Shown here: positions 1-64,000 of the stretch, piece after piece | Position numbering within the stretch: position 1 is the first letter of the stretch | How the letters are laid out: each line of letters begins with the position of its first letter | Assembly: GCA_021324885.1 (NCBI GenBank) | Contig: JAJPIF010000028.1 | Location: 248,001-312,000, forward strand | DNA length: 64,000 nucleotides | DNA from: Pseudomonadota bacterium | Lineage (GTDB): Bacteria > Desulfobacterota > Binatia > Binatales > Binataceae | Direction: 5' to 3' | The notes under the pieces: generated by a model | Told to the model about the DNA's origin: nothing | Database searches by the model: none | Seen by the model: only the letters and a program-made list of their open reading frames with translations | Program-made: the position numbers and the translations under genes

Positions 1-1
1 C

Positions 2-583
2 AGCGCGCGCACCAAACTCGCCGCGGCCGAGGCTGCGGTGCGCAACGCCCGCAACGAAGTCTATAAGGCGGAAAACCAGCTCGGTCAGTATGGTGCGATC
101 AACGCCCGCCGCAAAGCTGCCGAGGCCGCCCTTTACGACGCCAAACTCAACCTCGGTTACTGCTACGTGCGCGCGCCGTTTGACGCCTACGTCACGAATC
201 TCAATATCGCGGTCGGCGAGTATGCGAACGAAGGTAAGCGGGTCGTAAGCCTGGTGGACAACCGCACGTGGTACGTGATGGCGAACTTCCGCGAGAATTT
301 CCTTTCCAGGATCAAACCGGGGATGACCGCGCAAATCTACCTGATCGGCTATCGCAACCATCAGTTTCGCGGAGTGGTGCAAGGGGTGGGATGGGCGCTG
401 TTTCAGGAAAACGGCGCCACCGTCGAAGGACTGGCCCGCACCGCACCCACGCTGAATTGGGTGCGCCTGTCGCAACGTTTCCCGGTCCGGATTATTCTTG
501 AAGACCGCGACTCCAAACATCCGTTTCGCATGGGTGAGACCGCGGTCGTGACAATCCAGGGATTTAAGAAGGTAACGCCCTGA
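2..583 (+). CDS. HlyD/EmrA-type membrane fusion protein (C-terminal part)
   Basis: The frame is open to the left window edge, so this is the 3' part of a periplasmic adaptor protein. Visible are the end of an alpha-helical hairpin (Ala/Lys-rich), the second half of the lipoyl domain (CYVRAPFDAYV, then GEYANEGKRVVSLVD) and the beta-barrel region ending in RFPVRIILED. This order is typical of EmrA/AaeA adaptors, which link an inner-membrane pump to an outer-membrane channel. The neighbours fit: a TolC-like lipoprotein and a FUSC pump follow within 4 kb, so an AaeAB-like efflux system for aromatic acids or similar organic anions is likely. Substrate is unknown. The N-terminal membrane anchor lies outside the window. 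Confidence 0.85.
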   Translation, partial: SARTKLAAAEAAVRNARNEVYKAENQLGQYGAINARRKAAEAALYDAKLNLGYCYVRAPFDAYVTNLNIAVGEYANEGKRVVSLVDNRTWYVMANFRENFLSRIKPGMTAQIYLIGYRNHQFRGVVQGVGWALFQENGATVEGLARTAPTLNWVRLSQRFPVRIILEDRDSKHPFRMGETAVVTIQGFKKVTP

Positions 584-802
584 CCCCCTGTCCCTTTCGG
601 GAGGACAATAGGCGGTGCGGCAGCGGTCTTTAAGATCAAGGTCTGAGCCTCTACTCGCTTTTTTTGGCGCGCATGTATTCCGAAAGATTCGGAACGGATC
701 GCGTAATCCGCTGCTCAGGCTTCCAGCCGTTGACTGGCTTCAGCCATACCGGCGCTTAATCGTTACACAGGCCAGGAATGTGAAAATTCCGGGGTTTGGC
801 TG

Positions 803-2263
803 TTATGGCCGCGCCTCTTCCGGGATGACGCCTATCGCATAACTCAGCGCCGCCGCTGAAATCAGGACTTCCGCCTTGCTCTGAATCAGCGCGTAACGCG
901 CACCCGCCAGATCGCGTTCGGCCGAGAGCAGGTCGAGGATCGATGCGAGCCCGTGCTGGTAGGAGCGCAGGTTCGAGTCGTAGGAGGATTGCGAAGCTTT
1001 GAGCAGGGCGATTGCGTATCGGTACTTGCGCATCGAAGTGGTGAAGGTGAAGTACGCGCTCCATACCTCGGCAGACAAATCCAATTCACTGCTTCGGAGT
1101 TGGGCCCGTGCGGCTTCACGCTGCGCCTGTGCTTCGCGGATCGCGTTGAGCCGCTGAAAGCCCGTGAAAATGTCCCATTTGAGCGTGACCAGCGCGGCAT
1201 ACTCGGGCACGCCCGCCGTGTAGCTCGGCGTTGGCGGATTGGAGAGCTTGTAGTTGAAGCCGAAAAATCCATAGTAAGCCGAGGCGCCGAGCGTTGGATA
1301 TAACGATGCCTGGGCCGCATCGACGCGGGCCGACGCTTCGCGCAAAGCCGCCGCTTTGGCCCCAAGGTCGGGGCGCCGGCGCAGCGCAACTGCGATCAAC
1401 TGATCCACGCTTTGGCCCAGTTGCTTTGGTATCGGCTGTCCTTCCAGACCTTCGATGTCCGGGATCGCGGTGGCTTCGACGCCAATCGCTAATGCCAGAC
1501 GCGCCTGAGCGTCGCTCACCGCCAGGCGGGCATTTTGCAACTCGTATTCGGCCTGCGCCTCGCGCTGTTCGGAGAGCAGAACCTGCGGCCTGGTTGCCAG
1601 GCCCACGTTGAGACGCTTTCGTGCCGCAATCCGGTCGGTGCGCGCCATCTTCAGGACCACTTCGGCCGATCTGACGTCTTCTCTGGCCGCGTCCAACGTG
1701 TAATAAGCTCTTTCAACGTCAAAGACGATCTGCTGCACGCGCTGATTGAACATGAAGTTGGCGGCTATCAGCGCTTCGCGGGCCGAGCGCGCGGCGGCGT
1801 CGCGGCGCCCAAAGTCCAGCAGCAGGTAATTCACCGCAAACAGGCTGGTGCTCTGCCAGCTCTTTTGAACTCCCCAATGTTTGGGTACGAGGTCGCCAAT
1901 TCGCCGATAGCCGTCATCGCTGTCCAAAGAGAACTGCGGATAGTATGGACCCTGCGCCCGGCCTGCTTGCGCCGCCGCCGCGCGCGCTTCATACCAGGTC
2001 CGCCGCGTCTGCGGATTGCACCGCAGGGCTATCTCAATCAACTCGGGCAGGCTGTACTTCTTGCCAGGCTCGGGCAGCGGCTCCTGCGTGATTGGGCCGA
2101 GCTCCTGGTTCAGGTCGAAAGCCGCTTCGTTACGCGGCTGCCATTCGCGCTGTACGGCAGGTGGAGCATAGGCGTCAGGATCGATTTCCGGGCGCTGCTC
2201 CACGCTGGCGCATCCGCCGATTAGAATCAGGATAAAGATTACAACCGGCGTCCAGACCGCCAT
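803..2263 (-). CDS. TolC/NodT-family outer membrane efflux lipoprotein
   Basis: This is the outer-membrane channel of a tripartite efflux pump. The chosen start gives a lipoprotein signal peptide: hydrophobic stretch then LIGGC with the lipidation Cys at about residue 18, and 486 aa in total, normal for NodT-type factors. Two long alpha-helical repeats rich in Ala, Arg and Glu follow (for example EAQAEYELQNARLAVSDAQ and EAQAQREAARAQLRSSELD), as in OEP domains. The reading frame stays open a further 193 codons upstream, but that part is Arg/Gln-rich, antisense to the FUSC gene and has no family character; a start at 2359 is also possible. It lies on the opposite strand between the adaptor and pump genes and most likely works with them. 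Confidence 0.88.
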   Translation of the reverse strand: MAVWTPVVIFILILIGGCASVEQRPEIDPDAYAPPAVQREWQPRNEAAFDLNQELGPITQEPLPEPGKKYSLPELIEIALRCNPQTRRTWYEARAAAAQAGRAQGPYYPQFSLDSDDGYRRIGDLVPKHWGVQKSWQSTSLFAVNYLLLDFGRRDAAARSAREALIAANFMFNQRVQQIVFDVERAYYTLDAAREDVRSAEVVLKMARTDRIAARKRLNVGLATRPQVLLSEQREAQAEYELQNARLAVSDAQARLALAIGVEATAIPDIEGLEGQPIPKQLGQSVDQLIAVALRRRPDLGAKAAALREASARVDAAQASLYPTLGASAYYGFFGFNYKLSNPPTPSYTAGVPEYAALVTLKWDIFTGFQRLNAIREAQAQREAARAQLRSSELDLSAEVWSAYFTFTTSMRKYRYAIALLKASQSSYDSNLRSYQHGLASILDLLSAERDLAGARYALIQSKAEVLISAAALSYAIGVIPEEARP

Positions 2264-2485
2264 AAAAGACCGGCACCAGTGCTGAGGAAGGCCATCACCG
2301 GATAAGCCGTGTAGAAGATCGTTTGCGCGGCCTACACACTTAATGCTGTTTAGCTCCATCGATGTCACCCGGATCCAATAGAACGCGCGAACTTCTGCGT
2401 GATCGGTTGCAGTCGATTGCGCGTTTTTCGCAGAATACTGCGGCCTGACTTGCCGACGTGGCAAGCAGTTTCCCTCGGGTAAGAG

Positions 2486-4732
2486 TTGGATAGACCTTCG
2501 CCCATAATCGCCGGTTCCGAGGAATCTCCGAACGATCGCGCCTGGACACGCGGACGGGCCGGACTGGTCCGAGTAATCCGCACTCTGTGGACCGAGATGG
2601 ACGCAGCGCCCCAGCGATGGCGCCGCGCGGTCCGGGTGGCGGCAATCACCGCAGTTGGGGCGGGCGTAACCGCGTCGCTGCAAATCAGCAACGCCCTGGG
2701 ACTTACACTCCTGTTCAATATGGCCACGCCCGAAGCGGCGTTGGGCTTTGCGCCCGCCGTGAAATTCCTGTGCGTCGGCGCGATCTGCCAGGTGTTGGGA
2801 ATGGCGCTGGCGTCCGCGATGGTTGATTCGCCAATTCCGCACCTCGCGCTGTTTGCCGCGCTGTCGATGGCTAGCAGTTACTTCATCTTTGCGGATTCCC
2901 GGCTGGGCCGGATCTGGATTTGGGCGCAGGTTCCCGCCCTGACCGCCTTTTACCTCGTGCTTTTTGATCCCAACGGGTTTATGTGGACCGACGCGCAGGC
3001 CTTTGGCGGAGTCGCGGTCGCGGTGCTTATCCTATACGTCGCCAATACGGTGCTGTGGTGGAGGTCGCCGCATGAGGTGCTGCGCGAATCGCTCGCCGAT
3101 ACGCTGGACCGCTTGCGGCGCCGGCTCCAGCTCGTACTCGAGGTTTGGCTAAATGGCGGGGATGTCCGTGGGGAGGATCAGCCGGTTGCCTCGAAGCTCG
3201 GTTACCATCTGACGTTGCTTGGTCCCTCCAATCAGGAGGGTGGCGTTGATTCGGCCGCGGACCTGCTGAGCACAGTGATGCTGGCCGAGCGGATCCACAA
3301 GGAGATCGATCGGATCGCGGACCTGGTAACCGAGTCTGCCGGAATCATGCTGGACGGCGATATGCAGGCGGTGGTGCGGGATGCGGGCGCGGAGGTGGAT
3401 GCCGTGCTGGGGGAGTATGCGTCGAGGGTGCGGGGGTCGGATTGGGCGGCGGGCGGCGTTCGCCGCCCGCCGCCCAATCCGACCGAAAAGCCAAGGAGCG
3501 GCGTACCCGCGCCGCGGGTACGCCGCTCCTTGGCTGAACTGGCCGCAGGTGGGGACGGGGGCGCCGCAGGCGCCCCCGTCCCCACCTGCGCCCTCATCGA
3601 CCGGCTCCACGCTATCTGCGCTTTGGTCGATTCCCACTTTGCCCAAATCCTGTTCGCAACAATCGATTCGCACCCGCAACTCCACGCGACCCCGATCGAG
3701 CCCGAAACGGCCCGCTCCCATCGGTTCCGCTTGCGCCGGCGCCCCAACCGCTTTCTGATGCGCTACGCGACGCGCCATACGATCGCGATGGTGCTGGCGT
3801 TTGTCTGCGGGCTGGCAACCAACAATGCAGCGATGCACGCTGCTTTGTGGCTGCTGATGATCGGCGGTCCGCCCAGCCATGGCGCCACCGCTCGCAAGTT
3901 CACGATTCGGGCGGCCGGCGCCGCCGCAGCCCTGCTGCTGGTCGCAGTCGTCACGGTCGCAATCGCGCCCAACGGTACCTCTTTGTTTTCGTACATGATT
4001 GGCATTTTTCTTGGTTGTCTGCTGATGGCCTATATCGGGGAGGGCGGAGGGCTGCTCTCATTTCTATCTATCGGGGGTACCGCGTTTGTGATCGCCTTTA
4101 GCGGTCCCGGCCCGCGCAATGACGTGTTCGCGTCGATCTGGACCATCTGGGGTATCAGTTTCGGGATGTTGATTCGGGCTGCCGTATCGGTACTTTGGCG
4201 CGAACGGCCCAGTCGCACGCTGACCGAGGAATTCCAGGCGCCATTGGAAGCGTTGCTGGCGCTCCTCGGCGCTGCGGATAACGGAAGCCGCGACGCAGCG
4301 GAGGTCGAGTCAGCCGAAATGGCGCTGCTTGGGGGAGTGCGCGAAATGTTGGCCGTCGCCACCGACGCGCAACTCCAAGGCCATAGCTCCGGAATCGACG
4401 CGTCCAATCTTGTCGGCGCCCTCGACACCCTGTGCCGGATTGGATTTATCATCGGCAACCGCGCTTTGCGCATCGACGCTTCAAGCTATTGCGCTTCGGA
4501 CCAGCCGATCGAAGAGTTGCTGCGCGCGCGGTTCGCGGACTGGCTTAAGTCGCTGCGAATCCAGGAGCGCGAGGGTGTGCCGAGCCGCGCGCCATTGCGC
4601 CAGATGCTAATCGAATGCGCGGCGCCTGAGCTGGCAGTCTGGACCGCCCGCGATGAGCAGGAGCGGCGGCTGATCGCGTTGGTGCGCGAACTCGAGGAGC
4701 AGCTCAAGACGATTTCGGTGGTTTTAGGATAA
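2486..4732 (+). CDS. FUSC-family (AaeB-like) efflux transporter
   Basis: This 748-aa inner-membrane protein has the two-half FUSC layout: an N-terminal group of hydrophobic helices (about residues 50-195), a soluble stretch, then a second group (about 430-570) and a soluble C-terminal tail. The family exports aromatic carboxylic acids with an AaeA-like adaptor; such an adaptor and a TolC-like channel gene lie directly upstream. The start is uncertain: this frame opens with TTG at 2486 and weak ribosome-binding sequence, and ATG at 2597 is the main alternative. Residues about 317-369, in the soluble region between the halves, are encoded by three back-to-back perfect palindromes that keep the frame open, giving an Arg/Pro/Gly/Ala-rich segment unlike the rest of the protein. 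Confidence 0.85.
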   Translation: MDRPSPIIAGSEESPNDRAWTRGRAGLVRVIRTLWTEMDAAPQRWRRAVRVAAITAVGAGVTASLQISNALGLTLLFNMATPEAALGFAPAVKFLCVGAICQVLGMALASAMVDSPIPHLALFAALSMASSYFIFADSRLGRIWIWAQVPALTAFYLVLFDPNGFMWTDAQAFGGVAVAVLILYVANTVLWWRSPHEVLRESLADTLDRLRRRLQLVLEVWLNGGDVRGEDQPVASKLGYHLTLLGPSNQEGGVDSAADLLSTVMLAERIHKEIDRIADLVTESAGIMLDGDMQAVVRDAGAEVDAVLGEYASRVRGSDWAAGGVRRPPPNPTEKPRSGVPAPRVRRSLAELAAGGDGGAAGAPVPTCALIDRLHAICALVDSHFAQILFATIDSHPQLHATPIEPETARSHRFRLRRRPNRFLMRYATRHTIAMVLAFVCGLATNNAAMHAALWLLMIGGPPSHGATARKFTIRAAGAAAALLLVAVVTVAIAPNGTSLFSYMIGIFLGCLLMAYIGEGGGLLSFLSIGGTAFVIAFSGPGPRNDVFASIWTIWGISFGMLIRAAVSVLWRERPSRTLTEEFQAPLEALLALLGAADNGSRDAAEVESAEMALLGGVREMLAVATDAQLQGHSSGIDASNLVGALDTLCRIGFIIGNRALRIDASSYCASDQPIEELLRARFADWLKSLRIQEREGVPSRAPLRQMLIECAAPELAVWTARDEQERRLIALVRELEEQLKTISVVLG
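3435..3484. repeat. Perfect palindrome 1 inside the FUSC gene
   Basis: Two 24-base arms (left 3435-3458, right 3461-3484) are exact reverse complements separated by only two bases (tt). The arms are GC-rich, built of ggcg/gggc units. It is the first of three such elements in 156 bases and is translated in frame as part of the FUSC linker. Confidence 0.95.
3489..3535. repeat. Perfect palindrome 2 inside the FUSC gene
   Basis: Two 23-base arms (3489-3511 and 3513-3535) flank a single central base. The arm sequence (contains ccaaggagcggcgtacc) is unrelated to palindrome 1, from which it is separated by four bases. It is also translated in frame. Confidence 0.95.
3544..3590. repeat. Perfect palindrome 3 inside the FUSC gene
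   Basis: Two 22-base arms (3544-3565 and 3569-3590) flank a gca loop. The arm contains ggtggggacgggggcgcc, a third unrelated sequence. Eight bases separate it from palindrome 2. The whole block 3435-3590 is 156 bases, exactly 52 codons. Confidence 0.95.
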
Positions 4733-4739
4733 AAAAGAG

Positions 4740-4860
4740 AAGCATAACCCCGACCTCTTCCTAAAGAGGGAAGGGGAAAAAGTGGCTCATATTTTTCCCT
4801 CTGCAACTCTCATTTCTTCTACCTTCCTCCTCGCCCTCCTCCTTCAGGGGTGAATCCTTA
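4740..4860. repeat. Purine-stem/pyrimidine-rich intergenic element (degenerate)
   Basis: Between the convergent FUSC and small secreted-protein genes lies a cctcttcctaaagagg hairpin followed by aaggggaaaaag and a long CT-rich tract. Similar material (cctaaagag plus aaagggga, or ccccttccc/gggaagggg with CT-rich flank) recurs at about 49530-49600 and 56990-57180. It may be a dispersed intergenic repeat that can also act as a terminator; the similarity is judged by eye and is loose. Confidence 0.3.
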
Positions 4861-4865
4861 CTTCG

Positions 4866-5228
4866 TCACTTCGGCCTGGAAGCAGGAACGGGGACCTGCA
4901 GCAGCGGGTTTGTGCTGGAGACGCATCGGGCGCTTGCCAGACGCGCCCGCAGACCGGCAAAGGCCGGGGCTTGGCCTTTGTCTTGAGCGCCTTTTTTGAC
5001 GGGGGCAGTGTTTGAGGTGGCGGCTTTTTCCAGCGATGCGCGCAGTTGATCGCGATGCTTCACGCATTCGCCGTTGTCAGAATGGCTGGACAGTATCTCC
5101 CAACGATAAAGCGGTGCGCTGGCATCGACGACCGTTCTCCCCGCACGGGTGACTGAAAAAGGCGGCACCAGAAGTAGCCATGCGGCCGCCGCTGCCGCCA
5201 CCATGCCGCAGTTGACCAACCGCTTCAT
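4866..5228 (-). CDS. Small secreted protein with paired cysteines, function unknown
   Basis: The ATG at 5228 is preceded by a good ribosome-binding sequence (gaagga, about 8 bases away). The 120-aa product starts MKRL followed by an Ala/Leu-rich hydrophobic segment, a typical Sec signal peptide ending near residue 30. The mature part contains PLYRWEILSSHSDNGEC, a charged helix, a Lys/Ala/Gln-rich linker and SARCVSSTNPLLQ near the end; the Cys of GEC and of ARC could form a disulfide. I have seen this W...EC...C(V/L)xSxxPxL arrangement in small exported proteins of delta-proteobacterial-type genomes but know no function. It lies just downstream of two lipoprotein genes on the same strand, so it may belong to an envelope gene group. 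Confidence 0.6.
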   Translation of the reverse strand: MKRLVNCGMVAAAAAAWLLLVPPFSVTRAGRTVVDASAPLYRWEILSSHSDNGECVKHRDQLRASLEKAATSNTAPVKKGAQDKGQAPAFAGLRARLASARCVSSTNPLLQVPVPASRPK

Positions 5229-5323
5229 CAGTATCCTTCGAACAAGCGGCGAGCATGGCAAAATCCGGCAGCTGGTTGCACGCTTACGCGCAAGGCCTGC
5301 GTTGAAATTCATCTTCAGACCGC

Positions 5324-5887
5324 TTACGGCATTCCAAACGCCGAAACCGGATCCCACTGGGAATCCATCGGCAGGTCGATGTCATTTTCCTGGTCGATGA
5401 GGTCGGCTTCCTCGATCTTGTATTTCTTGTGCTCCTTCTTCATCTGCTTGTAGCGAAAGTAGGCCAATTGATTGCCGACATACACGCAGTTGCAGTAGTA
5501 GGGATCGGCGAACCAGTAGTGGATTTCCCCGTGATGGGCCAGGCGGTTGAAGCTGAGTGGGGTTAGTCCCTCGACCACCTTGTGCTTGGCCGGAGTGTCG
5601 ATCGGCATCGACCTGAATCCCGCCTCGGCCAGCAGCGGCTCCGTTTTCTGAGCTTTGTGGATGCGGGCCTCCTGCTCTTCGTCATGGATAACGCTCTGGA
5701 CGGCGCCGCCCAGATTGTTATCGGTACTTTGAGCGGTAGTCGAAGCGCCGGCGGCGTTGAGCTCTCCAGCGGGCGTCGCAGTGCCGACATTGTAATTGCC
5801 GCTGCCGTACCCGCTGTTAGTGCCGCCGCAGGCAGCAAAGATCAGAGCCGTCAGCGCAACTGTGGATACAATAGATCGAGAAATCAT
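5324..5887 (-). CDS. Lipoprotein with YWFxDPxxCxCxY motif (paralogue A)
   Basis: The 187-aa product starts with a lipoprotein signal peptide (lipobox IFAAC, Cys at residue 20) and a Gly/Asn/Thr-rich linker. The second half contains TEPLLAEAGFRSMP, VEGLTPLSF, then YWFADPYYCNCVYVG, a Lys-rich helix (YKQMKKEHKKYKIEE) and finishes PMDSQWDPV. The same blocks occur in the same order in the next gene, so these are tandem paralogues. The CxC could bind a metal or form a disulfide; nothing else hints at function. I recognise no named family. Location is probably the outer or inner membrane face of the periplasm. The start has no strong Shine-Dalgarno sequence but is supported by the signal peptide. 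Confidence 0.7.
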   Translation of the reverse strand: MISRSIVSTVALTALIFAACGGTNSGYGSGNYNVGTATPAGELNAAGASTTAQSTDNNLGGAVQSVIHDEEQEARIHKAQKTEPLLAEAGFRSMPIDTPAKHKVVEGLTPLSFNRLAHHGEIHYWFADPYYCNCVYVGNQLAYFRYKQMKKEHKKYKIEEADLIDQENDIDLPMDSQWDPVSAFGMP

Positions 5888-6034
5888 TCCGAACTGTGGG
5901 ACGGGATCAAAACCCGCATCAACACTCCTTTTTAAGTCTCAGGCGCCCACGATAGCAGAAACTGGCCGCGAACTCCGCTACCCACGGGTCTGCGGTCTTG
6001 GGCAGAGGGCGGAACTTCGGTCCGAGTCAGGCCG

Positions 6035-6598
6035 TCACTTGGTGCGGGTGTCTGGCGTCCACCACCCCTCGACCGGCTCCCATTGTGTGTTCATCGGCCA
6101 GTAGACCTGACGCTCGCTGTTGACCAGATAGCGCTTTTCGTTGTGCTCCTGGCTCTGATGCTTTTCAGCCTGTTGGAAAGTCGCATACGCTATCTCGTCT
6201 CCTTCGTATGCGCATTTGCAGAAATCGGGATCGTAAAACCAGTATTGAAGTTTGTGGTCCTGGCCGAGCGCATTGATTTGAAAAGGCGCCAGCCCGGCGA
6301 TTACCGACCGTTCGCCGGGGGTATTGAGAGGCATCGATTCGAAACCAGACTGGTCGAGCAGCGGTTCGGTCCGCTCGGCGATACTGATGCCCTTTTCGCG
6401 CTCCTCGGCCCGGACAACATGCCGCATGCCGCCCAACACCTCCTCTCCGATCGTTTTGGGACTGGCGCTGACGCCGACGGGCACAGGATGGTAGTGCCCG
6501 CCGTATACCGGAGCGCCAGCGCATCCGAGCAACAGTACACCTGAAATTGCTACCGACGAGATTTTCGAAATGGCCGATTTTGTATGTCGAGAATTCAC
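6035..6598 (-). CDS. Lipoprotein with YWFxDPxxCxCxY motif (paralogue B)
   Basis: This is the tandem paralogue of the adjacent lipoprotein gene and the same length (187 aa). The signal peptide has lipobox LLLGC (Cys at residue 26). Shared blocks are TEPLLDQSGFESMP, AGLAPFQIN, YWFYDPDFCKCAYEG, AYATFQQAEKHQ and PMNTQWEPV. Divergence outside these blocks is high, so the duplication is old and the blocks are probably structural. It is transcribed in the same direction as paralogue A after a 147-base gap and faces away from the SDR gene. Function is unknown. Confidence 0.7.
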   Translation of the reverse strand: MNSRHTKSAISKISSVAISGVLLLGCAGAPVYGGHYHPVPVGVSASPKTIGEEVLGGMRHVVRAEEREKGISIAERTEPLLDQSGFESMPLNTPGERSVIAGLAPFQINALGQDHKLQYWFYDPDFCKCAYEGDEIAYATFQQAEKHQSQEHNEKRYLVNSERQVYWPMNTQWEPVEGWWTPDTRTK

Positions 6599-6849
6599 GG
6601 CTTAATCATCGGGCACCAACGACAGGTGCTCCGGATGCTCCCTCGAAGGTTGTGGATCGTTACGATCAGGATGGCTAAAGCCGAATTTGCCAAGCATAGA
6701 CGCATTCGGGCTTTCCTTTTCACGATCGCTTCGCTATGCCAACTTCGCCTCTTGGCGGTTTGCTTAGCGTTCGGAGTTTTCCGGGGTAATTTAGATTCAA
6801 ATTTCGTGCCGCCGAGCGCGACGGTCCCAGTCAAACGGAGGACGTTCTA

Positions 6850-7608
6850 ATGGACAGGCTCAAAGGCAAGGTTGCGTTTATAACAGGTGCCGGCGCGGGA
6901 ATCGGCCGGGAAGGTGCGCTGCGGTTTGCGCGCGAGGGAGCTCGCATCGCCGTGGTCGATATCGCCGCCGAGGGCGGCGAGGAAACCGCCCGAATGGTTA
7001 TGGCTGAGGGCGGAGAGGCTTGTTTTATCCACGCCGACATGACTGCGCCTGATGCTGTGGAGCAGGCGGTCAAAACCGCAGTTGATCGGTTTGGCAGACT
7101 CGACATCGTCTATAACAACGCCGGTGCGTCTTCGGCGGCCGACGGGCCCGTGGACAAGGTATCACTGGACGAATGGTGGCGGGCGATCCGAGTTAACCTG
7201 TTCACGGCATTTTTGGGATGCAAATATGGGATTCCTGAGCTGATTCGCAGCGGTGGCGGTGCGGTGATCAACACTGCGTCGATCGCGGCGTTATACGGCT
7301 CCAAGGGCGGCCGGCATGCCTATTCCGCGTCCAAAGGCGGTGTGGTGTCGTTGACGCGCGCGATTGCCGTGGACTACGCCGACCAAAAAATACGTGCCAA
7401 TGCGATCGCGCCGACAGTGATCCTCACCGAACGGATTAGGAAGTTCTTCGATAATCCCAGCTTCATGGCCGCCAGCGGTGGCTTTAACCTGCTGGGCTAT
7501 GGCGAACCGCGTGACATCGCCAACTTGGCCGTCTACCTTGCCTCCGATGAATCGCGTCTGATAACCGGACTGGTGTTTCCGGTGGATTCAGGCTGGTCCG
7601 CTATGTGA
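6850..7608 (+). CDS. SDR-family NAD(P)-dependent oxidoreductase
   Basis: A 252-aa classical short-chain dehydrogenase. It shows the cofactor-binding TGAGAGIG (residues 12-19), an acidic residue at the end of beta-2 (VVDIA, which suggests NAD rather than NADP), NNAG near residue 90, and the catalytic YSASK. A strong ribosome-binding site (cggagg) lies 8-10 bases before the ATG. It is followed on the same strand by an amidohydrolase (101-base gap) and an LLM oxidoreductase, probably a transcription unit that ends at the terminator at 10342. The substrate is likely a secondary alcohol or hydroxyacyl compound from the same catabolic route, but cannot be read from the sequence. Confidence 0.88.
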   Translation: MDRLKGKVAFITGAGAGIGREGALRFAREGARIAVVDIAAEGGEETARMVMAEGGEACFIHADMTAPDAVEQAVKTAVDRFGRLDIVYNNAGASSAADGPVDKVSLDEWWRAIRVNLFTAFLGCKYGIPELIRSGGGAVINTASIAALYGSKGGRHAYSASKGGVVSLTRAIAVDYADQKIRANAIAPTVILTERIRKFFDNPSFMAASGGFNLLGYGEPRDIANLAVYLASDESRLITGLVFPVDSGWSAM

Positions 7609-7709
7609 ATCGAGTACGACCGATAATATCGCGGTACGGCATTTGCCGTTTTTGAAAAGTCGGGGCGGCTGCAGAATGGAAAAAAACAGATTCTATCTGG
7701 GAGCAATCA

Positions 7710-8834
7710 ATGTATAAGGGCTATCGCTATATTGACGCCGATTCCCATGTGCTGGAGCCCGCCGACATGTGGGAGAAATACCTGGAACCGAAATATCGCC
7801 GCGTTGCTCCAACGCACGCCGTTGGATATCGCGGCAATCCGCCCGGGTTTTTTCTGAATATCAAGGTCGCGGGTACGGTGATGCCGACTTTCCAGATGCC
7901 TGACCTGATCCAGATGCCGGGGCTGGAAGAGGCGTACGGTGACTACATGCGGCGTGGATTTGGCCCCGACTGCTATGCGACGGCCCTGGATCGCACCGGG
8001 ATGGACTACATGGTGCTTTACCCCACAATCGGTCTTTATTGTACCGCGGTTCCGGGATTGTCCGCCGAAGTGGCTGCAGCATACCGGCGCGCCTACAACA
8101 ACTGGTTGTATGACTTCTGCAAGGCGGCAGGCCCCAGACTGATCGGCGTCGGTTCGGTCGATTTGCGCGATCCGGTGCAAGCAGCGCATGAAGCGCGGCG
8201 CTGCGTGCGCGAACTTGGTTTCAAGGCGATCACCTTCAACCCCGAACCGGTCAACGACGTCGCGCTGCACGACCCGTTCTACGATCCGATCTGGCAGGCG
8301 GCGTCGGAGCTGGGGGTGCCGGTAGGCGTGCATGTGGCAGGCGGTACGGCGCTGCATCAGGTGGGGATCGAGTATTTTCCACAGTGGGGCGACGGACGCG
8401 GGCTGTGCGCGTTTACGCTCGGCAACATGATCGCGTGCCTTTCCTTTGTGGGTGGCGGAATCCTGGAGCGCTTTCCCGATTTGAAGGTCGTCTTCCTGGA
8501 ATCGGGCGCCGGATGGCCGGCGTTTTGGCTGGAGCGGATCCAGGCCGGGGTGCAGGGTGCCAACCGCGGCGGCAAAGTCTACGGCTTGAAGAAGGCTCCA
8601 ATCGAGTACTTTCAGAAACAATGCTTCATCTCCGCCGATCCCGACGACCCCGGAATCGCGCAGGTTGCGGCCGTCGTCGGCGACGAATGTATCGTCACCG
8701 CGACTGACTTCGGACACATGGAGGGCAAGGGCTACATCCACGCGCTGGACGAAATCCTGGCGCTCGAACTGTCAGCCGATACCAAGCGCAGGATCATGTG
8801 GGACAACGCGGCGCGCCTGTACAATTTGAATTAG
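7710..8834 (+). CDS. Amidohydrolase-2 family metal-dependent hydrolase
   Basis: The 374-aa product opens with RYIDADSHVLEP, the D-x-H metal motif of the amidohydrolase-2/ACMSD-like family. Further expected ligands are the His of GVHVAG (near residue 211), a His in the ALHQVG region and the Asp of TATDFGHMEG (near 332). Members hydrolyse or decarboxylate cyclic and aromatic acids in a TIM barrel, usually cytoplasmic. The ribosome-binding site gggag sits 8 bases upstream of ATG. It lies between an SDR and an LLM flavin enzyme, a combination that fits oxidation and ring cleavage of an organic substrate. The exact reaction is not determined. Confidence 0.85.
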   Translation: MYKGYRYIDADSHVLEPADMWEKYLEPKYRRVAPTHAVGYRGNPPGFFLNIKVAGTVMPTFQMPDLIQMPGLEEAYGDYMRRGFGPDCYATALDRTGMDYMVLYPTIGLYCTAVPGLSAEVAAAYRRAYNNWLYDFCKAAGPRLIGVGSVDLRDPVQAAHEARRCVRELGFKAITFNPEPVNDVALHDPFYDPIWQAASELGVPVGVHVAGGTALHQVGIEYFPQWGDGRGLCAFTLGNMIACLSFVGGGILERFPDLKVVFLESGAGWPAFWLERIQAGVQGANRGGKVYGLKKAPIEYFQKQCFISADPDDPGIAQVAAVVGDECIVTATDFGHMEGKGYIHALDEILALELSADTKRRIMWDNAARLYNLN

Positions 8835-8903
8835 ATGTGCTTGAGTAAAGCAGAAGATCAACTGCTGCAAAGCGTTGAGACCATTCGCCGGGGAGGCTGA
8901 TCT

Positions 8904-10313
8904 ATGCACGTTGGCTATTTCACCGAGCGCCCTCATCGTTACGTCAACAACGATGAGATCATCAAAAACGGCTTTTTCGGCCTGCCGAACTCGATGTTCG
9001 AGCGCGAAACGGCCGCGCGCTTTCTAAACGAATACCTTGACGAGCGCGTGATGGCCGAGGAACTCGGCTTTGACGGCCTGATGCTCAACGAGCACCATGA
9101 CAACGCCTTCTGCATGGGGTCGGTGATGAACGTCGAGGCTTCAATCCTGGCGCGCATCACCAAAAAGGCCAAAATCGTCCTGCTCGGGAACCCGCTGCCG
9201 ATTGTCGGTAATCCGCTCCGTCTGGCCGAGGAGCTCGCCACCATCGACCTGATCTCCGGGGGACGGCTGGTCAGCGGATGGGTCCGGGGGGCGGGTAGCG
9301 AGCAGTTCGCGAGCAACGCCAATCCGGCGTTCAACCGCGAGTACTTCGACGAGGCGCATGAAGTCATCATCAAGGCATGGACGCAGCCCGGTCCGTTCCG
9401 CTACGAGGGCAAGCATTTCCATTACCGGTACGTGAATCCCTGGATGCTGCCACTGCAAAAGCCGCATCCGCAGATCTGGATTCCCGGCCTGCTGAGCCCG
9501 GAAACGGTCGAATGGTGCGCCAAGCATCGCTATCCGTACGTTGCGCTGGCCACCTTCATGGAACCGACGGTCGAGTTGTGGGACTTCTATCGTGACGCGG
9601 CCGCGCGTGAAGGCTACCAGGTCGGCACGGAGAATTTCGGCTATCTGCAAAAGATCTACGTCGCTGAAACCGACGAGAAAGCTCACGAAATCGCCAAGTG
9701 GGATATGTTCGGCGGCGCCGGCATCGGCTACAGCCTGTTTGCCCAACCGCATTGGTCGTTCCCTCCAGGATACAACTCCAAGATGGCGACGCGGCGTATC
9801 GCCAAGCAACTGACAGCGCCTAAGAAGAAGGGCGAAAGCGCCACGCCATGGGCAGGTAAAAAGGCGGAAACCGCGGAAACCAGCAGCAGAGAGCGGATTT
9901 CGGGGGCGCAGGTCGACCATCGTTCGGCCAACTGGCAGCGCAGCCAACTCGATGTCGAAGCGACCCGTCAGCACATCTTCGAGGAATTCAAGGACGCGGA
10001 GAAGCAGTTCCAGATGATTTGCGGCACGCCCAAAAGCGTTTTGCCGAAAATCCGGACGCTGCTCGAAGTGCTGCGTCCGGGAATCTTCATGATCTGGCAG
10101 AATGACGGTCCGATTTCGCGCGAGGACCGGTTGAACAATCTCAGATTGCTGGGTCAGGAGGTGGTACCGGCGATCCGCGAGATGGGCAAGGAACTGGACC
10201 TGAAGTCGCCCTTCGAGGTCGAGCCCGGTAAACGTCCATTGCCGGCCAACGGCAAGCCGGAATCAGTCGGCTCACTGGAACCGTTGAGGTTGTGGAATTC
10301 GCGGGCTGCGTGA
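8904..10313 (+). CDS. LLM-class flavin-dependent oxidoreductase with internal insert
   Basis: A luciferase-like monooxygenase of 469 aa. The TIM-barrel start MHVGYFTER, the LNEHHD motif, LLGNPLPI and LISGGRLVSGWVRG are characteristic of LLM flavoproteins that use FMN or F420. At about residues 300-350 there is a Lys/Ala/Glu-rich, probably disordered insert (GKKAETAETSSRERI) before the C-terminal helices resume, making the protein about 80-100 aa longer than usual LLM enzymes. ggggagg precedes the ATG by 8 bases. It is the last gene of the SDR-amidohydrolase-LLM run and is followed by a strong terminator. Confidence 0.87.
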   Translation: MHVGYFTERPHRYVNNDEIIKNGFFGLPNSMFERETAARFLNEYLDERVMAEELGFDGLMLNEHHDNAFCMGSVMNVEASILARITKKAKIVLLGNPLPIVGNPLRLAEELATIDLISGGRLVSGWVRGAGSEQFASNANPAFNREYFDEAHEVIIKAWTQPGPFRYEGKHFHYRYVNPWMLPLQKPHPQIWIPGLLSPETVEWCAKHRYPYVALATFMEPTVELWDFYRDAAAREGYQVGTENFGYLQKIYVAETDEKAHEIAKWDMFGGAGIGYSLFAQPHWSFPPGYNSKMATRRIAKQLTAPKKKGESATPWAGKKAETAETSSRERISGAQVDHRSANWQRSQLDVEATRQHIFEEFKDAEKQFQMICGTPKSVLPKIRTLLEVLRPGIFMIWQNDGPISREDRLNNLRLLGQEVVPAIREMGKELDLKSPFEVEPGKRPLPANGKPESVGSLEPLRLWNSRAA

Positions 10314-10341
10314 TCGATCCATGATTTGAACTAATCCGCGC

Positions 10342-10387
10342 GCGAGCGGGGCCGCCCGGATTCGGGCGGCCCCGCTCGCCCTTTTTT
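10342..10387 (+). terminator. Rho-independent terminator after the LLM gene
   Basis: A perfect 17-base stem (10342-10358 with 10363-10379) and gatt loop are followed by cctttttt. The T run lies on the + side only, so it ends transcription of the SDR-amidohydrolase-LLM unit and insulates it from the convergent mazG. Confidence 0.93.
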
Positions 10388-10417
10388 CTCCCGTTCGTTA
10401 GGCTTCACTTCTCTGCC

Positions 10418-11209
10418 TCACTTGTCCGTTTTTGCCGCTTGCCACAACGCCTCGATTTCCTGCGCGCTCAGTGCTGCCAGGCTGCGGCCCGAATGCGCGG
10501 CGCGGCTTTCCACTTTCTTAAATCGGTGGATAAACTTTTCGCAGGAACGGCGCAGGGTTTCCTCGGCGCTCCTGTTGACGAACCGCGGGGCGTTGGCGAG
10601 CGCCAGCAGACAGTCGCCCAGTTCCTCGGCGATCGTGTCGTTGGACTCGCCCGCGTCCAGCGCGGCCATTGCTTCATCGACCTCTTCGCGGACTTTGGCC
10701 AGGACAGCGCGTAGGTCCGGCCAGTCCATCCCCACGGACCTGGCGCGTTCGCCCAATTTTTCCGCGCGCACCAGGGCGGGAAGGTGCGAGGCGATCCCGT
10801 CAAGGGCTGAGGTTATGCCTGCGTCTTTGCGCTCGGCCTGCTTGGTCTGCTCCCAGCGGGCGGCGACCTCTTCGGCGCTGGCGGCGTGGGCGCCCTCAAA
10901 GACGTGCGGATGGCGCCGCACCAGCTTGGCGCCGGCCTGCGCCAGCATCGTGTCCAGATCGAACTGGCCCCGCTCGCGCGCGATTTCGGTCTGCAGCAGA
11001 ACCTGCAGCAGCAGGTCGCCCAATTCGTCAGCCAATCCGTCACCGGTTTCAATCGCGGCCAGCGTCTCGTAACTCTCCTCGATCAGATATTTCGAGAGCG
11101 TGGCCGCAGTCTGTTCGCGATGCCATGGGCATTCCCGCCGCAGCCGCCGAATCACCTCGGCCAGTTGGGCAAACTCGCGCGCCGCCCCGGTGAGTTGGTC
11201 GTCATTCAT
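10418..11209 (-). CDS. mazG: Nucleoside triphosphate pyrophosphohydrolase MazG
   Basis: The 263-aa product carries two MazG domains, as in E. coli-type MazG. The first has RRECPWHREQT and EESYETLAAI (Mg-binding ExxYE type motif), ELGDLLLQVLLQ; the second has REEVDEAMAALDAG and EELGDCLLALAN. It hydrolyses NTPs or dNTPs to NMP and PPi, clearing aberrant nucleotides or modulating stress signalling. An in-frame ATG at 11242 would add 11 residues; neither start has a clear ribosome-binding site, and the shorter one better matches the family. It is convergent with the LLM gene and divergent from the alpha/beta hydrolase gene. Confidence 0.9.
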   Translation of the reverse strand: MNDDQLTGAAREFAQLAEVIRRLRRECPWHREQTAATLSKYLIEESYETLAAIETGDGLADELGDLLLQVLLQTEIARERGQFDLDTMLAQAGAKLVRRHPHVFEGAHAASAEEVAARWEQTKQAERKDAGITSALDGIASHLPALVRAEKLGERARSVGMDWPDLRAVLAKVREEVDEAMAALDAGESNDTIAEELGDCLLALANAPRFVNRSAEETLRRSCEKFIHRFKKVESRAAHSGRSLAALSAQEIEALWQAAKTDK

Positions 11210-11477
11210 ATGGGAAAGTTTAGCAGAACGCGGAAGGTTCATTCAGGAACTGCGGCTTCGATGAAGTACCCTCGGGTCAGTGCCCTGGTTCCAGGATTGG
11301 AATTTGCTTCAGCCTGTTCGAGCAGATGGAGACCCGGAAAAGGCTGGAGCGCCAATTGGCGCTGGGTTGTCGCTCCTTGCTCCGGCGATTGCAGCAGGCT
11401 GGATATCACTTGAGCGCGCAACCAGCATCTTGAAGGCTTATGCTATGGTGCCGTCATCAAGTTCGGGAGAGATACTT

Positions 11478-13385
11478 GTGCGTATTGAGATAACCAGCGC
11501 GCAAATTGCGTTCGATGGGATCCAGTTTGGCGGCATCGGAGCTTATGAGAGGATCGCTGGGCGGATGTATGGTGCGGTCGATCCGGGCCATCGCCTCAAT
11601 GCCGGCATCGTCAATCTGGATCGGGCGCCGCGCAACGCTGCTGGTTTAGTCGAGTACTGCGTCGATTTCTGCCTGCTCAAGCCGGCCGATATGCGCCGGC
11701 ACAATGGCCGTATCCTGTACGACGTGCTCAATCGCGGCAACAAGCTGGCGCTGAGCGCGCTCAACGACGCGCCCGCGAGCAGCGATCCTTGCCGCGCGCC
11801 GGATGCCGGCAACGGTTTTCTGATGCGCCAGGGATACGCGGTGTTGTGGACCGCATGGCAGGGCGACGTTGGCGCCGGAGAGGGCAGGATGCTGGCCCGC
11901 TTTCCAATCGCGACTGATGATGGCGCGCCAATCACTGCCACCAATCGCGACGAGTTCATCTTCAATCATCGCCACAATCCGGCCAAAGCGCCGCTCAGCT
12001 ATCCCGCCGCCGACCAGGATCAAAGCCGCGCCACGCTGACCGTGCGCCAGCGCGAGCGTGATCATCGGATTGTCCTTCCCGCCGCCGATTGGCGCTATGT
12101 TTCGGATAAAGCGATCGAGATCTACCGGCCCGACGCGTTTGACGCGGGCGCGATCTACGAATTCATCTACCCGGCGCGCGACCCGATCGTAATGGGGCTG
12201 GGGATGGCCGCGATGCGCGACGCCGTTGCATTCTTTCGTTATGATGCTCTCGACGAGCAGGGGCGTCCCAATCCGTTGAGCGTTGAGGGACACGCGTTGC
12301 GGATCGATTACGTCTATGCTTTTGGCATGTCGCAGTCGGGGCGCTTTTTGCGCGACTGGCTGTGGCAGGGCTTCAACGAAAATGTTGACGGAGCAAAGGT
12401 CTTCGACGGCGTCATCGCGAGTCTGGCCGGGTCGCGCAAGACCTTTACCAACTTCGCGTTCGCACAGCCTGGCCGCTTTTCCTGCCAGCACGAGGACCAT
12501 CTGACACCGGGCGACCAGTTTCCCTTCACTTACGGCACTCGCACGGACTCGATTAGCGGTCAGACCGACGGCATCCTGGACCGATGCCGCGCCTCGGACA
12601 CGTGTCCAAAGATCATCCATACCGACAGCAGCGGCGAGTATTGGCAGGGCAGGGCGTCGCTGGTGGTGACCGACGAGAGGGGAAGCGATCTCGAATTACC
12701 TGACGACGTCAGGGTGTATCATTTTGCCAGCACCCAGCATGGCGGGCGTTTCGCCACCGCGGTTTTTCCCTTTTGCCAATATGAGGGGAATCCGGTTGAC
12801 ATGAACGCCGCACATCGCGCACTACTTGTCGCGTTGGATCAATGGGTCAGCGCAGGAGTCCCGCCGCCGCCCGCCAGCTATCCGCGCCGCAGCGACGGAA
12901 CCCTGGTGGACGCAACAGTGCTCAATTTTCCGGGTATTCCGAACGTCACCTATTCTGCGTTGCTAAATGAACTGTGCGAGACTGACTACTCGCTGCAGCC
13001 GCCGCATGCGATTGCCGATCGCAGGTACGCGGTGATGGTCCCGGCAGTGGATCGCGACGGCAACGAGATCGGCGGCGTGCGGTTGCCCGAAATCGCCGCG
13101 CCGCTGGGTACCCATACGGGATGGAATCTGCGGCGCGAGGGCTTCGCTGAGGGGGAACTGGCCCTGCTTGGTTCCTATATTCCTTTTGCCCGCACCAAAG
13201 CCCAACGGCGCGCCAACGGCGATCCGCGCCCGTCGTTGGAAGAGCGCTATGCGAGCCACGAAGCCTATGTCCAGGCCCTCGCGCGCGCCGCCCGCCAATT
13301 GTGCGAGGCTCGCTTGCTTTTAGATGAAGATGTCGACCGGTATATTCAATCCGCTCGCCGCCGCTCGAAGTACTTCGCGGAATAA
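11478..13385 (+). CDS. Large alpha/beta-hydrolase-domain protein (Abhydrolase_10 type)
   Basis: The frame opens at 11280, but the GTG at 11478 has a well-placed gggagag, and the sequence from there (MRIEITSAQIAFDGIQFGG) is the usual start of this 600-700-aa family; ATG 11445 is an alternative. The 635-aa product shows the nucleophile elbow FGMSQSGRFLRDW (Ser near residue 289) and a C-terminal barrel-like region with GTHTGWNLR. Members are uncharacterised hydrolases found with steroid/aromatic catabolism genes. No signal peptide is seen at this start, suggesting a cytoplasmic location. A 56-aa DUF2188-like gene follows after six bases. Confidence 0.82.
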   Translation: MRIEITSAQIAFDGIQFGGIGAYERIAGRMYGAVDPGHRLNAGIVNLDRAPRNAAGLVEYCVDFCLLKPADMRRHNGRILYDVLNRGNKLALSALNDAPASSDPCRAPDAGNGFLMRQGYAVLWTAWQGDVGAGEGRMLARFPIATDDGAPITATNRDEFIFNHRHNPAKAPLSYPAADQDQSRATLTVRQRERDHRIVLPAADWRYVSDKAIEIYRPDAFDAGAIYEFIYPARDPIVMGLGMAAMRDAVAFFRYDALDEQGRPNPLSVEGHALRIDYVYAFGMSQSGRFLRDWLWQGFNENVDGAKVFDGVIASLAGSRKTFTNFAFAQPGRFSCQHEDHLTPGDQFPFTYGTRTDSISGQTDGILDRCRASDTCPKIIHTDSSGEYWQGRASLVVTDERGSDLELPDDVRVYHFASTQHGGRFATAVFPFCQYEGNPVDMNAAHRALLVALDQWVSAGVPPPPASYPRRSDGTLVDATVLNFPGIPNVTYSALLNELCETDYSLQPPHAIADRRYAVMVPAVDRDGNEIGGVRLPEIAAPLGTHTGWNLRREGFAEGELALLGSYIPFARTKAQRRANGDPRPSLEERYASHEAYVQALARAARQLCEARLLLDEDVDRYIQSARRRSKYFAE

Positions 13386-13391
13386 AACGCA

Positions 13392-13562
13392 ATGCCGTGG
13401 GACGAAAACTATTTCCCCCGATCGATGCGGAATCTGCCTGAGGACGTACGCCGCAAAGCGATCGAGATTGCCAACGCCCTGCTGGAGGAGGGGTACGACG
13501 AGGGCAAAGCGATCCGCATCGCAATCGCAAAAGCCAAGCAGTGGGCAGCGCGCTTGGAGTAA
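13392..13562 (+). CDS. Small DUF2188/YdaT-like protein (56 aa)
   Basis: The ATG at 13392, six bases after the hydrolase stop, opens a 56-codon frame beginning MPWDENYFPRSMRNLP and continuing with a helix around AIEIANALLEEGYDEGKAIR and AKQWAARLE. This strongly resembles the small YdaT-type proteins (MPW..YP.S..NL....R.KAIEIAN...EEGY.EG.AI.IA...A..W) found in many bacteria, whose function is unknown but which are often stress-associated. There is no strong ribosome-binding site of its own, so translation may be coupled to the preceding gene. Confidence 0.8.
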   Translation: MPWDENYFPRSMRNLPEDVRRKAIEIANALLEEGYDEGKAIRIAIAKAKQWAARLE

Positions 13563-13914
13563 TCAATTCACGGTCGCGCCACCGCGGGAAACACTCGAGA
13601 CAAACACCCCAGACAAACACAGCCAGGCGGTATGGCCTTCACGCAATGATGGTTCAGGACTAACGCTGAGCCCATGCCGGCCAGGACGAACAGGCTTTCA
13701 GCAACACAATCAGGGTTGAAAGACGCGGTCGATGCATAACGAAAAGAACCTCCAGTCTGGTTTGGGGGATTAGACGACCAGCGGTCGCCACGATCATGCC
13801 TGGCTGCTCGTTGAACCAACAGCTCTGGACCACGGCGTGACAGTGGCGCAACCTTAAAGTTTGATACCTCGTTGATAGGTCCCGGCCGTGGGCCTTAAGG
13901 GAAGGGTTAAAATC
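13563..13914. other. Intergenic region before tkt, no gene seen
   Basis: Short frames on both strands lack ribosome-binding sites or family features. The last bases hold the tkt ribosome-binding sequence (gaaggg). No convincing promoter or hairpin was seen. Confidence 0.5.
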
Positions 13915-15984
13915 ATGACCGAGCGGGAACAATTGGAGCTCAAGTGCATCAATACGATTCGCACCCTTTCAATCGACGCCGTTCAGGCGGCCAACTCCGG
14001 CCATCCGGGAACGCCGATGGCGATGGCGCCTGTGGTGTATTGCCTGTGGGACCGCTTCCTGCGCTTCGACCCCGAAGATCCGATCTGGCCCAATCGCGAT
14101 CGCTTCGTTCTGTCGGCGGGACATGCGTCGATGCTGCTGTATTCGATGTTGTTTCTGACCGGCGTGAAGGCGGTCGATCCGCAATATGAAATCCTGGGCC
14201 ATCCGTCCGTCACCCTCGATGATATCAAGCATTTCCGCCAACTAGGCAGTAAATGCCCCGGTCATCCCGAGTACCGGATGGTTTCGGGAATCGAGACCAC
14301 GACCGGGCCGTTGGGGCAGGGGGTGGCGACCAGCGTGGGGATGGCAATCGCGGCGCAATGGATGGCAGCGCATTTCAACCGTCCTGGCTTCGATATGTTC
14401 GATTTCCGCGTCTATGCGCTGGCCGGCGACGGCTGCATGATGGAGGGGATATCCAACGAAGCGGCCTCGATCGCAGGCCACCTTGGGCTGTCCAATCTGT
14501 GCTGGATCTACGATAACAACCACATCACGATCGAGGGCAACACGGCGCTGGCCTTCAGCGACGACGTCGCGATCCGCTTCCTCGGCTATCATTGGAATGT
14601 GCTCAGAGTCGGCGACGCCAATTCGATGGAGTCGCTGGAGGAGGCGCTCAGGACCGCGCGCGAGACCACCGGCCGGCCGACCCTGATCATCGTGGACAGC
14701 CACATTGCCTATGGAGCGCCGCACAAACACGATACCAGCGCCGCGCATGGCGAGCCGTTGGGCGAGGATGAGGTGCGCGGCGCCAAGCGCAGTTACGGAT
14801 GGCCCGAGGACGCCCACTTCCTGGTGCCCGACGACGTGCGCCAGCATTTCGCCGAGTCGATGCGCAGGCGCGGGCGCGAGTTGCGCGAGGCGTGGTATGC
14901 GCGTCTGTCCGAATACCGCAAGAGCTATCCCGATCTCGCCGCTCAGATTGAACGGATGCAGCGACGCGAACTGCCCGAAGGATGGGACGCCGAATTGCCG
15001 TCATTCAAGGCCGATCCCAAAGGTATCGCCAGTCGCGACTCCTCGGGGCAGGTGCTCAATGCGGTCGCGCGCCGGGTCCCATGGCTGATCGGAGGTGCGG
15101 CGGATCTCGCACCGTCTACCAAGACTCGGCTCACATTCGAGGGCGCCGGGGACTTCGAGGAGGATGATCGGCGCGGTCGCAACTTCCATTTCGGTATCCG
15201 CGAGCATGCGATGGCGGCGATCGTCAACGGATTGTCGCTGTGCAAAATCCGGCCGTTCGGTTCGACCTTCCTGATCTTCAGCGATTATCTCAAACCTTCG
15301 CTGCGGCTCTCCGCCCTGATGGAACTGCCGGTCATTTATATCTTCACCCACGATTCGATCGGTTTGGGCGAGGATGGACCTACTCATCAGCCGATCGAAC
15401 AGTTGGCGGCGTTGCGTTCGGTACCGGGCCTGATCACGATCCGACCCGCCGATGCCAATGAAGTGGTGGAAGCGTGGCGGGCGATCATGCCGCTGACCCA
15501 TCGGCCCGCCGCTTTAATCCTGAGCCGCCAGGCGCTGCCCACGCTGGATCGGACCAAGTATGCGTCCGCGGCGGGCGTGAAATACGGCGCCTACGTCCTT
15601 GGAGACGCGCCGGACGGCAAACCCGACGTGATCCTGATCGGCACCGGTAGCGAGGTCGCCATGTGTCTGGACGCGTACGAGCGGCTTCGTGGAGAAGGAA
15701 TCAAGGCGCGGGTGGTCAGTATGCCGTCATGGGAGCTGTTCGAATTGCAGAGCAAGGAATATCGCGCCAGCGTGCTGCCGCCCACAGTGACTGCGCGCGT
15801 GTCCGTCGAAGCGGCAGGCATTTTCGGATGGTCGCGATACGTCGGGCTGGACGGAACCAGCATCGGAATGCATTCTTTTGGCGCTTCCGCGCCGATCAAA
15901 GAGCTCCTGAAGCATTTTGGCTTCACCGTCGATCATGTGGTAGCCGCAGCGCGGGAGCAATTAGCGAAAGCAGCACAGAAGTGA
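13915..15984 (+). CDS. tkt: Transketolase
   Basis: Thiamine-diphosphate enzyme of the pentose phosphate pathway that moves two-carbon ketol units between sugar phosphates. The 689-aa length matches bacterial transketolases. Visible landmarks are AANSGHPGTPMAMAP near the N-terminus, TTGPLGQG, the ThDP motif GDGCMMEGISNEA near residue 175 ending in DNN, HDSIGLGEDGPTHQP in the pyrimidine domain, and a C-terminal domain ending in a TVDHVV strand. The ATG at 13915 has gaaggg upstream; a GTG at 13888 would add nine residues. It is transcribed alone, with 350 bases before it and 307 after it. Confidence 0.97.
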   Translation: MTEREQLELKCINTIRTLSIDAVQAANSGHPGTPMAMAPVVYCLWDRFLRFDPEDPIWPNRDRFVLSAGHASMLLYSMLFLTGVKAVDPQYEILGHPSVTLDDIKHFRQLGSKCPGHPEYRMVSGIETTTGPLGQGVATSVGMAIAAQWMAAHFNRPGFDMFDFRVYALAGDGCMMEGISNEAASIAGHLGLSNLCWIYDNNHITIEGNTALAFSDDVAIRFLGYHWNVLRVGDANSMESLEEALRTARETTGRPTLIIVDSHIAYGAPHKHDTSAAHGEPLGEDEVRGAKRSYGWPEDAHFLVPDDVRQHFAESMRRRGRELREAWYARLSEYRKSYPDLAAQIERMQRRELPEGWDAELPSFKADPKGIASRDSSGQVLNAVARRVPWLIGGAADLAPSTKTRLTFEGAGDFEEDDRRGRNFHFGIREHAMAAIVNGLSLCKIRPFGSTFLIFSDYLKPSLRLSALMELPVIYIFTHDSIGLGEDGPTHQPIEQLAALRSVPGLITIRPADANEVVEAWRAIMPLTHRPAALILSRQALPTLDRTKYASAAGVKYGAYVLGDAPDGKPDVILIGTGSEVAMCLDAYERLRGEGIKARVVSMPSWELFELQSKEYRASVLPPTVTARVSVEAAGIFGWSRYVGLDGTSIGMHSFGASAPIKELLKHFGFTVDHVVAAAREQLAKAAQK

Positions 15985-16291
15985 CCTAATCTTCCAACCT
16001 GGTCTCTTCTCGCCATCACGCGCGCGTACAAAGAAGCGCCAGCGCAAAACTGCCGCCTGTCATTAGAGCGCTGCCCTGATTGTGGCGGGATGTGACCGCA
16101 GATTGTGTTGTCAGGAAGACCCTTCAACAGCCACACCGCTCGGAAATTACGTGCTACTTATTCGAGCTTACGCATGTTTTTTTTAACTGTGAACAGTCCA
16201 GTTTCAAACAATTGCAGCACAACGTAATCAAATATCTGGTATAATAGGTACATGGAACGGTACGCGCGGGGAGGAAAGGAGGCGGCCTTCC
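15985..16291. other. AT-richer intergenic region with a promoter
   Basis: This gap between tkt and the lipase-like gene is noticeably more AT-rich than its surroundings (for example a run of T at about 16175). It holds an extended -10 promoter and the Shine-Dalgarno sequence of the next gene; nothing else was recognised. Confidence 0.5.
16237..16245 (+). promoter_or_regulatory. Extended -10 promoter of the lipase-like gene
   Basis: The sequence tggtataat contains a perfect TATAAT (16240-16245) preceded by the TGn extension. No good -35 box stands 17 bases upstream, which is tolerated when the -10 is extended. The start codon follows 46 bases downstream with aaaggagg in between. Confidence 0.6.
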
Positions 16292-17020
16292 GTGACATAT
16301 GAGTTCTCACTACCAGGCCTCACCCTTTGGGGAAGCCGGAATCGCGAGCAAACCGGTCGCAAGATTCTGATGATCCCGGGGTTCTGCAGCGGCGATCAAA
16401 CTCTGTATCCGTTGGCATGGTACTTACGAAACGCCGGGCACCGGGTATTTTTTGCAGGCATCTGGTGGAACACCGGGTGCCCTCGTGATACGGTCGAGCG
16501 CCTTACGGGCGCGCTTTCAACCCTGTATTCAAGCGACGAGGAAAGGCTCGTCCTTATAGGACATAGTCTGGGCGGTATCTACGCGCGCGAGTTGGCCCGC
16601 CGTGCGCCCGGGATGGTCGATCGCGTCATTCTGATGGGTTCCGCGATCAGGCATCCCTTGGCGAGCACCAACCCCTTCGTGCTTGCATGGTATGTCGCCA
16701 GCCGTCCAGCCCATAGCGGCGGCGGGAGTTGTCTGGACTCGCTGGCGAATCTCTGCGGGACGCATCAGCCCGAACCGCCAGGCGTTCCCGAAACCATCAT
16801 ATACTCGAAGCGCGACGAGGTGGTCGCCTGGACCAGTTGCCTTGAAGAAGGATCCGAGGTCGAGGCCGTGGAAGTTGATTGCAGCCATTATTCGATGCCC
16901 TACCAGCCCAGAGTCTGGAGCCTCATTCTCGAGCGCCTCAGTCGCAGCGAGGACTCGGTAGAGCCTCGCGCCGTGATCGCGTTGAGCGGGCGCCCCCGGC
17001 AATCGGCGCGCTGTCGATAG
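16292..17020 (+). CDS. Alpha/beta hydrolase (lipase-like)
   Basis: The GTG start is preceded by aaaggagg. The 242-aa product has the hydrolase core: MIPGFCSGDQTLYPLAW near residue 30 (oxyanion region), VLIGHSLGGIYAREL with nucleophile Ser near residue 90, the acid in IYSKRDEVV (near residue 174) and the His in VDCSHYSMP (near 197). It lacks a signal peptide. The fold and GHSLGG box suggest an esterase or lipase-like enzyme acting on a small acyl ester. Position just upstream of the PHA locus raises the possibility of a role in polyester or lipid turnover, but there is no direct evidence. Confidence 0.8.
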   Translation: MTYEFSLPGLTLWGSRNREQTGRKILMIPGFCSGDQTLYPLAWYLRNAGHRVFFAGIWWNTGCPRDTVERLTGALSTLYSSDEERLVLIGHSLGGIYARELARRAPGMVDRVILMGSAIRHPLASTNPFVLAWYVASRPAHSGGGSCLDSLANLCGTHQPEPPGVPETIIYSKRDEVVAWTSCLEEGSEVEAVEVDCSHYSMPYQPRVWSLILERLSRSEDSVEPRAVIALSGRPRQSARCR

Positions 17021-17347
17021 GCTTTTTAAGCCTGTGATCGTGGTGGGCTGTGCACAGGGTCAAGCGCGCACCCGGATATTGCTTGACACGAGGGCGGCTT
17101 AAAGAGACCCTGCGGCAGCGCCAACGTAAAGCGCCGCTTTCACGACGCTTTTGCTGCCGCTCGATGAATTCTAAAAAACTTCGCCGCTTCGGTGCGATTG
17201 CGCAGGCTGAACCCTAGCCATCGGTCTCGATTGTTGTTAGAAGAGATAGCTGACGACGCTGGCCGCGCGATCGGGTGTAAGAGATCGCGGGCTGATTCCC
17301 GATAAGTACCCAAGCCAGAAAATTTCAAACGATCTGAGGGGTTGAAG
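17021..17347. other. Intergenic region before the PHA operon
   Basis: The region probably contains the PHA operon promoter (gcttgacacg near 17083 resembles a -35 element) but no matching -10 was found. The bases just before 17348 include the gagggg ribosome-binding sequence. No gene was seen. Confidence 0.4.
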
Positions 17348-17773
17348 ATGTATCAAAAACCCGAAGATTGGCGTTCATTGTTTGAAGCGGTTCTGTTCGA
17401 GCTTCCGGCCGGAATGCAGCGCCTGCTCCTGGGAGCCGCCGACGCCGGCGTGGAAGTGGAGCAGTCCGCCTCGAAAGCGCATCATGCGTGGACCAGCCTG
17501 ACCGGTGCGATGATCGACGCGGTTTACGTCCGCACTGGCTTTTGGGATGCGGTGCTGGACAATCTCAATGCGGTGCTGCGCGTCCAGCGGCTTGCTCAGG
17601 CGGCGGCAAAAGTGTTGGTGGCGGCGTTGGGACCCTCCATTGGACTTGCCTCGACTTCCGAAATCGATGCGCTTGAGGACGAGATAATTCGCTTGCGGCG
17701 CGAATTAAACGATCTCCATCGAAAGCTGGAGCTTCAGCCTGGTGCGGAGACCGGTTTACGCCGGGTTAAATAG
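17348..17773 (+). CDS. Short PhaE-like/PHA-granule-associated protein
   Basis: The 141-aa protein stands 52 bases upstream of a class III phaC on the same strand. It is amphipathic and helical, with an Ala-rich centre (LAQAAAKVLVAALG) and a C-terminal coiled coil (EIDALEDEIIRLRRELNDL). Class III PHA synthases need a second subunit, PhaE, normally about 350 aa and ending in a coiled coil; this protein occupies the expected place but is less than half that length. It could be a minimal PhaE, a PhaR-like subunit or a phasin. The ATG at 17348 is favoured (gaggggt upstream) over TTG at 17342. Confidence 0.6.
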   Translation: MYQKPEDWRSLFEAVLFELPAGMQRLLLGAADAGVEVEQSASKAHHAWTSLTGAMIDAVYVRTGFWDAVLDNLNAVLRVQRLAQAAAKVLVAALGPSIGLASTSEIDALEDEIIRLRRELNDLHRKLELQPGAETGLRRVK

Positions 17774-17825
17774 CGGCGTTTTTGGCGCCCAATAATCTCC
17801 GCTTTTCTTTGGTTGGGGTGCGCTG

Positions 17826-18917
17826 ATGGAACGTGCCGAGATATTCTCATTTTTTACCGCCTTGAATAGTTATTGGCTCGACGGCGCGGTGCGGATGCTT
17901 GAAGGCGCCAGACGCGGCGTATCCAACTACTATCCGTTGGAGGAGGATCCCCCGGGCGCGACCCCCTTCCAAATTGTTTATTCAACCAGTCGTTTGAGCT
18001 TGCGCTATTATGCGGCACAAGGCGAAAGGCGCCGGACCCCGCTGCTGCTGGTCTACGCTCTGATTAAGCGGCCCTTCATCCTGGATCTCCTCAAAGGACG
18101 CAGCGTTGTAGAAAGCCTCAATCGCCAGGGATTCGACGTTTACCTTGTGGATTGGCTTCCTCCGACCCGCCGCGACATGCGCGCCGGTTTTGATACCTAC
18201 ATCAATGAAGAACTTTGCGCCGTTGTCAGCGCGGTCGCTCAGATCAGCGGACACGACAGGATTGACGTTCTGGGTTACTGCCTGGGCGGTCTGCTGGCGG
18301 TGTTGTGGAGCGCGCTTTACCCCGAACGGGTCAAAAACCTGGTAACGCTTGCAACTCCGATCAACACCGAGGTGGCCGATAACGCGCTGTACAGTCTGAT
18401 CAGCAAGGTTGGCGACGCTACGGTGGAACTGATAACCGATACCTATGGCAATTGCCCCGCAACCTTGATCAACGCCTGCTTCACCGCGGTTGCGCCGATC
18501 CATCACTTGATCGCAAAATACCAGGAGCTTCATTTCAATCGGCAGAACTCGCGCTACGCGGCCTTTTTCGAAATGTTCGAGCGCTGGATCAACAGCGACG
18601 TCGCGATGGCGGGCCGTTTTTTCTCGGAATTAACCGACCGATTCTTCCGCGAGAATCCCCTGATGCGCCAAAGCTTCGAGCTGGCGGGCGATCATGTTGA
18701 TCTGCGCCGCATCACCTGCCCGCTGCTTAACGTGGTGGGTAAACATGACGATGTGGTGCCGCCCGACTCCAGCCTGGCGCTGATCGATCTGGTCGGGAGC
18801 ACGGACAAGCATAATCTTATTTTTCCCACCGGCCATGTGGGAGCGGCCGTGAGCGCAGGCGCGCACAAATTATTGTGGCCTCAGGTCGGGCAGTGGCTCG
18901 CGCAGCGCGATCAATGA
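17826..18917 (+). CDS. phaC: Class III poly(3-hydroxyalkanoate) synthase PhaC
   Basis: Polymerises (R)-3-hydroxyacyl-CoA into storage polyester at the granule surface. The length of 363 aa fits class III/IV synthases. The lipase-like box is GYCLGG with nucleophile Cys152; the general-base pair is Asp308 in KHDDVVPP and His337 in TGHVG. The Cys-to-Asp and Asp-to-His spacing is close to that of the Allochromatium enzyme. VDWLPPTRRD and LVTLATPI are further family landmarks. It sits between a short PhaE-like gene and a phasin-like gene, forming a granule operon. A thiolase that could supply acetoacetyl-CoA lies 27 kb away at 45612. Confidence 0.93.
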   Translation: MERAEIFSFFTALNSYWLDGAVRMLEGARRGVSNYYPLEEDPPGATPFQIVYSTSRLSLRYYAAQGERRRTPLLLVYALIKRPFILDLLKGRSVVESLNRQGFDVYLVDWLPPTRRDMRAGFDTYINEELCAVVSAVAQISGHDRIDVLGYCLGGLLAVLWSALYPERVKNLVTLATPINTEVADNALYSLISKVGDATVELITDTYGNCPATLINACFTAVAPIHHLIAKYQELHFNRQNSRYAAFFEMFERWINSDVAMAGRFFSELTDRFFRENPLMRQSFELAGDHVDLRRITCPLLNVVGKHDDVVPPDSSLALIDLVGSTDKHNLIFPTGHVGAAVSAGAHKLLWPQVGQWLAQRDQ

Positions 18918-18977
18918 AGAATCCGGGCAGGATGCCAAGCGGAGGTTTCCGCACGGAAAGCGAAAGGAGCAAGCACG

Positions 18978-19241
18978 ATGAAGGGTTCTGATGTGAATAA
19001 TAACTTGCGCGACAGCGCCAGGCAGTTCGCCGAATTGTATATCGAAAGCAGCCGCAAGGTGGGTGAGGCGATGCTTGAGCTGCATGAACGCACCACCTCA
19101 TGGGCGAAAGAGACGCCGTTGAACCCCCTCTTCGAACTGCAACGCAATGCGGGCAAGCAGATGCTGGAGAGCTCGCTTGAGCTTGCGCGAAAGGTGTGGG
19201 GCTTCGCCGACAAGGAGGAGCAGGCTATCAGCCAGCCATAA
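18978..19241 (+). CDS. Phasin-like small protein
   Basis: An 87-aa, almost entirely helical amphipathic protein (RDSARQFAELYIESS, QMLESSLELARKVWG) with aaaggagc before its ATG. It follows phaC by 60 bases. Size, composition and position fit a phasin coating the PHA granule; the sequence is too short for a firm family call. It ends just before a bidirectional-looking terminator. Confidence 0.6.
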   Translation: MKGSDVNNNLRDSARQFAELYIESSRKVGEAMLELHERTTSWAKETPLNPLFELQRNAGKQMLESSLELARKVWGFADKEEQAISQP

Positions 19242-19243
19242 TT

Positions 19244-19285
19244 GAAATAAAAAGCCGCCGCCCCCGGTAGCAGGGGGGCGGCGGG
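19244..19285 (-). terminator. Terminator between phasin-like and DUF1329 genes
   Basis: An 11-base perfect stem (19255-19265 with 19274-19284) is followed on the minus strand by ctttttattt. It ends the minus-strand DUF1329 transcript; the stem may also stop the PHA operon from the other side. Confidence 0.85.
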
Positions 19286-19342
19286 AACGATTCTCTGAGC
19301 GAAGAACCCGGGGCCACTCCCGGTGAGGCGGCAAACTTCTGC

Positions 19343-20677
19343 TTATTGCATGATGCGCGCCAGGCTGCCGGGTTGCGAGAGGCTCGAGACGTCTCGATAC
19401 TGGGCCGGAACGTCGTTGTCGATGGTGGGGATGCCGGTGGTGTAGGAAATGCTGGTGTGGGCATTCTGCCAATCGACGTTGACGGAGCTGCAATAGCCGT
19501 CGAGCACCAGAGTTTGCTGCCCGTGGACCTTCAGGGGAGCGTATTTGTTCCATCCGGTCTTCCAGAATTTATTTTCCTGGTCGTACTCTTCGAGCAGAAT
19601 AGGCACCCAGGTCGCACGGTCGACATAATAGACTCGATGGGAGAAACAGTAGCTGCCCAACTGCGGAATCCACTTCAAGTCGATCAGGTCGGTGGTGCGC
19701 AATTCGTAATGTCCGCTGCCGGCCTTTGGCCATCCCGGCAGTGAGCCGCCAGTACTGTCGAAAATCCCGACATATGCATGTCCGTCAAAAGCCTTGGCCG
19801 GATCCATTATCAGGGTCAGAACTTTTTTCTCGCCCAGAAAGTCGACGTGAAAAAATGGCGGATTCCAGGCGTTGTCATCCTGAACCCAGTCCGAACCGCT
19901 GATCGGAGAACATCGCGCCGCGCTCGACAGCCGCAGGGAACGGCGCAGCGAGGGCAGAAAGACAAACGTCTCAGGATGCTTCATCGGGTCATCGGGCTGT
20001 GACTGCAACTGGGTGGTGTATTTGGACTGCTCTGGAGCCGTAATTTCGAAGCGGCTGACATAAAACATCCCGTTGGCGTAGGGCAGGTTGGTCGGCTCGT
20101 TTTCTTCACTTAGATGGGAAAGTTGAAAGAAGTCAGCGGTCACGTCGTTTTGAGACTTGTTGCCAAAACGGTCCACCGCGAATCCGTTGTCGACCGAGAA
20201 CAGGATGAAAGGACGAAACGGCGTCCACGAATTGTACATAATCTCTTCACCGCGATGGGGGCCGCTGGGATTGGGGAATGGCGGACCCGCAACCCATCCT
20301 TTCATCGTCAATCCGCCCGTCGGCGCCGGAACCAGGGATACCTGGCCGCTGTATTTCTCGCCGTCCTCGATCCATTTGCGATACGGAGTCAGGTTGGTGG
20401 TCGGGCCTACGGTAAGCGTGTAGACCGGATCGGAAGTGGCGTGAAAGATATAGGCGCCGCTCATCGCCGCCTGGATCGAGACTGGCAAAAAGCGCTTATA
20501 TTGCTGCCAATTTGAGACCGTGATTTGAGTTCCGACGGGAATGGTCGCACTTGAAGTGGCATCGACCATGCCGGTGTAATTGTTGGCGTCCCAGGTAATT
20601 TGCCCCGCATTCGAGGCCGAACACAAAGCCCAGCCCAGGCCCACTGCAATCCCCACAGTCGCCACGAGTTTCTTCAT
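19343..20677 (-). CDS. DUF1329-domain secreted protein (copy 1)
   Basis: A 444-aa exported protein with a Sec signal peptide (MKKLVATVGIAVGLGWALC..). DUF1329 proteins have a LolA/LppX-like fold and are encoded near hydrophobic-compound degradation and RND transporter genes; a periplasmic or outer-membrane lipid-handling role is suspected but unproven. Hallmarks seen are SNWQQYKRFLPVS, YANGMFYVSRFE, PETFVFLPSLRRSLRLSSAARC and VQDDNAWNPP. It is very similar along its whole length to copy 2 at 22256 and more distantly to copy 3 at 37924. A long leader of about 165 bases with inverted repeats precedes it. Confidence 0.88.
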   Translation of the reverse strand: MKKLVATVGIAVGLGWALCSASNAGQITWDANNYTGMVDATSSATIPVGTQITVSNWQQYKRFLPVSIQAAMSGAYIFHATSDPVYTLTVGPTTNLTPYRKWIEDGEKYSGQVSLVPAPTGGLTMKGWVAGPPFPNPSGPHRGEEIMYNSWTPFRPFILFSVDNGFAVDRFGNKSQNDVTADFFQLSHLSEENEPTNLPYANGMFYVSRFEITAPEQSKYTTQLQSQPDDPMKHPETFVFLPSLRRSLRLSSAARCSPISGSDWVQDDNAWNPPFFHVDFLGEKKVLTLIMDPAKAFDGHAYVGIFDSTGGSLPGWPKAGSGHYELRTTDLIDLKWIPQLGSYCFSHRVYYVDRATWVPILLEEYDQENKFWKTGWNKYAPLKVHGQQTLVLDGYCSSVNVDWQNAHTSISYTTGIPTIDNDVPAQYRDVSSLSQPGSLARIMQ

Positions 20678-20717
20678 TTACATCCCCTCTCGAGCGCGCA
20701 TTGCGCGCCGTTCTATT

Positions 20718-20730
20718 GTTGACAGTCAAC
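20718..20730. promoter_or_regulatory. GTTGAC-A-GTCAAC operator-like inverted repeat
   Basis: A perfect 13-base dyad lies 41 bases upstream of the DUF1329 copy 1 start. A second dyad, gacctt-ttgcg-aaggtc, follows 5 bases further upstream. Size and place fit a dimeric repressor or activator site, but no regulator gene is adjacent. Confidence 0.35.
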
Positions 20731-20847
20731 CTTTGACCTTTTGCGAAGGTCGCGAAAGCGTTGACCATTCAGGTTCGATAGCAAAACGGCAGATCGCCGC
20801 ACATCTTCAAAACGCAAGAAAAAAACCTGCGACAATCGGCCCCGGCA

Positions 20848-20876
20848 GGGATAAAAGAGATTTCGACAAAAGTCAA
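20848..20876 (-). promoter_or_regulatory. Possible sigma-70 promoter for DUF1329 copy 1
   Basis: On the minus strand TTGACT (20871-20876) and TATCCC (20848-20853) are 17 bases apart. The -35 box is good and the -10 box weak. Confidence 0.35.
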
Positions 20877-21026
20877 GGATAACTGACCGTCCGCTTAAAA
20901 TATAGGCAAAAGGCAAAAGAAAGTCCTTTCTCCAACTGGCGAGCTAATTCCTCGCCCCGCGGCATAGCTGCGGAGCAGCGCCAGGACTGCTGACCGATCT
21001 GCCGACTAACCCGCGTCGCAGGTGGT

Positions 21027-22025
21027 TCAGGCGCCGGCTACCGCCCGGACCATCTCGGTAAACTTCTGTGAACTGGTTTCGCCCAGCGCCCATACGATCG
21101 GATGCGTTACGCCCGCCGCGCGGCATTGCGCGATCCATTCGCGTCCGGCGTCGAACCCGCCGAAGGCTGCAAGCCGGTAACAGGAAGCGTCGCTGATCGC
21201 CTGGTATGCAGTGTCCCGCTTGCCCGCCTTGACTTTCTGGCGCACCTCTTCCAGTTCGTCGCCGAATCCGAAGGTAGCGAACATGCGGCTGTAGTTGGGC
21301 AGAAAGGCGTAATTGGAGACGAAGCGCTTGAGGTTTTCCAGCGCGGCGGCGCGATCGTCCATCACATACATGAACGCGTACATCGCAATGTCCACGTCGT
21401 CCGGATTGCGGCCCGCCGCAGCCGCTGCTTCGCGCACCAGCGCGATACGTCCGCCGACCATTTCGGGCGGGCAGAAGTTGAATAGCACGCCGTCAGCCAG
21501 TTCCCCGGCCAGCTTGACCATCGGAGGATTCAGCGCCGCCATATAGATTCGCGGCCGCTGTGGCTGCGTCAGATGCATCTGCAGACGCAGGTTGGTCCGA
21601 TAAACCTGGCCATCGAACCTCGCTCGTCCCTCGGTGAAAAATTGGCGAAGGATTTGGACATATTCTCGCATCGCCGTGATCGGTTTGCGATAAGCGGCGC
21701 CGTGCGCGGTTTCAACCAGGCCGGGGCTGGAGACGCCAATGCCGGCCGCCGCCCGGCCGCCGCTGATTTCGTTCAGTGTCAAAAACGCCATCCCCATCAC
21801 CCCTGGCGTGCGAATCTGGATCGGCAGCACGCCGGTGCCAAGCATCACCTTGCGCGTGTGCATCGCATGGTAGGTCAGCGTGATAATCGCATCCGGGCCG
21901 GCGAACTCAGCCACCCATATAGAGCTGTAGCCTAGATCTTCGGCTTGCTTTGCCACCGCCGCGGCGGCTGGGGTCGGCTCGCTGAAAGGACCGGTCATCG
22001 CGAGCCCGAGCTTGCGGTCGGCCAT
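21027..22025 (-). CDS. LLM-class (F420-dependent type) oxidoreductase
   Basis: A 332-aa luciferase-like protein starting ADRKLGLAMTG with the barrel motifs EDLGYSSIWVAEF, LGTGVLPIQIRTP, NEISGGRAAAGIGVS and YMAALNPPMVKLAGE. This pattern resembles F420-dependent methylenetetrahydromethanopterin-reductase-like enzymes. These transfer hydride or activate oxygen on organic substrates in the cytoplasm. aaggagg stands 10 bases before the ATG. It lies between, and is divergent from or upstream of, two DUF1329 genes, suggesting the same substrate range. Confidence 0.87.
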   Translation of the reverse strand: MADRKLGLAMTGPFSEPTPAAAAVAKQAEDLGYSSIWVAEFAGPDAIITLTYHAMHTRKVMLGTGVLPIQIRTPGVMGMAFLTLNEISGGRAAAGIGVSSPGLVETAHGAAYRKPITAMREYVQILRQFFTEGRARFDGQVYRTNLRLQMHLTQPQRPRIYMAALNPPMVKLAGELADGVLFNFCPPEMVGGRIALVREAAAAAGRNPDDVDIAMYAFMYVMDDRAAALENLKRFVSNYAFLPNYSRMFATFGFGDELEEVRQKVKAGKRDTAYQAISDASCYRLAAFGGFDAGREWIAQCRAAGVTHPIVWALGETSSQKFTEMVRAVAGA

Positions 22026-22255
22026 GGTACAGCATCCTCCTTGACAGCAAATCCAGACGCAGCATCGAGCCTTGCCGCGGGCTTGATGCTGGTCTTGCGG
22101 AACCCTGCTAGCACATCGGCGGCCCGCTTAGAAAGGCTCGGTCCGGTTGCCTTTTAAGTGAGCGTTAGCCAATATAGTGGCTTGCTATCGGGGATGCGTC
22201 CGCGGAACGGGGTGAAGCGGGCGAAGTTTTCGCAATTCCAAAAGGAGAGCGCGAT

Positions 22256-23602
22256 ATGAAACGCGTGGGGACGTTTTTCAGTGCCGCGTTTTTGTTGGTA
22301 TCGATTTCCTGCCTTTGCCAGCCTCAGCTTTGGGCAGATAGCTACAGCTTCGATCCCAACAATTACAGGCAAATGGCCGATGCCGGGTCGCCGGCCACAA
22401 TCCCGCCGGGCACGAAAATCACGCTGAAGAACTGGCAGCAGTACAAACAATTCATGCCCGTCGCCCTTCAGGCGGCGTTCAGCGGCAAATACAGTTTCCA
22501 TGTCACTGACGATCCGATGTACACCATAGAGGTGCAGCCCACTACTCAAGTGGGAGCGCCCCGTCAATACCTGGCCGACGGCGAAAAGTATGGAAGCCAG
22601 GTCAGACTGGTGCCTTCAAGGACCGGCGGTTACACGATTGAGGGCTGGGTGGCAGGTCCGCCCTTTCCGTCGCCGGCCAATCCCAATATCGGCGAGAAAA
22701 TCCTGTATGACTCGTGGGCTCCGTGGCGACCCTACCTGTACCATTACATGACCTACGGCGTGAATATCGTCGATCGGTTTGGCAACCGCTCCGAAGGCAG
22801 TACCGACGCCACTTTCATGAATCTTTCTCATCTGAGCGAGCCTGACATGCCCAAGGATCTGCCCTACGCCAACGGCATGTTTTACGTCTCGCGATTCGAG
22901 GTGCTGATACCTGAGCAATCGAAGTACACCACCGAACTGCAGGCGCAGCCAACCGATCCGATGAGATATCCGGAAACCTACGTGTTCCTGCCCTCGCTGC
23001 GGCGGTCGCTGCGCTTGTCAAGCGCCGCCAAGTGCGCGCCGATCAACGGGACCGACTGGGTGCAGGACGACAATGCATGGAACCCGCCGATGTTCACCGT
23101 CACTTACCTTGGCGAAAAGAAGCTGCTGATGAACCTGCAGAAATGGGGGATCGGCAGCGAAGCCACATCATACGTCGGCACCACGTATGATCAGCCGGCG
23201 GGGGCGTTTCCCGGATGGCCTCGGCCGGGGACCGGTCACTGGGAGTTGCGCGACACTTACGTAATCGACGCGAAATGGATCCCTACCCTGGGCAGCTACT
23301 GCTTCTCTCATCGGATTTTCTATCTGGACCGCCTGGCCTATTTCGTGATGACGACCGAGGAGTACGACAACGAAGGCAAGCTGTGGAAATCGGCCTGGCT
23401 GCGGGTTTCTCCGATGGACGTGCACGGCCAACCCGTACTTTTTATCTACGGCACGCCTGAAACCCAGATGCTCGACTGGCAGAACGGCCACATGACCATC
23501 GGGCTGACGCACGAAATGAAGCTTTACAAAGAGGTGCCACCGCAGTACCAGGACGTCCAGACCTTGTCGACGCCGGGCAGTCTCGATCGCATCATGCAGT
23601 GA
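22256..23602 (+). CDS. DUF1329-domain secreted protein (copy 2)
   Basis: A 448-aa protein with a signal peptide (MKRVGTFFSAAFLLVS..) and strong ribosome-binding site aaaggaga 7 bases before ATG. Nearly every landmark of copy 1 is present: LKNWQQYKQFMPVA, TIEGWVAGPPFP, VDRFGNRS, YANGMFYVSRFE, FLPSLRRSLRLSSAAKC, VQDDNAWNPP, and the C-terminal TPGSLDRIMQ. The two copies are on opposite strands around an LLM gene, an arrangement compatible with a local inverted duplication. Presumed periplasmic or outer-membrane lipid-binding role. Confidence 0.88.
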   Translation: MKRVGTFFSAAFLLVSISCLCQPQLWADSYSFDPNNYRQMADAGSPATIPPGTKITLKNWQQYKQFMPVALQAAFSGKYSFHVTDDPMYTIEVQPTTQVGAPRQYLADGEKYGSQVRLVPSRTGGYTIEGWVAGPPFPSPANPNIGEKILYDSWAPWRPYLYHYMTYGVNIVDRFGNRSEGSTDATFMNLSHLSEPDMPKDLPYANGMFYVSRFEVLIPEQSKYTTELQAQPTDPMRYPETYVFLPSLRRSLRLSSAAKCAPINGTDWVQDDNAWNPPMFTVTYLGEKKLLMNLQKWGIGSEATSYVGTTYDQPAGAFPGWPRPGTGHWELRDTYVIDAKWIPTLGSYCFSHRIFYLDRLAYFVMTTEEYDNEGKLWKSAWLRVSPMDVHGQPVLFIYGTPETQMLDWQNGHMTIGLTHEMKLYKEVPPQYQDVQTLSTPGSLDRIMQ

Positions 23603-23908
23603 TCGGGTCGCGGCGCTTTGACGGCTTGGCCATCCCGGCGCCGAGCTGCTCGACGTAAGCCGCCACGGTAACGGGTTCGATGTCGTCCAGTTCAAGCTTC
23701 TGGGCCTCGGTCGAGTCGCTTTACCGCGCGCGTACGCCATGCGCGTGTTGCGATTGCGGATGTTGGCGGTGAAGAACTCGATGAACCGCCGGTCGGCGCG
23801 CTCACCGCGAGAAAGGATGGAAGAGGTAGGGCGCCCATACCGGCCCGGATCGGCCCCCGCCGGCGGCGTGATCTCGTCGGTCAAGACAATTGGCAGTTTG
23901 TCAGACAT
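23592..23908 (-). pseudogene. Tyrosine recombinase (integrase) N-terminal remnant
   Basis: From 23908 the minus strand encodes a start, MSDKLPIVLTDEI, and then ADRRFIEFFTANIRNRNTR and MAYARG, the usual SAM-like N-terminal domain of XerC/D-type integrases. The frame then breaks near 23720; in another frame from 23708 the expected continuation LELDDIEPVTVAAYVEQL appears, with about ten codons missing in between. The catalytic domain is absent, and the remnant ends within the 3' end of the DUF1329 gene. It is a truncated, frameshifted relic marking an old mobile-element boundary. Confidence 0.75.
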
Positions 23909-23935
23909 GCCGACTTTCGGCTATTCTGCCATCAG

Positions 23936-24253
23936 ATGGAAGCACTGGCCAGTAAGGTGGGTCGCCGCGGCGCGGTGGTGCTGCCCGCAAAACTTCGCCG
24001 ACGCCTCGGCATCGAAGAAGGATCCTTTGTGGTCGCCGAGGCTCGCGAGGATGGCATTCTGATTCGTCCGGCGACGGTGCTGCCGGTCGAGGTTTACACG
24101 CCGGAGCGCCGGGCCGAGTTCCTGCTGAATAATGCGGTGGATATCGAGGACTATCAGCGCGCCCGCGCAGAGGTGAAGCGGATCGGGGTCGATCCCGATC
24201 GTATCAAACACCACCGACCCGGACCAGCCAAGGCGGGGAAAGCGGGCCGATGA
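23936..24253 (+). CDS. AbrB/MazE/SpoVT-family antitoxin
   Basis: The 105-aa protein has the swapped-hairpin AbrB domain at its N-terminus (KVGRRGAVVLPAKLRRRLG, then EEGSFVVAEAREDGILIRPA) and a C-terminal toxin-contacting tail (YTPERRAEFLLNNAVD, DYQRARAEVKRIG). This antitoxin type normally precedes a PIN toxin gene directly, neutralises it and represses the operon. Here the PIN gene is 1.1 kb further on, beyond an unrelated 309-codon gene. Confidence 0.85.
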   Translation: MEALASKVGRRGAVVLPAKLRRRLGIEEGSFVVAEAREDGILIRPATVLPVEVYTPERRAEFLLNNAVDIEDYQRARAEVKRIGVDPDRIKHHRPGPAKAGKAGR

Positions 24254-24403
24254 CGCGGGTAGGGCACGGGGGCGGTTGGAGGCGTCACGACTAGAACACA
24301 TTATCGGAAAGAGATCACTAGTGGGCAGATTTAACTACAAATATGGTCCCACGGGTGATCTCGGCCGGCACCCGGGATATCTTCCAAATGGCAACGGCTC
24401 TAG

Positions 24404-25333
24404 ATGACAAATCGATCACCATTCGCCGGCCTTCAGGATCTTGAACAGGCATTCGCCGAATTCGAATCGGCGAACGGTCACCCATTCAACGGGACGGATC
24501 TGGATGTCGAATGGGGTAAAGTGCGGTGCTCAAACCGCCTCAGTTATGCGAAACGCTTTGGTGACTTCGTCACACTCCTTCCCGAAGGAAAATTCCCACC
24601 CCGCAGCCAGTTTCTGATCTTTTGTGGTCTGCACGTGTATGGTGCAGCCAGCACAGAGCTTTGGCGTACCCTTCGCGAACATTACCAGCGCGGCAAGGCC
24701 CGGGGCGTTCGGGCTGCGACCGATGAAGCCTTGGATCTTTGGTACGCCGTTGATGCTTGGCTTCAATCGTGGCTGTACAGCCCATTGTCATGCCGACGGC
24801 CTGAGATAAACAGCCCCGCGGAGTGGCTCCGCCGCATCGGGAGCACGGATCCGACGCCGCATTTGAGGATGAGCTATGCCTTCCTGCGGCGTTTGGGGTT
24901 TCCCTTGCCGGATAATTACGCCACCGCGCGCCGGGAACTGCTCGACATCAAGGGTGTCTTTCAGCGCTACGTGATTGTGCCGGCTGGATCCTCGGTACCC
25001 AAGCTCGAAGCACTGTTAGACCGATTCCCGTTGATGGGGTGGGACATTTGGCAACGGGCCGTCTATCTGGTGACCAATGACGTAAAACCGCCTTCACATT
25101 TCCCGATCTTCGGATGGCGTCACGCCCGCGTCGTGGATTACAAGCGAGAAGGTCGGCTTTTCCACAGTCCGGACATAGAGCATAAGGCGCTGGGCAAGCC
25201 CTGGTCGCTTCATGGTCCCTTATGGTCGAAGCAACTGGAGACGCTTCGCAAAATGTCCGCGCCATCGCGGTGCACGCCTGGCCCGGCTATCAGTAGTGGG
25301 CGTATGTTGCGCCGTATCTCTGCCCACGAGTGA
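24404..25333 (+). CDS. Protein of unknown function inserted between antitoxin and toxin
   Basis: A 309-aa frame with an ordinary globular composition, rich in Trp and aromatic residues (ALDLWYAVDAWLQSWLYSP, RFPLMGWDIWQRAVYLV). No signal peptide, membrane segment or family I recognise. Codon use differs from the neighbours: more third-position A/T (aca aat cga tca cca, ctt, gtt), which points to recent transfer. It lies exactly between AbrB-type antitoxin and PIN toxin genes next to an integrase relic. No strong ribosome-binding site was seen. It could be cargo of a small mobile insertion or a third component. Confidence 0.55.
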   Translation: MTNRSPFAGLQDLEQAFAEFESANGHPFNGTDLDVEWGKVRCSNRLSYAKRFGDFVTLLPEGKFPPRSQFLIFCGLHVYGAASTELWRTLREHYQRGKARGVRAATDEALDLWYAVDAWLQSWLYSPLSCRRPEINSPAEWLRRIGSTDPTPHLRMSYAFLRRLGFPLPDNYATARRELLDIKGVFQRYVIVPAGSSVPKLEALLDRFPLMGWDIWQRAVYLVTNDVKPPSHFPIFGWRHARVVDYKREGRLFHSPDIEHKALGKPWSLHGPLWSKQLETLRKMSAPSRCTPGPAISSGRMLRRISAHE

Positions 25334-25364
25334 TGCCAGCCAGAACGCAACTTAATCTCTTTGC

Positions 25365-25772
25365 ATGGACCGGATCTTTCTCGACGCCAACGTCCTGTTT
25401 TCGGCTGCATACCTGGAGAATTCCGGGCTGGGCCGGCTCTGGCAGCTCCAAGATGCCGAGCTGCTGAGCTCGGCCTATGCGGTTGAGGAAGCGCGTCGGA
25501 ACTTGGCTTTGTCTCGACAGCCGACGCTGGCCCGGCTCGAACGGCTGACGCCCAAGTTGGCGCTCGTCAATCCGCCGGGAAACCTGAAGCTGCCCGCACG
25601 TGTCCGGCTGGACTCAAAAGACCGGCCGATCCTGCTGGCCGCGATTCACGGCAAGGCGGATTTCCTGCTGACCGGCGACGGCCGCCACTTCGGCCATCTC
25701 TACGGCAAGCGCGTCGAAGGCGTGATGGTGCTGCGGCCGGCGCAGTATTTCGAGCGCCGCGCGCGACGATGA
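25365..25772 (+). CDS. PIN-domain toxin (VapC-like endoribonuclease)
   Basis: A 135-aa PIN domain. The acidic metal-binding residues are visible: Asp7 in FLDANVLFSAAY, Glu in AYAVEEARRNL (near 44), and Asp in FLLTGDGRHF (near 107), with LLAAIHGKADF before the last one. Such proteins cleave RNA when free of their antitoxin. The partner AbrB-type antitoxin is at 23936, separated by a 309-codon gene, so co-transcription across the insert is needed for normal regulation. A possible terminator follows at 25846. Confidence 0.83.
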   Translation: MDRIFLDANVLFSAAYLENSGLGRLWQLQDAELLSSAYAVEEARRNLALSRQPTLARLERLTPKLALVNPPGNLKLPARVRLDSKDRPILLAAIHGKADFLLTGDGRHFGHLYGKRVEGVMVLRPAQYFERRARR

Positions 25773-25845
25773 CCTGGCCGGTTTGGCCGTGTTTTCGGAC
25801 CGATGGTTCACCGACAAATCCGGCGTGGCGACCGGACCTGATAGC

Positions 25846-25876
25846 GAAGCCTCCCTCGTTGTGGCGGGGAGGCTTC
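25846..25876 (+). terminator. Possible terminator after the PIN gene
   Basis: A perfect 10-base stem gaagcctccc/gggaggcttc with an 11-base loop is followed by ctcattt. The weak T run lowers certainty. Confidence 0.5.
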
Positions 25877-26003
25877 CTCATTTATGGGCAGCCGCCCGCT
25901 GTTTGCGCTCAAATGGAGGGATTCGGATATACTTCGTCGCATCGCGCCGCGCAGTGCGCGTGGCGGACTTTTTTGAGCGCCGAAGCGCAGAAGGAGACCA
26001 TGA

Positions 26004-26894
26004 ATGAAGTTCGGGATGATCGGGATTGGTTGCGCCGCTGGAATCACCCCCTCGGCGATCAGGACTATCGCCACTACGGCTGAACGTCTGGGTGTTTCAA
26101 CCCTCTACGCGGTCGAGCATGTCGTCTTCACCGACGATTATGAACACAAATATCCATACTCCCAAACCGGCGACCTGCCCGGGCCGACCCGGATGAGCCT
26201 GTTCGATCCTTTCATTGCGCTGACCTATGCCGCCGCCGTCACCACGCGGGTGCGTCTGGCCACGGGAATCTCGCTTATCCCGATGCATAACCCGGTGATT
26301 CTGGCCAAGGAGATCGCGTCGCTCGATCAACTGTCGGAGGGACGCTTCATGCTGGGCGCGGGTATCGGATGGATGGAGGAGGAATTCCGCGCGGTTGGAG
26401 TGCCCTTCAACGAGCGCGCCAAACGGACCGAAGAATATATCGATGCGATGAAGCAATTGTGGAGCAGTGACCCGGCGACTTACCACGGGCAGTTCGTCAA
26501 TTTCGACAACATTCGATGCAATCCAAAGCCGGTGAAAGGCGGGGCGCTGCCGATTACATTCGGCGGCGAGACGGCGGCCGCGATGCGCCGGGTGGCGCGT
26601 CAGGGCACGGGATGGTTCGGCTACATGAACTCGCCCGCCCAAGCCGAGGAGAAAATAAAAAAGCTGCACAGGATACTGGCGGAACACGGGCGCAAACCAG
26701 AGGAGGTCGAGATCATAATCACGCCCAGCGATCCGAAGTATTGCGACCGCGACAGCCTCAAACGCTACCGCGACGCCGGCACCAGCGAAATCGTGATGCA
26801 GGGATGGTGGCGTCCCGGCTCAGACGACGACAACCGAAAAAACACCGAACAATTGGCGCGCACCTGGCTCGATCCCATAATGTCGCTGGGCTGA
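26004..26894 (+). CDS. LLM-class F420-dependent-type oxidoreductase
   Basis: A 296-aa luciferase-like enzyme starting MKFGMIGIGCAAG, with STLYAVEHVVF, RVRLATGISLIPMHNP, LDQLSEGRFMLGAGIGWMEEEF and an RTEEYIDAMKQLW helix, all typical of the TIGR03619-like F420-dependent group. aaggag precedes the ATG by about 8 bases. It is clearly related to the enzyme at 48532 (same GAG-GW and LA/K-E/Q-SLD regions). It stands alone upstream of a convergent diiron operon. Confidence 0.88.
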   Translation: MKFGMIGIGCAAGITPSAIRTIATTAERLGVSTLYAVEHVVFTDDYEHKYPYSQTGDLPGPTRMSLFDPFIALTYAAAVTTRVRLATGISLIPMHNPVILAKEIASLDQLSEGRFMLGAGIGWMEEEFRAVGVPFNERAKRTEEYIDAMKQLWSSDPATYHGQFVNFDNIRCNPKPVKGGALPITFGGETAAAMRRVARQGTGWFGYMNSPAQAEEKIKKLHRILAEHGRKPEEVEIIITPSDPKYCDRDSLKRYRDAGTSEIVMQGWWRPGSDDDNRKNTEQLARTWLDPIMSLG

Positions 26895-26965
26895 TTGAAC
26901 ATCGTGCGCGGACGCAACCCTGCGACGGGGAGAAGGTCTGGCGCGGCGTGTTTGATCCGCGCACT

Positions 26966-27424
26966 TCAGGTGAAGGTGGTTTCGACTGCGGCTGACTCGT
27001 CGATAAAAGCCTGAAAGGAAAATAACTGGCGGTAAAATATATCCACGCGTGTCTGGTCCTCGCCGTGCACTTTCAGCGGATGGCCCAACAGGCACAGCCT
27101 GTTAAGGGTGTGGTCGGCGTCGGCCTCGCCATGGGCCTTGATGTTGCGGACCATCTCTTTCCACGCCGCGTAGTCGCCTTCGAGGATCCAATCGGGATCG
27201 AATGACGCGAGCGCGCCCTGATCCAGCTCGCGCACCTCCACGCATTCGAAGCCGTCGAAAACCAGGCCGAAGGCACGATCGCCGCGGGGAGTGCCGTTGA
27301 TTTTGAAAATTGCGCGGGCGGTGACAAAGCCGAAATTCTGGTACTTTGCGCGCTGATCGTTCATCCGCGCCGCCAACTGCTCAAACCACTGAGCGGAGGG
27401 AAACTCTACTGCCGGATTTGCCAT
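26966..27424 (-). CDS. SCP2-like sterol-carrier-domain protein
   Basis: The 152-aa product resembles a single SCP2 lipid-binding domain: an N-terminal helix (FEQLAARMNDQR), beta strands around AFGLVFDGFECVEV, then ILEGDYAAWKEMV and the C-terminal HTLNRLCLLGHPLKV. SCP2-like domains bind hydrophobic ligands in a tunnel. The start at 27424 is 19 bases from the stop of the upstream ferritin-like paralogue, so it is the third gene of an operon (29864 to 26966). A TTG at 27436 is an alternative start. A role as a ligand carrier for the diiron proteins is inference. Confidence 0.6.
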   Translation of the reverse strand: MANPAVEFPSAQWFEQLAARMNDQRAKYQNFGFVTARAIFKINGTPRGDRAFGLVFDGFECVEVRELDQGALASFDPDWILEGDYAAWKEMVRNIKAHGEADADHTLNRLCLLGHPLKVHGEDQTRVDIFYRQLFSFQAFIDESAAVETTFT

Positions 27425-27442
27425 CGGGATTTCCAACCTGGA

Positions 27443-28669
27443 TCAGAACGGCGCCTCGGCTGGAATCAGACAACGATCGCGCCGAGCCAGGCCGATCGCG
27501 TCAAGCCGCGCCAGGTAATTATCACTGAACTGTGGCCAGAATTCGCGCAGGACACGCATTCCCTGTGACGCCGCGCTGCCGCCCAACAGGATTGCCAGTG
27601 GTTCCAACACCTTGGGGCTGAGCAGATGATGCTCGGTCTGGAGCGGTTCCAGGCGGTCAGCCACCAGATGGAGCTTGACGGCGGCTTCTTCTCGGTCGGG
27701 GCAGTTGCGCAGATAGAAACTGATCCGGCGGCATCCGAAGGCCACGTGCCGGGCGCAGTCCTGAACCAGTTGAGTCATCAGATGGCGATCGAAACGGCTG
27801 CGCGCGCCGGCGCTGCCCAGCCGCGCCATCTCGAGTAACAGCCCGTTGAACAGCACATCGATCGCGAACACAACCGAGCTGAACTCGCGCTCAACCTCGC
27901 CGACAAATCCGCGCGAGGCTTCGTTGCACACCTCGATCAGCCCCGCATCCAGACCGTCGATCTGCACCCCCATCCCGCCGCCGTTGGCCATCACGCGTTT
28001 GCGCAGCAATCCGCACATCAGGTTGTAGTCGAACAATTCGTAGGCCAGAAAGCTTTTGATTTCCGCAAAGCCGTAATGAATCAGCCCGTTCCACGGACCG
28101 CTCGCATCCGAGCACAGATACAGCGCCTGGATCAGGTAGGTCGCGAACTGATCGAAAGCGCGTTCGAGGTCGTCGGGAAGCGGCGTCATGTCTTCCCAAT
28201 GTAACTGGCGCGCCGGGCGGATCTGGCGATCCAACGCTTCCTCGGCCAGCTCGGCGGCATGATCGATCCAGACCTGGTCGCGCCGGTCCATCTCGCGCGC
28301 GGTCCCGTACTTGGGCGCGATTTTCTCCTCCATCTCGGGATCGATCGCGTGATGGGTCTTGATGTAGCGCGAATGCATCAGGCGGCGCGCCGGCTCATTG
28401 GTCGGCTCCGGATTGGCGCTGACGCGATTGATCGCCATGAAAGTCATGCCAATGCGATCGGGACGGGCGCGCTTGCCCCATTCCGTCCATTCGCCGCCCA
28501 CCAGCGGCGTGGTGAACCATTCACCAAGCTGGCCCGAGCGGATGCGCTGCGCTTCGCTGTGCTCGTAGAGTTTGGCTTTGACTTCCTCGGGCGGCGGCAG
28601 CGGCAAGGGCCGATGCCGCCGCGTGGGTGGAAGCGCAAGAGGTGAGGGGACGTGTTTGGGCGATGCCAA
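27443..28669 (-). CDS. Ferritin-like paralogue lacking diiron ligands (putative pseudoenzyme)
   Basis: A 408-aa homologue of the neighbouring 390-aa diiron protein, sharing the fold landmarks (VMANGGGMGV, QDCARHVAFG, VLREFWPQF) and the C-terminal signature RRDRCLIPAEAPF. By-eye alignment shows that five of six metal ligands are replaced: the four-helix Glu residues become Leu183, Tyr215, Asn275 and Cys305 and one His becomes Met218; only His308 remains. It has an extra Pro-rich N-terminus. The frame is intact, so it is not simply decaying. It starts with TTG, ggaga upstream, 22 bases after the active paralogue. It may be a structural or regulatory partner in a heteromer. Confidence 0.75.
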   Translation of the reverse strand: MASPKHVPSPLALPPTRRHRPLPLPPPEEVKAKLYEHSEAQRIRSGQLGEWFTTPLVGGEWTEWGKRARPDRIGMTFMAINRVSANPEPTNEPARRLMHSRYIKTHHAIDPEMEEKIAPKYGTAREMDRRDQVWIDHAAELAEEALDRQIRPARQLHWEDMTPLPDDLERAFDQFATYLIQALYLCSDASGPWNGLIHYGFAEIKSFLAYELFDYNLMCGLLRKRVMANGGGMGVQIDGLDAGLIEVCNEASRGFVGEVEREFSSVVFAIDVLFNGLLLEMARLGSAGARSRFDRHLMTQLVQDCARHVAFGCRRISFYLRNCPDREEAAVKLHLVADRLEPLQTEHHLLSPKVLEPLAILLGGSAASQGMRVLREFWPQFSDNYLARLDAIGLARRDRCLIPAEAPF

Positions 28670-28691
28670 TGACTTATTCTCCAGCCGAGCC

Positions 28692-29864
28692 TCAGAAGGG
28701 TGCTTCTTCGGGCAGCATGCAGCGGCCGCGGCGCGGGATTCCCGCCCGCTCGCAGCGGTTGATGTATTCCTCCACCGCGGTAGCCCAGAACTCGCGCACT
28801 ACGTCCCAGCCTTTGTGCAGGTTGCCCAACGATCCGGCCGCCAGCAGCGCAAACGGTTCGATCGCGCTGGGCTGCAGCAGCAGGCCGAAGCCGGTTCCGC
28901 TTGCCTCGCAGGCCGAGGCCAGGAAATGCAGCATTTCCGAAGCCGCTTCGCGTTCGGCGGGCGGCGCATTGTCGAGATAGTACTTAATCCGCATGGTGCC
29001 GAAGGAAACGTGACGCGCCTCGTCCTGCATGATCCGGCGGAACATCTCCTTGTCGCACGGATTGCGGCCAAGGAATTCGCCGAAACGGAAGAAATCCAGC
29101 ACCACCGCTTCGCCGATCATCTGGACGAAATAGGAGTAGGCGAGAAAGTCCCAGGTGGGGTTGACTGTCGCGACCGTGCGCGCGATCTCCTGGGGTAGAA
29201 CCGACTTACGCGGGTCGAACTGCAACAACGCTTCGGCTCCCGGCTCCATCCCGGGTCCGCCGCCGTTGGCGTACATGCGCTTGCCGAAGACCTCCATGTG
29301 GCGCGCTTCGTCCGCGCATTGCGAGGACATGAACAGCCGCACTTCGGGAAACGACGGGTCCACCCGCGCCATGTAGTAGGGCAGAGTATCGCCGGGCACG
29401 AACTCCACGGTATGCAGGAAACTCACGAACTGGCACAGCGCCCGCTCCTGATCTTCGGGCATCGGCTCGAGCTTGTCCCACGGAATGTCGCGGGTGGCGC
29501 TCCATTGGCGCGAGACCGCCTCTTCGTAAAGGCTTTCGACGTTGTATGACCAGACCTGGAACTTCTGGTTGAGCGGATAGTCGTAGCGCGGTGAATCGGG
29601 TTCCACTCCCGCCTCGCGATCGGGCAACAGCCCCAGCCCGGCGGCGGGCACCGGATGGCGGTCGGCGCGATTAAGTTCGACGAAGCTGACGCCGCGCCGG
29701 TTAGGCTGAAATCGATGGCCCCAGGATCCCCAGATGCCACCTTCCTCGACCGGCTTACTGGTGAACCAGGCGCCGGGTTCATAATTGCCCTCGCGCCAGC
29801 GCCGCACCTGCGGAAGTTGGCGGATTCGTTCGACGACCTCGGCTTTATCGGTGGGTATGGCCAC
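28692..29864 (-). CDS. Ferritin-like diiron-carboxylate protein
   Basis: The 390-aa product has a ribonucleotide-reductase-R2-like four-helix bundle with all six expected ligands: Glu154 (HTVEFVPGD), Glu186/His189 (DEARHMEVF), Glu252 (GEAVVLDFF) and Glu282/His285 (DEARHVSFG). This set fits an oxygen-activating diiron oxidase. The C-terminus RRGRCMLPEEAPF recurs in the downstream paralogue. Start is GTG with an excellent aggaggga. It heads a three-gene operon with the dead paralogue and an SCP2-like protein and is divergent from a CMD-family gene. The substrate is unknown; a hydrophobic or aromatic compound is plausible given the neighbours. Confidence 0.82.
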   Translation of the reverse strand: MAIPTDKAEVVERIRQLPQVRRWREGNYEPGAWFTSKPVEEGGIWGSWGHRFQPNRRGVSFVELNRADRHPVPAAGLGLLPDREAGVEPDSPRYDYPLNQKFQVWSYNVESLYEEAVSRQWSATRDIPWDKLEPMPEDQERALCQFVSFLHTVEFVPGDTLPYYMARVDPSFPEVRLFMSSQCADEARHMEVFGKRMYANGGGPGMEPGAEALLQFDPRKSVLPQEIARTVATVNPTWDFLAYSYFVQMIGEAVVLDFFRFGEFLGRNPCDKEMFRRIMQDEARHVSFGTMRIKYYLDNAPPAEREAASEMLHFLASACEASGTGFGLLLQPSAIEPFALLAAGSLGNLHKGWDVVREFWATAVEEYINRCERAGIPRRGRCMLPEEAPF

Positions 29865-30102
29865 GGCTCCCTCCTGCTGAAGACTCGTCCCTATTTCCTG
29901 TCAGTTTCCCACAATGAGCGTAAACATTACAAACGCGAAGCGGGTCCGCCAGGACGCAGTCGCGCAAAGGTCTTTTGCCTTGAGTTGAGGAGCGGAATCC
30001 AGCAGATTAGCCGCAGAGGCGCCAATGCATCGGCCCTATCGGAGGCGCTGTATTTCGGCTGAAACGAGATTGGAATTCGTCTGCGGATAAAGGAGCAGAT
30101 TA

Positions 30103-30468
30103 ATGGCGGACATCGAAAAAGGCATCAAGAAACTGGGCGAACTGGTGGGCGAGCAGAGCGCCAGAGGCGCTTACGACTACATGAAGAAGTTCGACGAGGG
30201 ATTCGCAAATCTGGTGTTCGGCACGACTTTTGGTGATGTCTGGGCGCGTCCCGGCCTGCCGACCAAGTTGCGCTCGCTGGCGACGGTCGCCGGACTGGTC
30301 GTATTGGGACGCGGCCCCGAACTGAAAGCCCATATCCAGGGCGCGCTGCACGTGGGATGGACGCCGGAGGAAATCAAGGAGGTGATCATCCACATGTCGC
30401 AGTATGGCGGGATACCCACCACGATCGAAGCAATTCGAATTTTCGAAGAGGTGACGAAAAAGAAGTAG
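30103..30468 (+). CDS. Carboxymuconolactone decarboxylase-family protein
   Basis: A 121-aa protein with the CMD fold pattern: LPTKLRSLATVAGLVVLGRGPELKAHIQG in pieces, then ALHVGWTPEEIKEVIIHMSQYGGIPTTIEA. It has no CxxC, so it belongs to the PcaC-like group rather than AhpD peroxidase-type. aaaggag stands 8 bases upstream of ATG. PcaC removes CO2 from gamma-carboxymuconolactone, but many stand-alone members have unknown substrates; here it is next to diiron, SDR and epoxide hydrolase genes. Confidence 0.85.
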   Translation: MADIEKGIKKLGELVGEQSARGAYDYMKKFDEGFANLVFGTTFGDVWARPGLPTKLRSLATVAGLVVLGRGPELKAHIQGALHVGWTPEEIKEVIIHMSQYGGIPTTIEAIRIFEEVTKKK

Positions 30469-30561
30469 CCGCCGACACCCCCACAATTATTAACTGCGAT
30501 CCAACGGCTCCCGGCGGGTGATTTTCTGAGCGCTGCCGCGCGAAAGCTTAGGCTTCGTCTG

Positions 30562-31335
30562 TCACTGACGATGGCGCCGGGGGGCGCGCGGCGGTTCCAC
30601 AACTCGTGGGCCTGACGGACGCACCTCGACGATTTGGCCGATACAGTTGTCGTCGCGCACAAAATTCAGCACCACTTGCGCGATCTGCTCCGGCTTAAGC
30701 GCGTTGGCAGGCATCGCCGTCCTGCCGCCCGCTTCGGCAACTTCCCTGGTCAGCTTTTCCACCAGCGGCGTCATTACGATTCCGGGACAGACGCAGTTTA
30801 CCCGCACCCCCCGCCGGGCCCATCGATTGAGCGAGAAGGTCAGATGCACCACGCCGCCCTTGGCTGCGGCATAGACCGGATCGCTCGGATGCGGATAGAT
30901 GCCCGCCATCGAAGCCGTGTTGACGATCACGCCGCCGCCGCGCGGTGCCATGAACTCGTAGCCGAGCTGGCATCCGAGCAGCACCGCCTGAAGATCGACG
31001 TCGAGCACGCGGCGCCATTTCTCCAGCGGTGTCTTGGGATAAATCGGATGCGCGATCGCGATCCCGGCGTTGTTGTGCAGAATGTCGAGACGACCGAACT
31101 CCGCGATGGTGTCCTCCATAACCTGGCGCATCTGCTCGGCGCTGGTGACATCGGCCTTGCGAAACGCCGCCTGGCCGCCGGCCTTGCGGATTAGCTCGAC
31201 ACTTTCATTACCCATCTTTTCGTCGAGATCGACAATCATGACGGCAGCGCCTTCAGCCGCCAGGCTCTGCGCCGTGGTGCGACCGATGCCCGAGCCGCCG
31301 CCGGTGATCACTGCCGCTTTTCCCGCAATTTCCAT
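30562..31335 (-). CDS. SDR-family oxidoreductase
   Basis: A 257-aa classical SDR. TGGGSGIG (near residues 11-18), VDLDEK after beta-2 (acidic, NAD-type), HNNAGIA, and catalytic YAAAKGG are present. The start at 31335 has gggagga 7 bases upstream; the frame extends further but without that signal. It is divergent from the epoxide hydrolase gene across a 183-base region, so the two may share a control region. Substrate unknown. Confidence 0.87.
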   Translation of the reverse strand: MEIAGKAAVITGGGSGIGRTTAQSLAAEGAAVMIVDLDEKMGNESVELIRKAGGQAAFRKADVTSAEQMRQVMEDTIAEFGRLDILHNNAGIAIAHPIYPKTPLEKWRRVLDVDLQAVLLGCQLGYEFMAPRGGGVIVNTASMAGIYPHPSDPVYAAAKGGVVHLTFSLNRWARRGVRVNCVCPGIVMTPLVEKLTREVAEAGGRTAMPANALKPEQIAQVVLNFVRDDNCIGQIVEVRPSGPRVVEPPRAPRRHRQ

Positions 31336-31518
31336 CGCAAGGTCCTCCCTGGTAAATGCCGGCGTGCTGAAACAGCTCGCCTCCGTCACCTGTCTTGCAT
31401 GGAAAATTAACGCGGCGGCCAAGTCAAACCGGCGGCTGAATTGTGTAGCGATGGATGGCGGCGCAAAGTCCTGCTAGATCAACCCCAGCGGCATGACGGC
31501 CGTCGTGGAGAGCCATCA

Positions 31519-32676
31519 ATGAGCATGTCCAATTTCACTATCGACATTCCGCAATCGGTGATTGACGATCTTCGCCGGCGCGCCGCGCAAACCCGATGGC
31601 CGATCGATTTCGCCAACGATCAATGGTCGTACGGCACGAATCTCGATTACCTGAAGGGACTGGTGGCGTACTGGGCCGACGGTTACGACTGGTACCGCCA
31701 TCAGCGCGCGATGAACGAGTACCCGCATTACAAGGCGGTAATCCAGGGCGTTCCGATTCATTTCATCCACGCGCCGGGCAAGGGGCCAAGGCCGATTCCG
31801 ATCATTTTGAGCCACGGATGGCCGTGGACGTTCTGGGATTACGAAAAGGTGATACGGCCGCTGTCCGATCCGGCGGCGTTTGGCGGCGATGCCGACGACA
31901 GCTTCGACGTGGTGGTGCCGTCGCTTCCCGGCTATGGCTTTTCCACGCCGATGACAGTGCCGGGAATCAACTATTGGCGCACCGCCGATTTGTGGGCCGA
32001 ACTGATGGGCAACGTGCTGGGCTATGCGAAGTTCGCGGCGGCCGGCGGCGATTGGGGCGCGGCTATCACCAATCAACTCGGACACAAGTACGCGGACCGG
32101 ATGATCGCAATTTACCTGACGATGACCCTGGCGCTGGATTTCACCGATTTCCCCAAAGCCGAAGACTACGCGCCGCAGGAGCGGCATTGGCTGGAACGCG
32201 GCCGGCATTTCTCGGCGGCCGAAAGCGGCTATGCGGGTATCCAGATGACCAAACCGCAGACACTTTCGTACGCGATCAACGATTCGCCCGCCGGCCTATG
32301 CGCATGGATCGTCGAAAAGCGGCGGACCTGGAGCGATTGCGGCGGCGATGTGGAGAAGCGCTTCAGCAAGGACGATCTGCTGACCACGATGACGCTGTAC
32401 TGGGTGACGCAAAGCTTCGTGACCTCGGCGCGCTACTATTACGAAGCGACGCACAATCCGTGGAAGCCGTCGCATCGGCGCCAGCCGCTGGTCGAAGCGC
32501 CGACGGCGGTTGGCGTTTTCCCTGCCGACATCATGCGTTTCCCGCGCCGATGGATGGAGCGCAACTTCAACGTCCAGCACTGGCACGAGTTCCCGTCCGG
32601 CGGCCATTTCGCACCGGCCGAAGAACCGCAACTGTTGGTGGAAGACCTGCGCAAATTCTTCCGCCGCTTCCGCTGA
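31519..32676 (+). CDS. Epoxide hydrolase (EHN-type alpha/beta hydrolase)
   Basis: The 385-aa enzyme has the N-terminal epoxide-hydrolase (EHN) segment (FTIDIPQSVIDDLRRRAAQT) and an alpha/beta core: HGWPWTFWDY oxyanion motif, nucleophile Asp178 in GGDWGA and catalytic His363 in GGHFAP. It opens epoxides to diols by a covalent ester intermediate. The start at 31519 follows ggagagcc; the frame runs 26 codons further upstream without a good site. In this neighbourhood it may detoxify epoxides formed by monooxygenases. Confidence 0.9.
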   Translation: MSMSNFTIDIPQSVIDDLRRRAAQTRWPIDFANDQWSYGTNLDYLKGLVAYWADGYDWYRHQRAMNEYPHYKAVIQGVPIHFIHAPGKGPRPIPIILSHGWPWTFWDYEKVIRPLSDPAAFGGDADDSFDVVVPSLPGYGFSTPMTVPGINYWRTADLWAELMGNVLGYAKFAAAGGDWGAAITNQLGHKYADRMIAIYLTMTLALDFTDFPKAEDYAPQERHWLERGRHFSAAESGYAGIQMTKPQTLSYAINDSPAGLCAWIVEKRRTWSDCGGDVEKRFSKDDLLTTMTLYWVTQSFVTSARYYYEATHNPWKPSHRRQPLVEAPTAVGVFPADIMRFPRRWMERNFNVQHWHEFPSGGHFAPAEEPQLLVEDLRKFFRRFR

Positions 32677-32770
32677 TAGGTGCCGCTCGCAGCCATCCGG
32701 CCGCGCGCGGTGCGATAGAGCGCACCGGCGCGATAAGACTTTCCCCGCGTTGCGGTTCGCGCCAGCGGGA

Positions 32771-32971
32771 TTAGTGTCGGCTCACTACGACATCCAATCC
32801 AACCAGTCCCAGGCCGATAAGCATTCCCAGGCCGCCGCTATACTGCTCCACTTGCTTGGCGGTGCGGTTGCGATTGGGATGGAGCCCGTTGTCGCCCGCC
32901 AGGATGGGCTCCGTGAAAGCTACAAACCCCGCAATTACCAGAACCGCACCGATGATTCCGATCACCTTCAT
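32771..32971 (-). CDS. Small two-helix membrane protein (66 aa)
   Basis: The ATG at 32971 has a strong aggagaaagcc in front. The 66-aa product has two hydrophobic segments (VIGIIGAVLVIAGFVAF and LGMLIGLGLVGLDVVV) joined by a polar Asn/Arg-rich loop (HPNRNRTAKQVEQYSGG). Topology resembles DUF3185-like small membrane proteins but identity is not established. The longer frame upstream to 33343 is not supported. Confidence 0.65.
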   Translation of the reverse strand: MKVIGIIGAVLVIAGFVAFTEPILAGDNGLHPNRNRTAKQVEQYSGGLGMLIGLGLVGLDVVVSRH

Positions 32972-33176
32972 GGCTTTCTCCTGATCGCTGTTTGATGGTT
33001 TGAAAATTAAAATCGTTTCTGACCACGTCTGGTAACTTTCCTGCGTGGCCGCAATCGTCTTAAGCTTGGCACTTGGGACTGACCGCGAGATTGTGCGGCG
33101 GGCCCGTTGGGCGGCGGCCGCGGTTCGTGCAGGCACGGCGGCGTATTTCGGCGTCGCCGCGCGGTCACGGCCCGGG

Positions 33177-34109
33177 TCAGCCATTGGCGTATCCTCTGCT
33201 GGTTTGTACGCGGCAGAGCACCTCCATGACCCGGCGTGCATTGCCAAGGTCGCTCCAGTGCAGTCCCAGGACGGGAAGCACAGCGAGATTCGGTCGGGGA
33301 TCGGCCAGGATTCGCCGGGAGAAGTTCGCCGGCGCCAGTCCAAGGTACAATCGCGTTAACGCTTGAGCCTCATATTGCGTTTCGAGCGCGGGCAGGATGC
33401 GCAAGAAGGCGTAGTTTAATTGTGGCAGACGGTCTTCAAATGCCTGGAGCAGCGTCTGCACGCGCGCGACCACAACGAAACTGTTCCATAGACATCCGCG
33501 GGCCAATAACTCCCGCGCCCAGGATGAATGCGGTTTTTCCCAAAAGGCGCGGACCTTGTAGATCGGATAAACCGTGGTCAATAACGGATGCTCCGCGGGT
33601 TCGATCCAGCCATAGCTGGTTTCCGCGGTTTCAGGCGGGATACCCAAAAGTATGATCAGTTCGCCGTGACGCTCCACCGCGCCGAAGGCGCGTTGCACGT
33701 AACGCATGAACAACCGGTCGTCGCTGACGTAATGGTCGGAAGGAATCAGTGCCACCGAGGCATTGGGTGCGCGCACGCTGAGCCGCAGCAGAGAATAAAG
33801 TATAGCCGGCGCGGTGCCGCGGTTGGCGGGCTGGATGACCAGTTGGCGGGGCGAAAGATTCGCGACTACTGGCGCATAATGGCGCTCGTGGGTCTGCGTC
33901 AGTGAGATCAGGGTATGTTCCGGATCAACCATCAGACCCAGACGCTCGAGGGTCTGTTGAAAAAGAGTCCTGACGCCAAAAACCCGCGAAAACTGCCGCG
34001 GAACAGTGCGCCCGCCGGGTCGGCGTCCACGGGCCAAGGGACGCCTGTCTTCGCCGCCAGCCAGTATTATTGCCCACCGGCGGGGCCGATCAGAATCGAA
34101 AATTTTCAT
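33177..34109 (-). CDS. Mannose-1-phosphate guanylyltransferase-like sugar nucleotidyltransferase
   Basis: A 310-aa nucleotidyltransferase. It contains ILAGGEDRRPLARG in place of the usual LAGGxGTRLxPL loop, VPRQFSRVFG for PKQF, then VIQPANRGTAPAIL, LIPSDHYVS, YGWIEPAEHP, FWEKPHSSWA and WNSFVVV, the normal order for GDP-mannose pyrophosphorylases. These make GDP-mannose for glycans. The signature loop is altered (Gly to Asp, Thr to Arg), and the C-terminal isomerase domain is absent. The start at 34109 gives the best match; the frame continues 37 codons upstream. Confidence 0.8.
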   Translation of the reverse strand: MKIFDSDRPRRWAIILAGGEDRRPLARGRRPGGRTVPRQFSRVFGVRTLFQQTLERLGLMVDPEHTLISLTQTHERHYAPVVANLSPRQLVIQPANRGTAPAILYSLLRLSVRAPNASVALIPSDHYVSDDRLFMRYVQRAFGAVERHGELIILLGIPPETAETSYGWIEPAEHPLLTTVYPIYKVRAFWEKPHSSWARELLARGCLWNSFVVVARVQTLLQAFEDRLPQLNYAFLRILPALETQYEAQALTRLYLGLAPANFSRRILADPRPNLAVLPVLGLHWSDLGNARRVMEVLCRVQTSRGYANG

Positions 34110-34880
34110 CGCTTCATTCTCACTTGGACCTGCTGCAGCCCGCATACCCTGTGTCCCGATGGCGATGCTTTGGGCCGGGAACTGCCGGGCGATCGCTCCG
34201 CACCGGAAATCAAATCTCACCGCGGTTAACGGCCGCGCCCGCCACGAGGCAAATTGGGTTGCGGCAAACCAAAATTCGCTGCGTCATTTGCCGCGCTGAT
34301 TCCAACTGCAGGCAAAAGAAGCGCATCACCTGGGTGATACGCCGTGCGGACGATTTATACCGGGACGGGACCGTCGCTGGACGCGGGAAAGACGCGCCGA
34401 TGCGCGGGCCACAGCAGCAGAGGCCAGTTTGGTTCGGACCAGTTAATGCGTGGCGGCGAACCGTGCGGATCGATCACAAGGGCGGCAAGCAAGCCGTTGG
34501 CGTCAGGGGCATGAGGCCTCGCGGTGCGAGGACTCACCTCCTGAAATGCATGGCGCGTCAGATGCGCGGGCTGAGGGCCGCATGCTTGAGACAGGTGAGG
34601 GCGAATACAAAGCAGTGGTCGCGCCACCTGGACCGTGCCCAGCAGACACAAGCATAATGCCACGGCCACCGCGGCCCCGCCGCTGAACCGGGTTTGATTC
34701 GCGAAGATCATTCGCCTTACGCCATCAGCTCAGACGAACGAGGACGGGATTTATTCATCAGCCTGATTGAGCTGCCTGCATGCCCGGCAATGGCTCAGCC
34801 GCTGAGTTTCGCCTTGGCCCGAAGGCATCGGATCAGGCCAGTGTGATTTTCCCGGCGGCCCTGGGAATTTCTCCCGCCAT
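34110..34880. other. Long intergenic region with one doubtful small gene
   Basis: Only a weak minus-strand frame (34355-34711) has any gene-like property. An atcacc-tg-ggtgat dyad occurs at 34325-34338. No other signal was recognised. Confidence 0.4.
34355..34711 (-). CDS. Doubtful small exported protein
   Basis: A 118-codon frame that begins MIFANQTRFSGGAAVAVALCLCLLG, broken here by no stop, and so looks like a signal peptide; the rest is Pro/His/Arg-rich without any family. gtaagg lies close before the ATG. It may be chance coding in a GC-rich gap. Confidence 0.22.
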   Translation of the reverse strand: MIFANQTRFSGGAAVAVALCLCLLGTVQVARPLLCIRPHLSQACGPQPAHLTRHAFQEVSPRTARPHAPDANGLLAALVIDPHGSPPRINWSEPNWPLLLWPAHRRVFPASSDGPVPV

Positions 34881-34915
34881 AAAAAACGAAGGGCGCCGTC
34901 AAGCGCCCCTCGTTT
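34881..34915 (-). terminator. Terminator of the D-aminoacylase-type gene
   Basis: On the minus strand the stem aaacgaggggcgc / gcgcccttcgttt (one G-T mismatch) is followed by a T run, 23 bases after the stop codon at 34938. Confidence 0.85.
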
Positions 34916-34937
34916 GGGATTCAAGGCCGGTCAGCCA

Positions 34938-36647
34938 TTAGCGTGCGGCGGCGCCATGGCGTAACAGGCGACCCGCGAGGGCGCCGGTGGGCTTGCCATC
35001 GACGAACTCGACCTCGCCGTTTACCAGGATGTAGCGATAGCCCTCAGCGCGCTGGACACGGCGCCACTCTCCGGCTGGCATGTCGTGAGCGATTTCCTGC
35101 GGCTTCAGCTTGAGGCCATCGTAGTCATAGACGACGATGTCAGCGGCATAACCCTCGCGCAACATCCCACGGTCGACGAAGCCCGCGCAATAAGCGGGCA
35201 GCGCGCTCAGCTTCCAGTGCGCCTCTTCCAGTGTCATCGCGTTGTTTTCGCGGACGTACTTGATGATGTACTCGGTCGGATAAATGCCGCCGGTAAGATA
35301 CTTGGTGTGTGCGCCGCCGTCGGATAGCCCGGGGATAGCGTAGGGATAAGTGGCAACTTCAATTTGCAAATCCAGCCGGGTGTTGTGAGCGCGGGCGAAA
35401 AACTCCGTCCGCAGCCGTTCATCCACCGCCAGGTCCAGCATCGCGTCAATGTAGTGCTTGCCCAGCTTGGTTCCGGCTGCCGCCAGCGTGAGTCCCTCAA
35501 GATTCTTGTGCTCGGGTTTTTTGACCTCGCTGATGATGATGTCCCAGAAATCGGTGGCGGTGTGCGGCACGTTTTCGCGCAACGCGGGACGGCGTGCAGG
35601 GTCGGCCAGCTTGTGCAGCTTGTCTTCGACATTTCCAAGCATCGCTTCGCACCATGGCTCGGAGTCGTCGAAAATGTTCAGGTCTTCCGATAGATCGAAG
35701 GTCAGCCCCGCATCGGTGGTGATTGCCTGGGGATACACGCGCAGGCCGCGGGCGTGGCAGTTGTCGATCCATTTCATTATATAGCGGTGGCCGTCGGGGC
35801 GGCTGTCGGTCGAGCGCAAGGCGTTATAAATGAGAGGACGGCCGCTGACTTCCGCCAATTCCTCGAGATGGCGGATGTCGGCCACGGGGTCCGCGGTGGA
35901 AAGCACGGTCTGGATGAAACCCTGATTGCGGCGGCGCAGCACGCGCGCGAAGGCCAACGCCGTTTCATTGTGCATCAGGTCGGTGACCATCGGAGTGCCG
36001 TCGAAATCGCGCTGCACGCAATTGCCGCCGCTCGGATGGAGCCGCTGCGCCGACCATCCGCATCCTCCCGCATCCATCGCCTCGTCCAGCAAGCGGCACA
36101 TCTCCTCGGTTTCGGCAGGGGTGGGCTTGCGCGTCTTGGCTGCCTCCAAACCCATCACATAAGTGATGAGCGGCGACAGCGGCACATAGGGCAGCAGGTT
36201 AACGCCCTTGGACCGGCGCTCAACGCTGTCAAGGAACTGCGGGAAAGTCTCCCAATCCCATGGCATTCCGGCCTTCATGCAGGCGTAGGGAATCGCCTCG
36301 TTACGCGTCATCGTGAGCATCGAGCGTTCGCGGTCGGCGGGACGGCACGGGGCAAAGCCGAATCCGCAGTTTCCGATCACTACTGAAGTGACGCCATGCC
36401 AGCTCGAGATGGAGCAATAGGGGTCCCAGAACAGCGGAGCGTCGTAATGGGTATGCAGGTCGATATAGCCAGGAACGACGAACAAACCATCCGCATCGAT
36501 TATGTTGGGAGCGCGATGCTCCTGGAGTTGGCCTATTTGCGCGATACGACCGTCTTTTATCCCGATGTCGGCGCGGAAGCGCGGCATCCGGGTCCCGTCG
36601 ATAATCGTACCGCCTCGAATGATGGTGTCGAATTCGGACATGGGCAT
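34938..36647 (-). CDS. N-acyl-D-amino-acid deacylase-type amidohydrolase
   Basis: A 569-aa metal-dependent amidohydrolase. The metal motif is HTHYDAPLFWDP after VVPGYIDL; GNCGFGFAPC and the late LSDGGAHTKYL are diagnostic of the D-aminoacylase/N-acyl-D-amino-acid deacylase branch. It hydrolyses N-acyl or cyclic amide bonds; many such genes in this type of genome act on unknown xenobiotic-like substrates. Two ATGs (36647 and 36641) are served by the same aaagga. It has a good own promoter (36673-36701) and terminator, hence a single-gene unit. Confidence 0.88.
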   Translation of the reverse strand: MPMSEFDTIIRGGTIIDGTRMPRFRADIGIKDGRIAQIGQLQEHRAPNIIDADGLFVVPGYIDLHTHYDAPLFWDPYCSISSWHGVTSVVIGNCGFGFAPCRPADRERSMLTMTRNEAIPYACMKAGMPWDWETFPQFLDSVERRSKGVNLLPYVPLSPLITYVMGLEAAKTRKPTPAETEEMCRLLDEAMDAGGCGWSAQRLHPSGGNCVQRDFDGTPMVTDLMHNETALAFARVLRRRNQGFIQTVLSTADPVADIRHLEELAEVSGRPLIYNALRSTDSRPDGHRYIMKWIDNCHARGLRVYPQAITTDAGLTFDLSEDLNIFDDSEPWCEAMLGNVEDKLHKLADPARRPALRENVPHTATDFWDIIISEVKKPEHKNLEGLTLAAAGTKLGKHYIDAMLDLAVDERLRTEFFARAHNTRLDLQIEVATYPYAIPGLSDGGAHTKYLTGGIYPTEYIIKYVRENNAMTLEEAHWKLSALPAYCAGFVDRGMLREGYAADIVVYDYDGLKLKPQEIAHDMPAGEWRRVQRAEGYRYILVNGEVEFVDGKPTGALAGRLLRHGAAAR

Positions 36648-36672
36648 TGGATCCTTTATGTAAGATGGGCAA

Positions 36673-36701
36673 TCCATAGCCGATGCGTACTTGTTTGTCA
36701 A
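36673..36701 (-). promoter_or_regulatory. Sigma-70 promoter of the D-aminoacylase-type gene
   Basis: On the minus strand a perfect TTGACA (36696-36701) is 17 bases from TATGGA (36673-36678). This predicts a leader of about 20 bases before the ATG. Confidence 0.6.
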
Positions 36702-36706
36702 ACGCC

Positions 36707-36746
36707 GTACGCTAATCGGTACGCTCTGTACGAACTGATGTACTCA
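36707..36746. promoter_or_regulatory. Cluster of four GTAC repeats upstream of the promoter
   Basis: gtacgct (36707), gtacgct (36719), gtacgaa (36728) and gtactca (36740) start 12, 9 and 12 bases apart, just upstream of the -35 box of the amidohydrolase promoter. The array may be an operator or activator site. Confidence 0.4.
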
Positions 36747-36962
36747 ATCTGCGGCTGAGTTCACAAACCGCGGCCTGGCGTCCACTCCGCTTTATGGTGG
36801 AGCAAATCGAGAAAAGCGCAGCGCCTTTGGGCGCCTGGGTTGGCCCTTGAATTTCCTCCGCTGAAAGCGCAAGAAGAGGCTCATAACTTCCGGGGGCTGA
36901 GAGCTAAGGTTCGGCGGCCTGATTGGGGAAATCAACCCGGCATCGCTTAAAGGAGATCCCAG

Positions 36963-37493
36963 ATGTCAGCGGGGATTCTGGATTATCTGACGCCGGAGCA
37001 GCGCCGTTTCCTTCTGCTGGATAACGGTATAGGCCCTTTTTTTGCCAATCTCGTCATCAATGGAACCATCGCGTGGCTGCTGTTTCGCAACGCCGCGCGG
37101 GTGCCGCTGTGGGGCCATAGCAGCATCGCCGGTGACACCATCGCAACCAGTTTTCTGCTCCCGGCGATCACCTGCCTGATCGTTACGCCGATTGCGCGCG
37201 GGCGGGTGCGCTCGGGGCGGCTTCCCGCCGCCATTGACGCGGCACGGGGATGGATCCCGCGCAACATGTGCTGGCGCGCCGTATTGATCGGGCTGGTCTG
37301 CCTGCTGGCGCTGGCGCCGCTGACCATCTCGATTTTGGTTGCGCTTGGAATCGGCCGGCTGACACCGTGGCAGTTTGTCTATTTCAAGGCCACCTTCGCC
37401 GCTGTTGAGGGCGGGCTGGTCACCCCGTTTCTGGCGTTATGGGCGATTGCGGAAGCTCCGACCGCAATGGCTCCGGCGACTCAACCCGTTTAG
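36963..37493 (+). CDS. Four-helix membrane protein of unknown function
   Basis: The 176-aa protein has about four hydrophobic segments (near residues 22-42, 58-78, 103-128 and 145-165) and a short Arg-rich cytoplasmic loop (RGRVRSGRLPAAIDAARG). aaaggag is well placed before the ATG. I do not recognise the family with confidence. It is followed by a 430-base gap and then DUF1329 copy 3. Confidence 0.7.
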   Translation: MSAGILDYLTPEQRRFLLLDNGIGPFFANLVINGTIAWLLFRNAARVPLWGHSSIAGDTIATSFLLPAITCLIVTPIARGRVRSGRLPAAIDAARGWIPRNMCWRAVLIGLVCLLALAPLTISILVALGIGRLTPWQFVYFKATFAAVEGGLVTPFLALWAIAEAPTAMAPATQPV

Positions 37494-37923
37494 CCATAGC
37501 ATTAGTCTGAATATCATATTTTGCGCAACGGATGTTACACTGGCGTTCAGATTGAGCCTTCTCGCGCCGGCGATCGTTCATGCGCCGAAGACCAGGGTCT
37601 CGATACGGGCGTCGTCCTGTACGTTGCCGATTTCAGCGTACACTCAGTCTGACTTGACTTTTTTCAACTCGGTGGTAGTTTGCGCGGGCTGGGTCAGGAT
37701 GAATTCGGGCGATGATGCCATCCGTCATCTGCGCGGCCGCGAGGACATGACACTTGCGGACTGCCGGGCAGGGGTTCACAACCATCCCATTCACCTTTTC
37801 CAATCCCGTCATGATGGATTTGTCAGCCGGGTCGGCGCAAATCGCGCTGGGATCCCGCCCTTGCAATAAACGGCACGTGCACCTGGAAATCCGTATCGTG
37901 CTTAGCGTCGCGGTAAAGGAAAT
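37494..37923. other. Intergenic region before DUF1329 copy 3
   Basis: No gene was recognised. A TTGACT followed after 16 bases by TAGTTT occurs near 37655, a weak promoter candidate. The end holds aaagga before the next ATG. Confidence 0.4.
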
Positions 37924-39231
37924 ATGAGGAGACCACGGAGAATGCGACTGGTAATTGCGGCCATCACGGCCGCCGTATGCCTGATGGTGATGCCGGCCTG
38001 GGGGGCGGAGCAACTGCAACAACCGCCGCTGCCCGTCGGGACCAAAATCACGATGCAGAACTGGCAGAAGTATCAGAGCTATATGCCCCAGGGCATTATC
38101 GAAATGTGGAAGGGCACCCATCCCTGGAAGCTTCCGCCGGACGCGGTGATGGAAGTCGGGCCGAACATCGAATATCGCAACCCCAAATGGTGGTACGACG
38201 CGACCGAAAAGTACAAAGGCCAGACCCAGCTGGTAAAGATGGATACGGGCGGCTACACCGTCAGGGGCTACGTTACCGGCATTCCATTTTCGCCGACCGA
38301 GTTCGATGGTCCTGACGGCGCCTACAAGCTTCTCTATGACGAATATTACTATTATCACCCGGCGCTCAATTACTATGTCAGTGACGGTAACGAGGTGGAC
38401 CGCTACCTCAACGTGAGCACCAGCCTGTCCTTCCAGGTCGGTACTTTGCTGGGTCACGGCAGCGATCCCGGATGGCCTCCGTTCTCCGACGTGATGAAGG
38501 GGTATTTTTACGCCTACTATGACGAACTGGTTGCTCCCGAACAGACCAAATACACAGCGCCGCTGGAACTGGTTTACGACGATCCCAACAAGCTGCCCGA
38601 ATCCTACGTGTTCCTGCCTTCGCTGCGTCGCGCATTGCGGCTTTCCTCGGGTGCTCGGTGCGCTCCGTACGCGGGCAGCGACTACGTCGGCGATGACGTT
38701 TTAAACGGCATCCCCAATCCCACGGGATGGTTTTCGGTGACTCGGCTGCCCGATCGCAAGATCCTGGTATTCCGTCCCGAACCCGGCGACATGAAGCAAT
38801 TCGACAAAAGGAATTTCTATTGGCCGCCGACCCCGTTTCCGAAACCTTCGGCGGGAAAATGGATGGTGCGCGACGTCTATGTGCTGGATATCAAGCGCCT
38901 GCCCCAATATTCATCGGGCTACTGCTACGGAAACCGGCGCAACTACGTGGACAAAGCGACTTACAATATCATCTACGGCGACCTCTACGATGCCAGTCTC
39001 AAGTTCTGGAAATCGCTTGCTTTCCTGGAGTCAGCGGAAAAGGTGCCGCATAGCGACGGCTATCTGATGGACGTGCGCGGCAACAACTGGATGATCGATA
39101 TGCAGGGCGAGCATCTCAGCTGGGCGATTACCGGAAGAGACACGTTCCTCCTCGACGATCAGGTGCCGGCGCAGTATCGCGATCAGAAGCGTTTCGCGTC
39201 ACCCGCGGGCCTGGCGGACGTGATGAGATAG
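37924..39231 (+). CDS. DUF1329-domain secreted protein (copy 3)
   Basis: A 435-aa exported protein with an Arg-rich start and signal peptide (RLVIAAITAAVCLMVMPAWG), possibly starting at the second ATG, 37942. It keeps the family pattern (MQNWQKYQSYMPQG, LVKMDTGGYTVRGYVTG, YVFLPSLRRALRLSSGARC, AQYRDQKRFASPAGLADVMR in parts) but differs clearly from copies 1 and 2, with a Tyr-rich stretch (DEYYYYHPALNYYV). It is therefore an older paralogue. Presumed periplasmic or outer-membrane lipid-handling protein. Confidence 0.86.
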   Translation: MRRPRRMRLVIAAITAAVCLMVMPAWGAEQLQQPPLPVGTKITMQNWQKYQSYMPQGIIEMWKGTHPWKLPPDAVMEVGPNIEYRNPKWWYDATEKYKGQTQLVKMDTGGYTVRGYVTGIPFSPTEFDGPDGAYKLLYDEYYYYHPALNYYVSDGNEVDRYLNVSTSLSFQVGTLLGHGSDPGWPPFSDVMKGYFYAYYDELVAPEQTKYTAPLELVYDDPNKLPESYVFLPSLRRALRLSSGARCAPYAGSDYVGDDVLNGIPNPTGWFSVTRLPDRKILVFRPEPGDMKQFDKRNFYWPPTPFPKPSAGKWMVRDVYVLDIKRLPQYSSGYCYGNRRNYVDKATYNIIYGDLYDASLKFWKSLAFLESAEKVPHSDGYLMDVRGNNWMIDMQGEHLSWAITGRDTFLLDDQVPAQYRDQKRFASPAGLADVMR

Positions 39232-40273
39232 CCGCCGGCGGACAGGCCAGGACCCCTGTCGCGGTGTTGGATTCAGACGGCGGCTATTCGCAGCGTCGGT
39301 CGCCGGTGTGGCCGCTCATACCGCTGCCGATTTGCGGATCTCTGCCCGGTTGGGTTACGCCGTCCCCTGAGGTTGCGCGGGACCCGGGGCTTAAGTCCTT
39401 CGGCAAGGTAGGGGCGAAGTGAGACTTCCAGACTGTTTAGACATAAAGTGAGCAGTTGGATACGAGGCTGGCGTCGTGTCAGATCTTGCCGTCGTCGGTT
39501 GAGACTTGGGTGATGTAAAACCTGTCGTTGGGAGTTGGACAGCCAAATGACTGAGCAGGCCGAACGGCCGCCGATGCCATAAGCGGCGCGTCCGCCGCCC
39601 TAACCGCAACTCCCTCCGCGATTAAGGAAATCGCGCCGCGTCATCAAACAGGTAGCTCTGCCGTTGCCGATAGCGGTTTGCTGTCTGTATGTAGCTGTCG
39701 TAGCTTTATTGATTGTTATGGCGGCAGCCCGGTACAAGCTCCCGCCCTGAAGCGCCGGCTGCGATTTTTATTGGTTGACCGCAGGGTTGGTCTGGACCGG
39801 TATTTTTGCGCGCAAAGTTGCGCTTTGTGCCTGTACCGTAGTATGATAATCGGGCTGCGCGCAATTTTTCCTGCTAAGGAAGAGAATACCCTTTCGAGTT
39901 GGCCAGGCAGTTGCTCTTTCCGGTAATTATCTCCGGCCGGTTTACCGCACCCGATTAGGCATTTGCTTTTTACCCAGCCGCATTTGATCGAAGAGCGGTG
40001 TCTCGACGAGTTTTTGGATTGGACCGCAAATTGCTTGTTAATCCTGGCAATCCGGCCGTGATTTTACGCCGGAATGAGGAGTAGTTGTATGAGTTTTGTG
40101 TTGGCGGGGTTTTGTGCCGTTAATTGCTGGGTGATTCCGAAATTGTGGGAGCCGGTGTATGCGCGCCGCCTCGCCCTCCCTCCGCGGCCGCCACGGGGTG
40201 GAACTGTGGTGCGGATCCGCCCGCCCTATCGGCGCCTGTCAAACACCGCTGACGTGCCAATGCTGCTGGCCGC
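39232..40273. other. About 1 kb with little coding signal, partly AT-rich
   Basis: The stretch from about 39640 to 40150 is richer in T and A than anything nearby. A promoter-like TTGCGC-N18-TATGAT occurs at about 39817-39846. One small frame with a good ribosome-binding site starts at 40089. No transposase, RNA gene or known riboswitch was recognised. Confidence 0.45.
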
Positions 40274-40277
40274 CTAA
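40089..40277 (+). CDS. Doubtful 62-aa protein
   Basis: An ATG preceded by gaggag (8 bases) opens a frame starting MSFVLAGFCAVNCWVIPKLW, then an Arg/Pro-rich tail. The N-terminus is hydrophobic. No family recognised; it lies downstream of a promoter-like sequence in an otherwise non-coding kilobase and abuts the 3' end of the yihY-like gene. Confidence 0.25.
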   Translation: MSFVLAGFCAVNCWVIPKLWEPVYARRLALPPRPPRGGTVVRIRPPYRRLSNTADVPMLLAA

Positions 40278-41563
40278 ATCGAATCTGGAGGTCCGGCCCG
40301 CCGCGGCCCCGTTTCTTCCGGGGTGCTCAACCATTTGCCGCCGCCGGTGCGGAGATCGCATAAGGTCATGGTCTCCAGATGACGAATTTCGACTTCATGC
40401 AGATAGTGCAACACATCCGCGACTCGGCGGTCGCCCGACCGCTCCGCTCCCAGCCGTTTCATAACCTCAGCGAGCCTGATCACGGCCGGCTCCAAGGCCA
40501 GGAACAGGCCCGTTTGGCCGGGGTATTCGTTTGAACATTCGATTACAAAGCCGTGTTTTTTCAGCTGCTCGATAAGGGGAATGAGCTCGGAGACCGGAAC
40601 CCGCAGTTCGCTCGCCAAACTGGCCGCGGTGACGGCGGGTAGAATGTTGGCGGAACGCTCGGCCAGCCTGAGTAATGTAAGCAAGGCCGCGTAGCGAGTG
40701 AAATCCAGCGAGCGCGGCCCGCCCTCATAGCGGGTCGTGCCGCGCTGAACGGCAAAGCAGATCTCCACGCCAAACAGCACGATCAACCATGCGACATAGA
40801 TCCAAAGCAGCAGAACCGGAATTGCCGCCAGCGCGCCATACACCTCGGTGTAATTGGACAGGCCGATCCAGAAATGGATATAGGCCCATTGCGCCAACTG
40901 GAACAGCACGGCGGAGAACAGCGAGCCCAGCGCGGCCGCGGTCCAGCGCACTCGTGTGTAAGGGAAAAAAACAAAGAGAAAGAAAAAACCGGTCCACACG
41001 ATCAGTGAGGACAGCCCCAGGTTGATCAGGCGTCCGTACACCGAAGCGGTCAGGGCGACGGCCGCCACGAGGATGAGCGGTAAGGTGAAGACTACGCTGA
41101 TGTAATCGGTGAATTTGCGCAGGTAGCTGCGTCCGGCCGGCACTTGCCAAATCATGTTGAAGGCGTACTCGATCGTGCCGAGGGTCGAGATTACGGTCAG
41201 CAGCAGAGTAACTCCGCCAACCGAACCAAGCGTGGCCGCGTTGATGCGTCCCACCAGCTCCATCAGGGCGTTGGCATTGGCCTGGTTGCCCAGGGTCACG
41301 TAACGCTGGACCAGCGGCAGTAAAAGGCTGGTTAACCCAAGACCTTTGAGGGCGGAAAAAGCCAGTGCCAGAAGGGGTACGATCGACAACGTGACGGTAT
41401 AGGTAAGGGCCGAGGCCCACAGCAGGTCATTGTTGTCGATGAAATTGATGATCGCGACCCGCAACACCCTGGCGACGGCTGCGGCGGCTCGGCGCAGCCT
41501 AATCACTGACCCGAACTTCAGCGTCTGGCGCGGGTAGCCGTGGAATTTGCGATCGAACGCCAT
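40274..41563 (-). CDS. YihY/BrkB-family membrane protein with C-terminal winged helix
   Basis: The 429-aa protein has the YihY core of about six membrane helices (ASALTYTVTLSIVPLLALAF, STLGTIEYAFNMIW, the FFPYTRVRWTAAALGSLF region and VYGALAAIPVLLLWIYVAW) followed by a soluble C-terminal domain resembling a winged helix (AERSANILPAVTAASLASEL, LIPLIEQLKKHGFV). YihY proteins are inner-membrane proteins of unclear function, once mis-called RNase BN. It starts with ATG without a strong ribosome-binding site. Confidence 0.88.
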   Translation of the reverse strand: MAFDRKFHGYPRQTLKFGSVIRLRRAAAAVARVLRVAIINFIDNNDLLWASALTYTVTLSIVPLLALAFSALKGLGLTSLLLPLVQRYVTLGNQANANALMELVGRINAATLGSVGGVTLLLTVISTLGTIEYAFNMIWQVPAGRSYLRKFTDYISVVFTLPLILVAAVALTASVYGRLINLGLSSLIVWTGFFFLFVFFPYTRVRWTAAALGSLFSAVLFQLAQWAYIHFWIGLSNYTEVYGALAAIPVLLLWIYVAWLIVLFGVEICFAVQRGTTRYEGGPRSLDFTRYAALLTLLRLAERSANILPAVTAASLASELRVPVSELIPLIEQLKKHGFVIECSNEYPGQTGLFLALEPAVIRLAEVMKRLGAERSGDRRVADVLHYLHEVEIRHLETMTLCDLRTGGGKWLSTPEETGPRRAGPPDSI

Positions 41564-41780
41564 TGGTCTGAGGGCGCGAAAAGCTTAATGCCATTACATT
41601 TCTGATATTCCAAAGATGCAAGGTTGAACAGACCGGAATTCCCACCGCTGACGCCGGCGATTGCGCAACTCAGTACCGGCGGGATTGGCCCGGCAGTGAG
41701 GCAAGCGTCTTTTCAAAACGCCGGGGTGGATTAAAATCTGTTCAGGCGCGGCCGATTCGAGGCCCGTGCTCCGGACCGCG

Positions 41781-42296
41781 ATGCGAACCTTGCGTGATGT
41801 AACTGTGCCAAAGGCGCGGGTCATGTTCGTTGGTATCAATCCGAGTCTGCGGTCGGCCGAACTCGGCCATCATTTCGCCGGACGCGGCAATCCGTTTTGG
41901 CGGGTGCTTTACGCCGCCGGGTTGACGCCAGTGGAACTCAACTATGAGCAGGATCAGCGGCTGGCAGAATTTGGGATAGCGCTGACCAACCTGTGTCCGC
42001 GGGCTTCGCGCGAAGCTTCGGAGCTTACGGCCGCGGAGATCCAGGAAGGCAAACGACGGCTGCTGAGGAAAATCCGTCGGCTGCGGCCGCGGTTGATAGC
42101 GTTGGTGGGTGTAAGCATCTACCGGCATTTTTTCCCCGGCAGCGACAGCAAGGGTCCGGGACTCAAGCCTGAGAGTATCGACGGAGCACGGATTTTCGTC
42201 CTGCCCAATCCCAGCGGCCGCAACGCCGCTTTTCCCGGCTTCGAAGACAAGGTCGTGTGGTTCAGGCGCCTCAGGGAAATTTTGGAGGGGCCATAA
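41781..42296 (+). CDS. mug: G/U(T)-mismatch uracil DNA glycosylase (Mug/TDG type)
   Basis: The 171-aa product matches Mug: active-site FVGINPS near residue 18 with the catalytic Asn, GHHFAGRGNPFWR, LYAAGLTP, LTNLCPR and the intercalation motif LPNPSGRN near residue 143. It excises uracil or ethenocytosine opposite G in base-excision repair. A GTG at 41766 would add five residues. Confidence 0.92.
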   Translation: MRTLRDVTVPKARVMFVGINPSLRSAELGHHFAGRGNPFWRVLYAAGLTPVELNYEQDQRLAEFGIALTNLCPRASREASELTAAEIQEGKRRLLRKIRRLRPRLIALVGVSIYRHFFPGSDSKGPGLKPESIDGARIFVLPNPSGRNAAFPGFEDKVVWFRRLREILEGP

Positions 42297-42543
42297 GGCA
42301 TAAGGTGCCCTCAAAGCGGATTTGCGGGGGCGCACCCCGATTGCCGCTGGGTTTGCAACGGCGTAGTCTGAGATATTCACCGGGGCAGACCAGGCAGGGG
42401 CGTCGATATCGGTGCTGGTTTGATTGATCAATGAATAGAAATGAGCAGCTTTCGTCACAGTTTCATAAAGGCGTACCCTAATCTGGAGCTGCCGGTGATT
42501 CCGGGAGTTTATGTCTCTCATCGAGGTTTCCGAGGAGAATCGC

Positions 42544-44169
42544 ATGTCTAATCGAGTGTTCGCCGTAGTCGGTGTAGTGGTAATGACGACGGCGCTGGCC
42601 CTGACCAATGCAGGTGCCTTTTCTTTATGGAGTTCGTCTGAGGACAAGCCCCAGGCGAAGCCGCCGCAGGCGGTCTCCGAGACCCAAGCCGCGCCGCAGT
42701 TGCAAGCGCAAAATACGGCTGGGGCTCCCGCTCAGACGGCGGGAAAACCGGCCCCCGCGGGTGCTCCCGAGCCGCAGGAAAAAGTCGGGGTGATTACGTC
42801 CTTTGCACCGCTGGTGAAGCGCGTAATGCCTACCGTCGTAAACGTCAGCGTGGTTCAGAAGGTTAAGGGCTTCAGTCTCGAAGGCGGCGATCAACCCGGC
42901 GAGCCCGGCGACCAGGGTCAGGGTGGCGGCGAGGGCAACCCGATCCAGCCTTTCGGTCCGTTCGGGGGCGACCCGTTCGAGCAATTCCGGCATTTTTTCG
43001 GTGAAATTCCGCACGAGTTCAAACAACACGGCCTGGGTTCGGGCGTTATCGTTTCGCCTGACGGCTATATCCTGACCAACGATCACGTGGTGGGCGATGC
43101 CGACAGCATCCAGGTCACCCTGATGGACAAACGCGAATTCACCGCCAAGGTCATCGGAAAAGACTCCAAGACCGATCTCGCGCTCATCAAAATCGACACC
43201 AAGACCCCGCTGCCCTACGCAACCCTCGGTAATTCCGACACCACCGAAGTCGGCGACTGGGTGGTCGCGATCGGTAATCCGTTCGGGTTCTCGTTAACCG
43301 TTACCGCAGGCATCGTCAGCGCCAAGGGGCGCGCCTTAGGCGGCAACTATGACGAGTTCATCCAGACCGACGCGGCGATCAATCCCGGCAACTCCGGCGG
43401 TCCGCTATTCGATGTCAATGGCAAAGTGGTTGGAATCAATACGGCGATCTACAGCCGCACGGGGACCAGCGCCGGAATCGGATTCGCGATCCCGATCGAT
43501 CTGGCCAAAGCCGTCATGGAACAGCTTAAGGCGCACGGCAAAGTGGTGCGCGGATGGCTGGGCGTGGAGATCCAGGAAGTCACTCCGGAACTGGCGCAGT
43601 CCTTCGGCTTGTCCAAACCGGAAGGCGCCCTGGTGGCCAGCGTCGAGAAGGATTCGCCCGCCGCAAAGGCCGGAATCAAGCGCGGTGACGTGATCATCAA
43701 GTTCAACGGCAAAGACGTGCATGAACAGCACGAATTGCCCGAGTTGGTGGCCGAGACGCCGATCAACAAGAACGTTCCAATCGAAGTGATTCGCGGCGGC
43801 AAACACTTGACGCTTAACGTTACTGTCGGCCAACTCAAGGAAACCGAGATGGCCAGTGCCAGCGGCGAAGAGCAGCCGGGGAGCGGATGGGGCTTGCAGG
43901 TCGGTGAAATAACGCCTGAGATTGCCCGCGAGTTCAATCTCCAAAGTGAGAAAGGGGTTGTGGTCAGACAGGTCAAACCTGACAGCCCAGGCGCGGACGC
44001 TGGACTCGAGCAGGGTGACGTTATCCTGGAAGTCAATCATGACAAGGTCAATACGCTGCAGGATTTCATGGCTCACGCCAAGGAGGCCAAAGCGCAAAAG
44101 AAACCGGCGCTGCTTTTGGTTCAGCGCGGCAACATGACGCTGTACACCGTGATCAAGCCCGAGAGCTGA
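42544..44169 (+). CDS. DegP/DegQ-family periplasmic serine protease
   Basis: A 541-aa HtrA-type protease/chaperone. After a signal peptide there is a Gln/Ala/Pro-rich linker (residues about 35-85), then the trypsin-like domain with triad His181 (TNDHVV), Asp211 (KTDLALI) and Ser284 (GNSGGPLF), and two PDZ domains (WLGVEIQEVTPELAQSF onward and GLQVGEITPEIAREF onward). It degrades misfolded envelope proteins. The Gly/Gln-rich LA-loop region precedes the His. ATG at 42544 with gaggag 7 bases upstream is preferred over 42511. Confidence 0.95.
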   Translation: MSNRVFAVVGVVVMTTALALTNAGAFSLWSSSEDKPQAKPPQAVSETQAAPQLQAQNTAGAPAQTAGKPAPAGAPEPQEKVGVITSFAPLVKRVMPTVVNVSVVQKVKGFSLEGGDQPGEPGDQGQGGGEGNPIQPFGPFGGDPFEQFRHFFGEIPHEFKQHGLGSGVIVSPDGYILTNDHVVGDADSIQVTLMDKREFTAKVIGKDSKTDLALIKIDTKTPLPYATLGNSDTTEVGDWVVAIGNPFGFSLTVTAGIVSAKGRALGGNYDEFIQTDAAINPGNSGGPLFDVNGKVVGINTAIYSRTGTSAGIGFAIPIDLAKAVMEQLKAHGKVVRGWLGVEIQEVTPELAQSFGLSKPEGALVASVEKDSPAAKAGIKRGDVIIKFNGKDVHEQHELPELVAETPINKNVPIEVIRGGKHLTLNVTVGQLKETEMASASGEEQPGSGWGLQVGEITPEIAREFNLQSEKGVVVRQVKPDSPGADAGLEQGDVILEVNHDKVNTLQDFMAHAKEAKAQKKPALLLVQRGNMTLYTVIKPES

Positions 44170-44287
44170 TAAAGCTGAAGTGGGCCGGGGGCGGGGGCGG
44201 AGAGCGCGCCCCCGTCGCGACTCCCTGCCGCTTTTATGCTGGTTCGCCCAGCGTCTCGTGGCCGCTTCGACGTGATAGCTGCTTGCT

Positions 44288-45514
44288 ATGGCCGACCATC
44301 TGTCCTGCCGCGTGTTGATCGCCGGCGCCGGCCCGGCGGGCTGCGCAGTCGCCTTGTATCTGCTGCAGCGACGGCCCGATCTGAAAGGTCACGTAGTTGC
44401 GCTTGAACGCGGCCGCCATCCGCGGATGAAGGTTTGCGCCGGTGGTCTGATTCCTAAAACCATACAGGCACTGGCTGAACTCGACTTGCCCCTGGACGTT
44501 CCCGCGGTCAGCGTTCGCCGTGGAATCGCCAGGACCGAAGTCGGCGAAGTTGACTATTTAGGCAGCGGGGTTCTTTGCACGGTCGTGCGGCGCGACCAGT
44601 TCGACGCGCGTCTGGCGCGGGCGGCCAGCGAGGCTGGATTGCGCTTGGTCGAAAACTGCCGCGTGGTGGATGTCGAAACATCCGATAGCGGCGTTCTCGT
44701 ACACACCACGGACGGTGATTTCGCAGCAGAGATCCTGGTCGGCGCAGACGGGTCTGGCAGCAGGGTGCGTGATTCACTCTTCCGGCGGGACCAGCAATGG
44801 GTCGGACGCGCTCTGATGCTAGATGTGCCAGTGTCATCGAGATGCCTCGACAATTTTGCGCAAACTCCATACATTTTCGATTTCACCTGCGTCGCCGCCG
44901 GGATTAGTGGCTATTCATGGTCGTTCCCCTGTCTCATCGAGGGCCGACCGCACCTTAATGTGGGCATCTATGACCAGCATCCGGGCAGAGCCGTCGTGCC
45001 CGGCGAGCACAAGGCGGATCTGCTCGACGGCTTGGCCGCTGCCTTTCCGCAGTTGCCGATCCCCTCAACGCATCGTCGCGGGTACAAGGCGTTTCCCATC
45101 CGCTGGTACGCGCCTGAGCAAAGTTTTGTGCGTGGCCGCGTGCTTTTGGCCGGCGACGCCGCCGGGGTCGATCCGCTGATGGGCGAGGGGATTTCCTATG
45201 CGTTTGAACATGGAAAACTGGCCGCGCAGGCGATTGATGATTTTCTGTCGGGCAAACCGACCGCATTGGCGGATTACGACCGCGCGCTCCATCATGGCGC
45301 GGTCGCGCGCAAGCTGCGGCGGCTGAGCTTCGCGGCGCGACGCTTTTACGGCCCCCGGCACAAGCTGTATTTTCGCCTGGCCTCCCTCAGTCGCGGCACC
45401 CAACGAATCGGTATCGACTGGTATAATGGCGTTGACAATCTCGACGAGGCCCCGGTAAGTTCGCTGCTCGCTCGTTGGGCCAAGGCGGTTCTATTGCGCA
45501 CTCCCATGGGCTAG
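44288..45514 (+). CDS. Geranylgeranyl reductase-family FAD-dependent oxidoreductase
   Basis: A 408-aa flavoprotein. It has the Rossmann FAD motif GAGPAGCAVALYLL, KVCAGGLIP (family Cys), GADGSGSRVR and GDAAGVDPLMGEGISYAFEHG, the pattern of geranylgeranyl reductases that saturate isoprenoid chains of lipids, quinones or chlorophyll. In a non-phototroph a role in lipid or quinone side-chain reduction is likely. It is followed after 97 bases by a thiolase. Confidence 0.88.
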   Translation: MADHLSCRVLIAGAGPAGCAVALYLLQRRPDLKGHVVALERGRHPRMKVCAGGLIPKTIQALAELDLPLDVPAVSVRRGIARTEVGEVDYLGSGVLCTVVRRDQFDARLARAASEAGLRLVENCRVVDVETSDSGVLVHTTDGDFAAEILVGADGSGSRVRDSLFRRDQQWVGRALMLDVPVSSRCLDNFAQTPYIFDFTCVAAGISGYSWSFPCLIEGRPHLNVGIYDQHPGRAVVPGEHKADLLDGLAAAFPQLPIPSTHRRGYKAFPIRWYAPEQSFVRGRVLLAGDAAGVDPLMGEGISYAFEHGKLAAQAIDDFLSGKPTALADYDRALHHGAVARKLRRLSFAARRFYGPRHKLYFRLASLSRGTQRIGIDWYNGVDNLDEAPVSSLLARWAKAVLLRTPMG

Positions 45515-45611
45515 ATTAACTATCGTGGCGTCGGACTTTGTCTGCCGCTGGTTGACCTTCCAGGATCAGCCGGGGCGTGCGGGCGAGCCCTGGTCTTGGG
45601 AGGTTCCAATT

Positions 45612-46790
45612 ATGCGTAAGGCCGTTATAGCGAGTGCGGTACGTACCGCAGTCGGCACCTTCGGAGGAGCTTTCGCCTCGACCCCTGCCACCGAGCTTGG
45701 GGCGATCGTGGTCCGGGAGGCTATCAGGCGGGCAGGTATTGATCCCGCGATGGTCGATGAGGTGATCCTCGGTAATGTTTTGCCCGGCGGCCTCGGACTT
45801 AATCCCGCGCGAGTCTCGGCTCTGGCTGCCGGAGTGCCCAAGGAGGTTAGCTCATTCACCATTAACAAGGCGTGCGGTTCGGGGCTCAAAGCCGTGGCCT
45901 TGGCGGCCAGCGCGGTGTGCTGTGGCGAATCTGACGCCGTCGTTGCGGGCGGCATGGAAAACATGACGCTGGCGCCTTACCTGCTGAAGAAAGCCCGGTT
46001 CGGCTACCGGATGGGCAACGATCAGATTTTCGACAGCATGATTGCCGACGGTCTGAACTGCCCGATTACGCTGGTGCACATGGGTGTAACTGCCGAGAAT
46101 ATCGCGGCCCGCTACGGCATCAGCCGGCGCGAGCAGGATGAATTCGCGGCGGAAAGCCAGGCGAAATATTTTGCCGCCCAGCGCGCCGGCAAGTTCAAAG
46201 CTGAAATTGCCGCCGTAGAGATCAAACGCGGCAAGGAAACCGTTTTGTTCGAGGTCGATGAGCATCCCCGTGAAACCCGCGCCGACCAAATCGCCAACCT
46301 CAGGCCCGCATTCAAGCCGGACGGAACGGTAACGCCCGCCAATTCTTCGGGAATCAACGACGGGGCGAGCGCGGTGGTTGTGATGGCGCGCGAGAAGGCG
46401 ATCGAGTTGGGCTTGAAGCCGCTGGCTACCATCCGTTCATTCGCCTCCGCCGGAGTCGATCCGGCTTACATGGGAATGGGACCGGTGCCGGCGGTGGAGA
46501 AAGCCCTTAGACTGGCCGGCCTTCGGCGCGAGGATGTCGGCCTGTGGGAGCTTAACGAAGCTTTTGCCGCCCAGTCATTGGGTGTGCTGCGTGAGCTGAA
46601 AGTGCCGCGCGAACGGGTTAACGTCAACGGCGGCGCCATCGCGATCGGCCATCCAGTGGGCGCCAGCGGAGCGCGAATTCTGACCACGCTTCTGTTTGCC
46701 ATGGTCGACCGTCGGGAGAATCTTGGCGTTGCCACCTTGTGTATCGGCGGCGGTCAGGGAATTGCGATGGTGGTAGAGCGGGAGGATTGA
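45612..46790 (+). CDS. Acetyl-CoA C-acetyltransferase (thiolase)
   Basis: The 392-aa enzyme has active residues Cys88 (NKACGSGLK), His347 (GHPVGASG) and Cys377 (LCIGGGQG), and the substrate-loop region typical of biosynthetic thiolases. It condenses two acetyl-CoA to acetoacetyl-CoA, or works in the reverse direction in beta-oxidation. gggagg sits before ATG 45612; the frame runs 29 codons further upstream without support. It could feed the PHA synthase operon, although an acetoacetyl-CoA reductase is not next to it. Confidence 0.95.
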   Translation: MRKAVIASAVRTAVGTFGGAFASTPATELGAIVVREAIRRAGIDPAMVDEVILGNVLPGGLGLNPARVSALAAGVPKEVSSFTINKACGSGLKAVALAASAVCCGESDAVVAGGMENMTLAPYLLKKARFGYRMGNDQIFDSMIADGLNCPITLVHMGVTAENIAARYGISRREQDEFAAESQAKYFAAQRAGKFKAEIAAVEIKRGKETVLFEVDEHPRETRADQIANLRPAFKPDGTVTPANSSGINDGASAVVVMAREKAIELGLKPLATIRSFASAGVDPAYMGMGPVPAVEKALRLAGLRREDVGLWELNEAFAAQSLGVLRELKVPRERVNVNGGAIAIGHPVGASGARILTTLLFAMVDRRENLGVATLCIGGGQGIAMVVERED

Positions 46791-46851
46791 GTTCCGGAGG
46801 GTGATTGCTCGCGATCGCGGCCGCGCTTGAAACGCGCAAACCGCCGTAAAA

Positions 46852-47214
46852 GTGGCGCAGTTGAAGAGAAAAAAGCAAAGTAGAGGACTCTGGTTTCTGA
46901 TGTTGGCCGCGCTTACTCTGCTGATCGCGGGGTTTGTCGCGCGGCACGAGATTCCCAATCTGATGCAGCAGGCAGGTGAATCGCCGGCGCGGCCTGCGCA
47001 GGCCGATACCGGGAACCGCGACCCCACAGGCGCAATGTCAGACTATCATCCTCCCAGCCGTCTTTATGCCGGCACCAGTGAAACCCAACCCAAAGGGATG
47101 GAGCCGCAGTCCCCGCCTGGTTGGAGCGGGGGGTCCGCCAACCAGCCGCACGAGCACATAACCGATTCCGAACGCGAACAGCTTAACAAGCTTATCCAGG
47201 AAAAGGCGCGCTGA
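46852..47214 (+). CDS. Membrane-anchored small protein, unknown
   Basis: A 120-aa frame from GTG: a basic N-terminus (QLKRKKQSRG), one membrane helix (LWFLMLAALTLLIAGFVA) and a polar Pro/Ser/Gln-rich tail (PPGWSGGSANQPHEH) ending in a short charged helix. No family recognised and no clear ribosome-binding site. It lies between a thiolase and a BtuF-like gene on the same strand. Confidence 0.5.
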   Translation: MAQLKRKKQSRGLWFLMLAALTLLIAGFVARHEIPNLMQQAGESPARPAQADTGNRDPTGAMSDYHPPSRLYAGTSETQPKGMEPQSPPGWSGGSANQPHEHITDSEREQLNKLIQEKAR

Positions 47215-47245
47215 AAGGGCGCGGAGGCGGGGTGGGACGGGGCAG

Positions 47246-48079
47246 ATGGAGTGTCGCGACGAACTGGGTTTTGCGCTGGAATTGGATCATCCGCCGCGGC
47301 GGATCGTCTCGCTGGTCCCCAGCATCACAGAGACGCTTTTTGCTCTTGGGCTGGATCGGCAAATCGTCGGCGTGACGAAATTCTGTGTCGAACCGGCCGA
47401 CGCGGTTGATGCCGTGACCAAAATTGGCGGCACCAAGAACCCCGACCTGCGCGCGATTGCGGCACTGCAGCCCGATCTGGTGATTGCCAACGCCGAGGAG
47501 AACCGCCGCCAGGACATTGAACGGATGCGCGCCCGCGGCTTGAGAGTTTTTGTCACCTATCCGAGGACCGTCTCCGGCGCCCTGCAATCAATCCTGGGGT
47601 TGGGACGCGTTACTCATCGTGACAGCCAGGCGGCTGGGCTGGCGCGCGAGGTCGTGCGCGTGGTCAGCGTAATCGAGACCTCGCTGGGGATCTGGAACAA
47701 GCTCAGATTGCGGGTGTTCTGCCCGATCTGGAAAAAGCCCTGGATGACCTTCAACGAAGACACCTACGCTCACGACGTGCTCAGGCTGCTGGGATTTCTC
47801 AACATCTTCGCCGACTCTGCCGATCGCTATCCGCGCATCACCCTGGAGGAAGCGCTCGATCGCCGTCCACAGGTGGTGCTGCTGCCCGACGAACCCTATG
47901 AGTTCGGCGAGTCCGACATGGCCGAACTTAAGGCTGAATTGCCCTCCGGCTTGAGCAGAAGAATCATGCTGGTCAGCGGCCGCGACCTGCATTGGTACGG
48001 CGTCCGCATGATCACAGGCCTGCCGGAGCTGGCCCGGCGATTGGGCCGCCTGCGCGCTTCCGTAACCGCCGCGGGCTAA
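47246..48079 (+). CDS. BtuF-like helical-backbone metal receptor protein
   Basis: The 277-aa product has the fold of periplasmic vitamin B12/metal-binding proteins: RIVSLVPSITETLFALGL, GVTKFCVEPADAV, GGTKNPDLRAIAALQPDLVIAN and a long linking helix. It has no signal peptide and begins directly with the first domain, so it may be cytoplasmic; such unanchored members are common and their ligand is not known. A small 81-aa gene follows after 19 bases. Confidence 0.83.
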   Translation: MECRDELGFALELDHPPRRIVSLVPSITETLFALGLDRQIVGVTKFCVEPADAVDAVTKIGGTKNPDLRAIAALQPDLVIANAEENRRQDIERMRARGLRVFVTYPRTVSGALQSILGLGRVTHRDSQAAGLAREVVRVVSVIETSLGIWNKLRLRVFCPIWKKPWMTFNEDTYAHDVLRLLGFLNIFADSADRYPRITLEEALDRRPQVVLLPDEPYEFGESDMAELKAELPSGLSRRIMLVSGRDLHWYGVRMITGLPELARRLGRLRASVTAAG

Positions 48080-48098
48080 GACGCTCGCCTTTGGAATC

Positions 48099-48344
48099 GT
48101 GCAGATCAGTTTCATCGTTCAAGGGCTGTCTGAAGGGAAAACGATCGCGGCCGATGCGCGTGACGAAGTTCTGCTCGCGTTGGCCGAGCGCGGTTTCAAC
48201 CATCCGCGTTTCGACGCCGGAGCGCAGGTCTTCAGCGTCGAGATTGAACCGGGACTTCATTCCTTCGCCGACGTACGGCGCACGATCGGACTCCTGGGCA
48301 AACGCAAGGCTCGATTGTACCTTGCGGTGGTTATGAGCCCTTAA
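48099..48344 (+). CDS. Small protein of unknown function (81 aa)
   Basis: A GTG-start frame 19 bases after the BtuF-like gene. It reads as a small alpha/beta domain (QISFIVQGLSEG, DEVLLALAERGF, DVRRTIGLLGKRKARLYL) with no recognised family or signal peptide. Tight spacing suggests co-transcription. Confidence 0.5.
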   Translation: MQISFIVQGLSEGKTIAADARDEVLLALAERGFNHPRFDAGAQVFSVEIEPGLHSFADVRRTIGLLGKRKARLYLAVVMSP

Positions 48345-48531
48345 TCAATTTCGCTTACGCTTTTGACCTTGACCAGTGCCGATTGCGCTGCAGATGGTGG
48401 CCCAATTTTGTCGGCCATTGTTCCGCCTCCGGCCTTTGCGATAGCGTACGGTCAACCGGTCTGATTTAATCGGCGCATTTTGCGCTATTGAACTGCAGGG
48501 TAAACCCAGTCAGCACTGGAGGATGCACAGG

Positions 48532-49419
48532 ATGAAAGTCGGCGTGTCGGTGTTTGCCAACGAACGAACAGCCAGGCCTGAGCTGATGTTTCGCAGAGTT
48601 GAGGAGCTTGGCTTTGACGCCCTGATCGTGCCCGAGCATGCGATAATCCCGGTCAAGCATCGGACCCCATACCCGGCTGGCGGCGGTGAGATTCCGGACT
48701 GGTACTCCCACATCCCCGATCCCTTTGTGCTGATGGGGATCGCAGCAGCGGTCACCAGCCGCATCAAGCTGATGACCGGTATCTGCCTGGTCCCGGAGCA
48801 CAACCCGCTGGTGCTGGCCAAGCAGGTGGCGACGGTGGATTATTTTTCAAACGGCCGTGTCTGGTTTGGAATCGGCGCCGGATGGCTGGCGGACGAAAGT
48901 GAAATCATGGGCGTGGAGTTTGCCAAACGCTGGCCGATGACGCGCGAATATATCCGGGCGATGAAGGAGCTGTGGACCAAACCCGAGGCCAGCTTCGAGG
49001 GCAAATACGTGAAGTTCCCGGCGGTCAGGAGTTATCCCAAGCCCGCCCAGAAGCCCCATCCCCCGGTACTGATCGGAGCCAACGGCGGTTCCAAAGGCCC
49101 GCAGCGCGTGTTGCGCGACGTGGTCGAGATCGGCGACGGATGGATGCCGCTGCGGCTCAAGCCCGCGCAACTCGCCGCTTCAGTAGAGATCCTGAAGAAG
49201 CTGTGCGCCGAATCGGGCCGCGACTTCAGCAAATTGGACATCACCATGTTCCGCCCATTCGAGCACGACGACGTCCGGCGCACCTATGAAGAATACGAGG
49301 CTGCGGGATGTCATCGGATTGTCGTCGGGACCGAAGCGCTTTATCGCAAAGGCGTGGCGCTGGAACCCGCCACCTGGGAAAAAGAACTGGAAGACCTTGC
49401 CCGGCGTTACTTAGTGTGA
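48532..49419 (+). CDS. LLM-class F420-dependent-type oxidoreductase
   Basis: A 295-aa luciferase-like enzyme (MKVGVSVFANE, DALIVPEHAI, RIKLMTGICLVPEHNP, NGRVWFGIGAGWLADE, VLIGANGGSKGPQRVL), closely related in pattern to the enzyme at 26004. Likely uses F420 or FMN for oxidation of an organic substrate. ATG 48532 with ggagg nine bases upstream is preferred to ATG 48523, which overlaps that signal. Confidence 0.88.
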   Translation: MKVGVSVFANERTARPELMFRRVEELGFDALIVPEHAIIPVKHRTPYPAGGGEIPDWYSHIPDPFVLMGIAAAVTSRIKLMTGICLVPEHNPLVLAKQVATVDYFSNGRVWFGIGAGWLADESEIMGVEFAKRWPMTREYIRAMKELWTKPEASFEGKYVKFPAVRSYPKPAQKPHPPVLIGANGGSKGPQRVLRDVVEIGDGWMPLRLKPAQLAASVEILKKLCAESGRDFSKLDITMFRPFEHDDVRRTYEEYEAAGCHRIVVGTEALYRKGVALEPATWEKELEDLARRYLV

Positions 49420-49463
49420 TTCATCTGTTGCGTCTCCAATTTGTCCGAGTGGAGGGTGGACTT

Positions 49464-49493
49464 GATAGTGCCTGATACCCTTCAGGCACTATC
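49464..49493. terminator. Hairpin between convergent LLM and arsM genes
   Basis: Perfect 12-base arms (gatagtgcctga and its complement) around a 6-base loop, 45 bases after the LLM stop. No T run follows, so the terminator call is tentative. Confidence 0.45.
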
Positions 49494-49614
49494 GCGGACT
49501 TGCCCTTTTGCAAACCTGGATTTGTGCCATAAAGTTTCAGTCCCTCTCTCTCCATGCGTTTGCACGCCTAAAGAGAAAGGGGACAAGGCACCGGGATGAA
49601 TCTCCATCCTGCTT

Positions 49615-50778
49615 CTAACTGCAGCAGCCCTCTGGGCCGCAGCAGGCACCGTTAGCGGCGCTGGTGGCGCGATACTCCCGCCCTTTGGTTTCGCGCGGAT
49701 GGCGTACGCTGTCGCGCGAGCAATCAAACGGCCGCGCGTCGGCCAGCGCAATCGGCTCAAGCGGCGGCACTGCTATAATCGCGCTGGCGTAGGGCTCCGA
49801 CGTGTAGATACGATAAGTCTTCTCGCACACCGCCATCGGCTGGCCGCGCACCAGCGTGTGCCCGTCATCGTCTTCGACCTTGCGCCATGGACCGCGGTAA
49901 ATCACGGCATGATTGCAGTCCCAGCACGGGCCTTCCTTGCCCTTCATGGCACGGACTGTGATCGATCGGAACTCGATTCCCTCCACGGTGCGCCATGGCT
50001 GGGCGTCGCGCTTGATGATCTCGATACCGTAAAAGCCCGCCTGCTCAAATGCGGCCAGAAAGGCGCCCTGTTCCATCGCCCCCGAGACGCATCCGCTCCA
50101 CAAATCGGGATCGTTGCGCAGATGTTCGGGGACCGGTTCGTCGCTCACGACATCGGAAATGACCGCGCGGCCGCCGCGCTTGAGCACCCGGTACGCCTCC
50201 TGGAAAATGAGCGGCTTGCTGGATTCGCGCACCAGGTTGAGCACGCAATTGGAGATGACCACGTCGACGCTGGCATCGGCGACCAGCGGCGCGGCGTGGC
50301 GCTGAGCCCGGATAAATTCATTGAGCCGATCAAGACCATCGGTATCCACGATCGGATTGCGCCGCAGCCACTCATCCACGGCGTCAAGATCTGTGCGCAA
50401 ATCCTCGATTTTCCCGCGACGAAACTCGACGTTGGCAAAGCCCAGCTTCGCACTAACCTGGGGCATGCTGCGGCGGGCCAGCCCGAGCATTTCGCTGTTC
50501 GTATCGATTCCAATCACGCGGCCCTGCGGACCCACGATCTGCGCCGCGATGAAACAGGCCTTGCCCGCGCCGGATCCCAGGTCGAGCACATGCTCGCCGG
50601 GCGCAATATCGCGGGTGGGGTCGCCGCATCCGTAGTCGCGCTCCAAAACCTCGGGCGGAATGGCGTCAAGGTAGCGTGTATCATACTGGACCGGACAACA
50701 CAGCGCGTCCACCCGCCGGGTCGCGCCCTGCGAGTAGCGTTCACGTACCGCTTTTTCGACGTCGAAAGACTCCATCAT
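49615..50778 (-). CDS. arsM: Arsenite methyltransferase ArsM (arsenosugar-type)
   Basis: SAM-dependent methyltransferase of 387 aa that methylates As(III). It has the start VRERYSQGA, ALCCPVQYD, VLDLGSGAGKACFIAAQ (SAM motif I), SNCVLNL, LWSGCVSGA and a Cys-rich end (NGACCGPEGCCS). The additional C-terminal half (EGIEFRSITV, AVIYRGPWRKV, KPFDCSR-like RPFDCSRDS) matches the longer ArsM subgroup tied to arsenosugar synthesis. No ArsS or arsR/arsB gene is visible nearby. aaaggag precedes two adjacent ATGs (50778 and 50775). Confidence 0.9.
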   Translation of the reverse strand: MMESFDVEKAVRERYSQGATRRVDALCCPVQYDTRYLDAIPPEVLERDYGCGDPTRDIAPGEHVLDLGSGAGKACFIAAQIVGPQGRVIGIDTNSEMLGLARRSMPQVSAKLGFANVEFRRGKIEDLRTDLDAVDEWLRRNPIVDTDGLDRLNEFIRAQRHAAPLVADASVDVVISNCVLNLVRESSKPLIFQEAYRVLKRGGRAVISDVVSDEPVPEHLRNDPDLWSGCVSGAMEQGAFLAAFEQAGFYGIEIIKRDAQPWRTVEGIEFRSITVRAMKGKEGPCWDCNHAVIYRGPWRKVEDDDGHTLVRGQPMAVCEKTYRIYTSEPYASAIIAVPPLEPIALADARPFDCSRDSVRHPRETKGREYRATSAANGACCGPEGCCS

Positions 50779-50946
50779 CGTCTCCTTTCCCGGCCTTATC
50801 GCCAAAGGTGGGAACGCATCTCAAATTGTCGCCAGTTTGCGATCTCCTGTCCATGCCTGTTGTGCGCAATGCGCTTTACAACGACAGCGCGATAATTTAG
50901 ATGGAAATCGCCGCACGATTGCGCTCACTCAAACCGGAGGTGAAGC

Positions 50947-51876
50947 ATGGCGCTTGATCCGCAGGTAAAAGCGATTCTCGACCAGATGGCGAGTTTGCCT
51001 CGTTTCGAGGAACTGTCGGTCGCGGACGCGCGCAAGCAGACAATCGAGCGCGCCGCCGCGGGCCGGCTGCCGACGCTGCCGGTCGCTTCAGTTGTGAATC
51101 GAACCGTCCCCGGACCCGGCGGCGATTTGCCCGTGCGCATCTACACGCCCAATGGCAGCGGTCCGTTCCCGCTGATGGTGTTCTTTCATGGCAGCGGCTT
51201 CGTGGTGTGCAATCTCGATACCCACGACGGCACCTGCCGCAATCTGTGCAGCGCGGCCGGATGTGTCGTCGTCTCGGTCGATTACCGGCTGGCGCCGGAG
51301 AACAAATTCCCCGCCGGCGTTGACGATTGTTACCAGGCCACCAAGTGGGCGGCGGCGCATGCGTGGGAACTTAATGCGAACAGCGCGCGGATCGTCGTCG
51401 CGGGCGACAGCGCGGGAGGAAATCTGGCTGCGGTCGTGGCGCTGATGGTTCGCGACCAGGGCGGTCCGGCGCTGCGCGGCCAGTTGATGATCTACCCGGT
51501 GACCGACTACTACAAGCCAGGCCATCCTTCGTACGTCGACAATGCCGAAGGCTACGGACTGACTGCGGCCGGCATGCGATGGTTCTGGGGCCATTACCTC
51601 AACGACGAGGCCGAAGCCGACAATCCTTACGTGTCGCCGCTGCGCGCCGCCAACCTGCGCGGGCTCCCGCCAGCGTTGATCATCACGGCGGAATACGACG
51701 TCCTGCGTGATGAAGGCGAGCGCTACGGCCAGCGGCTGGCCGAAGCCGGTGTGCCCACCAGGGTCACCCGCTACGACGGGATGCATCATGGGTTCTTCCA
51801 GATGTATGGTCTGGTGGATAAGGCCAAACAAGCGCTGGAGGAGGTCGCCGCCTGGCTCAAGGAGCGCTTCACCTGA
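50947..51876 (+). CDS. HSL-family alpha/beta hydrolase (esterase)
   Basis: A 309-aa carboxylesterase of the hormone-sensitive-lipase family: oxyanion motif HGSGF (variant of HGGG) near residue 79, nucleophile Ser155 in GDSAGG, Asp251 in EYDVLRDE and His281 in MHHGF. It hydrolyses short acyl esters or lactones in the cytoplasm. accggagg stands 8 bases before ATG. It is divergent from arsM across 168 bases. Confidence 0.93.
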   Translation: MALDPQVKAILDQMASLPRFEELSVADARKQTIERAAAGRLPTLPVASVVNRTVPGPGGDLPVRIYTPNGSGPFPLMVFFHGSGFVVCNLDTHDGTCRNLCSAAGCVVVSVDYRLAPENKFPAGVDDCYQATKWAAAHAWELNANSARIVVAGDSAGGNLAAVVALMVRDQGGPALRGQLMIYPVTDYYKPGHPSYVDNAEGYGLTAAGMRWFWGHYLNDEAEADNPYVSPLRAANLRGLPPALIITAEYDVLRDEGERYGQRLAEAGVPTRVTRYDGMHHGFFQMYGLVDKAKQALEEVAAWLKERFT

Positions 51877-52201
51877 TCGGTTCAGCCGGCCGGGCAAGCG
51901 ACGAGCGCAGCGGCGCATCGCGCGTCAGGGGAGCAAACCGGCTTAACCTGCGTAAAAATTCGAATATGCATTTACCACCGGCTGCAGCCCACCGCGACCG
52001 GTGCACACTGAATCCATCCGTGGACTCAACTGAAGCAAGCCGCCTTTCCCGTCTTTGGATTTTCATAGCTTCCAGACCTTACGGTATTTTCCACATTTGA
52101 AGCCCGATAGCTATTTCGATGATCTCTCGGTGCGCCTCCACTACAATGTGATTGCTGAGTGAGGAACGCAGTTTCAATTCGACAAAATCTGGAGGAAGAA
52201 G
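51877..52201. other. Intergenic region before the BON gene
   Basis: No gene or clear promoter was found. The last bases carry the ggaggaag ribosome-binding sequence. Confidence 0.45.
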
Positions 52202-52609
52202 ATGAGACCGCAGACGATCTCAATTCTGGTCGTGACGGGATTGGTCGCGTGCTCAATGGCGGTTCCGGGGTTGATTGGAGCACAGCAAAGTGCCGCCCGC
52301 CAGGAAATGCAATCGAGTGAAAGTAACGCCAAAAACGGTCGGGTTGAACAATCCGCAAAACATTTGTATCGCGCTACCCGGGACGAAGCCGAGGATGCCG
52401 CGATGACGACCCAGATCAAAACAGATTTGTTGAAAGACAAGGCCACAAGAACCTTCAGCATCCACGTCAAGTCCAATCAAGGGCTGATAACGCTTACCGG
52501 ACATGTCGATTCTGCGCAGACCGCGGCCCGCGCCCAAAGTATCGCGGCACACGTCAGCGGGGTGCAGTCGGTTAAGAACGAACTGACCTGGCCTAAGACG
52601 GAGCAATAA
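52202..52609 (+). CDS. BON-domain periplasmic protein
   Basis: The 135-aa protein has a signal peptide, a Gln/Ser-rich linker and one BON domain (MTTQIKTDLLKDKAT, LITLTGHVDS, VSGVQSVKNEL). BON domains bind phospholipid membranes; OsmY-type relatives protect the envelope under stress. Confidence 0.85.
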   Translation: MRPQTISILVVTGLVACSMAVPGLIGAQQSAARQEMQSSESNAKNGRVEQSAKHLYRATRDEAEDAAMTTQIKTDLLKDKATRTFSIHVKSNQGLITLTGHVDSAQTAARAQSIAAHVSGVQSVKNELTWPKTEQ

Positions 52610-52786
52610 TCTTCCCGCTTCAGACCTGGAGGATTTGCTATTGCATCAGCCGATCAGGATGCGCCAATAGCGCTTCTGTTCAGTGGGGCGGGCGCGACGA
52701 CGCCGGCCCCGCTGAACCACTGTCACGAATCGGAATTCAGAAAGCAGCCAATGTCCCAGGCTCCCAGACGGGCGCGGACACGGCCC

Positions 52787-53182
52787 TTAGCCAGCCTGCA
52801 GAAACTCTACAATGTTGCCGTCCGGATCGTTGACCATTGCCATGATAGTGCCCGGGCGGCCCTCCGAAGGCGGCACCAACAGTTTGACTCCCTTGCTTTC
52901 GAGCTGGCTGACCAGTGCGCGCAAGTCGTTTACGTGAATCGTGAAATACCTAAGGCCGAAGCCGCGTCCCGGTCCCCCACCAACCGGCTTACCTTCAGGC
53001 TCGCGATCCATTTTGATCAGTTTGATCAGACTGCTTCCACACAGCAGACGATACATCCGCCCGCCGCGGACTTCCATTTCACCTTCGTCTTTCATCCCCA
53101 GCATATCGCGGTAGAAAGCGAGCGACTTTGCCGGGTCGGATATCACGACACCCAAATCAATTGAATCCTTGGATAGCTTCAC
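52787..53182 (-). CDS. VOC/glyoxalase-fold protein
   Basis: A single VOC domain of 131 aa (SIDLGVVISDPAKSLAFYRDM, LRYFTIHVNDLRALV, GTIMAMVNDPDGNIVEFLQ). The final Glu (VEF) is the usual metal ligand. Substrate unknown. The GTG at 53182 is chosen because ggagg lies 8 bases upstream; GTG 53197 would add five residues. Confidence 0.85.
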   Translation of the reverse strand: MKLSKDSIDLGVVISDPAKSLAFYRDMLGMKDEGEMEVRGGRMYRLLCGSSLIKLIKMDREPEGKPVGGGPGRGFGLRYFTIHVNDLRALVSQLESKGVKLLVPPSEGRPGTIMAMVNDPDGNIVEFLQAG

Positions 53183-53337
53183 GTCGATGGCCTCCACTCC
53201 AGTCGCTTCGCTTTATCATACAGCGCGTCTCGCTGGACAGGGCCATCGCGCCTGACCGAGCTGTTAGCGTCGCCCAATGCGCATCCGCTCGAAGCTGGCT
53301 AGATGCACTGGTAATTGCGGTGATCTAAATTGGAGTG

Positions 53338-54405
53338 ATGAACACGCAAACAAGCGCAAGCGGCCGGCGCGATCCTCGCGATTTGCTCTTGCCTGAACTG
53401 GAGCAGGTGGTTGCCCAGGCCGGGCAACCCCGGTTTCGCGTGCGGCAGCTGGCACAATGGCTTTACGCGCGGCGGGTTGAGGATTTCGACTCGATGTCCA
53501 ACCTGCCGGTCGAGTTCCGCAGATATTTGAAAAACCACTTTAAGCTCGAGCATTTGGAGCCGCTGGCCGTGAATCGATCCCTGGACGGTACCGTCAAGCT
53601 GCTGCTGGCGCTGGGCGACCGGCGGGAAATCGAGAGCGTGATCATTCCAACCCCGCAACGGGTTACGCTGTGTATCTCAAGTCAGGCCGGATGTGCGATG
53701 GGTTGCGCGTTCTGCGCCACGGCAAGGATGGGACTGGAGCGCAACCTGACCACTGCCGAAATTATCGCGGAGGTAATCGCGGCATCGCGCCATGTGGACC
53801 GCGGCGAGCATCTGACCAATTACGTGTTCATGGGGATGGGCGAGCCGCTGGCGAATTATCCGCGTCTGCTGCGCGCCTTGACGATTATGACGGCGCCGTG
53901 GGGTTTGGGCATCTCGCCCCGCCGCATCACGGTATCGACCGTGGGGCTGGTGCCGATGATCGAAAAGCTGATGGCGGAGACGTCGGTGCATCTGGCGGTT
54001 TCGCTGACCGCGACCACCAACGAACTGCGCGACCGGCTGGCGCCGATCAACCGGCGCTATCCACTGGAGCAATTGCTGGAAACCTGCCGCCGGCTGGATT
54101 TGGGCCGGCGCCGGATCACCTTCGAATACGTGATGCTGGCCGGCGTCAACGATTCCGCCGCCGACGCCCAACGCCTGGCGCGTCTGCTGGCGCCCCTGCG
54201 AGCCAAGGTCAATTTGATATTTTTCAATCCCTTCCCCGGCGCGCAATTTCAACCGAGTTCTCGCGCGGTGGTGGAGCGCTTTCAGTCAGTCCTGTTTCGA
54301 AACAACCTGACCGCCACCATTCGCGAAAGTCGCGGACGCGATATTGCCGCGGCTTGCGGCCAGTTGCGCGTAGAGCATCATGCTTGCGCTGTGGGGGAAG
54401 AATAA
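53338..54405 (+). CDS. rlmN: 23S rRNA (adenine-2503-C2)-methyltransferase RlmN
   Basis: A 355-aa radical-SAM enzyme methylating A2503 of 23S rRNA (and tRNA A37). The 4Fe-4S ligands are Cys119, Cys123 and Cys126 in CAMGCAFC; VFMGMGEPLANY, RRITVSTVGLVP and a C-terminal Cys (near residue 339, AACGQ) are present. An overlapping GTG at 53335 exists just upstream. Confidence 0.96.
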   Translation: MNTQTSASGRRDPRDLLLPELEQVVAQAGQPRFRVRQLAQWLYARRVEDFDSMSNLPVEFRRYLKNHFKLEHLEPLAVNRSLDGTVKLLLALGDRREIESVIIPTPQRVTLCISSQAGCAMGCAFCATARMGLERNLTTAEIIAEVIAASRHVDRGEHLTNYVFMGMGEPLANYPRLLRALTIMTAPWGLGISPRRITVSTVGLVPMIEKLMAETSVHLAVSLTATTNELRDRLAPINRRYPLEQLLETCRRLDLGRRRITFEYVMLAGVNDSAADAQRLARLLAPLRAKVNLIFFNPFPGAQFQPSSRAVVERFQSVLFRNNLTATIRESRGRDIAAACGQLRVEHHACAVGEE

Positions 54406-54433
54406 TTCGCCATCCGACCTGACGAGGCAGCGC

Positions 54434-54814
54434 TTAGTGTCCGTTCCTTTTGCGGGTTTCGACGAATCTTTGGATTAGCGTCAGCAGCCGTTCAGGCCGG
54501 ATAGGTTTGCGAACGATTGCTGCCGCTGCGGGCGTGTCGTGCAGCTGATACGAAGTTGTAAGCACCACCGGGACATCTTCGATCAAATGACGCTTGGCCG
54601 CCTGGTCGAGGAACGTGTACCCATCCATCAACGGCATCATCAAATCCAGCAGGATCAGGCCGGGCTTTTTCATTTCGATTTGCTCGAGCGCGGCCAGTCC
54701 GTTCTCGACGCTGGCCACCGAATAACCCTTGGCTTCCAGAAATTCAGTCAAGGCTTCCCGGGCTTCGGCCTCATCCTCGACGATCAGAATCGATTTCTTG
54801 GCGTCTAAGTTCAT
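54434..54814 (-). CDS. Single-domain response regulator
   Basis: A 126-aa receiver with no output domain: acidic pair Glu13-Asp14, phospho-acceptor Asp57 in LLDLMMP, Thr86/87 and Lys103 (VRKPI). It is divergent from the hybrid histidine kinase at 55152 and could act as a phosphate-transfer partner or sink. Confidence 0.9.
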   Translation of the reverse strand: MNLDAKKSILIVEDEAEAREALTEFLEAKGYSVASVENGLAALEQIEMKKPGLILLDLMMPLMDGYTFLDQAAKRHLIEDVPVVLTTSYQLHDTPAAAAIVRKPIRPERLLTLIQRFVETRKRNGH

Positions 54815-55151
54815 GGCCCGCTGCTATGGCAGAGAGCATAGATCATGCCGGCTTCCATTTATGGATTTGCTCGGCTTAAATGCAGCAATCCGGACTTTTT
54901 CTCAGGCTGGGACATTTGTAAATCTTGCCCATCCGGCAATTCCGATTAACGAAAGTACCTGGTTCGTGCGTGATGCCTGTGGCTGGCTTGCCGGTGCTGA
55001 CCGGCAGCTGAAGCTTCGTCGAAGAGCGGTGAAACGGAGCTTTATTATGCTCTTGCTACCATGGGTTGGCAGTGGCCCTGGAAAATGATGAACTTGTCTG
55101 GAAAGCTGACCCTTTTCAGCGTAAGCATTTTTTAGATCAAGGTCTCCCACG
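54815..55151. other. Divergent control region between receiver and kinase
   Basis: Holds promoters for both regulators by position, though none stands out. A gccggt-gctg-accggc dyad lies at 54990-55005. No gene seen. Confidence 0.4.
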
Positions 55152-56981
55152 ATGGCTTACCGCGAACTCAGGTGGAAGCTCACCGCAAGGTATCTAGCGC
55201 CGTTTATCGTCGCCATGGGTGTGCTTACCGCAATTCTTCTATGGCGCATCGACGCTCAGATTGCGACTGCAGACTGGGTCGAGCAAAGCGACCGCGTAAT
55301 TACGCGCGCCAAGGATGCTCAACTCGAGATGCGGCGCGTGCAGTTGGGTGTAAGGGGCTATCTGTACTCGCCGCAGAAGCGGTTTTTGAATGAAATCGCC
55401 GTGGGCCGCCGTCAATTCGCTCGCAACCTGGCCATTGTCGCCTACCTGGTGACCGATGATCCCGGACAGGAGCAGCGCCTGCTGCGTATAAGTGACCTGA
55501 AAGAGAATTGGCTTAAAGCGATCGAGAATATCATACACGAAAAGGACAGCTCCAAGCTGACGCCGGATGCTATTACGGATACCGAGATTGCGAGCCAGGC
55601 ATTATTCAGTTCGATGGATGATCTGATTAGTGCCGAGTACGCAATTCGGATGCGCAAGAACGCGCTGCAAACTAAAGAAAACCGACTGCTGATCGTTCTG
55701 GTTCCGCTGCTTTCGATAGGGGTGATCCTTTCCCTCAGTTTCTGGGGATTGCGTCAGATCCGCGAAGCGAGCGACCAGTTTGCCCACGCTTTGACACTGG
55801 CCGAACAAGCCCAGGCCAAAACGGAGAAGGCCAGCCGGGCCAAGGATGCTTTCCTCAGCACTGTTTCCCACGAACTGCGCAACCCTTTGAACTCGATCAT
55901 GCTATGGTCTTCGACCCTGCTTTCCGATCAGACCCTCAGCCCGAGCACTCGGCGGGGTCTAACAGCGATCGACCGGGCGGTAAGGGCCCAGACCCAGTTG
56001 GTTGACGACCTGCTCGATATCTCGCGTATAGAAAGCGGCCGGATGCGTCTGGACGTTCAGTCGGTCGATTTAACTGAGGTGGTCAGAGCGGCGGTTGAAA
56101 GCATGCGCGCGGCGGCGGGAGCCAAATCCATCGCGCTTCAGGAGATCATCGATCCGCGCGTGCCGATCGTTTTCGGCGATCCAGGCCGGCTGCAACAGGT
56201 AGTCTGGAACCTGATTTCGAACGCGGTGAAATTCACACCAAAAGATGGCAAAATCCAGGTTCGGGTCGAGCGCGTCAATTCGCATGTCGAAATCACCGTC
56301 GCCGACACCGGCCAGGGTATCGACGCGGCTTCGCTGGATTGCGTTTTCGACCGCTTCTGGCAAGCCGACAACCTGGGACAGAGCAAGTTTGGAGTGGGCC
56401 TGGGCTTGTCGATTGTTAAGGAGATTATCAATCTGCATGGCGGCACGGTTTTGGCGCGAAGCGAGGGGATTGGCAAGGGCAGCACCTTCACCATCAGGCT
56501 GCCATTGCCGGTCGGCAGGACCGCTTCGCCGGAGTCGCGGCGCCATCCAACGGTCGCCGGCACGCTGGCAGCGACCAACGCCCCGCGGCTTGACGGTTAT
56601 CTGATCCTGGTGGTCGATGACGATCCCGGCGCCTGCGAAGCCTTGCAAAGTCTGCTGACGTCCTTGGGTGCGCGTGTGACGGCGGCGACATCTGCGGAAG
56701 CCGCACTGGCGATTCTGGACCGGATGCATCCTGATGCCGTCGTCTCCGATATCGGGATGCCCGTGCATGACGGGTATTTTTTCGCCCGTGAGATGCGCAA
56801 ACGTGAGGAAGGGTCGGATCGCCACCACCGCCTCCCGCTCGTTGCTCTAACCGCCTACGGACGCGTTGAGGACAAGGTCAAGATTTTCGAAGCCGGGTTC
56901 GACAATCACGTGGTGAAGCCGGTGGATCCGGCCGAACTCTCCGCCATCCTCGGCACCGCCATCAGTTCGCGGCGAAACTAA
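55152..56981 (+). CDS. Hybrid sensor histidine kinase with CHASE3-like sensor
   Basis: The 609-aa membrane kinase has an N-terminal helix, a helical extracytoplasmic sensor with RRVQLGVRGYLYS typical of CHASE3, a second helix near residue 180, a HisKA domain with phospho-His240 (SHELRNPLNS), a HATPase domain (WNLISNAVKF, DTGQGID, GVGLGLSIVKE) and a C-terminal receiver with Asp533 (SDIGMP) and Lys (VVKPVD). It signals through its own receiver and perhaps the divergent lone receiver. No output regulator is adjacent. Confidence 0.93.
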   Translation: MAYRELRWKLTARYLAPFIVAMGVLTAILLWRIDAQIATADWVEQSDRVITRAKDAQLEMRRVQLGVRGYLYSPQKRFLNEIAVGRRQFARNLAIVAYLVTDDPGQEQRLLRISDLKENWLKAIENIIHEKDSSKLTPDAITDTEIASQALFSSMDDLISAEYAIRMRKNALQTKENRLLIVLVPLLSIGVILSLSFWGLRQIREASDQFAHALTLAEQAQAKTEKASRAKDAFLSTVSHELRNPLNSIMLWSSTLLSDQTLSPSTRRGLTAIDRAVRAQTQLVDDLLDISRIESGRMRLDVQSVDLTEVVRAAVESMRAAAGAKSIALQEIIDPRVPIVFGDPGRLQQVVWNLISNAVKFTPKDGKIQVRVERVNSHVEITVADTGQGIDAASLDCVFDRFWQADNLGQSKFGVGLGLSIVKEIINLHGGTVLARSEGIGKGSTFTIRLPLPVGRTASPESRRHPTVAGTLAATNAPRLDGYLILVVDDDPGACEALQSLLTSLGARVTAATSAEAALAILDRMHPDAVVSDIGMPVHDGYFFAREMRKREEGSDRHHRLPLVALTAYGRVEDKVKIFEAGFDNHVVKPVDPAELSAILGTAISSRRN

Positions 56982-56989
56982 GACGCAGG

Positions 56990-57190
56990 AGGAAGGGGAC
57001 AGGGGGAGGGAAGTGAGAGCGGAAAAAGAAACCTGATCCGGGCCCCTTCCCCAAAAGGGAAGGGGAGCAAATACAGGCTTTATTCCAGAGTTGCCGCTTT
57101 CGCGGCTTTCTGAAATCATCTTTTCCTTTTCCGCTCTCATCTCTCGCTCGTCTTCCCTCACTCCTAACTCTCTCATCCCTCACTTCTCTC
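56990..57190. repeat. Purine-stem/pyrimidine-rich intergenic element (degenerate)
   Basis: ccccttccc-caaaa-gggaagggg (57043-57065) forms a good hairpin, flanked by purine-rich then very CT-rich sequence. It resembles the intergenic material at 4740 and about 49530. It may end the kinase transcript. Confidence 0.35.
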
Positions 57191-57239
57191 TGTTCTCGGA
57201 CTCGGCTAATTTAGGGGCCGCGGCAAGGAAGCGCGGAAG

Positions 57240-58103
57240 ATGTCTGAAACGGTCATTGGCGTAATCGGCGGCAGCGGATTTTACTCGATGAGCGGGTTGG
57301 AAGGGCTGGAGCAAATCGAGCTGGACACTCCGTTCGGTGCGCCCTCGGATTTGTTTTATTGGGGGCGGCTGGGTGAAGTTCGCGTAGTCTTCCTCGCCCG
57401 TCATGGGCGCGGCCATCGCCTGCTGCCAACCGAAATCAACTTTCGTGCCAACATCTATGGGATGAAACAACTGGGGGTGCAGCGGCTGGTCTCGATGAGT
57501 TCGGCGGGCTCGATGCGCGAGGACCTCCATCCGGGCGATTTTCTCGTCGCTGACCAGTTTATCGACCGGACCTTCAAGCGGCCGCAGACATTCTTTGGCA
57601 ACGGCATCGTTGGCCACGTGTCGATGGCCGATCCGGTGTGTCCTGAGCTCAGCGCCGCCCTTGCGACGGCCGGGCAGCAGGCAGGAGCGCGGATCCGCCA
57701 TGGCGGCACCTATCTGTGCATCGAGGGGCCGCAATTCTCGACCCGCGCGGAATCCAATCTGTACCGCACCTGGAACGTCGACGTGATCAGCATGACCGCG
57801 ATGCAGGAGGCGCGGCTCGCCCGCGAGGCGGAGATCTGTTACGCCGTGATGGCCCTGGTAACCGATTACGATTGCTGGCATGAGGGCGAGCGCGAAGTCG
57901 ATATCACCAGCGTGCTGCGGGTGCTGAATGAAAACGTGGCCACTGCGCAGAAAGCGGTGGCGAAACTGGCGCCCATGCTGGCCGGCAAACCGCGCACCTG
58001 CGGATGTGCTCAGGCGGCGAAAGATGCCATAATTACTGAGCGTACGATGATTCCCCGCAAAGTCGCCACCGACCTCAACCTTCTCTTTGGCAAATATCTG
58101 TAA
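57240..58103 (+). CDS. mtnP: S-methyl-5'-thioadenosine phosphorylase
   Basis: A 287-aa phosphorylase splitting methylthioadenosine into adenine and methylthioribose-1-phosphate for methionine salvage. GVIGGSGFYSM opens the protein; ARHGRGHRLLP, GTYLCIEGPQFSTRAES, SMTAMQEARLAREAE and DYDCWHEGE are diagnostic. It starts a run of close-spaced genes of sugar metabolism. aaggaag lies upstream of the ATG. Confidence 0.95.
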   Translation: MSETVIGVIGGSGFYSMSGLEGLEQIELDTPFGAPSDLFYWGRLGEVRVVFLARHGRGHRLLPTEINFRANIYGMKQLGVQRLVSMSSAGSMREDLHPGDFLVADQFIDRTFKRPQTFFGNGIVGHVSMADPVCPELSAALATAGQQAGARIRHGGTYLCIEGPQFSTRAESNLYRTWNVDVISMTAMQEARLAREAEICYAVMALVTDYDCWHEGEREVDITSVLRVLNENVATAQKAVAKLAPMLAGKPRTCGCAQAAKDAIITERTMIPRKVATDLNLLFGKYL

Positions 58104-58154
58104 CCTTTTACCTCATCCTTCGCAGTCGGAGCATGACATGGTCGGTATTACGAC

Positions 58155-59078
58155 ATGAGCATCGTGGTAGTAGGCACGGTTGGCTACGACACCATCGAAA
58201 CGCAGAGCAATCGCGCGGTTGAAGCACTGGGCGGTTCGGCCACCTATTTTTCACTGGCCGCGCGGTTTTTTGCGCCGGTCAGCATAGTGGCTGCCGTGGG
58301 AACGGATTTCAAGCCCGACCATCGCGAGCTCTTTGCCGAACGCAACATCGATCTGCGCGGGCTGGAAAGCCGCGAGGGGCTGACTTTTCGATGGCACGGG
58401 CGCTACCACGAGGACATGAACCGGCGCGATACGCTCAATTTGGCGCTCAATGTCTTTGCGGATTTTGTTCCCAAGCTGCTTCCCGATCAGCGGCGCGCCG
58501 ATTTCCTGTTCCTGGCCAATATTTCTCCCCAATTGCAGGCCGCTGTCCTGGATCAGATGGCCAATCCGAAGATTGTCGCCGCCGACACCATGAACCATTG
58601 GATCGAAACCTCGCGTCCCGAACTGATCAAACTGCTCGACCGCATCGACATTCTTACGCTTAACGACGAAGAGGCGCGGATGCTGTCGGGCGAGTCCAAT
58701 CTGGTCAAGGCCGGCCGTGCGATCCTCAGGATGGGTCCGAAGACCGCCCTGGTTAAGCGCGGCGAATACGGAGTTTTGCAATTCAGCCAGGAAGGGCTGT
58801 TTGCGGTGCCCGCCTATCCGCTGGAAGAAGTGCACGATCCCACCGGCGCGGGCGACACTTTTGCCGGTGCTTTCATGGGCTACATCGCTCGCAACGGTCG
58901 GCTCACGGAACGCGCGCGCCGCACCGCCGTGGTGTATGGCAGCGTGATGGCCTCCTACGTGGTGGAGCGTTTCTCGGTCCAGCGTATCCTGGAGCTTACC
59001 TGGGACGACGTCGAAAGCCGCTACCGCGCCTTTTTGGAGTTGACCGATTCGCATCATCCACGATGGACCTCTCCATAG
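58155..59078 (+). CDS. PfkB-family sugar kinase
   Basis: The 307-aa ribokinase-fold protein starts VVVGTVGYDTIET and LGGSATYFSLAARFF and has the PfkB signature DPTGAGDTFAGAFMG with the catalytic Asp near residue 237. The substrate is unknown; next to mtnP it is a candidate for a methylthioribose- or nucleoside-derived sugar. Its last 16 bases overlap the next gene. Confidence 0.9.
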   Translation: MSIVVVGTVGYDTIETQSNRAVEALGGSATYFSLAARFFAPVSIVAAVGTDFKPDHRELFAERNIDLRGLESREGLTFRWHGRYHEDMNRRDTLNLALNVFADFVPKLLPDQRRADFLFLANISPQLQAAVLDQMANPKIVAADTMNHWIETSRPELIKLLDRIDILTLNDEEARMLSGESNLVKAGRAILRMGPKTALVKRGEYGVLQFSQEGLFAVPAYPLEEVHDPTGAGDTFAGAFMGYIARNGRLTERARRTAVVYGSVMASYVVERFSVQRILELTWDDVESRYRAFLELTDSHHPRWTSP

Positions 59079-60001
59079 TCGTTCCGGTTTTCAACGAGCA
59101 GGACAACCTGCGCCCGCTTCACGAGCGGCTCGATCGCGCGCTCAAAGCGCTGGGGTTGTCCTACGAAATCATTTTCGTGGACGACGGCAGCACCGACGCG
59201 ACCGCCGCAGTTCTGCGCCAACTGCGCGGTGAGGATCCGGCCTGCCGAGTTCTGCGGCTGGCGCTCAACAGCGGCCAGACCGCGGCTTTGGCCTGTGGTC
59301 TGCACAATGCGCGCGGAGCGGTGGTCGTTGCGATTGACGGCGACGGCGAGAACGATCCGATGGACATCCCGCGCCTGCTGGCCAAGCTCAACGAGGGCTA
59401 CGATTTGGTCAGCGGATGGCGCAAGGATCGATGGAAGGGGTCGCCATTAACGCGCCGGCTGCCCTCGATGGCGGCCAATGCACTGATCTCGCGCCTGACC
59501 GGGACGCGGCTGCACGACTATGGCTGCACGCTCAAAGCCTATCAGGGCGACCTCGCCCGCCGCTTGCCGCTATATGGCGAGATGCATCGTTTCGTCCCGG
59601 CCATCGCTGCCCAGTTTGGCGCGCGCATTGCCGAAATCGAGGTGAATTTCCGTCCGCGCCGCACCGGGGCCTCGAAATACGGCCTCAGCCGCATCGTCCA
59701 TACTTTCCTGGATCTGATTACGGTAGTGTTTTTGTCGGGCTATTCCACCCGACCGATTCAAGTTTTCGGTTCAATTGGCCTGTTGTTGTCACTTCTGGGC
59801 GGTATCTGGACAATGATACTGGTGTTCGAAAAAATCGTGCTCGGTTATCGCATTGGCGAGCGGCCCGCCCTGTTGCTTTCAGTGCTGCTGATGGTGGTGG
59901 GTGTGCAATTCGTAAGTTTAGGATTATTGGGCGAGATGCTGGCCCGCACCTATCACGAGTCGCAGAATAAACCGATCTACATCGTCAAAGAGGAACTTTA
60001 A
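59063..60001 (+). CDS. GT2-family polyprenyl-phosphate glycosyltransferase
   Basis: A 312-aa enzyme resembling dolichol/undecaprenyl-phosphate sugar transferases (GtrB/DPM type): SIVVPVFNEQDNL, FVDDGSTDAT, DGDGENDP (metal motif), RRTGASKYGLSR and two C-terminal membrane helices. It transfers a sugar from a nucleotide to a lipid carrier. It overlaps the kinase gene by 16 bases, showing coupling, and precedes nucleotide-sugar genes. Confidence 0.92.
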   Translation: MDLSIVVPVFNEQDNLRPLHERLDRALKALGLSYEIIFVDDGSTDATAAVLRQLRGEDPACRVLRLALNSGQTAALACGLHNARGAVVVAIDGDGENDPMDIPRLLAKLNEGYDLVSGWRKDRWKGSPLTRRLPSMAANALISRLTGTRLHDYGCTLKAYQGDLARRLPLYGEMHRFVPAIAAQFGARIAEIEVNFRPRRTGASKYGLSRIVHTFLDLITVVFLSGYSTRPIQVFGSIGLLLSLLGGIWTMILVFEKIVLGYRIGERPALLLSVLLMVVGVQFVSLGLLGEMLARTYHESQNKPIYIVKEEL

Positions 60002-60008
60002 GCAATCC

Positions 60009-61316
60009 ATGAACCTAGCGATCATCGGTGCGGGATATGTGGGCCTGGTGACCGGCACTTGCTTCGCCGAAAGCGGCAACGAGGTGGTTTGCGTGGACAT
60101 CGACCGCGCGCGTATCGAGCGCCTGCGCCAGGGCGAAGTGCCGTTTTATGAACCGGGGCTGGCCGAACTGGTCAAACGCAACGTCAAGGAGGGGCGCCTG
60201 TCGTTCGAAACCGAACTTGAACCCGCGGTGGCCAGGTCGATGATCACATTTATCACCGTGGGCACGCCGATGGATGCCTCGGGGGCCGCTGACCTCAGCG
60301 CGGTCTTCAAAGCGGCCGAGCAGATCGGCCGAGCGATTCACGGCTACCATATCGTGGTGGTGAAAAGCACCGTTCCGGTGGGCACCAACGACAAGGTCGA
60401 GGAGATCGTGAGACGGTGCGCCAACGACGATTTCGACGTTTGCTCGGTCCCGGAATTTTTGAAGGAAGGTTCGGCGATCGAGGACTTCACGCGGCCGGAT
60501 CGGGTGATCATCGGATCGCACAGCGATCGCGCGACAGCGATTTTGCGCGAGCTGCATTCGCCGTTCGTGCGCACGGATAACCCGATCCTGGTGATGGACC
60601 GGCGCTCGGCCGAACTTTCGAAGTACGCGTGCAATTCGATGCTCGCTTTGCGCATCTCGTTTATCAACGAGATCGCTAATCTGTGTGAAGCTGTCGGCGC
60701 CGAGATCAGTCACGTGCGCCGCGGTCTCAGTTCCGACCGGCGCATCGGTTCGGCTTTTCTGTTTCCCGGGATCGGCTATGGTGGGTCGTGCTTTCCCAAG
60801 GACGTCCAGGCGTTAATCCGCACCGGACGCGAATACAATGTCAATTTCCGGCTTTTGGAAGCCGCAGAAGAAGTCAACCAGGGTCAGAAGTCGATTCTAG
60901 TGGAACGGGTGAAATCCTATTTTGGCGGCGATCTCAACGGTCGCACCCTCGCAATCTGGGGACTGGCATTCAAGCCGCGCACTGACGACATGCGCGAGGC
61001 GCCTTCGATCAAGGTGATCGAGGCCCTGCTGGCGTCAGGCGCGCAACTGCGCGTTCATGATCCCGAAGCATTGAACAACGCGCGCCGGATTTTCGGCGAC
61101 CGCGTCAGCTACCATGCGATCAACTACGATGCGCTCAAAGGGGCCGACGCATTGCTGATTCTGACCGAGTGGAACGAATTCCGTCATCCCAATTTCCAGC
61201 GCATCAAAGAAACTCTCAGGCAGGCGGTGATTTTCGATGGCCGCAATTTGTACGATCCCGAACTGATGAAGGCTTTGCACTTTACTTACTATTCAATCGG
61301 CAGGCGGCCGGTCTGA
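60009..61316 (+). CDS. UDP-glucose 6-dehydrogenase
   Basis: The 435-aa enzyme oxidises UDP-glucose to UDP-glucuronate. IGAGYVGLVTGTCFAE (NAD binding), TVGTPMD, VKSTVPVGT, EFLKEGSAIEDF and catalytic Cys261 in GYGGSCFPKD are present. It is 7 bases after the GT2 gene and 10 bases before the epimerase, in the same operon, so UDP-glucuronate is probably converted and then transferred to lipid. Confidence 0.96.
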   Translation: MNLAIIGAGYVGLVTGTCFAESGNEVVCVDIDRARIERLRQGEVPFYEPGLAELVKRNVKEGRLSFETELEPAVARSMITFITVGTPMDASGAADLSAVFKAAEQIGRAIHGYHIVVVKSTVPVGTNDKVEEIVRRCANDDFDVCSVPEFLKEGSAIEDFTRPDRVIIGSHSDRATAILRELHSPFVRTDNPILVMDRRSAELSKYACNSMLALRISFINEIANLCEAVGAEISHVRRGLSSDRRIGSAFLFPGIGYGGSCFPKDVQALIRTGREYNVNFRLLEAAEEVNQGQKSILVERVKSYFGGDLNGRTLAIWGLAFKPRTDDMREAPSIKVIEALLASGAQLRVHDPEALNNARRIFGDRVSYHAINYDALKGADALLILTEWNEFRHPNFQRIKETLRQAVIFDGRNLYDPELMKALHFTYYSIGRRPV

Positions 61317-61326
61317 GGGGCAAAAT

Positions 61327-62274
61327 ATGCGCATACTCGTAACCGGCGGCGCTGGCTTTATCGGTTCTCATACCGTTGACGCGCTGACGGAGCGCTCACA
61401 TGAAGTAACTGTGCTTGATAATCTTTCCTCGGGGAGGAAGGAACGCGTCAATCCGCGCGCGCGGCTGTGTCAGGCTGACCTGCGCGACGGCCGGGCGGTA
61501 AGCGAAATCGTGGATCAGGAACGCCCCGAGGTGATTTACCATCTGGCCGCCCAGATGGACGTCCGCCGTTCGGTGGCGGACCCCGCCTTCGACGCCCAGG
61601 TCAATCTAATCGGGCTGCTCAATCTGATGGAGGCGGCGCGGGGCAGGGGATTGAAGCGGGTAATCTTCGCGTCATCCGGCGGCGCGATTTATGGTGAGCA
61701 GGAGTTTTTTCCCTGCGACGAGGACCATCCGTGCAATCCGGTCAGTCCCTACGGCGTGGCCAAGTTGGCCAGTGAGCGCTACCTGTTTTTTTACCGCCAC
61801 GAATACGGAATCGGCTACACTGCGCTGCGCTACGGCAACGTCTATGGACCGCGCCAGGACCCGCATGGCGAAGCCGGCGTGGTGGCGATCTTCTGTGGGC
61901 GGTTACTCAGCGGCGAGCCTTGCACGATTTATGGCGACGGATGTCAGACGCGCGATTACGTTTATGTCGGCGACGTCGCCCGTGCCAATGTCGCCGCCCT
62001 GGAGCATCCGGCCGACGGCGCCTTCAACGTCGGCACCGGAATCGAGACCGATGTCAATCAGTTGCATGCCGAACTGGCGAACCTGGCAGGGGTCAAAAGC
62101 CGGCCGGTGTACGCCGCCCCACGGCCAGGTGAGCAGCGGCGCTCCGTTATCTCGCCGCAACGGATCGCGCTGAGGCTCGGATGGCAACCTAAAATGTCGC
62201 TGCGTGCCGGTTTGGCCGAGACTTTCGAGTACTTCAAGCGCCAACCCCCTGGCCCCCGTAGTACGCCATCGTAA
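61327..62274 (+). CDS. NAD-dependent sugar epimerase/dehydratase (GalE-like)
   Basis: A 315-aa extended SDR: TGGAGFIGSH, SSGGAIYG, catalytic YGVAK, YGNVYGPRQDP and DYVYVGDVARA. It resembles UDP-glucose/UDP-glucuronate 4-epimerases; the substrate choice cannot be read. It ends the mtnP-PfkB-GT2-dehydrogenase run. Confidence 0.92.
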   Translation: MRILVTGGAGFIGSHTVDALTERSHEVTVLDNLSSGRKERVNPRARLCQADLRDGRAVSEIVDQERPEVIYHLAAQMDVRRSVADPAFDAQVNLIGLLNLMEAARGRGLKRVIFASSGGAIYGEQEFFPCDEDHPCNPVSPYGVAKLASERYLFFYRHEYGIGYTALRYGNVYGPRQDPHGEAGVVAIFCGRLLSGEPCTIYGDGCQTRDYVYVGDVARANVAALEHPADGAFNVGTGIETDVNQLHAELANLAGVKSRPVYAAPRPGEQRRSVISPQRIALRLGWQPKMSLRAGLAETFEYFKRQPPGPRSTPS

Positions 62275-62336
62275 ACAGTGCCACAATACTAAATTGACTT
62301 ATTCGCTGGGCCCGCGCCGAACAGGCTTGCCGCGCG

Positions 62337-64000
62337 ATGACCAAGACCGAACTGCTGCGTAATTTTTCGATTATCGCTCACATCGATCACGGCAAGTCCA
62401 CCCTCGCCGATCGCCTGCTGGAGCGCACCGGGGCGCTGTCCGCACGTGAAAGCCGCGACCAGTTCCTGGATTCGATGGACCTCGAGCGCGAGCGCGGCAT
62501 CACGATCAAGGCCCGCGCCGTGCGGCTCACCTATCATGCTCCCGACCGGCAGGACTATGTTCTCAACCTGATCGACACTCCGGGTCATGTCGATTTCACC
62601 TACGAGGTGTCGCGCAGCCTGGCGGCGTGCGAAGGGGCGCTGCTGGTGGTCGATGCCAGTCAGGGGGTCGAAGCTCAGACTCTGGCCAACGTCTACATGG
62701 CATTGGACAACGGGCTGGAAATCGTTCCGGTTATCAACAAGATCGACCTGCCCGGCGCCGATATCGAGCGCACCCGGGCGCAAATCGAAGAGGTGATCGG
62801 ACTGAGCGCCAGCGACGCGATTCTGACCAGCGCTAAACAGGGGCTTGGGATCGACGAGGTTCTCGAGGCCATCGTCCACCGCTTTCCGCCGCCTCCTCAA
62901 ACGCGCGACCGGCCCCTGCGCGCGCTGATTTTCGATAGCTGGTACGACGCCTATGAGGGCGCCATCAGCCTGGTCCGCGTCGTGGACGGGGAGATCCGCC
63001 GCGGGATGAATATCCGGCTGATGAGCACCGGCAAAGTCGGAGAGGTGATGCGGTTGGGCTATTTCACCCCGCATGAGCAGCCGGCCGATTCCCTGGGTCC
63101 GGGCGAAGTCGGATTCGTGGTGGCGGGGATTAAGGCAGTGGCTGATCTGCGAGTGGGCGATACGATTACCGACGACCGCGCACCGGCGGATAAGGCTTTG
63201 GCCGGTTTTAAGGAACTCAAGCCGATGGTGTTCGCGGGGCTTTATCCAACGGAAGCCAATCAATACGGCGCACTGCGCGACGCGGTGGAAAAATTACGGC
63301 TCAATGACGCCAGCCTGGTTTGTGAGCCTGAGACGTCTCAGGCGCTGGGCTTCGGCTTTCGCGCCGGCTTTCTGGGCCTGCTGCATATGGAGATCGCGCA
63401 GGAGCGGCTGGAGCGCGAATTCGGCCTGGACCTGATCGTCACGGCGCCGACGGTCGCCTATCGTGTCCGCACCACCGGCGGCAAGCAGGTAATGGTGGAC
63501 AACCCCTCGCTTTTGCCGCCGGAAAACGAGATCGAGGCGATCGAAGAGCCGTTCATCATGGCGTCGATCCATTCGCCTGAGGAATTTCTGGGACCGCTGT
63601 TCAAGCTGTGCGAGGAAAAGCGCGGCGTCCAGCACGATCTGAAATATCTGGGCAACAAGCGCGTGATCCTGCGCTACGAACTGCCGCTGGCCGAGGTGGT
63701 TTTCGATTTTTACGACCGCCTGAAATCGCTCAGCCGGGGTTACGCCTCGCTGGACTATGACTTTCTGGACTTCCGCGCCGAGGATTTGGTTAAACTCGAC
63801 GTCAGAATCAACGGGGAAGTGGTGGACGCGTTGTCGATCATCGTCCATCGCGAAAAGGCCTATGAGCGGGGGCGAGCGCTGTGCGAAAAGATGCGCCAGT
63901 TGATCCCCCGCCAGATGTTCGAGGTGGCGATTCAGGCTTCGATTGGCGCCAAAATAATCGCGCGCGAGACGGTCAAGCCGCTGCGCAAAAACGTTACCGC
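62337..64000 (+). CDS. lepA: Elongation factor 4 LepA (3' end cut by window)
   Basis: The GTPase back-translocates stalled ribosomes. AHIDHGKST (residues 14-22), the DTPGHVDF and NKID motifs, the LepA-specific [11 protein letters not shown] and YASLDYDF in the C-terminal part are visible. The frame has no stop before the window end; about 555 of about 600 codons are present. Confidence 0.97.

What the first reader, a model, noticed from the sequence alone, without database searches (positions are those of the whole stretch)
27443..29864. Active diiron protein paired with a metal-ligand-less paralogue and an SCP2-like carrier
The two ferritin-like proteins are adjacent in one operon and share fold and the C-terminal RCxxPxEAPF signature. 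The first has six diiron ligands; in the second, five of six are replaced (Leu183, Tyr215, Met218, Asn275, Cys305) while the frame is intact. Such an enzyme/pseudoenzyme pair suggests an obligate heteromer, and the SCP2-like gene, 19 bases away, could deliver a hydrophobic substrate. I know no described system of this make-up.
Basis: partly seen in the sequence, partly recalled or inferred. Interest (0 to 1): 0.62.

Follow-up and report, generated by a model that had tools for sequence, protein, structure and literature searches.

The report
Diiron enzyme with metal-less twin subunit
Three neighbouring bacterial genes encode a probable iron-using oxygen enzyme, a look-alike of it that has lost the iron-binding residues but is kept by selection, and a lipid-carrier-like protein; related sets occur in several bacterial phyla, and the metal-less twin seems to have arisen at least three separate times.

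Summary
P0001 (28692-29864, minus) has the six diiron ligands E154 E186 H189 E252 E282 H285. P0002 (27443-28669) has L183 Y215 M218 N275 C305 and keeps only H308. P0003 (26966-27424) has a predicted SCP2 fold. P0002 is not decaying (dN/dS 0.11-0.16). The orthologous trio was found in 4 of 148 class genomes, but the arrangement is wider: 67 non-redundant readable tandem pairs (window's class, Chloroflexota, Gammaproteobacteria, Myxococcota) all have an intact upstream copy and a downstream copy keeping 0-2 of six ligands; 51 of 67 have an SCP2-like gene nearby. Tree and AU tests reject one origin of the metal-less copies and support three. Two of the three clades share a Q-to-R change. Best explanation: an undescribed branch near the R2lox/AurF/VlmB dimetal oxidases, working as enzyme/pseudoenzyme heteromers on an SCP2-carried hydrophobic substrate. 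Heteromer, metal and substrate are inferred, not shown. Enzyme/pseudoenzyme diiron pairs are known (PaaA/PaaC, Rnr2/Rnr4), so this is a new variant of a known kind.

The parts
28692..29864 (-). P0001, 390 aa, intact diiron/dimetal ferritin-like protein (E154 E186 H189 E252 E282 H285), GTG start
   Evidence: (Pfam AurF 32.5 bits, cut-off 29.6)
27443..28669 (-). P0002, 408 aa from a TTG start (start not certain), paralogue with five of six ligands replaced (L183 Y215 M218 N275 C305; H308 kept); probable pseudoenzyme subunit
   Evidence: model pLDDT 84.9 matching VlmB, R2lox, R2 and aldehyde-deformylating oxygenase folds at Z about 22
26966..27424 (-). P0003, 152 aa, SCP2-like small protein, 18 bases downstream of P0002
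   Evidence: model pLDDT 97.2; first 21 Foldseek rows are SCP2 proteins, best E 3.1e-6
30103..30468 (+). divergent neighbour, carboxymuconolactone-decarboxylase (CMD) family; also beside the trio in the same-genus loci L090 and L104 (context, not shown to belong)
   Evidence: (cluster c17)
30562..31347 (-). short-chain dehydrogenase/reductase; its cluster is also beside the trio in L090 (context, not shown to belong)
   Evidence: (cluster c1)

Best explanation
P0001, P0002 and P0003 form a three-gene oxidase unit. P0001 is a dimetal-carboxylate (Fe/Fe or Mn/Fe) oxygen-activating enzyme on an R2lox/AurF/VlmB-like scaffold. P0002 arose by tandem duplication of P0001, lost the metal site and is kept as the non-catalytic partner of a P0001-P0002 heteromer, stabilising the metal centre and shaping substrate or electron access, as Rnr4 does for Rnr2 and PaaC for PaaA. 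P0003 is an SCP2-fold lipid carrier that presents a hydrophobic, perhaps CoA-linked, substrate. Shown by sequence: gene order, ligand status, selection, recurrence, separate origins. Inferred: metal binding, heteromer, substrate class, delivery.
For: Ligand columns. P0002 under purifying selection. Orthologues of P0001 and P0002 occur in the same 4 of 148 class genomes, in the same order with P0003 after them in the window, L090, L091 and L103; L104 stops at a contig end. An SCP2-like gene lies on the same strand within 1.5 kb of 51 of 67 pairs (37 of 38 in the class), and somewhere in the stretch in 62 of 80 stretches with one family copy. Ligand-less rows keep framework residues (D281, R284 and W129 each in 77 of 77 rows). 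The careful tree joins P0002 to P0001 (100/98), type II ligand-less to type II intact (100/99) and type III ligand-less to type III intact (100/100); none of 200 bootstrap trees has one origin. AU tests reject all ligand-less rows as one clade (p 8e-6) and types II+III as one (p 1e-5). Position 120 is Q in 154 of 155 intact rows (one gap) but R in 39 of 42 type II and 28 of 31 type III rows. Possible redox partners nearby: a cluster of Fer4 ferredoxin type in 8 loci and one of zinc-ribbon type in 6 (representatives scanned).
Against: No complex was modelled or measured; the tool predicts single chains. The 67 pairs reflect about three duplication events, so the fixed gene order is not strong evidence by itself. 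Many relatives occur as single intact copies, so a ligand-less partner is not needed for the enzyme type. Intact copies of pair types II and III share only two weak residue differences from single copies, so no common interface signature was seen. 16 of 67 pairs have no SCP2-like gene nearby; 15 of these are Chloroflexota by title and one (L186) lies on a 3.2 kb contig. Exceptions: L201 is a single copy with EEHKQH; in G428 the two copies lie on different contigs; L100 has two intact divergent copies. The first tree, on fewer columns, put P0002 on a long branch beside the type III ligand-less rows (SH-aLRT 90), so its sisterhood with P0001 rests on the full-length trees with orthologues. The shared Q120R could also be a trace of common origin that the trees miss.
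Confidence: 0.6

Rival explanations
1. P0002 is not metal-free but has a remodelled site: E211 and D271, each one turn before a lost ligand, with H308 and perhaps C305 and D304, bind a single metal or another cofactor.
For: In the four type I sequences Q182 is replaced by E and position 248 by D, in 4 of 4, visible in the orthologue alignment; H308 is kept in all four.
Against: No counterpart in the type II rows, where Q182 is kept in 95% and position 248 is N in 93%; type III rows are mixed (Q182 in 52%). Coordinates of the model could not be inspected.
Confidence: 0.15
2. P0002 works apart from P0001, for example as a stand-alone lipid- or acyl-binding protein on the old scaffold, and is merely co-transcribed.
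For: No physical evidence of a complex; an unlinked pair exists in G428 (L092, L093); R2lox proteins are reported to co-purify with fatty acids (PMC10867098, passages).
Against: Three separate duplications kept the ligand-less copy next to an intact one.
Confidence: 0.2
3. P0002 is a decaying duplicate with no function.
For: Longer branch and higher dN/dS than P0001.
Against: dN/dS 0.11-0.16 at dS 0.7-1.3, open frame in the four complete sequences, D304 and R307 kept.
Confidence: 0.03
4. The unit is simply an overlooked member of the known bacterial multicomponent monooxygenases (MMOH, PaaAC).
For: Same logic of catalytic and ligand-less ferritin-like subunits; MMOH chains appear among weaker Foldseek matches of P0002 (E 0.007 and 0.014).
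Against: None of the families listed for 71 family members at E <= 0.01 is of that kind; the 13 PDB sequences found by the profile of intact members at E <= 0.001 are a VlmB homologue and R2lox-type entries, not MMOH or PaaA.
Confidence: 0.02

Closest known systems
Phenylacetyl-CoA epoxidase PaaA/PaaC (PaaABCE)
   Same: Catalytic diiron ferritin-like subunit plus same-fold structural subunit forming a heterodimer (17% identity), genes in the paa operon, with further subunits PaaB and PaaE (PMC4498308, passages).
   Different: Different sequence family; a bridging subunit and a reductase rather than an SCP2-like protein; no such gene among the ten window neighbours scanned.
Yeast ribonucleotide reductase Rnr2/Rnr4
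   Same: A duplicate that lost iron ligands (three residues) and forms the heterodimer that stabilises the diiron centre of the active copy (PMC2704937 and PMC3824934, passages).
   Different: From a genome duplication, genes not in tandem; serves radical generation for a reductase; here five ligands lost and separate origins.
R2-like ligand-binding oxidase (R2lox)
   Same: EEHEEH ligands, profile and fold match; R2lox is reported to co-purify with fatty acids and, in one study, to degrade alkanes, although a double ligand mutant there lost little activity (PMC10867098, passages).
   Different: P0001 scores 35 bits against a cut-off of 194 for its best NCBIfam R2lox model; neither cross-link residue is present in intact rows: the Tyr column has 0 of 155 Tyr, the Val column is Ala in 151 and Pro in 4 of 155.
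AurF / VlmB N-oxygenases (VlmB azoxy synthase, PDB 8wvr; homologue 6d9f)
   Same: Best PDB profile hit (6d9f, E 2e-7), first fold rows (Z 22.8 and 22.6, tied with R2lox, R2 and aldehyde-deformylating oxygenase); P0001 passes the Pfam AurF cut-off.
   Different: AurF's additional histidine ligand (recalled) is absent: 0 of 155 intact rows have His at that column; nothing typical of natural-product synthesis among the ten window neighbours scanned.
SCP2 proteins, including UbiJ
   Same: P0003 has the SCP2 fold by prediction; the UbiJ SCP2 domain is proposed to hold the hydrophobic tail of intermediates in the Ubi metabolon, which contains hydroxylases (PMC9499169, abstract and passages).
   Different: No Pfam SCP2 match for P0003; a motif of its own with D128, R132 and Q138 invariant in 28 relatives, R132 and Q138 in 56.

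Membership tests
AurF (Pfam PF11583) | score at or above the Pfam gathering cut-off | tested here: met
   P0001 32.5 bits against 29.6; 17 of 71 family members match at E <= 0.01; P0002 does not match
AurF (Pfam PF11583) | seventh ligand, His four residues before the last Glu (recalled) | tested here: not met
   I278 in P0001; 0 of 155 EEHEEH rows have His there
R2lox | NCBIfam R2lox models at cut-off | tested here: not met
   P0001 35, 18.3 and 12.8 bits against 194, 286 and 346
R2lox | Val-Tyr cross-link residues, three after the first Glu and five before the third-helix Glu (numbering E69, V72, Y162, E167 from PMC10867098) | tested here: not met
   P157 and V247 in P0001; 0 of 155 rows Tyr, 0 of 155 Val (Ala 151, Pro 4) at these columns
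Ribonucleotide reductase R2 | Pfam PF00268 cut-off | tested here: not met
   18.1 bits against 33.6
Bacterial multicomponent monooxygenase / PaaAC | sequence match to those families | tested here: not met
   absent from the Pfam and NCBIfam lists for 71 members at E <= 0.01
Bacterial multicomponent monooxygenase / PaaAC | catalytic and ligand-less homologous subunits in one complex | not testable with these tools
   gene pair and ligand loss shown; complex not testable
SCP2 superfamily | SCP2 fold | tested here: met
   first 21 Foldseek rows are SCP2 proteins, TM 0.68/0.79 with 2cx7_A
SCP2 superfamily | Pfam PF02036 match | tested here: not met
   none for P0003 at E <= 1; 1 of 28 relatives at E 0.024
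SCP2 superfamily | lipid binding in the cavity | not testable with these tools
   needs ligand binding or a structure

The most novel reading that the evidence does not exclude
A large undescribed family of dimetal oxygenases, spread over several bacterial phyla, in which an enzyme/pseudoenzyme heteromer evolved at least three separate times from the same scaffold, two of them with the same Q-to-R substitution, each working with an SCP2-type carrier that hands over a lipid substrate.
Probability: 0.4. Interest if true: 0.78.

Novelty: new variant of a known kind. Interest (0 to 1): 0.6.

Why it matters
If the pairs are heteromers, this family is a natural replicate experiment on why diiron enzymes acquire metal-less partners: separate origins can be compared with single-copy relatives that do without one. 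It would also add an oxygenase class with its own lipid carrier in environmental bacteria whose oxidative catabolism is poorly known.

Tried and rejected
Membership in R2lox, AurF proper, RNR R2 and multicomponent monooxygenases was tested and not adopted. PHROGs gave nothing; Rfam gave nothing in the window at gathering score. Plasmid records gave one remote hit only, in a record over 11 Mb long. Neighbour clustering first failed through antisense shadow ORFs and was redone; its largest cluster outside the trio covers 13 loci, so no fourth gene is shared by all. A search for residues shared by intact copies of pair types II and III but unlike single copies gave only columns 125 (T against R) and 319 (A against G), both weakly conserved. 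The first tree on core columns disagreed about P0002 and included L080|1323, a remote, misaligned row labelled pseudo. That row was dropped from the full trees, but it and the single-copy L201 stay among the 77 ligand-less rows and the 31 type III rows; rows that repeat a contig also stay in those counts. Ten adjacent cases with truncated or split copies were set aside as unreadable. The 80 one-copy stretches include two lone ligand-less copies (L092, L195) and were not checked for redundancy. The analysis took 160 of the 205 stretches then held; those left out are short loci of the searches, mostly overlapping others. Literature: 'diiron, SCP2, ferritin-like, oxygenase' 0 papers; 'pseudoenzyme, diiron' 2 papers, by title unrelated; 'sterol carrier protein, ferritin-like, diiron, gene cluster' (3 of 4 terms) 29 papers, 12 listed, none of the 12 holding 'sterol carrier protein'; heterodimer/paralog search, 25 papers, 15 listed. 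The Binatota paper has no 'diiron', 'SCP2' or 'ferritin' in its main text. The library lacks most subscription papers. That the class is Binatia is only a guess: contigs of three class genomes equal in length records titled Deltaproteobacteria (L065/L141, L074/L156, L095/L171), and RDP calls Binatota unclassified Deltaproteobacteria.

Full report
What is there. On the minus strand, 29864 to 26966, three genes follow one another: P0001 (390 aa), a 22-base gap, P0002 (408 aa from a TTG start), an 18-base gap, and P0003 (152 aa). P0001 and P0002 are 34% identical and share the C-terminal RRxRCxxPxEAPF. The genome holds no other close member: apart from these two, the only matches of P0001 in its own 4.5 Mb assembly are two weak ones on another contig, E 0.003 and 0.8.

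Ligands. In a family alignment the six diiron positions of P0001 are E154, E186, H189, E252, E282, H285; the same columns in P0002 are L183, Y215, M218, N275, C305, H308. A full shifted set is not present. In the four type I sequences, though, Q182 has become Glu (E211) and position 248 has become Asp (D271), each one helical turn before a lost ligand; a remodelled single-metal site is therefore kept as a rival. P0002 is not a decaying copy: NG86 dN/dS is 0.107-0.155 across six genome pairs, against 0.067-0.075 for P0001 (one copy partial) and 0.10-0.18 for P0003.

Family. P0001 passes the Pfam AurF cut-off (32.5 against 29.6 bits) and falls far below the NCBIfam R2lox cut-offs. A profile of 14 intact members finds 13 PDB sequences at E <= 0.001: a VlmB homologue (E 2e-7) and R2lox-type entries, most of them named ribonucleotide reductase small subunit there and R2-like ligand-binding oxidase in the Foldseek table. 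The P0002 model (pLDDT 84.9, with stretches under 50 at residues 32-34, 71-82 and 92-96 of the model) matches VlmB, R2lox, R2 and aldehyde-deformylating oxygenase with Z about 22, all tied. The two cross-link residues of R2lox and the extra histidine of AurF are absent in 155 of 155 intact rows. So this is a branch of its own near these families.

P0003. Its model has pLDDT 97.2 and the first 21 Foldseek rows are SCP2 proteins, among them UbiJ. Pfam SCP2 does not hit it; D128, R132 and Q138 are invariant in 28 relatives. Lipid binding is inferred from the fold.

How common. P0001 orthologues (at least 82% identical) and P0002 orthologues (at least 81%) occur in the same 4 of 148 class genomes: three of the window's genus and one of another genus of its family. 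In a draw of 297 phylum genomes P0002 has relatives in 9, all in this class. But the arrangement is wider. In 160 stretches given to one analysis there were 70 readable same-strand tandem pairs; three records repeat a contig by its length, leaving 67: 3 window type, 35 other class, 29 named (by title 20 Chloroflexota, 7 Pseudomonadota, 2 Myxococcota). In every one the upstream copy is EEHEEH and the downstream copy keeps 0, 1 or 2 ligands (22, 25, 23 of 70). Ten further adjacent cases were truncated or split. The scan queries were built on intact members, which favours loci with an intact copy; a pair of two intact copies would still have been found, and one divergent pair was (L100).

Gene order differs: the window type, G313 (L085) and two Chloroflexi loci (L137, L153) have intact, ligand-less, SCP2-like; the common class type has SCP2-like, intact, ligand-less; seven Pseudomonadota loci and L140 have intact, ligand-less and two SCP2-like genes. 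An SCP2-like gene is near 51 of 67 pairs and present in 62 of 80 one-copy stretches. The intact protein plus SCP2-like protein is thus the core, and the ligand-less twin an addition.

Origins. A careful maximum-likelihood tree without the ligand columns (77 rows, 345 columns) joins P0002 with P0001 (100/98), type II ligand-less with type II intact (100/99; class and Myxococcota), and type III ligand-less with type III intact (100/100; Chloroflexota, Gammaproteobacteria, and G313 of the class). Three changes are forced and none of 200 bootstrap trees needs only one. AU tests reject all ligand-less rows as one clade (p 8e-6) and types II plus III as one (p 1e-5); the second grouping was chosen after seeing a tree, so its p value is optimistic. 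A first tree on 195 columns without orthologues placed P0002 with type III ligand-less rows on a long branch. Types II and III ligand-less rows share Q120 to R (39 of 42 and 28 of 31) where 154 of 155 intact rows have Q; the window type keeps Q. Given the tree this is parallel change, which hints at a common new role; it could also be a trace of common origin that the tree misses.

Mechanism. The likely reading is a heteromer in which only the intact subunit is catalytic. Precedents seen in passages of papers: yeast Rnr4 lacks iron ligands, forms the heterodimer with Rnr2 and stabilises its diiron centre (PMC2704937, PMC3824934); PaaC is a same-fold structural subunit of PaaA (PMC4498308). That ligand-less rows keep D281, R284 and W129 in 77 of 77 fits a kept scaffold. 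The SCP2-like protein suggests a hydrophobic substrate, as proposed for UbiJ (PMC9499169, abstract and passages), and R2lox proteins co-purify with fatty acids (PMC10867098, passages). Neighbour clusters, named from one or two scanned representatives each, include ferredoxin-type (8 loci), zinc-ribbon (6), CoA-transferase (7) and acyl-CoA dehydrogenase (9 loci) proteins, which fits redox-dependent lipid or CoA-thioester metabolism but is not specific. Around the window genes lie luciferase-like monooxygenases, a DUF1329 protein, a CMD-family protein, an SDR and an epoxide-hydrolase-like protein.

Limits. No complex, metal or substrate was tested. The many pairs come from about three duplications, so they are not independent evidence of gene order. 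No shared interface signature was found in paired intact copies. Exceptions are L201 (single copy, EEHKQH), G428 (copies on different contigs) and L100. Literature searches cover open-licence papers only.

Noticed in passing
L201:3438-4556 (G369): A relative with ligand set EEHKQH and no tandem partner in the 8.5 kb stretch: ligand loss without an adjacent intact copy.
   Followed up: partly
L113:7310-7753, L128:7656-8138, L143:6332-6868 and five more loci of cluster c6: A small Fer4 ferredoxin-type protein (two members scanned) recurs beside one-copy diiron plus SCP2-like loci, a possible electron donor; in six Pseudomonadota/Chloroflexota loci (cluster c9, one member scanned) a small zinc-ribbon protein lies close to the SCP2-like gene.
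   Followed up: partly
L147 and L155: Records titled Klebsiella pneumoniae (MAG MaH-04nov19-284) whose family members group with environmental Gammaproteobacteria/Chloroflexota sequences; the title looks wrong.
   Followed up: no
L103 and L104 (G332): Two partial copies of the trio at contig ends in one assembly, with different identity to the window genes: two copies or mixed strains.
   Followed up: no
window 25365-25772, with 23936-24253 upstream: A PIN_3-domain protein, and upstream an ORF that by eye looks like an AbrB/MazE-type protein (not scanned): a possible toxin-antitoxin remnant.
   Followed up: no
window 22256-23602: DUF1329 protein next to a luciferase-like monooxygenase, a setting that I recall from hydrophobic-compound degraders.
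   Followed up: no
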